Part shown: piece by piece, positions 1 through 26,379 of the stretch
Layout of the letters: each line of letters starts with the position of its first letter
How positions within the stretch are numbered: position 1 is the stretch's first letter
Origin: a virus
DNA: 26,379 bases
IMG/VR virus record: IMGVR_UViG_3300021964_000438
Coordinates: 1-26,379 of that record
Strand: one strand, 5' to 3'
Translations under genes and position numbers: made by a program
The notes under the pieces: model-generated
What the model was told of the DNA's origin: nothing
Databases searched by the model: none
Seen by the model: the letters and a program-made list of their open reading frames with translations, nothing else

Positions 1-1685
1 AGAAAACAGGTCTCCTCGAAGGTATTGAGACCGAGCGTCAGCAGAACTCAATGGCCCGTCTACTTGAGAACCAAGCCAAGGAGCTTCTCCGCGAGAGCAA
101 CACCATGAACTCTGGCGATGTCGAAGGCTTCGCTGCCGTCGCATTCCCCATCGTTCGCCGCGTTTTCGCTGGTCTTATCGCCAACGATCTCGTCAGCGTT
201 CAGCCAATGAGCCTACCCTCTGGTCTCATCTTCTTCCTAGATTTCACTTTCTCTGGTGATCTTGGAACTGGCACTATCGATGGTCGTATGGGTAACTTAA
301 AAGATAAGTCTATCTACGGTACCGATCAGGTCGGTGCGCAGATTACTGGTGGTGTTGAACTCCTTGGTTCACTCCAACAGGATCTCTCTGGTCCACGTAC
401 AGCTACCGCTCGTGGTTATGCTTACGCTAGCCCAGTTAGCAGCGTTGAAATTACTGCTTCATCACTATCAGTAAGCGTTTTCTCCTTAACTGGCGCTACT
501 GCTGATAACAAGAAGGACATCGTATATGATCCTGATTTGCTTGCAGTTAGTTCTTCCGGTGATGCTGGTTACGTTATCAAGGTTTCACTTGCCGATTCAG
601 CAATGTCTCAGCTAGATAAGGAAAACCTTGCTGCTGTTACTGCTTCAATTGGTTCCCTTGACGATGTTGTTGGAGGCGCTACTCTATCTACATCCGACAC
701 AGCGCAGGTTCGTCGCTTGAGCCAGACATCTGGCGTAAACACAGTTCTTTACTTCCGCACCAGTGTTGATCTTGCTGGATTTACTTCTGATGTCGGTGCT
801 GCTAACAAGAACCTTGATCTTGAGTTCCCGATCACAGACGCTTTCCAGTCTGGTGACAACACCGACCTTGGCGCTGTTCGTGGTAACGCAACTTGGGGTC
901 TTGAAGGTTCTGCTAACATCCCCGAGATCGACATCAAGGTTGATTCCATTGCTGTTACCGCTCAGACCAAGAAGCTCAAGGCCAAGTGGACCCCAGAGCT
1001 TGGTCAAGACCTCAACGCATACCACAACTTGGATGCAGAGGTTGAGCTTACCAGCCTTCTCTCCGAGCAGATTGCTCTAGAGATCGACCGTGAGATCCTT
1101 GCTGACCTCGTTAACGGCGCTACTGCAGCTACCCGTTACTGGTCACGCGCACCCGGTCTCTTCGTTGACTCCACTGGTGCTGAGATTGGTGCTGCCACCA
1201 AGGCTCCCGACTTCACTGGTACCGTCAGTGAGTGGTACGAGACCCTCGTTGAGACCATCAACGATGTCTCCGCTCAGATCCACCGTAAGACTCTACGTGG
1301 TGGTGCTAACTTCGTCGTCTGCGGACCCGAGGTTGCCAACATCCTTGAGTTCACCGCTGGCTTCCGTGCAAGCGTCACTCACGACGACGAGAAGGGCTCC
1401 ATCGGCGCTCTCCGCGTTGGTTCACTCAGCAAGAAGTTTGATGTCATCGTTGACCCCTACTTCCTACGCAACGTCATCCTAGTTGGTCGTCGCGGCGGTA
1501 GCTTCCTCGAAAGCGGCTACGTCTACGCCCCATACGTCCCACTACAGACTACCCCAACAATCTTCGGACCAGAAGACTTCGTACCACGTAAGGGTGTTAT
1601 GACCCGTTACGCGAAGAAGATGGTTCGTCCAGATATGTACGGTCTAGTCGTCGTTCGTGGTCTCCTAGGTGAGTCTGGCGCTTGA
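1..1685 (+). CDS. 23: Major capsid protein gp23 (5'-truncated by window)
   Basis: This is the T4-type major capsid protein, which builds the hexameric shell of the prohead. The reading frame is open from base 3, so the first in-frame ATG at 51 is an internal methionine and the true start lies upstream. The segment after it (MARLLENQAKELLRES, then GDVEGFAAVAFPIVRR and SVQPMSLPSG) is the hallmark of gp23 in T4-like phages. In T4 the prohead protease gp21 removes an N-terminal propeptide after an [I/L]-x-E site; the LRE at codons 13-15 counted from base 51 is a good candidate here. About 560 residues are visible, somewhat longer than the 521 of T4. The codon choice is relatively GC-rich, as expected for a highly expressed gene. 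A strong terminator follows 25 bases after the stop. The family call is firm; the cleavage position is inference. Confidence 0.96.
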   Translation, partial: KTGLLEGIETERQQNSMARLLENQAKELLRESNTMNSGDVEGFAAVAFPIVRRVFAGLIANDLVSVQPMSLPSGLIFFLDFTFSGDLGTGTIDGRMGNLKDKSIYGTDQVGAQITGGVELLGSLQQDLSGPRTATARGYAYASPVSSVEITASSLSVSVFSLTGATADNKKDIVYDPDLLAVSSSGDAGYVIKVSLADSAMSQLDKENLAAVTASIGSLDDVVGGATLSTSDTAQVRRLSQTSGVNTVLYFRTSVDLAGFTSDVGAANKNLDLEFPITDAFQSGDNTDLGAVRGNATWGLEGSANIPEIDIKVDSIAVTAQTKKLKAKWTPELGQDLNAYHNLDAEVELTSLLSEQIALEIDREILADLVNGATAATRYWSRAPGLFVDSTGAEIGAATKAPDFTGTVSEWYETLVETINDVSAQIHRKTLRGGANFVVCGPEVANILEFTAGFRASVTHDDEKGSIGALRVGSLSKKFDVIVDPYFLRNVILVGRRGGSFLESGYVYAPYVPLQTTPTIFGPEDFVPRKGVMTRYAKKMVRPDMYGLVVVRGLLGESGA

Positions 1686-1710
1686 TAGCTAACCAACTCT
1701 AAAACCTAAA

Positions 1711-1740
1711 CCCCCTGCCTTGTGCAGGGGGTTTTTGTTT
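1711..1740 (+). terminator. Rho-independent terminator after gp23
   Basis: An 8-bp GC-rich stem CCCCCTGC / GCAGGGGG (1711-1718 with 1724-1731) encloses a 5-nt loop and runs straight into TTTTTGTTT. It closes the capsid transcript and separates it from the neck genes. Confidence 0.93.
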
Positions 1741-1748
1741 ATGCGCTC

Positions 1749-1756
1749 ACTATTTA
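1749..1756 (+). promoter_or_regulatory. Candidate late promoter box ACTATTTA before gp13-like gene
   Basis: The octamer lies just after the gp23 terminator and 22 nt before the start codon at 1779. It is embedded in CACTATTTACTAC, which recurs exactly at 24434-24446. The position would place a transcript start a few bases before the SD AGGAGG (1765-1770). T4 late promoters have only a -10-like box (TATAAATA); this sequence differs, so the assignment rests on its recurrence and position. Confidence 0.5.
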
Positions 1757-1778
1757 CTACGACTAGGAGGCTCTATGA

Positions 1779-3056
1779 ATGCCCACAAACTTACAACCAC
1801 TTTCCGAGACTAGCGCAGTAATTCTTTCATCCACTGGCGATCCGTCAGCAGTAGCCGCAGCCGTCCCGTTTGGAATCTACAATGATTCACAATACTTTCT
1901 TACTGGTGCTGCAAAGCAAGTAGATTTTGTTTACAAGCGACTCGGTGGCGATGTCGTTGATATCGAACTTACAAACGCAAATGTCTATGCTGCATACGAA
2001 GAAGCAGTTCTAGAATACTCATACATCCTTAATATGCATCAAGGCAAGAATGTTCTTTCTGATGCACTTGGAAAGGCCACAGGCACATTTGACCATAATG
2101 GCGACAGTCTCTCAGGACCAGATGGCGTAAACTTGCAATACACCAAGATTACTCTTTCTTACGCCAACAAGGTTGGTGATGCAATGGCAACCATGGCTGG
2201 GTTTGGTGGAACTACTCCAATCTACTCTGCTTCCTTCACAACAGTGGCAAATCAACAAGATTATGACCTTCAGGCAATTATCTCTGGCGCCTCTGCCACT
2301 GGGGTTGATGATGCAGGAAAAGCTGTACCATATGCTGGAAAAGTTGGAAACTCTAGGGTAATCATCGATAAGGTTTTTTATCGCTCTCCAGTCGCCATGT
2401 GGCGCTTCTATGGCTACTATGGCGGCATAGGTGTTGTTGGTAACTACTCGACCTACGGTCAATATGCCGATGATTCTACATTCGAGATTGTCCCAACATG
2501 GCAAAACAAACTCCAAGCCATTATGTACGAAGACTCTCTCTTTACAAGAACCTCTCACTACTCTTATGAGATTATCGACAATAAAGTAAGAGTTTACCCA
2601 ATGCCAAGAGGACAAGATAACTTTGCCGGATATCTCGACCGTATTTGGGTTCGCTTCAGAATTACAGACAACTCTTGGGGCGAGAACGCAGACACAGACA
2701 CAGGCGTAAATGGCGTCAACAACATCAACACACTTCCATTCGACAACATTCCCTACGAGAATATCAACTCTATGGGTAAGCAGTGGATTCGCAACTATGC
2801 TCTCGCTCTATGCAAGGAGATGCTTGGCCAAATTCGTGGCAAGTTCCAGTCTGTTCCAATCCCCGGTGAGTCTGTTACCCTCAACTACTCCTCCCTTCTG
2901 TCCGAGGCACAAAAAGAAAAAGAAGATCTACGACAGAAGTTAGCAGATATGTTGAAGGAAATCGAATACCCAGAACTCGCAAAGAAAGATCAAGAGAAGG
3001 TTGTCGCCGCAGAAGAGACTCTTCGCCGCTCACCACTACCTATCTTCGTAGGATAA
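1779..3056 (+). CDS. Neck protein, gp13-like
   Basis: Probable head-completion/neck protein of 425 aa. The C-terminal third (WIRNYALALCKEMLGQIRGK, then PIPGESVTLNYSSL, then a Lys/Glu-rich helix) resembles the helical C-terminal block of T4 gp13 proteins, where a W-x3-Y-x2-AL-x-K segment is followed by a G-x3-KF and PGG-x-T-x-N motif. The N-terminal half has the acidic 'AYEEAVLEYS' helix seen in connector-type proteins. In T4 gp13 joins gp14 at the head-tail junction, and a gp14-like gene follows here after 4 bases. It is longer than T4 gp13 (309 aa). The start is ATG 1779, 8 nt after AGGAGG; an overlapping ATG at 1775 gives only a 12-residue frame. It could be another neck component if the C-terminal similarity misleads. 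Confidence 0.65.
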   Translation: MPTNLQPLSETSAVILSSTGDPSAVAAAVPFGIYNDSQYFLTGAAKQVDFVYKRLGGDVVDIELTNANVYAAYEEAVLEYSYILNMHQGKNVLSDALGKATGTFDHNGDSLSGPDGVNLQYTKITLSYANKVGDAMATMAGFGGTTPIYSASFTTVANQQDYDLQAIISGASATGVDDAGKAVPYAGKVGNSRVIIDKVFYRSPVAMWRFYGYYGGIGVVGNYSTYGQYADDSTFEIVPTWQNKLQAIMYEDSLFTRTSHYSYEIIDNKVRVYPMPRGQDNFAGYLDRIWVRFRITDNSWGENADTDTGVNGVNNINTLPFDNIPYENINSMGKQWIRNYALALCKEMLGQIRGKFQSVPIPGESVTLNYSSLLSEAQKEKEDLRQKLADMLKEIEYPELAKKDQEKVVAAEETLRRSPLPIFVG

Positions 3057-3060
3057 CTAA

Positions 3061-3552
3061 ATGTCAGATAACGAATGGTCTAGACCAGCATCGCCACCTC
3101 CTCCACTCTTTCTCGGTAAGAAGGAGCGCGATCTTGTTAAGCAAGTCAACGATGAACTTGTAGAAAAGGTAATTGGACAACAGATACTTTATTACCCTAT
3201 TGATCTCGAAACAACAAATTTTCATGAGCTATACGGAGAGGCTATAGAAAAAACTTTCTTGCCACCTGTAAGAGTATATGCTCTCGTTAAGTTTGACCAA
3301 GACGACACATCTTATCTAGATTCAGTTGGAATCGATAACATGTCCGAGATTACGATTCACTTTCACAAGCGTAGACTTACCGAAGACCAAGATCTATTTG
3401 TAAGAGAGGGCGACTTTGTTCTCTACGGAGACCTCTACTATGAGATTATGGCCTTATCTTCACAGAGAAGACTATTCGGTCAAGTAAACCAAACATTTGA
3501 AATCTCTGCTAAATGCAAGAGAGCACGCAAGGGACTATTCGATGCTACCTGA
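3061..3552 (+). CDS. Neck protein, gp14-like
   Basis: This 163-aa protein has the order of motifs seen in T4 gp14 neck proteins: a GQ-x3-YYP element near residues 39-46, an F-x-ELYGEA segment, a beta-rich middle, then VREGDFVLYGDLYYEI and a FGQVNQTFEI-type end. In gp14 the corresponding text is GQ-x2-YY-P, D-x-IYGED, then EGDLIYF-x8-FEI and FYQ-x8-Y-x-L. The protein would join the gp13-like product at the head-tail junction. It is shorter than T4 gp14 (256 aa) and begins with a proline-rich stretch. It sits 4 bases after the gp13-like gene and its last 11 bases overlap the next gene, so the three are surely co-translated. No strong SD precedes the ATG, which suggests translational coupling. 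Confidence 0.6.
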   Translation: MSDNEWSRPASPPPPLFLGKKERDLVKQVNDELVEKVIGQQILYYPIDLETTNFHELYGEAIEKTFLPPVRVYALVKFDQDDTSYLDSVGIDNMSEITIHFHKRRLTEDQDLFVREGDFVLYGDLYYEIMALSSQRRLFGQVNQTFEISAKCKRARKGLFDAT

Positions 3553-4429
3553 TAACTTTGACTTCGCACAACTACCAGAAGACCAGAAGGAGTTTACCCT
3601 ACAAGAGATAGGGATGCTTGCTTCTCGCATTGAAGATATTGATTATGCCATAGTTTCTTGGATCAAGGAAGATCTTGACTTATCTACAATCACTAATGAA
3701 GGATATAAGCGCGTGCCTGTTCTTTGGCAGACACCTGAACGAGCATTTCAGATCAAGAACAACAAAGACCTTCGTGTGCCAGACGATCACAGTTCAGGCG
3801 CGATTACCCTTCCTGTTGTCACGATCGAAAGAACAGGTATCACCAAAGATCCAACAAGAAAAGGTGGGTATCAGGCACATATTTATTCTGATAAACGCAA
3901 TGGTAGAGTTGGCCGTATGACCATCGCCAAGCGAATCAAGCAAGATAAAACACGAAACTTCGCTGTCGCAGGCAATTTAAGAACAAACACATCAGGAACT
4001 AGGCAAGAAAACTTTCCAAGAGTAAATAAGAAGGTAGTTATTGAGACTCTCTCGATACCAATCCCCATCTATGTGAATCTCGACTATAAAATCATAGTCA
4101 AGACAGAATACCAACAGCAGATGAACGATCTGACTCAGCCCTTCATGACGAGAACAGGACAAATAAATTCATTTGTAATGCGCAGAAATGGTCACCTCTA
4201 TGAAGCATTTATTGACCAAGGCTTCAACCAGTCCAACAATGTCGCCAATCTAGGTGAAGATGAGAGACAGTTCACTAGTGAAGTAAACATCAAGGTACTA
4301 GGATACCTAATTGGTGAAGGAAATAGTGATGACAGACCCATCATTACAAAGACTGAGAGTGTAGTAGAAATAACATATCCAAGAGAAACTGTTGTTCCTG
4401 CAGGAAATGATAACTTTTTTATTGACTAG
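3542..4429 (+). CDS. Tail terminator / sheath stabiliser, gp15-like
   Basis: This protein (295 aa from ATG 3542) has the pattern of T4 gp15, the hexameric protein that caps the completed tail and binds the neck. Visible points are a YKRVPVLWQTPERAF segment (gp15: I-R-VPI-x-YASKEHF), LPVVTIERTG, a central beta strand IPIYVNLDYKIIVKTEY followed by QQQMNDLTQPFM (gp15: YELSIFTRYEDDMFQIVEQILPYF), and a C-terminal EVNIKVLGYLIG strand. The frame is open further upstream (ATG 3497), but ATG 3542 has AAGGG 8 nt before it and gives the short overlap typical of coupled genes. Its place between a gp14-like gene and the sheath gene fits a tail terminator. Confidence 0.62.
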   Translation: MLPDNFDFAQLPEDQKEFTLQEIGMLASRIEDIDYAIVSWIKEDLDLSTITNEGYKRVPVLWQTPERAFQIKNNKDLRVPDDHSSGAITLPVVTIERTGITKDPTRKGGYQAHIYSDKRNGRVGRMTIAKRIKQDKTRNFAVAGNLRTNTSGTRQENFPRVNKKVVIETLSIPIPIYVNLDYKIIVKTEYQQQMNDLTQPFMTRTGQINSFVMRRNGHLYEAFIDQGFNQSNNVANLGEDERQFTSEVNIKVLGYLIGEGNSDDRPIITKTESVVEITYPRETVVPAGNDNFFID

Positions 4430-4461
4430 AGACATCCTGAAGTGTTTTGGGAATCAACACT

Positions 4462-4469
4462 ACTATTTA
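4462..4469 (+). promoter_or_regulatory. Candidate late promoter box ACTATTTA before sheath gene
   Basis: This is the second copy of the octamer found before other virion genes, in the 94-base gap between the gp15-like gene and gp18. It lies 54 nt before the sheath start, farther than the other copies. The rest of the gap holds a small imperfect hairpin around ATGC-TTTTGA-GCAT (4484-4497) and the SD GAGG before ATG 4524. Confidence 0.4.
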
Positions 4470-4523
4470 AACTATGATTGACAATGCTTTTGAGCATACT
4501 TTAACAAAAGTGAGGAACTACTA

Positions 4524-7379
4524 ATGCCCGTAAAAAACTTTAAATTCGTCTCTCCCGGCGTCTTTATCAACGAAATTGACAATTCATTCAGACCAAGAAG
4601 AGCAGATACCATCGGTCCTGTTATTGTTGGACGCTCTACTCGCGGTCTTGCAATGCAGCCAGTTACTGTTGAATCATACTCCGACTTTGTTACCCAGTTT
4701 GGTGGCACAGTACCCGGAAATGGTGGTGGAGATGTCTACCGTGGAGGCAACTATCAGTCTCCAATGTACGGTACTTACGCGGCCAAGGCTTTCCTAAACG
4801 CAAACGTTGCACCCGTGACCTACATTCGCCTACTTGGTCAGCAGACCACTACTGGCGAAAGTGCCGGTGGTGATGCTGCTGCAGGGTGGAAGACTACAAA
4901 CCAAGTCAACTCTTCTCCTGCATCAAACGGCGGTGCATACGGAATCTGGGTTGCAGCCAGCGGCTCAAGTGCAGAGATTACTGCAACTCTCGGGGCAGTC
5001 CTTTATGTAGATGAAGGCTACGTCCAGCTTAGTGGTACCTTCTTTGACGGTGCGGGCGGCTCTGATACTACCGGTGCTGCTGGTCACCTTATCACAACTG
5101 ATACAGATGGACTATTCACTCTCGAAGTTTACGACGATTCATCAGCACTACAAGACAAAATCAAGTTTAACTTTGATGATTCTTCTGAGGCATTTATCCG
5201 TAAGCGCCTAAACACAAATCCCCAGCTTACCACCGCACAGGGTGCCTTCTACCCATCAGCTTCTGCTAAGACTTACTGGCTTGGCGAGAGCTTTGAGCAA
5301 GAACTGCGTGATGGTTCAGACAACAGCCTAGGTAACCTCACTAACACTTCAAATCTTGTTGGTGTTGTTCTTGCACTAAAGCAGGATGGTACCACTAAGA
5401 CCCCCGCCGACATGAAGGCTCAAGCTTCCAGAGAAGCTGTCGCCGGCTGGTTTATTGGTCAGGACTTGGGTGCTCCAGCTAGTTTCGCACCCGCCGATAA
5501 GCAGAAGCTCTTCCGTCTCGTCGGTCGTGGACATGGTGAGTGGCTACACAAGAATGCCAAGGTTTCTATTGAAAAGATTCGCCAGTCAACCACTACAACA
5601 ACTGACTACGGTACATTCTCTATTGTCGTCAGAGATCTAAGAGACACAGACAACAATGTTGTTGTTCTTGAAAGATTCGACAACCTAACTCTCGATCCCT
5701 CATCCCCCAACTACGTCGCTAGAAAGATTGGTGACAGATACTACCAGTGGAATGCTACCGAGAAGAGACTAAGAGAGTACGGCGACTACCCTAACCAGTC
5801 ACGTTACATCAGAGTAGAAATGAACGATGATGTTGATGCTGGTGCAACTGACCCAGTTCTTCTTCCATTCGGTTACTTTGGTCCTCCCAAGATTACTAAC
5901 ATTACAGATGTTTCTGGTTCAGGTGTTGCCCTTGCTTCTACTTTTGTAGACGGCGGCACCGATATTCCAACTGGTGTCTCTAATGTCCTTGGCGCAAGCT
6001 CCAATGTTACTGCTTCTCTCGTTTTCCCTTCAGTTAGACTAAGAGTCAGTGCTTCCGACGGTGGTCTTTCCGATCCAACTGATGCATACTTCGGTATGAT
6101 GAGCACAAGAGATGCATCCTCAACCCGCGCCGATGCTAGCATTGCAGACCCTCACCGTTTGCTTTACAGTGGCTTCCCCGATGATCCAACCAGTGGTGCC
6201 ATAACAGGCGTAGACGGATACTCATACGTGTTCTCACTTAATGATCTAACCGCAAGCTCCGGTCGCTACTACTACGAGTCAGGTGCTCGTGCTGCCGCTG
6301 CCGCCGCAGGTCGTGGCGAGATTACTGAGACCACAATCATCAGTGCAGGCCACAACCGCTTCACTGCGCCATTCTGGGGTGGATTCGATGGGTTCGATAT
6401 CAAGAAGCCTGACCCAATGTACAACGGAGGCATAGGAGCAGCAGCCACAGAAGATTCAAGCTACGCTTACCACACTATTCGCAGAGCAATCGATACAGTA
6501 GCTGACCCAGAGTTCATCAACATGAACTTGCTCACAATGCCCGGTTTGACACATGAGTCCCTTACCACTCACATGATCAATGTTTGTGAGGCTCGCGCCG
6601 ATGCAATGGCCCTAATTGACCTTCCAAGCGTCTACAAGCCAGCACACGAAGGCTACGAGGCAAACAGAAGCGACAGAATCGGCACAACTCCAAATCAGGC
6701 AGCCATTGATCTACGCGATAGAAGACTCGACTCTTCTTACGGTGCAACCTTCTACCCATGGGTTCAGACCCGTGACGAAAACAGTGGCCAGCTTGTCTGG
6801 ATTCCACCTACCGTCGCTATGATGGGTGTTCTTGCAAGCTCCGAGAGATCAACACAAATCTGGTACGCTCCCGCAGGCTTCAACCGTGGTGGTCTATCAG
6901 ACGGTGCAGCAGGTATTCCAGTCACAAACGTCTCAGAGCGTCTAACCTCTAAGCAGCGTGACACCCTATACGATGCTCGCATCAACCCAATCGCTAGCTT
7001 CCCAAGCACCGGTATCGTAGTGTTCGGTCAGAAGACCCTACAGGAGCGCCCATCTGCTCTAGACCGCATCAACGTGCGTCGTCTAGTCATCTACCTCAAG
7101 AAGCAGATCTCCATCCTTTCTACTCAGATTCTCTTTGAGCAGAACGTACAGGCAACTTGGAACCGCTTCAAGGGTCTCATCGAGCCATTCCTCGCTAACG
7201 TCAAGGTTCAGTTCGGTATCTCCGATTACCGCCTCATTCTTGACGAGACTACTACTACGCCTGACCTAATCGATCAGAACGTTCTATACGCCAAGATCAT
7301 GGTTAAGCCTGCGCGTGCCATTGAATACATCGCAATTGACTTTGTGGTTGCTTCTACCGGCGCATCTTTTGATGATTGA
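4524..7379 (+). CDS. 18: Contractile tail sheath protein gp18
   Basis: This is the subunit of the contractile tail sheath. The N-terminus (FKFVSPGVFINEIDNS, then ADTIGPVIVGRSTRG) is the classic gp18 start; it precedes ALLG-type text TYIRLLGQQ. A GGFDGFDI element near residue 620 marks the return to the conserved core. The C-terminal 170 residues carry RQ-type ends typical of the family: WYAPAGFNRG, NPIASFPSTGIVVFGQKTL and NVRRLVIYLKKQI. At 951 aa it is far longer than T4 gp18 (659 aa). The extra length lies in the middle (about residues 110-600), where the exposed protrusion domains sit in T4. The ATG follows GAGG by 9 nt. The identity is firm; the nature of the added domain is unknown. Confidence 0.95.
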   Translation: MPVKNFKFVSPGVFINEIDNSFRPRRADTIGPVIVGRSTRGLAMQPVTVESYSDFVTQFGGTVPGNGGGDVYRGGNYQSPMYGTYAAKAFLNANVAPVTYIRLLGQQTTTGESAGGDAAAGWKTTNQVNSSPASNGGAYGIWVAASGSSAEITATLGAVLYVDEGYVQLSGTFFDGAGGSDTTGAAGHLITTDTDGLFTLEVYDDSSALQDKIKFNFDDSSEAFIRKRLNTNPQLTTAQGAFYPSASAKTYWLGESFEQELRDGSDNSLGNLTNTSNLVGVVLALKQDGTTKTPADMKAQASREAVAGWFIGQDLGAPASFAPADKQKLFRLVGRGHGEWLHKNAKVSIEKIRQSTTTTTDYGTFSIVVRDLRDTDNNVVVLERFDNLTLDPSSPNYVARKIGDRYYQWNATEKRLREYGDYPNQSRYIRVEMNDDVDAGATDPVLLPFGYFGPPKITNITDVSGSGVALASTFVDGGTDIPTGVSNVLGASSNVTASLVFPSVRLRVSASDGGLSDPTDAYFGMMSTRDASSTRADASIADPHRLLYSGFPDDPTSGAITGVDGYSYVFSLNDLTASSGRYYYESGARAAAAAAGRGEITETTIISAGHNRFTAPFWGGFDGFDIKKPDPMYNGGIGAAATEDSSYAYHTIRRAIDTVADPEFINMNLLTMPGLTHESLTTHMINVCEARADAMALIDLPSVYKPAHEGYEANRSDRIGTTPNQAAIDLRDRRLDSSYGATFYPWVQTRDENSGQLVWIPPTVAMMGVLASSERSTQIWYAPAGFNRGGLSDGAAGIPVTNVSERLTSKQRDTLYDARINPIASFPSTGIVVFGQKTLQERPSALDRINVRRLVIYLKKQISILSTQILFEQNVQATWNRFKGLIEPFLANVKVQFGISDYRLILDETTTTPDLIDQNVLYAKIMVKPARAIEYIAIDFVVASTGASFDD

Positions 7380-7385
7380 TTTTAA

Positions 7386-7401
7386 GGGGGCTTTTGCCCC
7401 C
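7386..7401 (+). other. Stem-loop between sheath and tube genes
   Basis: A perfect 6-bp stem GGGGGC-TTTT-GCCCCC begins 6 bases after the gp18 stop. No U-run follows (ACTAACTAC comes next), so it is a poor terminator. It may protect the 3' end of sheath mRNA or partly reduce read-through. A variant of the late box (ACTACTTAC, 7406-7414, one mismatch to ACTATTTAC) lies immediately after it, 26 nt before the tube start. Confidence 0.55.
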
Positions 7402-7440
7402 ACTAACTACTTACTTATGAATTATAGGAGAACCTAACAA

Positions 7441-8025
7441 ATGCCATTCTGGTCAGAAAATTTCGGTCAAGACCCCACCCTCAAAGATCCAAAGCGTAAA
7501 TTTCGATTTACCGTAGAATTCCAAGGAATTAATGCTGCTCAGGGAGGCGCTCTCCTTTGGTACGCCAAGAGTTGCGACAAGCCAAAGTTTGAGATTTCCT
7601 CAACTGAACACAAGTACCTCAACCATACTTTCTACTACCCCGGTTCTGTTACTTGGCAGGAAATCAGCGTTGCCATGGTTGACCCAGTTGACCCTGACAT
7701 GACCGCTACTTTCTCAGACATGGTTGTCCAGTCTGGTTACTCACCCCCCACTGATGCTAACGCTCTTGGTTCTATCTCTAAGGCCAAGGCTGCTGCCGCT
7801 CTCGGTACTGTTACAATCACCCAGATTGATTCTGACGGCAACCCACTAGAAGTTTGGACTCTATGGAACGCCTTCTTAACCAAGATGGAAACCGAGTCCC
7901 TTGAGTACGGTAGTGATGAGCTTTCAACCACTACAGTTGGACTAAAGTACGACTGGGCTAGAGTTGAAACTGCTAATAACTCTTCACTCGTTAGCTCCGG
8001 TGGTAACTCCTTCTTTAACGTTTGA
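7441..8025 (+). CDS. 19: Tail tube protein gp19
   Basis: This 194-aa protein forms the inner tail tube around which the sheath is assembled. It has the T4 gp19 pattern: an N-terminal FRFTVEFQGI strand, WYAKSCDKPKFEIS (gp19: A-x2-A-x-P-x-F), HKYLNHTFYYPGSVTWQEI (the YLNH-x-FYYPG-x-V-W motif of tubes), and the C-terminal VGLKYDWARVE strand. Its length is close to the 163 aa of T4 gp19. The SD AGGAG lies 10 nt before the ATG. It follows the sheath gene directly, as in nearly all contractile-tail phages. Confidence 0.95.
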   Translation: MPFWSENFGQDPTLKDPKRKFRFTVEFQGINAAQGGALLWYAKSCDKPKFEISSTEHKYLNHTFYYPGSVTWQEISVAMVDPVDPDMTATFSDMVVQSGYSPPTDANALGSISKAKAAAALGTVTITQIDSDGNPLEVWTLWNAFLTKMETESLEYGSDELSTTTVGLKYDWARVETANNSSLVSSGGNSFFNV

Positions 8026-8053
8026 TAAGACAATATAAAACGCGAGGTGTAAA

Positions 8054-8893
8054 TTGTCAAGAAATCAGGATCGCCTAGGCGGCGTTCAACAGCCTGACAC
8101 GAGCCCCCCACCCCAGCAGGGTGGTGGGGGTTTCTCGTTTGTAGTTCCAACTGAATTTGTGGAACTACCATCACAGGGTCGCTTCTACCCACAAGGTCAC
8201 CCGTTACATGGTAAAGACTCAATCGAGCTTCGCCAAATGACCGCAAAAGAAGAGGATATGCTCACATCGAGAACACTACTCAAGAAGGGTGTTGCTCTTG
8301 ATAGAGTTATTGCTAGTATTATTGTAGACAAATCAATTGACCCAGACTCCCTCCTTGTTGGTGATCGCAATGCGATTATCATCGCCACAAGAGTTGCAGG
8401 CTACGGCAGCAAGTATGACACTAAGGTTTCTTGCCCCAGTTGTGGAACAAACCAAGAGTACTCTTTTGATCTAAACCAAGCAAATGTTACAGATGGTTCT
8501 GATGCACGCGATCTTGGTGTAAAAACCAATGAGGACGGAACATTCAATGTTACGCTACCTATGACAAATGTTGATGTTTGTTTCCGACTCCTCAATGGCA
8601 GAGATGAAAAGTCTTTCCTTAATGGTATGCAGGCAGACAAGAAGACTAAAAATGAAAGAAACATTACAAGACAGCTTGCAACAATCATTGTTTCTCTAAA
8701 TGGAGACTCATCAATTCAGGCAAAGCAGTACTTTATTGACAATGTTCCCTCATTGGATTCTCGACATCTACGATTGGCCTACCGTCTAGCTGCCCCAAAC
8801 ATTGATCTAACTCAGCACTTTGAGTGTTCAGAATGTTCCCACGAGCAGGACATGGAGGTGCCGCTTTCAGCGGATTTCTTTTGGTTTAACTGA
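8054..8893 (+). CDS. Baseplate hub/tail-assembly protein, gp26-like, with Cys4 zinc ribbon
   Basis: This 279-aa protein starts at TTG, with GAGGT 5 nt upstream; no better start exists in frame before the conserved region. It resembles the T4 gp26-type baseplate family: VELPSQGRFYPQGHPL, then IELRQMTAKEEDMLTSRTLL and VTLPMTNVDVCFRLLNGRDE. Two CxxC pairs, CPSCG near residue 132 and CSECS near 260, probably fold together as a zinc ribbon. In T4, gp26 and gp51 act in hub assembly rather than as major structural parts. Its place between tube and tape measure matches that of tail-assembly chaperones in other phages, so a chaperone role is a reasonable inference. The first 35 codons are Pro/Gly/Gln-rich and are encoded by a terminator-like hairpin. 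The downstream frame begins 7 nt after the stop. Confidence 0.6.
   Translation: MSRNQDRLGGVQQPDTSPPPQQGGGGFSFVVPTEFVELPSQGRFYPQGHPLHGKDSIELRQMTAKEEDMLTSRTLLKKGVALDRVIASIIVDKSIDPDSLLVGDRNAIIIATRVAGYGSKYDTKVSCPSCGTNQEYSFDLNQANVTDGSDARDLGVKTNEDGTFNVTLPMTNVDVCFRLLNGRDEKSFLNGMQADKKTKNERNITRQLATIIVSLNGDSSIQAKQYFIDNVPSLDSRHLRLAYRLAAPNIDLTQHFECSECSHEQDMEVPLSADFFWFN
8105..8130 (+). other. Terminator-like hairpin inside the gp26-like coding start
   Basis: The arms CCCCCACC (8105-8112) and GGTGGGGG (8123-8130) form an 8-bp stem with a 10-nt loop, followed by TTTCTCGTTT. The arms are identical to those of the terminator at 22176-22199. It lies about 50 bases into the gp26-like gene and encodes the Pro/Gln/Gly segment. 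It could lower transcription or translation of the hub genes relative to the tube gene. Confidence 0.6.
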
Positions 8894-8900
8894 AGAATAT

Positions 8901-9128
8901 ATGGAGAACATATACGAGCAGTTTTTCTTCCTCAAGTATTCAGGTGGATGGAGTTTTTCCGAAGCATACAACCTGCCTGTAGGTCTCAGAAACTGGTTTG
9001 TTAAGAGACTTGTCAAACAACTTGAGATGGAGAAGGAAGCAATTGAAAAAGCCTCCAAGGGTAAGGGTGGTGGTTATCAAGAACTAACACCGCATAACCA
9101 ACCACCTTCTCCTAAAAAACTCTATTAA
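8901..9128 (+). CDS. Small protein before tape measure (gp51-position, possible tail-assembly chaperone)
   Basis: A 75-aa protein from ATG 8901 (MENIYEQFFFLKYSG, then WSFSEAYNLPVGLRNWFVKR). It has a Trp/Phe-rich N-terminal half and a Lys/Glu-rich tail. I recognise the pattern 'KY-x-G-WS-x-EAYNLP-x-LR-WF' as that of short genes next to gp26 in T4-like phages, sometimes labelled gp51-like; the similarity to T4 gp51 (249 aa) itself is uncertain. The frame is open upstream to an ATG at 8820 inside the gp26-like gene and lies in the +1 frame relative to it. There is no clear SD, so it depends either on coupling to the TGA 7 nt upstream or on a frameshift. A terminator follows immediately. Confidence 0.6.
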   Translation: MENIYEQFFFLKYSGGWSFSEAYNLPVGLRNWFVKRLVKQLEMEKEAIEKASKGKGGGYQELTPHNQPPSPKKLY

Positions 9129-9131
9129 ACT

Positions 9132-9159
9132 AAGGCTGCTGATGCAGCCTTTCGTTTTT
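9132..9159 (+). terminator. Rho-independent terminator before tape measure gene
   Basis: An 8-bp stem AAGGCTGC / GCAGCCTT (9132-9139 with 9144-9151) with a TGAT loop is followed by TCGTTTTT. It ends the sheath-tube-hub transcript; a fresh ACTATTTA box follows within 10 bases. Confidence 0.88.
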
Positions 9160-9167
9160 ATGGCGTT

Positions 9168-9175
9168 ACTATTTA
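9168..9175 (+). promoter_or_regulatory. Candidate late promoter box ACTATTTA before tape measure gene
   Basis: This copy of the octamer lies between the terminator at 9132-9159 and the tape measure start, 23 nt before ATG 9199. That is almost the same spacing as the copy before the gp13-like gene (22 nt). A promoter is needed here because the terminator isolates the gene. Confidence 0.5.
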
Positions 9176-9198
9176 TGATATAGAGCGAGGGCTTTTCT

Positions 9199-11820
9199 AT
9201 GGCTGAGATTGATGCCGCAATTAATAAGCTTATATCTGAACTAAAGAAACTCAAGGGAGATACTGGCCGAACTGGTACAGGCGCTTCTTCTAAGATTAAA
9301 GAAGACGCCAAAAATGCAGAAGAAATTAAAAAAATACAAGAAGAAATTAATGCTCTTTATGATGACAGAGAACGCAAAAATAATAGAGAATTAGATCAAG
9401 CCCGAAAAAAGAAGAATTTAGCAGAAGATGAACTTCAGAAAGTTACCGATAGCCTTGCAAATAAAGAAAAGTTAACCGAAGAAGACAAAAAACAGTTAGA
9501 ACTAGCTACACAAAAAGTAAATAAAGCAGAAGAATTTGTAAACACCCTCCGTGATGCACAGAGGGCTGTTGATGATCTTTCTGATTCTTTCTCAAATATA
9601 TTTGGTGGTCCAGACGCAGTAAAAATTGAAGATGTCTTTGATCCCAAGAAGATTGCTGGTGTAGTTGGAGGCTTATCAAAGATAGCTGAAACTGGAAAAG
9701 GCGTAGAATTGGCTACAGAACTGGCTGCCAAGTCATCAGAGAAGTTTGTTGGGGCAATATTCAAGATGTCTATGCAACTTGCTGATAACGAAGCAAAGTT
9801 CATGAAGGCCACAGGTGCTAATAAGGCGTTTGCAAGGTCTGTCACAAATTCATATGAAGAAATGCGCTCGTTTGGGGCAACCTCGGAAGAAGTCAGCGCA
9901 ACATATCAAGAGTTGTTTGGTAACTTCACTGATTTTACAATGTTGAATCAACAACAAAGAGAATCACTTGCAGAGACTGGTGTAGCCCTAAGCAAGCTTG
10001 GTATTTCAAATGCAGACTTTGCAAAGTCAATTCAAATATCGACCAAAGCAATGGGCATGAGCGCTGAACAAGCAGGACAAAACATGCTTAATCTCGAAAA
10101 GTTTGCTGAAGACTTGGGTGTAGCCCCACAACAATTGGCAGCAGACTTCGCAGGCGCGGGTGATATGCTTGCAAAGATGGGTGATCAAGGCACCAAGGCG
10201 TTCAAAGACCTTGCAATCGTAGCCAAGACTACCGGTATGCAGATGCAAAGCATCATAAACCTCACAAACAAGTTTGATACTTTTGAAGGCGCTGCAGATC
10301 AGGCAGGAAAGCTCAATGCTGCACTTGGTGGCAACTTTGTTAACGCTATGGACCTAATGATGGCTACTGATCCTGCTGAACGCTTTGGCATGATTCGAGA
10401 TTCCATACTTGATGCTGGGCTATCTTTTGATGATATGTCATACTACCAGAAGAATTTCTACAAAGATTCTCTTGGGTTGTCTGATGTTGGAGAACTTGCT
10501 GCGCTTATGAGTGGCGATATGGATCTTGTATCAGGGGCTACACAAGAAAGCGCTCAGTCCATGATAGATGCAAAGAAGCGTGCCCACGAAATGGCTACAA
10601 TGCAGGAAAACCTAAACACAATGTTGGCCAACATGATTCCAATCATTACACCTTTGATTGATTTAATGAAAGACTTTACAGAGTATCTGGCAGAAAGCGA
10701 GAATCTAGCAAAAGCCTTACAAATAACCATGATGACTGTTACGGGTGCTTATGTTTTATACCAAGGCGCAATAAAGACCGCTGCATTTTTCACAACAGCA
10801 TATAATGTAGTTATGGGGCTTGCCAATATGATTGGAGCAACTCGACTAGGTGGATTGATGGCTGAGACACGAGCTAAGTTCCAAAATGCTATAGCTACAA
10901 GATTACAATCACAGGCTCAAAACAACCTTAACAATACTAGTGAAAAAGGTAACCAAATATCTGCCAATTCAATTAAGGCAATGCTAGCCATTGGTGCTGC
11001 AGCTTTGATGCTTGGTATAGGTATAGGATTAGCTGCATACGGGACTGCTCAATTAGCGGCTGCATTTAATGACTTGGGCAAAGCTGCGCCTTATGCAGCA
11101 GCCGGTATTATGTTCTTAATGGTGCCATTTGTTGCGTTCTTTGCTGCAGCAGCATTTATTGTTTATTCTGGCGTTGGTCCCGGAATTGCTGCAGTATTTT
11201 TGGCGATGGGAGCGGCAGCATTGTTGCTTGGGGCTGGTATTGCAGTTGCTGCATATGGTATGTCATTCTTGGTAAAAGCATTCATGGACATGGATCCCAA
11301 ACGAATAATAGCAATCTCAGTTGCAATGCTCGCATTCTCAGCTTCCTTGTACGCGCTAGCTGTCGCTGGAGCTACTGCCACAATGGGAGCACCCGGTCTT
11401 ATCGTATTAACAGCAGCAATAGTTGGCATGGCTTATGGATTGAGCCTTATTGAAGACCTCATAACAAATGTCGCTTATGCTTTTGTATCTTTCTTTGACA
11501 CAATCGCAGATCCAAGTACGGCCAATAACATCAAAGAAATTGCACAAGCAATTGAAGCAATCCCCATTAGAAAGAACATAGAGTTTGCAACTTCAATGAG
11601 TGCATTGGCAGCAGCAAATACAGCCGCCGCTGCTCTCGGAACAACACAGGCTGTAACTAAAGCCATCGTAGGTGGCAATAACCAGAACAACAACACTGCT
11701 GCGGCTCCTACACCTTACGAAGTTACAATCAACGTAATGCTAGATAGAGACAAACTTGCGACTGTTGTTCAAGAGATAAACGGCGAACAAGCTAAGAGAG
11801 CAATTCAAGGTACACAATAA
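9199..11820 (+). CDS. Tail tape measure protein
   Basis: This 873-aa protein is the likely tape measure, which sets tail length and lies inside the tube. The N-terminal 130 residues are charged and heptad-like (coiled coil). The middle (about 150-500) is Ala/Met/Gln-rich helix, with ANKAFARS- and AEQAGQNMLNLEKFAEDLG-type text seen in tape measures. Residues about 520-760 contain several long Ala/Gly/Leu hydrophobic stretches that could cross a membrane during DNA entry. The last 40 residues (EVTINVMLDRDKLATVVQEI) form the beta-strand/helix tail common at tape measure ends. It is longer than T4 gp29 (590 aa). The SD CGAGGG lies 7 nt before the ATG. The TAA overlaps the next ATG (TAATG). Position between tube and baseplate genes supports the call. 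Confidence 0.85.
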   Translation: MAEIDAAINKLISELKKLKGDTGRTGTGASSKIKEDAKNAEEIKKIQEEINALYDDRERKNNRELDQARKKKNLAEDELQKVTDSLANKEKLTEEDKKQLELATQKVNKAEEFVNTLRDAQRAVDDLSDSFSNIFGGPDAVKIEDVFDPKKIAGVVGGLSKIAETGKGVELATELAAKSSEKFVGAIFKMSMQLADNEAKFMKATGANKAFARSVTNSYEEMRSFGATSEEVSATYQELFGNFTDFTMLNQQQRESLAETGVALSKLGISNADFAKSIQISTKAMGMSAEQAGQNMLNLEKFAEDLGVAPQQLAADFAGAGDMLAKMGDQGTKAFKDLAIVAKTTGMQMQSIINLTNKFDTFEGAADQAGKLNAALGGNFVNAMDLMMATDPAERFGMIRDSILDAGLSFDDMSYYQKNFYKDSLGLSDVGELAALMSGDMDLVSGATQESAQSMIDAKKRAHEMATMQENLNTMLANMIPIITPLIDLMKDFTEYLAESENLAKALQITMMTVTGAYVLYQGAIKTAAFFTTAYNVVMGLANMIGATRLGGLMAETRAKFQNAIATRLQSQAQNNLNNTSEKGNQISANSIKAMLAIGAAALMLGIGIGLAAYGTAQLAAAFNDLGKAAPYAAAGIMFLMVPFVAFFAAAAFIVYSGVGPGIAAVFLAMGAAALLLGAGIAVAAYGMSFLVKAFMDMDPKRIIAISVAMLAFSASLYALAVAGATATMGAPGLIVLTAAIVGMAYGLSLIEDLITNVAYAFVSFFDTIADPSTANNIKEIAQAIEAIPIRKNIEFATSMSALAAANTAAAALGTTQAVTKAIVGGNNQNNNTAAAPTPYEVTINVMLDRDKLATVVQEINGEQAKRAIQGTQ
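10993..11283 (+). repeat. Internal duplication in tape measure hydrophobic region
   Basis: Residues 599-623 (nt 10993-11067) and 671-695 (nt 11209-11283) match at 16 of 25 positions, starting GAAALMLG and GAAALLLG and sharing the AAYG core. The spacing is 72 codons. This is a protein-level repeat of a hydrophobic hairpin; the DNA has diverged. Confidence 0.7.
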
Positions 11821-12938
11821 TGGCATACTTTACCCAAGACAAATATAAAGCACACGAACTTATCGCAGGAGAAAATAGAAGAGAATTTGATTTTTTTGAT
11901 GGTGCCGATGCTTTAGCCGGGTATGGCTATCGTATAGACATAACCCATGTGCCAACAAACGAAACAATATTTTTTAAAGCTTTTATCACAGCTTTTAATG
12001 ATACTTTTTCTCAAAACTGGAATTCAGAAGAGGTATATGGTAGAGCAGATCCAATTTATAATTTTAAAAACACAAATAGAAAAATATCTTTAGGATTTAA
12101 AATGGTTGCAGCTAGCGAAAGTGAAGCGTATGAAAACTTGACAAAAGCTCAGCAGTTAGCAAAATTCATGTATCCAAACTACACCGACGTTGATGGGGCC
12201 AAAACTGTTTCACAGTCTCCTCTAATAAGACTATCAATTATGAATTTATTAGGCAAGTATGAAGGAGAGGCTAAAAGTGTAGATAGCGATCCTAGAGAAG
12301 TATACAACAGCTACACCACCCCAGCAGAAGGTATGTTAGGTTTTTTTGACAACATAACCTTTAATTGGAATTTAGAAAATAACGAAGCTGGTGTATTCTA
12401 TCATCACGATGCTGATAATGAACACACCACCGCAGTTTTACCAAAACTAATAGAAGTCTCTATAGGCGGATTCTCGCCTATTCACGAGCAGCATCTAGGC
12501 TGGGATGAAAACGGACGCTTTGGAGGAGAGTTTATAGGCAGAGATGATAAAGGTAACGCACAATATAGTTATCAAGATAATTTTCCATATGGTGCCTCAA
12601 GTGCAAACATAGGTGGTCCTGATGGGGTACTTGATTTGCCTTCTCAAGAATCAACTATTCCAAAACCAGCGTACTCCGAGGATGAGCTTTCAAAAGATGA
12701 GAGAGCACAGGCAGAAGCTGCTATTGCAAACGCTCAAGCACGATATGGTGGCATGTTTGGAAACATGAGAAGAAACAGAGATTTGAAGAGAATGGATAAA
12801 TATAGTAGCTCAAAGAGGCAGTATGTACAATCTGCCCTTGCAGGGCAAGAAGCAATAGATAACAACTATCTAGATGAAGGGCTATCAAGCCAAGAATACA
12901 GTCAGATGTTTGACGATACATACGATTTTGTGGAGTAA
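11820..12938 (+). CDS. Baseplate tail-tube initiator/cap, gp48/gp54-like
   Basis: This 372-aa protein probably starts or caps the tube on the baseplate. Its first 130 residues contain the block ETIFFKAFITAFNDTFSQNW, followed by EEVYGRADPIYNFKNTNRKI and then FKMVAASESEAYENL and LAKFMYPNY. This pattern (a strand, 'WN-x-E-x2-YGR-x-DPIY', then a helix and 'YP-Y') is found in gp48/gp54-position tail proteins of T4-like and jumbo phages; they share the tube fold. The C-terminal 100 residues are charged and Ala/Asp/Arg-rich with no recognised domain. It overlaps the tape measure stop by one base, with AAGG 9 nt upstream. The A+T content rises noticeably from here on. Which T4 gene it matches is not settled. 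Confidence 0.55.
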   Translation: MAYFTQDKYKAHELIAGENRREFDFFDGADALAGYGYRIDITHVPTNETIFFKAFITAFNDTFSQNWNSEEVYGRADPIYNFKNTNRKISLGFKMVAASESEAYENLTKAQQLAKFMYPNYTDVDGAKTVSQSPLIRLSIMNLLGKYEGEAKSVDSDPREVYNSYTTPAEGMLGFFDNITFNWNLENNEAGVFYHHDADNEHTTAVLPKLIEVSIGGFSPIHEQHLGWDENGRFGGEFIGRDDKGNAQYSYQDNFPYGASSANIGGPDGVLDLPSQESTIPKPAYSEDELSKDERAQAEAAIANAQARYGGMFGNMRRNRDLKRMDKYSSSKRQYVQSALAGQEAIDNNYLDEGLSSQEYSQMFDDTYDFVE

Positions 12939-12941
12939 GGC

Positions 12942-13277
12942 ATGTCAAGATACGGAAGTTCAAATGTAACAAATAACGATTCAGATTTTTACTCTCCTCT
13001 CGCAGAGAAGAGAGGACTGAAAGCAATCCAGCATTTTCAAACTGTTGTTATACATAATCCTCAAATCTTTGAAAGAATGCAGATTCGTACCAATTCTCAC
13101 GTTTGGAAGTACGGAGATAGATACTACAAGCTAGCAAACACTTATTATGGTGACCCACAACTGTGGTGGATTATTGCTTGGTACAATGGATACCCAACAG
13201 AGGTGAATGTTAAGGTTGGAGATGTTTTGGAAATACCATTGAATTTTGAGCAAATTATTGAAGTACTAGGGGTATAA
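12942..13277 (+). CDS. Baseplate protein with LysM-like fold, gp53-like
   Basis: A 111-aa protein. The central text YGDRYYKLANTYYGDPQLWW followed by IIAWYNG matches the LysM-like part of T4 gp53 (ELANAIYGNPQLYWVLL), a wedge protein that joins baseplate sectors. The ending NVKVGDVLEIPL is the usual last strand of LysM-type tail proteins. A short LysM-like protein just after the tape measure is also standard in other contractile systems. The SD GGAG lies 6 nt before the ATG and the gene is 3 bases from its upstream neighbour. Confidence 0.65.
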   Translation: MSRYGSSNVTNNDSDFYSPLAEKRGLKAIQHFQTVVIHNPQIFERMQIRTNSHVWKYGDRYYKLANTYYGDPQLWWIIAWYNGYPTEVNVKVGDVLEIPLNFEQIIEVLGV

Positions 13278-13278
13278 T

Positions 13279-16200
13279 ATGTCCTGCAAGTATCAAGCCT
13301 CTTTTGAGGCAGCACAACCAGAAAAGAAAAAAGAACTATTATTAGAAAAATGTTCTGTGTTGGAAAGTTGTGCCGATAATTTTAAAAAATCTTCAGAAGC
13401 TTTTACCAAAGTCAAAGGTCAGTTATCTCAATATGATGCGTACTTACAGACCCTAGTAGATACCAGACCTCCTCCGGAAAGTGTAAAGCCTCCCAAGAGT
13501 ATTTCATTTTTAAATGCCACTTCTTTTGATTCTCTAAATGGCATCTATAGGGCTACAGATTATTATTATAAAGGAGGTGATGGGCTTCTCAATCCAAGTA
13601 GAACTGGAACTCCAGATGATGAAGATATCAAAGAAGATATCAAAAATAATCCTCATATCATAAAGTCTACCAATGAAGATAGCAAAGAGTCATTATCTTG
13701 GTATATCGATACCATAAATCAGGCCGTCTCTGACCCAGAGACTTATTTTGGAGTAGAAGCTTCAGAGCTAACTGAACAATTTGCCAAACTTGCAGAACTA
13801 AAAAAGGTTTTGCAAGAAATGGCAAAAATACTAATCAATGTATCTACGCAGAATTGCGCAGAAAAAGTTTTCATAATTGAGCAGCAACAAAAAGCTATCT
13901 CTGCTAGTGAAACTGGAGTAGCTAGTACTGGTCGCGGCGGCTATGGTGATCTTCCACTCGATGAGAGAGTGGCAGCAGCAGAAGCCCTCGCCGCAGATGT
14001 TGGAGCAGGTACAGGCGCTGGTATTTTACTTAACATACCAAAAGACTTTAGCGAGCAGTGCATATTTTTATCTCAAATTTTTCAGTTTGCAGAGTATCAT
14101 AGAGATTTCCAAGGCGGAGCGTCAGGAACTGGAACTGTGGATTCCGTGGATGTTCGCACAAGAATGACATTAAACGCTATACAGGGTGGGGGAACTGGAA
14201 AAGGCGATGAAATCGTATTGAAAAAGCTTCCATATTATGGTGGCAATTCATTTAACAGTTCTTTAGTTGTAGAAGGGCAGCCGTTCGGTTTCATAAACCG
14301 CTTAACCCAATACCAGCAGATGTCTCAGTTCTTCGAGGCCACAAATGCACAATTAGCCAACCTGCAGCCAATGATCAGGCTGTTCAAGGTTATACCAGAA
14401 GGTAAGAGTGAAATCCAAGTTCCGTTTAAGTTCGATACTTTTGCAAATGCCAGCGATGTTGAAGAGCTTCTTACCAGAAAAGATAAAAGAGGATTCGGCG
14501 TAGGTATAAGTAATTTTAATTATGTTTTGGATGGCAACAATCCTTTTGCTGTTAAGAAAAGTATTCAAGCGAATCTCACTATAAAAGCAGCAAATATGTC
14601 AGAGCTTTTAAAAAATCGAGAAATTAAAGGACAAACCTTTAGATATGTAGATTTGGCACTTAAGACAGGAAAATCAATAAAAGAAAAAACTGGCAATAAA
14701 GAACTAGATTTTAGAATAAAAGCCGTTATTGGTATAGAGAGACCAAACGGAGAACATAAAGCAGGAAATTTTTATGAAATCGAAGAAGCAATAAAGAATA
14801 ACTTTGTTACTCTTAACTTGACCCCGGTGACTCATACTTTCGATTTTGATGAAACCGGTGCAGTAACTTTTAAAATTGAATATAGAGCTTACATAGAAGA
14901 GTATTTTGATAAAGCAAGAATGAATATCTTTGCTGATCCTATTATCAGTACAAGCGTTATCGAAAGAAGACTAGCCCTCAAAACTCAAAGAAAGAATTGT
15001 ACAGATGAAGACCAAGTTAAAAAGCTAAATGAATTTATAGAACAAGACGCGGATTCAGTTAAACAAGAAAAAATTGATAGTTTGAAGTTTTTAACTTCCG
15101 AATTGAATAAGAAAAAATATATCTATTTTTTGAGCTTAAGCCAAGAGCAGTTTAACGATTTTATTACAAAAGGTCCGTTTGCAGATGTTAGTGACATTAG
15201 GGACTCTATATCTTTAGATGGCACAAACGTTGAAACATTAAACACAGAATTAGAAGAAAACTTTCAAAAAGCTTACGAGGCAGCAAAAGATAATAAGAAT
15301 CTAGAAAATTCATTTAAGCTTTCTGGGATTGCTGGTAGACAGTTTGCCTTTTTCTATCTTGGTGATTTAGTTGATTTAATAATGGAAAAAATTGATAACA
15401 ATTTACAAGTTGCAGCCACAAACTTAACAAACAATTATAAAGGTCTTGAGATCGATGAAGATGTTTTAACAAAAGAACGAGAAGTGCTAAACAATTCTAT
15501 TGGTCAGTTTAAAAAGATGAGGGTTGTTTTGGGGCCTGTTGAGATAGTAGATCATAGAAACCAAACTTCAAGCAGAAATGTAAGCTTTTCTGATATACCC
15601 ATATCATTGAATTATTTCAACGAATGGTTGACTACCAAGTTGCTAGCAAAAGATAGCGCTAACTACCCACTTACACAGTTCTTAAACGATTTGATGAATG
15701 ACTTGGTGAGAAATTATCTAAATGATGATAGCTGTTATTCTTTTAATATAAAACAGAAGGTCAGGGTTTTTCAGTCCACTCTAACATCTTATAAACAAAA
15801 AGGTCAAGAAGAAGATGATATTTCCAAGATTGCAAAAAATAATCCACGCCGACGTTTAGATTTGGATAGTAAGGATCTACAGCTTCCTGTGTTAAACATT
15901 GGCGGACATAAGAACTTTAAGATAGGCAACATGAATCCAAATTTGGAGAATCACTATTTTGTTTATTATGCAGGCAGAGTTCAGCCAAAAGAATTCATGA
16001 CTGGTAATCGAGAACTAGACCAATCAAGAGGTATTTTTCATTACATTCTTGGCAGAGACAGAGGAATTGTAAAAAATATTAAATTGAACAAGACAGATTC
16101 ACCCGGATTAAAAGAAGTAAGATTTGAGCAAGAAGGCTATGATGGTTTATATCAATTAAGAGAAATTTATGATGTAAACATTGATACATTCGCAAATATT

Positions 16201-16488
16201 CATGCTTTCCCCGGTACATATATTTATGTTGAACCAAGAGGGTTTTCGCCATCATTGGGTGCGATAGATTTGAAGAAATTTGATTTAACTGATTTGGGTA
16301 TCGGTGGCTACTATATGATTATAAACTCTGAGCATAATTTTGAAGCAGGGGTCATGGCAACAAGCCTAACGGCCAAATGGGTTCAGTCACTTGATGCAGA
16401 CAATAAAGAAAGCGAATCGGATTCTTCTAGTGGAAGCGGAGATAAGACAGTTAAAAAGTGTACAGTAGCAGCAGCAGGGAGTTCATGA
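13279..16488 (+). CDS. Large baseplate protein, possibly hub (1069 aa)
   Basis: I do not recognise a named family with certainty. The N-terminal 130 residues are charged, with several Cys (C3, C25, C31). Residues about 320-560 form a beta-rich block (GFINRLTQYQQMSQFFEATN, then IRLFKVIPEG and VPFKFDTFA). The last 150 residues have GRDRGIVKNIKLNKTDSPGL, an R-x-FEQEGYDGL-x2-LREIYDV segment, PGTYIYVEPRG, and LGIGGYYMIINSEH before a strand ending in TAKWV. That ending (a short G-x-YYMI strand, a His, then an out-going strand) resembles the last part of hub proteins of the gp27/gpD type. A Ser-rich tail follows. Its position after the LysM-like gene also fits a hub. It starts one base after the previous stop. 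Confidence 0.5.
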   Translation: MSCKYQASFEAAQPEKKKELLLEKCSVLESCADNFKKSSEAFTKVKGQLSQYDAYLQTLVDTRPPPESVKPPKSISFLNATSFDSLNGIYRATDYYYKGGDGLLNPSRTGTPDDEDIKEDIKNNPHIIKSTNEDSKESLSWYIDTINQAVSDPETYFGVEASELTEQFAKLAELKKVLQEMAKILINVSTQNCAEKVFIIEQQQKAISASETGVASTGRGGYGDLPLDERVAAAEALAADVGAGTGAGILLNIPKDFSEQCIFLSQIFQFAEYHRDFQGGASGTGTVDSVDVRTRMTLNAIQGGGTGKGDEIVLKKLPYYGGNSFNSSLVVEGQPFGFINRLTQYQQMSQFFEATNAQLANLQPMIRLFKVIPEGKSEIQVPFKFDTFANASDVEELLTRKDKRGFGVGISNFNYVLDGNNPFAVKKSIQANLTIKAANMSELLKNREIKGQTFRYVDLALKTGKSIKEKTGNKELDFRIKAVIGIERPNGEHKAGNFYEIEEAIKNNFVTLNLTPVTHTFDFDETGAVTFKIEYRAYIEEYFDKARMNIFADPIISTSVIERRLALKTQRKNCTDEDQVKKLNEFIEQDADSVKQEKIDSLKFLTSELNKKKYIYFLSLSQEQFNDFITKGPFADVSDIRDSISLDGTNVETLNTELEENFQKAYEAAKDNKNLENSFKLSGIAGRQFAFFYLGDLVDLIMEKIDNNLQVAATNLTNNYKGLEIDEDVLTKEREVLNNSIGQFKKMRVVLGPVEIVDHRNQTSSRNVSFSDIPISLNYFNEWLTTKLLAKDSANYPLTQFLNDLMNDLVRNYLNDDSCYSFNIKQKVRVFQSTLTSYKQKGQEEDDISKIAKNNPRRRLDLDSKDLQLPVLNIGGHKNFKIGNMNPNLENHYFVYYAGRVQPKEFMTGNRELDQSRGIFHYILGRDRGIVKNIKLNKTDSPGLKEVRFEQEGYDGLYQLREIYDVNIDTFANIHAFPGTYIYVEPRGFSPSLGAIDLKKFDLTDLGIGGYYMIINSEHNFEAGVMATSLTAKWVQSLDADNKESESDSSSGSGDKTVKKCTVAAAGSS

Positions 16489-16489
16489 T

Positions 16490-17674
16490 ATGTCAGATTC
16501 TTATGTAGAGAAAGAAGACGAAACAACTTTAACAATATTCAATAAAAGAATAGTTTATGATTTTGATTCTCAAAATAACAATTACAGTAACTTAGTTAAT
16601 TTTAATTTGGCAGAAAAGTTCTTATATGGAAGAGTTTCAAAGAACTACAAGCCAGTATATCTTGGAGACAAATCAAATTTAAAAACTTTTAATTCTTCTA
16701 TCACAAATGGCTCTGTCTTGCAAGCAGCAAATTTTGTAGTGGATATGTTTGACCGCTTGGTTACTCAATTTGACAAGTGTTCTGCAATTGGAAAAATTAA
16801 AGATGATGATCCGTTTCTCAGTTCTCTTAGGATCTACAAGGCATATCAAGATCCTGTAGAACTACATGGCTCATATCTGCAAAATTACTTAAATTTGATT
16901 AGTAGAGATTTGAGAAAAACCAATTTCAATAATTTACCACAATTTATGTCCTTGCTGGAAGATCGCCTTGAAGGCTCTCTCAAGTTATATCCTATTACAT
17001 TTTCTGGTTTTGTCAAGAGTAAACTTTGCCCGATCTCCGTTTCTGGGCTCACTATAGAAATCGCAGATGCTGAATATTTTAATGATAACAGAAAGATAGA
17101 AGAGTTTGTCAACAGTCCTAATTGGGAATTTTATTTAAATGCTTGCAGATCGTATGGTTTCATGGTAGATAAATTAATACCATGGAGATTGGTGGCCGAT
17201 GTTGGTACTAACGAATGTATAGAATATGCTACTCAATATGGTTTCTATGATACTAATATTCTACTATCTGATTTATATCAAAGAACTGATTTAATATTTT
17301 TTAATAAATTAAAATTTTATTTATTAAACCTTTATAACCAAAATGCTGGTGTTTATACAGAAACATATCAGTGTAGTGACGGAATAAAAACAAGATATAA
17401 AAATGTAGAACAGATCAATATTGATAAATTTAATAAAATAATATCAGAAAAACAACTTTTAAACTTTTACTTAAATATAAGAATCTTAGAAGAAGATAAA
17501 AAACTAACAAATGGTCAGAGAGTTAAGATTATAAAAGATACATTAAATATATATTCTCTCAAGGGGCTATCAGAGGCTCTCAACACTTTTGAACAAATCA
17601 TCAACCAACCATTTGACAGTTCAGGATCCTTGAGTTATCTTAATAAAGCAAGAAGACTTAGAGAGGACACATGA
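16490..17674 (+). CDS. Virion/baseplate-position protein of unknown function (394 aa)
   Basis: I do not recognise this protein. It is 394 aa, rich in Asn, Phe, Tyr and Lys, with no signal peptide or membrane segment. Features seen are a DPFLSSLRIYKAYQDPVELH helix, LPQFMSLLEDRL, a WEFYLNACRSYGFMVDKLIP segment and a C-terminal helix ending in SLSYLNKARRLREDT. It follows the hub-like gene by one base, with AGGGAG 8 nt before the ATG, so it is probably expressed with the baseplate genes. Its codons are the most A+T-rich of the window. Its last 4 bases overlap the DNA polymerase start (ATGA), and its 3' end carries the polymerase promoter. Confidence 0.6.
   Translation: MSDSYVEKEDETTLTIFNKRIVYDFDSQNNNYSNLVNFNLAEKFLYGRVSKNYKPVYLGDKSNLKTFNSSITNGSVLQAANFVVDMFDRLVTQFDKCSAIGKIKDDDPFLSSLRIYKAYQDPVELHGSYLQNYLNLISRDLRKTNFNNLPQFMSLLEDRLEGSLKLYPITFSGFVKSKLCPISVSGLTIEIADAEYFNDNRKIEEFVNSPNWEFYLNACRSYGFMVDKLIPWRLVADVGTNECIEYATQYGFYDTNILLSDLYQRTDLIFFNKLKFYLLNLYNQNAGVYTETYQCSDGIKTRYKNVEQINIDKFNKIISEKQLLNFYLNIRILEEDKKLTNGQRVKIIKDTLNIYSLKGLSEALNTFEQIINQPFDSSGSLSYLNKARRLREDT
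17613..17641 (+). promoter_or_regulatory. Sigma70-type promoter for DNA polymerase gene
   Basis: TTGACA (17613-17618), 17-nt spacer ending in GT, and TATCTT (17636-17641) lie inside the 3' end of the upstream gene. The predicted start near 17648 leaves a leader of about 23 nt containing GAGAGG. It matches the class seen at 19702, 19779, 20684 and 23421. Confidence 0.65.
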
Positions 17675-18861
17675 TATTCCAGACCCTTGACGACAAGTCA
17701 GAGTGTGTTGGTGTTTACGTCGATGGAAAGCTTCACTTTGATGGTCTTCCATCCGACCTTACGAAGACATGGAAGTACACTGGCTCTGTGCAGGACGATG
17801 CAATCGAATATGCTTGGTTGTACTGTGGAGGCAAAGACCTTCAGGGTGCTTGTCCTGAGCATTTGAAGGAAGAACTCACAGAAGTCCAGAAGACTTTCAA
17901 GGCATACCTGAAGTCATTCCAGATTGCGAAGATCAATCTCAGAGACAACTGTTTCTTTGATCTCGTGCCCTCGGACTTTCTCATGGAGTTCTGCGAGGTC
18001 CGCAACAAGGTCACCGAACATGTGTTTGAGGTCTATTCTCGACCTGAAAACTACGATCATCTTGACCGAGCATACAAGTTGCTTCACAAGATCCGATACC
18101 AGAAGTTGAACATCAATGTGGATGGCTGCCGTCACCTTATGACCTCTACAAGCGACCGAGAAGACATCAGAATGCTTGTAAAAAAGAAGTCACACTACGT
18201 TGACTACAACCTTTTTGGAACGGTTACAGGGCGTCTCACGACCCGTAGAGACAGCAATCCGATCCTTACCATGAAGTCAAAGTTCCGAGAACTAATCAAG
18301 CCTACAAATGACTGGCTTGTATCCTTTGATTACAACGGTGCTGAGATCCGCACCTTCTTGTCGCTTTGTGGCAACAAGCAGCCAGAAGAAGACATCCATC
18401 AGTGGAATATGACCCATCTATACGGTGGCCATGCGATTGATCGAGAGGAAGCCAAGGTTCGTTTCTTCTCATCCTTCTACAATCCAGAGGATTACAGTCT
18501 TGATGGCTCTGTATACAGCAGAAGCTACGTGAAGAAAAAGTTTTATGATGGTAAGCAGGTCAAAACTCCATTTGGAAGGACGATTAACGTAGATGACCGC
18601 AAGGCATTCAACTATATTATTCAGAGTACCACTGCCGATCTCACAATTGACCGTGCTGTGGAACTTGATCGTGCTCTCCAGAACACAAAGTCAAAGGTTG
18701 CTTTCATTGTTCATGATGAAATCGTACTTGACATTGCAGAGGAAGACCGTTACATGATTCCAGAACTGAAGGAGGTGTTTCAAAAGAACAAACTTGGAGA
18801 TTTCAGAGCAAATGTGAAAGCTGGGAAGAACTATGGGAAACTTAAGGAGTTGAAGCTATGA
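17671..18861 (+). CDS. Family A DNA polymerase, minimal polymerase domain
   Basis: A 396-aa polymerase of the PolA (family A) type, which copies the phage DNA. The motifs are in order: TGRL (186-189), motif A SFDYNGAEIRTF with D220, E225 and R227, the O-helix/motif B as DREEAKVRFFSSFY with R258 and K262, a TPFGR (299-303) and NYIIQSTTADL segment, and motif C IVHDEIV with H348, D349 and E350. Motif A replaces the usual DYSQIELR by DYNGAEIR, and motif B lacks the usual FG-x2-YG ending. There is no 3'-5' exonuclease domain and no 5' nuclease domain; a separate FEN-type nuclease is encoded at 23468. T4 uses a family B enzyme (gp43), so this is a different replication module. It overlaps its neighbours by 4 bases on both sides, while a promoter just upstream can uncouple it from late transcription. 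Confidence 0.9.
   Translation: MIFQTLDDKSECVGVYVDGKLHFDGLPSDLTKTWKYTGSVQDDAIEYAWLYCGGKDLQGACPEHLKEELTEVQKTFKAYLKSFQIAKINLRDNCFFDLVPSDFLMEFCEVRNKVTEHVFEVYSRPENYDHLDRAYKLLHKIRYQKLNINVDGCRHLMTSTSDREDIRMLVKKKSHYVDYNLFGTVTGRLTTRRDSNPILTMKSKFRELIKPTNDWLVSFDYNGAEIRTFLSLCGNKQPEEDIHQWNMTHLYGGHAIDREEAKVRFFSSFYNPEDYSLDGSVYSRSYVKKKFYDGKQVKTPFGRTINVDDRKAFNYIIQSTTADLTIDRAVELDRALQNTKSKVAFIVHDEIVLDIAEEDRYMIPELKEVFQKNKLGDFRANVKAGKNYGKLKELKL
18728..18756 (+). promoter_or_regulatory. Weak candidate promoter before FtsZ-like gene
   Basis: TTGACA (18728-18733), 17-nt spacer ending in GT, then TACATG (18751-18756) inside the polymerase gene. It fits the same template as the other replication promoters but the last base of the -10 is G instead of T, which should weaken it. 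It would give a leader of about 95 nt. Confidence 0.3.
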
Positions 18862-19718
18862 TTTCGCTGATAGGCATAGGCGAAGCAGGCTGTAATGTGG
18901 TCTCTCTATTCGAGAACCACAAAGAATATAATTGTTTTTTGTTCTCGGAAGAACAGGAGAACACAAAGTACACCAGAAAGCTACCAAGAGTAGCAAAAGC
19001 AGAGGATTGTGAGGAAGAGGCACCTACACTATCCTCTTATAAGACGAAAGAAGCGATACAAGACAGGGCTCAGGTGTTTGTTTGCGGGTCATCGTTCTCA
19101 GCAAACTACACTTTGGCCATTCTACAGCAGATAAGAGACAAAAAGATAGACATTTTCTACATCAGACCAGATGTAGACCTATTGATTGGAGAGTTGCGAC
19201 TGCAAGAGAGAGCAATTTTCGGCATTCTACAGGAGTATGCCCGCTCTGGATTGTTCAACAGTTTCACTATCTTTTCCAATCCAGCAATCGAGAAGACAAT
19301 AGGCGAGATTCCAATAAAAAAATATTTTGAGGCTATCAACAAGAGCATTTACTATGCTGTTCATTACCTCAATGTATTCGATCACACAACCCCACTTGTA
19401 GGCAACTTGACAAAGCCTTCAGAAGTGCAGAGAATCCGGTCTGTAGGCATGGTTTTGGTAGACAAATTAAGTGAAAATTGGTACTACAATTTAGAGGAAG
19501 ATCGCGACGTAGCGTACTATTTATGTATAGCGAGTAGCCGCTTGGAAACGGATGGAAAACTCCATTCCCGAGTGGTCGAGAGCCTAAAAAACAAACCACG
19601 AAATGCATTCAAGAATGTGACTTATGGTATCTATGAGTCGCCCTACGAAAGTGATTTTGGGTTCTGTGTGGCTCACACAAATTTTATTCAAGGTTTTTCA
19701 CTTGACAGCACAGGCTGA
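18858..19718 (+). CDS. Divergent FtsZ/tubulin-like protein (degenerate)
   Basis: A 286-aa protein whose layout resembles the FtsZ/tubulin GTPase fold. It begins with a beta strand and glycine loop LIGIGEAGCNVV (G6, G8, G11, N13), like FtsZ IGVGGGGGNAV. The strand/helix QVFVCGSSFSANYTLAILQQ stands where FtsZ has the GGGTGTG signature, but the glycines are lost. Then come DIFYIRPD, a helix, and a strand ending in FSNP where FtsZ has IPND. PLVGNLTKPSEVQRIRSVGM aligns with the T7 catalytic loop region PGLINLDFADVRTVMSEMGM; the two catalytic aspartates of NxDxxD are T and S here. The C-terminal half (VTYGIYE, FGFCVAHTNFIQGF) fits the activation domain. GTP hydrolysis is therefore doubtful. It sits between polymerase and ssDNA-binding protein genes, overlapping the former by ATGA; AAGGAG lies 8 nt upstream. 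This is inference from pattern; another Rossmann-type protein is possible. Confidence 0.5.
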   Translation: MISLIGIGEAGCNVVSLFENHKEYNCFLFSEEQENTKYTRKLPRVAKAEDCEEEAPTLSSYKTKEAIQDRAQVFVCGSSFSANYTLAILQQIRDKKIDIFYIRPDVDLLIGELRLQERAIFGILQEYARSGLFNSFTIFSNPAIEKTIGEIPIKKYFEAINKSIYYAVHYLNVFDHTTPLVGNLTKPSEVQRIRSVGMVLVDKLSENWYYNLEEDRDVAYYLCIASSRLETDGKLHSRVVESLKNKPRNAFKNVTYGIYESPYESDFGFCVAHTNFIQGFSLDSTG

Positions 19719-19730
19719 TCACGTTACTTT
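19702..19730 (+). promoter_or_regulatory. Upstream promoter of gene 32 (P1)
   Basis: TTGACA (19702-19707), 17-nt spacer ending in GT, TACTTT (19725-19730). It overlaps the end of the FtsZ-like gene and would start transcription near 19737, giving a leader of about 120 nt. Confidence 0.6.
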
Positions 19731-19778
19731 ATAACTTGAGCAAGGGGAAGCTCTCAGACATACCCCAAATAAATACGC

Positions 19779-19807
19779 TTGACAAGACTTGGAGAGCGTG
19801 TTACATT
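19779..19807 (+). promoter_or_regulatory. Downstream promoter of gene 32 (P2)
   Basis: TTGACA (19779-19784), 17-nt spacer ending in GT, TACATT (19802-19807). The predicted start near 19814 leaves about 45 nt before ATG 19859. The -10 region GTGTTACATT is identical to that at 20703-20712. Tandem promoters suit a protein needed in stoichiometric amounts. Confidence 0.72.
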
Positions 19808-19858
19808 CAGATGGTGAGGAACGCTCATCATACTATAGCCCAACACAAGGAGAACACT

Positions 19859-20626
19859 ATGGGAATTAACATGGAACTAATGCGGAAGAAGCTCGCCGCA
19901 CTTCGTGGAGAAGGAAGGAGCGACCAGACCAGTGTCTGGTTCAAGCCAGACGAGGGCGACACTGATATTCGCATTGTCCCGTCTGCCGATGGAGATCCTC
20001 TCAAGGAGATTTTCTTCCATTACAACATCGAAGGACACAAGGGTGGCGTCATGTGTCCAAAGCGCAACTTTAATGAGGCTTGTCCGATTTGTGACTTCGC
20101 TTCCAACCTCTGGCGCGACGGCACCGACAACAATGATGAGGAGACCAAGAAGCTTGCAAAGTCTCTCTTTGTTCGCACTCGTTACTTCTCGCCTGTAGTT
20201 GTGCGTGGTCTGGAGTCCGAGGGAGTCAAGATCTATGGCTACGGCAAGACTGCTTATGAGCTTCTTCTTGGTTACATTCTCGACCCAGAGTACGGCGACA
20301 TCACTGATCCCACAGGTGGTACTGATATTACCATCACCTACACCAAGCCGACTCGTCCGGGTGCATACCCCCAGACCAACATGAAGATGCGTCGTAACAC
20401 GAGCACTCTTCTTGAGGACAAGGATGCAATCCCCGGTCTGCTCCAGAACATGCCCGATATTGATGGCCTGTTCACCCGTCACACCCCCGCAGAGGTGGGA
20501 GCAATCCTTGACTCTATGCTTTCAGGTGACGGCTCTGCTGAGTCTCGTTCCCGCGAGACTACACAGTACAGCAACAACCAGAAGTCCAGCGTAGATAAGG
20601 CTTTTGACGACCTTATGGCAGGCTAG
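19859..20626 (+). CDS. 32: Single-stranded DNA-binding protein gp32
   Basis: T4-type gp32, which coats ssDNA in replication and recombination and works with UvsX. It is 255 aa from ATG 19859, with AAGGAG 6 nt upstream; the open frame continues upstream but the P2 promoter lies inside that extension. The core has RIVPSADGDPLKEIFFHYNI and the zinc site H60, C66, C75 and C78 in GHKGGVMCP...ACPICDF (T4 gp32 uses one His and three Cys). A basic, aromatic segment RTRYFSPVVVRG-x4-GVKIYGYGKTAYE follows. The C-terminus is Ser/Gln-rich and ends in a short acidic DKAFDDLMAG, where T4 gp32 has the acidic tail that binds replication partners. It is somewhat shorter than T4 gp32 (301 aa). A terminator follows it. 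Confidence 0.93.
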   Translation: MGINMELMRKKLAALRGEGRSDQTSVWFKPDEGDTDIRIVPSADGDPLKEIFFHYNIEGHKGGVMCPKRNFNEACPICDFASNLWRDGTDNNDEETKKLAKSLFVRTRYFSPVVVRGLESEGVKIYGYGKTAYELLLGYILDPEYGDITDPTGGTDITITYTKPTRPGAYPQTNMKMRRNTSTLLEDKDAIPGLLQNMPDIDGLFTRHTPAEVGAILDSMLSGDGSAESRSRETTQYSNNQKSSVDKAFDDLMAG

Positions 20627-20640
20627 TAAGCCTCAGCCGC

Positions 20641-20672
20641 TGGCAGACCGGTCAAAGTCTGCCAACTTTTTT
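20641..20672 (+). terminator. Rho-independent terminator after gene 32
   Basis: TGGCAGAC / GTCTGCCA (20641-20648 with 20657-20664) form an 8-bp stem with an 8-nt loop, followed by ACTTTTTT and a second T-run at 20676-20682. Confidence 0.9.
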
Positions 20673-20683
20673 AAACTTTTTTG

Positions 20684-20712
20684 TTTACAAACGTAACCTA
20701 CCGTGTTACATT
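20684..20712 (+). promoter_or_regulatory. Promoter of the AIPR-like gene
   Basis: TTTACA (20684-20689), 17-nt spacer ending in GT, TACATT (20707-20712), directly after the gene 32 terminator. The predicted start near 20719 gives an unusually long leader of about 124 nt. Confidence 0.68.
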
Positions 20713-20722
20713 ATGAATGTCC

Positions 20723-20808
20723 GAGGCGATTGAGGACTGAAAAGAACATCGCCTCTCCTTCAAGGAGAATTGTGAGAATCCCGTGTTATTGAGAACACAG
20801 AGGGGATT
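20723..20808 (+). promoter_or_regulatory. Structured 5' leader of the AIPR-like mRNA
   Basis: The transcript would begin with a hairpin GAGGCGAT / ATCGCCTC (20723-20730 with 20748-20755, 17-nt loop). A second, longer hairpin follows: AATCCC (20777-20782) with GGGATT (20803-20808) enclosing GTGTT / AACAC (20783-20787 with 20794-20798). Between them lies an SD-like AAGGAG (20762-20767) followed after 4 nt by GTG AGA ATC CCG TGT TAT TGA, a possible 6-codon leader peptide whose stop (20790-20792) falls in the second hairpin. The real SD AGGAGG is at 20831-20836. A regulatory role is inference. Confidence 0.4.
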
Positions 20809-20842
20809 TGTTCAATTAATATCAAATAACAGGAGGTATATT

Positions 20843-22153
20843 ATGAACAAGACACATACATTAAAGCTATACATGGGTGCTGATGACGACCAGCCTTTCA
20901 GCCGCTACACCATCCCTATCGATGGTACTAAGGTGAAGGCTGGCAACGCCTATGTCGCTGTATCAGAGGATAGCGAACTTTTCGATATCCCTAACGGAAC
21001 TAACCCCCGAGCAGTCAACCCAGAGTCAAAGCTTGTAAAGGCGATTCGATACACTCTGGAGAATATTCCCGGCTTTGCAGTCCGAAACGGAGGCATGTGC
21101 ATCGTTGTAGACGATGGAAGCCTTTTCTTCAACAAGGTGGCAGGAACTGTTTCCTTCTCATGTGACGATGAGGGCTGTGGCCACTACGACGGTCAGCACA
21201 GCCGAGAAGCAGTGCAGCAGGGAGCAGCAAACTCTAAGGACCAGATGTTCCAGATTATGTTTGTTGAGCGCTCGTTCTTCCCAAACGAGGTCGAGATTCG
21301 TGGTGCTGCCGAAACGTGGAACACCCGCTCCACCCAGAAGGCGCACAGCGTAATCAACCAGCGCGGCTCATTTGAGGACCTCAGAGCCTCACTAACACCT
21401 CAGCACGTAGCTAACATCGGCTGGCGTGAGAACGAGCGCAACTCCAACGGAGACCTTATTCTCAAGGAGTGTAACATGGGTCGCGTAGCTGCCCTTCTCT
21501 ACACTGCTGCTCCTGCCTTACGAAGCGACAAGCTAGACCTTGGTGACACAATGTATGGTATGCTACGCAAGGGAGATAGGGCTGCTGAGATCTTCGAGGA
21601 TGCTGAGAAGGTGTCAGACTTCAAGCGCATTTACCCGCTTGCTGATACCATTCTTGAGCTTCACGATTACATCCAGATGACACTTCGTACTGGATACGCC
21701 AAGAACGCTCAGGATCCACAGTCTATTGATGACTTGGCGATTCTCCGCTCATCCAACAAGTCCGCTCTCAAGAAGGAAGTAGCAAAGCGTAAGCAGCTAT
21801 CACAGATGCTTTTCAACGCTACCACTGTTGAGATTGGTCTAATGCCTGAGTACATCCAGCCAATCATGTACGGTCTCTTGAGGAACGTTCTCAAGACCAA
21901 CCGTAAGACTGGTGAAGTTCTCTTCCAGCAGGGTATGACCATTTATGATGTGAAGGCTATCTGGGATGAGGCTGCATATGATGTCCTCACGATGCTTAAC
22001 AATGCATTCGAGGACAACTTCACCACTCGTTTCAACTCACGACGTGCTGAATTTGGCTGCTGGACACACATCTGGGATGAGTGCTTCAACATCATCGAGG
22101 AAGTTATTGACTCTGGCGCATGGCGTCCTGTCTCGCAGGCTGCTGCTAAGTAA
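20843..22153 (+). CDS. AIPR-like protein with DGQHS motif
   Basis: A 436-aa protein from ATG 20843, 6 nt after AGGAGG. It resembles the AIPR family (named from abortive-infection phage-resistance proteins). Visible elements are NPRAVNPESKLVKAIRYTL (N-R...V...I..TL), GFAVRNGGMCIVVDDG where AIPR proteins have an 'F-x3-NNG-I' turn, and GHYDGQHSREAV (113-124) where the family has an [IV]-x-[DN]G-x-[HQ]-T/R motif. AETWNTRSTQKAHSVINQRG then matches the 'RNTS-x-QV-x2-S-x2-N-x2-G-x-FD' part. The C-terminal 200 residues are helical, without a known domain. The biochemical function of AIPR proteins is poorly known. It has its own promoter, structured leader and terminator and stands between gp32 and UvsX genes, which suggests a regulated early function. 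DndB/DGQHR-type proteins are the alternative family. Confidence 0.6.
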   Translation: MNKTHTLKLYMGADDDQPFSRYTIPIDGTKVKAGNAYVAVSEDSELFDIPNGTNPRAVNPESKLVKAIRYTLENIPGFAVRNGGMCIVVDDGSLFFNKVAGTVSFSCDDEGCGHYDGQHSREAVQQGAANSKDQMFQIMFVERSFFPNEVEIRGAAETWNTRSTQKAHSVINQRGSFEDLRASLTPQHVANIGWRENERNSNGDLILKECNMGRVAALLYTAAPALRSDKLDLGDTMYGMLRKGDRAAEIFEDAEKVSDFKRIYPLADTILELHDYIQMTLRTGYAKNAQDPQSIDDLAILRSSNKSALKKEVAKRKQLSQMLFNATTVEIGLMPEYIQPIMYGLLRNVLKTNRKTGEVLFQQGMTIYDVKAIWDEAAYDVLTMLNNAFEDNFTTRFNSRRAEFGCWTHIWDECFNIIEEVIDSGAWRPVSQAAAK

Positions 22154-22175
22154 TCCATAGTTTTGTTTCTCCTGA

Positions 22176-22204
22176 CCCCCACCCCTAAAAAGGTGGGGGT
22201 TTTT
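22176..22204 (+). terminator. Rho-independent terminator after AIPR-like gene
   Basis: CCCCCACC / GGTGGGGG (22176-22183 with 22192-22199) with an 8-nt loop is followed by TTTTTGT. The stem arms are identical to those of the hairpin at 8105-8130. Confidence 0.93.
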
Positions 22205-22229
22205 GTATACGCTGTTTGTCTCTCTGAGG

Positions 22230-22235
22230 TATAAT
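22230..22235 (+). promoter_or_regulatory. Candidate -10 (TATAAT) for uvsX
   Basis: A perfect TATAAT lies after the terminator and 70 nt before uvsX. There is no matching -35 at 16-18 nt (TTGTAT lies 21 nt upstream) and no GT before the -10, so it does not belong to the class found at the other replication genes. It may need an activator, as T4 middle promoters do. Confidence 0.4.
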
Positions 22236-22240
22236 TACTC

Positions 22241-22256
22241 TTGAGCTTCGGCTCAA
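22241..22256 (+). other. 5'-end UUCG tetraloop hairpin of uvsX mRNA
   Basis: TTGAGC-TTCG-GCTCAA is a 6-bp stem closed by the very stable C(UUCG)G tetraloop. With the TATAAT at 22230-22235, the expected start near 22242 puts this hairpin at the extreme 5' end of the mRNA, a known way to protect RNA from 5'-end decay. Confidence 0.55.
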
Positions 22257-22295
22257 AATTAAAGAAAAATAAAGAAAAGAAAAATTAAATAAAAA
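22255..22295 (+). promoter_or_regulatory. A-rich unstructured leader of uvsX
   Basis: These 41 bases contain no C and only three G, the rest being A with some T. They lead into AAGGAG (22294-22299) and ATG 22306. Such a tract cannot fold and favours ribosome S1 or ssRNA-binding protein contact. In T4, gp32 controls its own mRNA through an unstructured A/U-rich leader; a comparable gp32 target on uvsX is a hypothesis. Confidence 0.45.
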
Positions 22296-22305
22296 GGAGA
22301 ACAAT

Positions 22306-23424
22306 ATGGCTAAAGCAAAGGCTAAGGCTGGTCGTGTATCTATGGCTGACCTTAGAGCAATGATTAACAAGAAGGCTGGGCGTGATGTCGCTCACGACCT
22401 AAGAGAAGATAACCCAACAGAGGTCAAGGAGTGGATCCCAACAGGATCTCGCTGGCTTGATTCTATTATCTGCAAGGGCAAGTATGCAGGTATTCCAGTT
22501 GGTAAGGTAACAGAACTTGCAGGACTTGAGGCAACAGGCAAGTCCTTCCTAGCAGCCCAATGTGCTGCAAACGCACAGAAGATGGGCATCGGTGTTGTTT
22601 ACTTTGATTCAGAGTCTGCAATTGATCCGGCTTTCTTGGAGAAGGCTGGTTGTGATCTGGAGACAATGATGTATGTTCAGGCACAATCTGTCGAGTTTGT
22701 GCTGGAGACTATTGAGGAAATCCTTGGTGCTACTGATGATAAGATGTTATTCATCTGGGACTCTCTCGCATTCACACCATCTGTCTCAGATGTTGAGGGC
22801 GATTTCAACCCACAATCCTCAGTTGCAACAAAGGCTCGTATTCTTGCAAAGGGCATGTCAAAGTTGATTGTGCCTCTTGCAGACAAGCGTGCAACATTCC
22901 TTGTCCTCAATCAGTTGAAGACCAACATCCCACAGGGGCCAATGGCTAGACAGATTGCAATGACAACCCCTTACATCACTCCGGGCGGCAAGGCGATGCA
23001 CTACTCCTATTCTCTTCGTATCTGGCTTACAGGTCGCAAGAGCAAGGCTGCATACATTGAGGATGATAACGGATTCCGTATTGGATCCGAGGTCAAAGTG
23101 AAGCTAGAAAAGTCTCGCTTTGGAACACAGGGTAGAACTTGCACATTCCGTATTCTTTGGGGAACTGAGAACATTGGTGTGCAGGACGAAGCTTCGTGGT
23201 TTGAAGCATTAAAGAACTTTATGACTGTCGCTGGTTCATGGTATACTCTCGAACACAACGGCTACTCCAAGAAGTTCCAGCCAAGCAAGTGGGAGCACAC
23301 TTTGGAGAACGATGACGAGTTCCGACAGCACGTTATGGATTTCATGGATGAAGTGGTCGTTCAGAAGTTCGACAAGCGCGAAGGTGAGGCATCTGATTTT
23401 TACGAAGTAGACAAAGCCTCTTGA
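22306..23424 (+). CDS. uvsX: UvsX recombinase (RecA/RAD51 family)
   Basis: The phage RecA-type recombinase, which forms filaments on ssDNA with gp32 and promotes strand exchange and recombination-dependent replication. It is 372 aa, close to T4 UvsX (391 aa). Walker A is GLEATGKS (73-80), the catalytic glutamate is E103 in DSESAIDP, and Walker B is LFIWDSLA (148-155). The L2-region text LNQLKTNIPQG (201-211) and TTPYITPGGKAMHYS follow as in RecA. The N-terminus is Lys/Ala-rich (AKAKAKAGR), which T4 UvsX lacks. AAGGAG lies 6 nt before the ATG. The stop codon overlaps the -35 of the next promoter. Confidence 0.95.
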   Translation: MAKAKAKAGRVSMADLRAMINKKAGRDVAHDLREDNPTEVKEWIPTGSRWLDSIICKGKYAGIPVGKVTELAGLEATGKSFLAAQCAANAQKMGIGVVYFDSESAIDPAFLEKAGCDLETMMYVQAQSVEFVLETIEEILGATDDKMLFIWDSLAFTPSVSDVEGDFNPQSSVATKARILAKGMSKLIVPLADKRATFLVLNQLKTNIPQGPMARQIAMTTPYITPGGKAMHYSYSLRIWLTGRKSKAAYIEDDNGFRIGSEVKVKLEKSRFGTQGRTCTFRILWGTENIGVQDEASWFEALKNFMTVAGSWYTLEHNGYSKKFQPSKWEHTLENDDEFRQHVMDFMDEVVVQKFDKREGEASDFYEVDKAS

Positions 23425-23449
23425 CAGCGAGCCTCCACCCTGTTATATT
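23421..23449 (+). promoter_or_regulatory. Strong sigma70-type promoter for 5' nuclease gene
   Basis: TTGACA (23421-23426), 17-nt spacer ending in GT, TATATT (23444-23449). The expected start near 23456 leaves only about 12 nt of leader, most of it the SD GGAGG (23457-23461). The -35 overlaps the uvsX stop codon. Confidence 0.75.
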
Positions 23450-23467
23450 ATGGGGTGGAGGTACTAC

Positions 23468-24433
23468 ATGAAGCGTGTGCTAGTTATTGACGCCCTCAAC
23501 ATGTTCTTGAGGGCGTTTATCGTTGATCCGAGCCTGTCAAACCATGGACAGCCAATCGGCGGAATCAAGGGGTCTATCAAGATCCTACAGAAGTTGGTGA
23601 GAATCACAAAGCCAAATGAGATTGTGATCTGCTGGGACGGACCAAATGGCTCCCAAAAGCGCAAGACTCTTGATTCAGGCTATAAGGAGGGTCGTAAGCC
23701 CCTGCGTCTGAATCGCGCTGTTCATAATCTAACTGAGAACGAAGAGCTACAGAATAAACTGTGGCAGCAGATGAGAATCACAGAGTATCTAAACCAGATG
23801 CCTATCATTCAGCTTGTACTTGAGAGGGTAGAAGCAGATGATATTATCTCGTATGTCTGTGGTTCTCCGCACTACAGGGGTTGGCAGAAGGTGATTGTCT
23901 CAAACGACAAGGACTTCCTACAGTTGTGTGATGAAGAGACTGTAGTATACAGACCAACTACAGACAAGATCGAGACGAAGAAGACTGTTATTGAGTCTCT
24001 CGGTATTCATCCTACAAACATGGCCCTAGCCCGTGCTATGGTTGGAGATTCAAGCGACAATCTGCCGGGTGTTAGCCGCGTCGGTTTCAAGACGATTGCA
24101 GGTAAGTTACCTTTCATGAGTGAAGAGAGAACTGTCACAATTGACGAACTGCTCGATTACTGCGAGAACACAAACTCAAAGCTAAAGGTCTACAAGAACA
24201 TTCGAGAGTCAAAGAAGCTGATTGAACACAACTACAAGATGATGCAGTTGTACTCTCCCCTTATCTCTGTTCAGGGCAAACAGACGATTGACTATGCCCT
24301 TGAGAACTTTGAGTGTGACTTCAATAAGACCGAACTGCTAAAGCTAATGATGGAAGATGGTTTTGGAGAGCTAAACTGGGAAGAATTGAAGACATTCCTA
24401 AACAAGATTTCTAGGGAGTGTAACGATAAGTAG
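23468..24433 (+). CDS. FEN-type 5'-3' exonuclease (RNase H/PolA 5'-nuclease family)
   Basis: This 321-aa flap endonuclease/5' exonuclease removes RNA primers and flaps, as T4 RNase H and the PolA N-terminal domain do. Metal-binding acids are visible in order: D8 (LVIDALNMF), D57 (CWDGPNG), E122/D124/D125 (VEADDI), D147/D149 (SNDKDF) and D194/D197 (GDSSDNLPGV). The helix-hairpin-type DNA-binding loop follows (GVSRVGFKTI). The arginine/lysine arch KRKTLDSGYKEGRKP is present. An upstream in-frame ATG at 23450 lies within the promoter's start region, so ATG 23468, 6 nt after GGAGG, is chosen. It supplies the nuclease missing from the short polymerase at 17671. Confidence 0.92.
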   Translation: MKRVLVIDALNMFLRAFIVDPSLSNHGQPIGGIKGSIKILQKLVRITKPNEIVICWDGPNGSQKRKTLDSGYKEGRKPLRLNRAVHNLTENEELQNKLWQQMRITEYLNQMPIIQLVLERVEADDIISYVCGSPHYRGWQKVIVSNDKDFLQLCDEETVVYRPTTDKIETKKTVIESLGIHPTNMALARAMVGDSSDNLPGVSRVGFKTIAGKLPFMSEERTVTIDELLDYCENTNSKLKVYKNIRESKKLIEHNYKMMQLYSPLISVQGKQTIDYALENFECDFNKTELLKLMMEDGFGELNWEELKTFLNKISRECNDK

Positions 24434-24434
24434 C

Positions 24435-24442
24435 ACTATTTA
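24435..24442 (+). promoter_or_regulatory. Candidate late promoter box ACTATTTA before Lys/Cys-rich gene
   Basis: The octamer begins 2 bases after the nuclease stop and ends 17 nt before ATG 24460. The surrounding 13 bases CACTATTTACTAC equal those at 1748-1760 before the gp13-like gene. It suggests that the next two genes are late or virion genes even though they follow replication genes. Confidence 0.5.
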
Positions 24443-24459
24443 CTACCGAGGTATAGTAA

Positions 24460-25224
24460 ATGGAAAATCAATTTTCAAAGTTTATAGATAAGAAAGACTT
24501 CTTCTTTCAGCTAGGTCAAAAGGACGGACAAGACGGAAAGTATAGATCTCGTGAAGAGATCTCCATGCTTCCTGATGTCGGTCAGATCTCGGAAGAACAT
24601 TTTCAGGAATATCTTTCAGGTCGTGACGTTGGAGAAGAAGATTCCCGCTACTACGGTGACTTGTACGAACTTGACGAAGAAAACCTTCTAAACTTTGTAA
24701 ATGAAGAAGAGATTGAACTTGATGAGAAAAAGAAGAAGAAATCAAAGGGCAAGAAAGACGCTTGCTACCACAAGGTTCGCGCTCGCTATGACGTGTGGCC
24801 TTCTGCTTATGCCTCTGGGGCTCTCGTTAAGTGTCGCAAAGTCGGTGCTGCAAACTGGGGCAACAAGTCCAAGAAGAAGGAAGGCTTAGAACTTGACAAT
24901 CATCTCCTACAGATAATCAAAGAAGAGTACGAGGCTGTGCTTGCCGAAAAAAAAAAGAAAAAGGCGGGCACTGAATCAAGCAAAGAATCAAACTTAAGAG
25001 ATTGGTTCAAGCGCAAGGGCGGTAAGGGCTCTTCATCTGGTTGGGTAGACTGTAACACTTGTCGCAAGGACAAGAAGACTGGCAGAAAGAAGTGTTCTTC
25101 CTGCGGTCGTAAGAGTGGCGAAAAGCGTTCTAAATACCCATCTTGCCGTCCGACACCTAGTGCTTGCGAAGAACGCGGACGCGGTAAATCTTGGGGTAAG
25201 AAGTCAGCAAAAGGTAAGAAATAA
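24460..25224 (+). CDS. Lys/Cys-rich protein of unknown function, two domain blocks
   Basis: A 254-aa protein. The N-terminal 88 residues are acidic (EEENL..., NEEEIELDE), then a Lys run leads to a block at 100-133 (DACYHKVRARYDVWPSAYAS to ANWG). This block is widespread in marine phage and some giant-virus proteins, but I know no function for it. A second Lys run at 164-168 precedes a block at 178-247: LRDWFKRKGGKG, GWVDCNTCR, KKCSSCGRKSGEKR and YPSCRPTPSAC. It has CxxC pairs at C198/C201 and C212/C215 plus C229 and C236, suggesting a zinc ribbon; it resembles DUF5872-like proteins, from memory. The basic C-terminus suggests nucleic-acid binding. CGAGG lies 8 nt before the ATG; the stop overlaps the next start (TAATG). 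Ten consecutive A at 24947-24956 could cause slippage. Confidence 0.75.
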   Translation: MENQFSKFIDKKDFFFQLGQKDGQDGKYRSREEISMLPDVGQISEEHFQEYLSGRDVGEEDSRYYGDLYELDEENLLNFVNEEEIELDEKKKKKSKGKKDACYHKVRARYDVWPSAYASGALVKCRKVGAANWGNKSKKKEGLELDNHLLQIIKEEYEAVLAEKKKKKAGTESSKESNLRDWFKRKGGKGSSSGWVDCNTCRKDKKTGRKKCSSCGRKSGEKRSKYPSCRPTPSACEERGRGKSWGKKSAKGKK

Positions 25225-26379
25225 TGAACATCCAGCACGTAATAGAACAAGAGCTAAGACTCTTTCTTGAAGGCAAGGCAGAAGACCTTGTTGCAAAATT
25301 CCCAGAACTTCAACCAGCCTACGACGCGGGAATCAAGAACCCACAATACCTCCAGTGGATTCAGAAGCGCAGAGGTGATGAGCCAGTCGAGGACATTATT
25401 GGCGTCGTACAATCTTTTGATGCTGCAAAACAGCGTCTGAAGGCAAAGAAGATGTCTCCGGACATCTATGCCTACAAAACTCCCTCTGTTCTTCGTCAGG
25501 CTTTAGAAGATCTTGGTGGCTCAAAGGGCCAAGAGCGCCGCCGCTTGAAAGACGAAGAAACAACTTATATTGGTGAGTTTGGTGACTGGGTTGTGGCTAT
25601 GCCTCACACACGCGAAAGTTCGTGTCAGCTTGGTAAGGGCACTACTTGGTGTACCGCTGCAACACAATCACAAAACCTTTTCTTGTCCTATGTTGCTAGA
25701 AAGAGAAACAACATTGTCCTCTACTATGTTATCAAAAAAGGTGCAGATCCAAGACAAGATCCAACTTCAAAACTTTCAGTTGGCTTCGCTGGAGGAGAGC
25801 CCGTTTTCAGAGGAGACTACGGAGGAGTAACTGTAGACGCAGCCAATAATGGAATAGACTATGAAAGATACAAGGAGATCTTGGGAGATCAAGCATTACC
25901 TGCGCTTAGGGCTATGGAGGCACACGCAGACTCTATTGAAGGCAGACACCCAGCCAAGAAGCAAATAGAGAAGATTGCTAAAGATCTTGATGCTTTTGAT
26001 AAAGCGATAGCAAATATGGAAGAAGGCGAGAAACTTGACTTTATTGCAAATGTTGCCGAATACGAACTAAGCCCAGAAATTGCAAGCAAGATTGCTAGCG
26101 ACGAGAATCACAAAATCAGAAGCCTTGTTGCAAAGAAATCCTCTACTCCACCAGAGGTATTGCAGAAACTTGCTAGCGATGAAGAAACTTACATTAGAGT
26201 GTGGGTTGCTGCTAACTCTTCCACGCCGATGAAGACCATACTAAAGCTCGCTGAGGACGAGAAGGCTCGCGTCAGATCCGGGGTCGCTGGAAATGAAAAT
26301 ATACCACCTGAGTTGCTAGTAAAACTAGCCAATGATAAAGATTCTTATGTTAGGCAAAGTGTTGCCGACAGAGATTCTA
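25224..26379 (+). CDS. WCTA-motif protein with C-terminal LRV repeats (3'-truncated by window)
   Basis: An open frame of 385 codons that reaches the end of the window. The N-terminal part (1-120) is helical and charged (LRLFLEGKAEDLVAKFPEL, then QYLQWIQKR). A central block has EFGDWVVAMPH, SCQLGKGTTWCTAATQSQN (W142, C143, T144) and NIVLYYVIKKG, a pattern I associate with uncharacterised phage proteins having 'S-C-x-G-x-T-x-WC' and 'LYY-I'. From residue 290 it consists of 26-residue repeats of the leucine-rich-variant type: L-A-x-D-x5-R-x2-V-A-x-N-x2-[TI]-P-x3-L-x-K. LRV repeats form solenoids that bind protein or nucleic acid. It starts on the last base of the previous stop, so the two are probably translated together. 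No catalytic function can be given. Confidence 0.8.
   Translation, partial: MNIQHVIEQELRLFLEGKAEDLVAKFPELQPAYDAGIKNPQYLQWIQKRRGDEPVEDIIGVVQSFDAAKQRLKAKKMSPDIYAYKTPSVLRQALEDLGGSKGQERRRLKDEETTYIGEFGDWVVAMPHTRESSCQLGKGTTWCTAATQSQNLFLSYVARKRNNIVLYYVIKKGADPRQDPTSKLSVGFAGGEPVFRGDYGGVTVDAANNGIDYERYKEILGDQALPALRAMEAHADSIEGRHPAKKQIEKIAKDLDAFDKAIANMEEGEKLDFIANVAEYELSPEIASKIASDENHKIRSLVAKKSSTPPEVLQKLASDEETYIRVWVAANSSTPMKTILKLAEDEKARVRSGVAGNENIPPELLVKLANDKDSYVRQSVADRDS
26091..26379 (+). repeat. LRV-type tandem repeats, 26 codons each
   Basis: Three full units (26091-26168, 26169-26246, 26247-26324) and the start of a fourth (26325-26379) are seen at the protein level, each beginning [IL]A-x-D and carrying R, VA and P at fixed places. 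The DNA itself has diverged, so this is an old protein repeat rather than a recent DNA duplication. Confidence 0.8.

What the first reader, a model, noticed from the sequence alone, without database searches (positions are those of the whole stretch)
25224..26379. Phage protein joining a WCTA-motif domain to LRV repeats
LRV solenoids are rare in phages. The repeats are regular (26 residues) and continue beyond the window. The gene is translationally coupled to the Lys/Cys-rich gene at 24460 under a late-type box, so the pair may form a late, perhaps virion-packaged, two-protein unit acting on the host.
Basis: partly seen in the sequence, partly recalled or inferred. Interest (0 to 1): 0.65.

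Follow-up and report, generated by a model that had tools for sequence, protein, structure and literature searches.

The report
Probable head-packaged phage effector with LRV repeats
A large marine-type phage carries a late gene whose protein starts with a cleavable "pack me into the head" tag, followed by a widespread but unstudied phage domain and a repeat scaffold of the kind that grips other proteins; it is probably carried in the virus particle and delivered into the host cell.

Summary
The ORF at 25224 runs off the contig end and carries about four 26-residue LRV repeats (Pfam LRV 44.6 bits, cut-off 21.6). Close relatives encode the complete 618-1123 aa protein. Across relatives the leader is swapped (14-38% identity in three of five) while the sequence just after Glu16 is kept (66-93%). 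Similar leaders precede each internal module in fused relatives. Some 351 IMG/VR loci encode the WCTA domain, which PHROGs lists with no function. Of 22 WCTA-bearing records searched, 12 carry a T4-type (S77) prohead protease and none an S78 protease. The PA5oct homologue is annotated as a virion protein by mass spectrometry. The C-terminal module is interchangeable: LRV, LRR, pentapeptide, DUF4116, LRV plus Fic. A late box (ACTATTTA) heads the two-gene unit. Best explanation: a T4-like internal head protein, cut by the prohead protease, packaged, and probably ejected as a host-acting effector. "Obligate pair" is not supported, because close relatives keep the Lys/Cys gene without the WCTA gene. 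What the WCTA domain does remains unknown.

The parts
24435..24442 (+). late-type box ACTATTTA, with Shine-Dalgarno GAGG at 24448-24451
   Evidence: 5 CTATTTA on + and 0 on - in the window; strong upstream enrichment in relative G003
24460..25224 (+). Lys/Cys-rich gene, 254 aa (44 Lys, 16 Arg, 8 Cys); PHROG 727/38880/3477, unknown function
24757..24882 (+). conserved DACYHKVRARYDVWPSAYASGALVKCRKVGAANWG domain (aa 100-141), common in cyanomyoviruses
   Evidence: 369 phage records
24904..24948 (+). internal leader-like motif LLQIIKEEYEAVLAE followed by KKKKK (aa 149-163)
25224..26379 (+). WCTA-LRV gene, 385 aa, cut by the contig end; complete relatives 618-1123 aa
25224..25271 (+). leader, aa 1-16 MNIQHVIEQELRLFLE; predicted cleavage after Glu16
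   Evidence: S77 protease in relatives
25272..25550 (+). helical domain, aa 17-109
   Evidence: AlphaFold model
25551..25934 (+). WCTA alpha/beta domain, aa 110-237; motif GKGTTWCTA at 25632-25658
   Evidence: phrog_17056 and phrog_28193 each match 46 of 49 members
26049..26379 (+). LRV solenoid, 26-residue repeats, cut by the contig end

Best explanation
The gene encodes a late, T4-type internal head protein. Its first ~16 residues act as a capsid-targeting leader that brings the protein into the prohead core; the phage's S77 prohead protease then cuts after Glu16; the mature helical-WCTA-LRV protein is packaged with the DNA and ejected into the next host, where the LRV solenoid binds a host (or defence) protein and the WCTA domain acts on it or holds it. 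Supported here by sequence: leader modularity, position-specific motif, protease co-occurrence, late box, cassette gain and loss, swappable solenoids. Inferred: actual cleavage, packaging in this phage, ejection, target and activity.
For: Leader swap exactly at Glu16: leader identity 0.38/0.26/0.14 against body 0.93/0.82/0.66 for L121/L125/L126. Glu16 is present in at least 90% of 48 diverse members. Hydrophobic-hydrophobic-x-E in the first 30 aa in 43 of 51 members against 22% of internal windows; a stricter leader pattern occurs at the N-terminus of 5 of 128 G003 ORFs and in 0 of 1153 internal windows. In L121 (1123 aa, two WCTA-LRV units plus a K/C tail) a leader motif precedes all three modules. 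T4 gp21 cuts after L/I-x-E and the 10-residue CTS is sufficient for packaging (PMC9026906). S77 protease in G001 and G003 and in 12 of 22 WCTA records, including both complete phages SCTP-2 and PA5oct; S78 in 0 of 22. PA5oct homologue gp279 annotated 'structural protein, ESI-MS/MS'. Late box. Variable C-terminal modules including Fic.
Against: No virion proteomics for this phage; PA5oct gp279 shares only about 31% identity over ~140 residues and no peptide data were seen, so cleavage is unproven. The leader's P3 is Phe or Tyr rather than L/I in some members (LFLE). The S77 co-occurrence has no background rate from random large contigs. Ten of 22 records, mostly fragments, show no S77 match. 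The motif patterns were chosen after seeing the sequences. Ejection and host action rest on analogy with T4 Alt and the IPs.
Confidence: 0.66

Rival explanations
1. Packaged internal protein with a head-assembly or DNA-condensation role (like T4 IPIII), not a host-acting effector; the solenoid binds core or scaffold proteins.
For: Fused or adjacent modules are Lys/Cys-rich and basic; T4 IPs are basic and IPIII helps head assembly.
Against: The WCTA gene is dispensable between relatives (L012, L013, L014, L016), its C-terminal module is swapped between solenoid types and carries an intact Fic motif in L130, which fits an arms race better than a conserved assembly role.
Confidence: 0.2
2. Non-packaged intracellular effector or anti-defence protein made late; the N-terminal helix is a dimerisation or partner-binding helix.
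For: No direct evidence of virion location in this phage; the model continues the helix over residues 3-25.
Against: Late box, leader swapping at a fixed Glu, S77 co-occurrence, PA5oct mass-spectrometry annotation.
Confidence: 0.1
3. Tail, neck or baseplate structural protein with HEAT-like repeats.
For: Solenoid fold is HEAT/LRV-like; the PA5oct homologue is called structural.
Against: Gene lies between the 5'-3' exonuclease and the replicative helicase, is absent in close relatives, and carries a head-type leader.
Confidence: 0.04

Closest known systems
T4 internal head proteins (IPI, IPII, IPIII, Alt)
   Same: short N-terminal leader ending in hydrophobic-x-Glu, S77/gp21-type protease present, late expression, small basic companions, fast turnover between relatives
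   Different: no sequence similarity noted in the mature part; WCTA plus swappable solenoids; leaders also occur inside multi-module proteins; cleavage not shown
PHROG 17056 / PHROG 28193 (unknown function)
   Same: 46 of 49 members match each: this is the WCTA family
   Different: PHROGs gives no function for it
Pseudomonas phage PA5oct gp279 (YP_010678935) and Wroclawvirus homologues; Salicola phage SCTP-2 paralogues
   Same: N-terminal Glu-containing leader, helical region before the domain, GKGTRWCTAA domain; gp279 annotated from virions by MS
   Different: no LRV match seen; about 31% identity over ~140 residues; SCTP-2 has 7 copies
Leucine-rich repeat variant (PF01816; 1LRV)
   Same: 26-residue repeats, significant Pfam score, model Z 12.6 to 1LRV
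   Different: fused to the WCTA domain and leader
SPN3US / phiKZ ejection proteins
   Same: prohead-protease-processed proteins packaged with DNA
   Different: mostly long propeptides, A-X-E motif (PMC5694885); no sequence relation tested

Membership tests
T4-type internal head protein | N-terminal leader of about 10-20 aa ending at hydrophobic-x-Glu | tested here: met
T4-type internal head protein | phage encodes an S77 (gp21-like) prohead protease | tested here: met
   in relatives G001 and G003; 12 of 22 WCTA records; the window itself is a fragment
T4-type internal head protein | late expression | tested here: met
   late box only; no transcript data
T4-type internal head protein | leader removed by the protease | not testable with these tools
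   needs N-terminomics
T4-type internal head protein | present inside the virion head | tested here: inconclusive
   PA5oct homologue annotated ESI-MS/MS; nothing for this phage
LRV repeat family PF01816 | 26-residue repeats scoring over the curated cut-off | tested here: met
   44.6 vs 21.6 bits; 125.8 bits in complete relatives
PHROG 17056/28193 | profile match | tested here: met
PcfJ (PF14284) | profile or fold relation | tested here: inconclusive
   hhalign Prob 0.1, no better than shuffles; PF14284 hits two WCTA proteins at 2.8e-4 and 6.4e-4; BFVD PcfJ-like models prob 0.93, E 2e-3
GNAT acyltransferase | GNAT fold with acyl-CoA pyrophosphate loop | tested here: inconclusive
   GNAT entries dominate the list but best Z 5.0, rmsd 4.5, 104 aligned; the alignments reach mainly the N-terminal part of the GNAT chains; CoA loop not examined in coordinates

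The most novel reading that the evidence does not exclude
The WCTA family is a broad class of virion-delivered phage effectors built like secretion-system effectors: a shared capsid-targeting leader and WCTA domain joined to interchangeable target-recognition solenoids (LRV, LRR, pentapeptide, DUF4116) and sometimes an enzyme (Fic), some made as multi-module precursors cut by the prohead protease.
Probability: 0.4. Interest if true: 0.82.

Novelty: new variant of a known kind. Interest (0 to 1): 0.62.

Why it matters
T4 injects a few internal proteins that modify the host or protect against it. If a readable leader marks head cargo in the many uncultured S77-protease phages, their injected proteins can be listed from sequence alone, and this family would be a large unstudied part of that list. 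The leader/body split gives a simple test (N-terminus of the virion protein at residue 17).

Tried and rejected
T4 late consensus TATAAATA: absent from the window. PcfJ homology by profile-profile: no support. PDB profile search with the family alignment: no hit. Foldseek PDB with the WCTA model: nothing below E 1.9. GNAT relation: only weak Z, not claimed. NCBIfam and PADLOC hits of family members come largely from the repeat or Fic parts and say nothing of WCTA. Cellular origin: only 1 confirmed locus in 84,980 genomes (a WOR-3 MAG), with a strict pattern. tblastn of the whole window protein against cultured phages: no hit at 1e-5; a laxer search with the first 250 residues found the PA5oct group and SCTP-2. 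Literature searches for LRV in phages or for capsid-targeted cargo of marine phages gave nothing on this family. Virion evidence for the Lys/Cys family in cyanophages: not found in the two papers read.

Full report
Observation. The window is an entire IMG/VR record of 26,379 bp from a large tailed phage with a T4-like major head protein, UvsX and a DNA polymerase. The ORF at 25224 is open at the contig end. It starts within the stop of the gene at 24460 (TAATG). It contains GKGTTWCTA and regular 26-residue LRV repeats, which Pfam scores at 44.6 bits against a cut-off of 21.6. AlphaFold gives a confident model (mean pLDDT 88.7): N-terminal helices, a small alpha/beta domain, then a helical solenoid. 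The solenoid matches designed alphaRep/HEAT proteins (Z 13.6) and 1LRV (Z 12.6) about equally.

Complete versions. IMG/VR holds relatives at the same place, between the 5'-3' exonuclease and the replicative helicase. L002-L006 encode 802 aa, with nine repeats and a Lys/Cys-rich tail; L007 644; L008 634; L011 618; L015/L121 1123 aa. L121 contains two WCTA-LRV units and a Lys/Cys tail in one protein. L012, L016 and L014 have only a small Lys/Cys protein in that slot. L013 looks like a clean deletion: the end of the Lys/Cys gene joins the 3' end of the WCTA gene at a short shared GCAGGRAA. The gene is therefore a cassette that comes and goes, and the pair is not obligate. In L193 the Lys/Cys domain and the WCTA domain are one protein, so a functional link remains likely.

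The leader. Residues 1-16 (MNIQHVIEQELRLFLE) are followed by GKAEDLV. In L121, L125 and L126 the leader is replaced by quite different sequences (identity 0.38, 0.26, 0.14) while the body after the Glu keeps 0.93, 0.82 and 0.66; in L124 and L008 the leader is still similar (0.75, 0.81). Across 48 diverse members Met1 and Glu16 are at least 90% conserved. A hydrophobic-hydrophobic-x-Glu motif lies in the first 30 residues of 43 of 51 members against 22% of internal windows. In relative G003 a stricter pattern is at the N-terminus of 5 ORFs and in none of 1153 internal windows, although two matches that straddle windows lie inside proteins, one of them in the Lys/Cys gene; a looser one gives 10 hits in 40,491 residues, five within 10 residues of an N-terminus and two at junctions just before KKKK. 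These patterns were chosen after seeing the sequences. In the fused protein L121 each of the three modules is preceded by such a motif, and in L007 and L008 the tail module even keeps its own late box, Shine-Dalgarno and ATG inside the larger ORF. This fits T4 capsid-targeting sequences: about 10 residues suffice for packaging, and gp21 cuts after L/I-x-E (PMC9026906; PMC3012670). The match is not perfect, as some P3 residues are Phe or Tyr.

Protease and virion evidence. S77 prohead protease is present in G001 and G003, and in 12 of 22 WCTA-bearing records, including the two complete cultured genomes; the HK97-type S78 protease is in none. I have no background rate for random large contigs. 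The Pseudomonas jumbo phage PA5oct homologue gp279, next to the terminase gene, is annotated as a structural protein found by ESI-MS/MS; homology is about 31% over 140 residues.

Late expression. ACTATTTA is strongly strand- and position-biased in G003 (22 on +, 1 on -; 13 of 22 at 15-75 nt upstream of a gene, 1.3 expected) and lies 24-25 nt upstream of 24460.

The family. 351 IMG/VR loci were confirmed with two short patterns, of which 80 were kept; one cellular genome matched under a stricter pattern. It corresponds to PHROG 17056/28193 (46 of 49 members each), with no function; no Pfam family covers the domain across members. C-terminal modules among 49 members: LRV 5, DUF4116 2, LRR 2, pentapeptide 1, Fic 1. 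L130 is WCTA-LRV-Fic with an intact HPFDDGNGRSGR. BFVD fold matches include phage and giant-virus proteins, one called an ankyrin repeat protein. The scan for LRV itself returned 14 loci, 12 of them WCTA genes and two contig-edge fragments.

Function. What the WCTA domain does is not known. Fold matches to GNAT (Z at most 5) and PcfJ-like models are too weak to rely on. The mechanism I favour is packaging, protease release, ejection with the DNA, and solenoid-mediated binding of a host or defence protein. Leader modularity and co-occurrence are shown by sequence; cleavage, packaging here, ejection and target are inferred. One further leader-bearing late gene of G003, at 122461, is an S-adenosylmethionine lyase by Pfam, which fits anti-host cargo but is also unproven.

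Noticed in passing
L111:2461-3090 (G003 122461): ORF starting MDKFINEWKEFLTESS, with a late box 22 nt upstream, matches S-adenosylmethionine lyase PF23780 (49 bits, cut-off 28): possible head-packaged anti-restriction enzyme.
   Followed up: partly
G003 (L105-L111) at 3549, 10614, 1621, 80930, 66531, 70664, 72032, 72893, 82432, 83103: Other ORFs with capsid-targeting-like leaders in two flavours (MKLLMENWYRFLAE.. and MKITKxxLKQIIKEEL..); most of those scanned have no Pfam match.
   Followed up: partly
L007, L008 (EGNTM region), L002: Late box, Shine-Dalgarno and ATG nested inside the WCTA ORF before the Lys/Cys tail: the tail may also be made alone. In L002 the box is mutated.
   Followed up: partly
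L130:3677-6643: WCTA-LRV-Fic protein with intact Fic motif HPFDDGNGRSGR.
   Followed up: partly
Salicola phage SCTP-2 (MF360958.1) 30-42 kb and 346.8 kb: Seven WCTA paralogues, six of them clustered in 30-42 kb.
   Followed up: no
L002:5219-5998: The Lys/Cys gene carries an inserted DUF5661 domain (PF18905, 49.9 bits) that was not matched in the window copy.
   Followed up: no
window 51-1685: Major head protein has LLRE|SNT near its N-terminus, compatible with the same prohead-protease motif.
   Followed up: no
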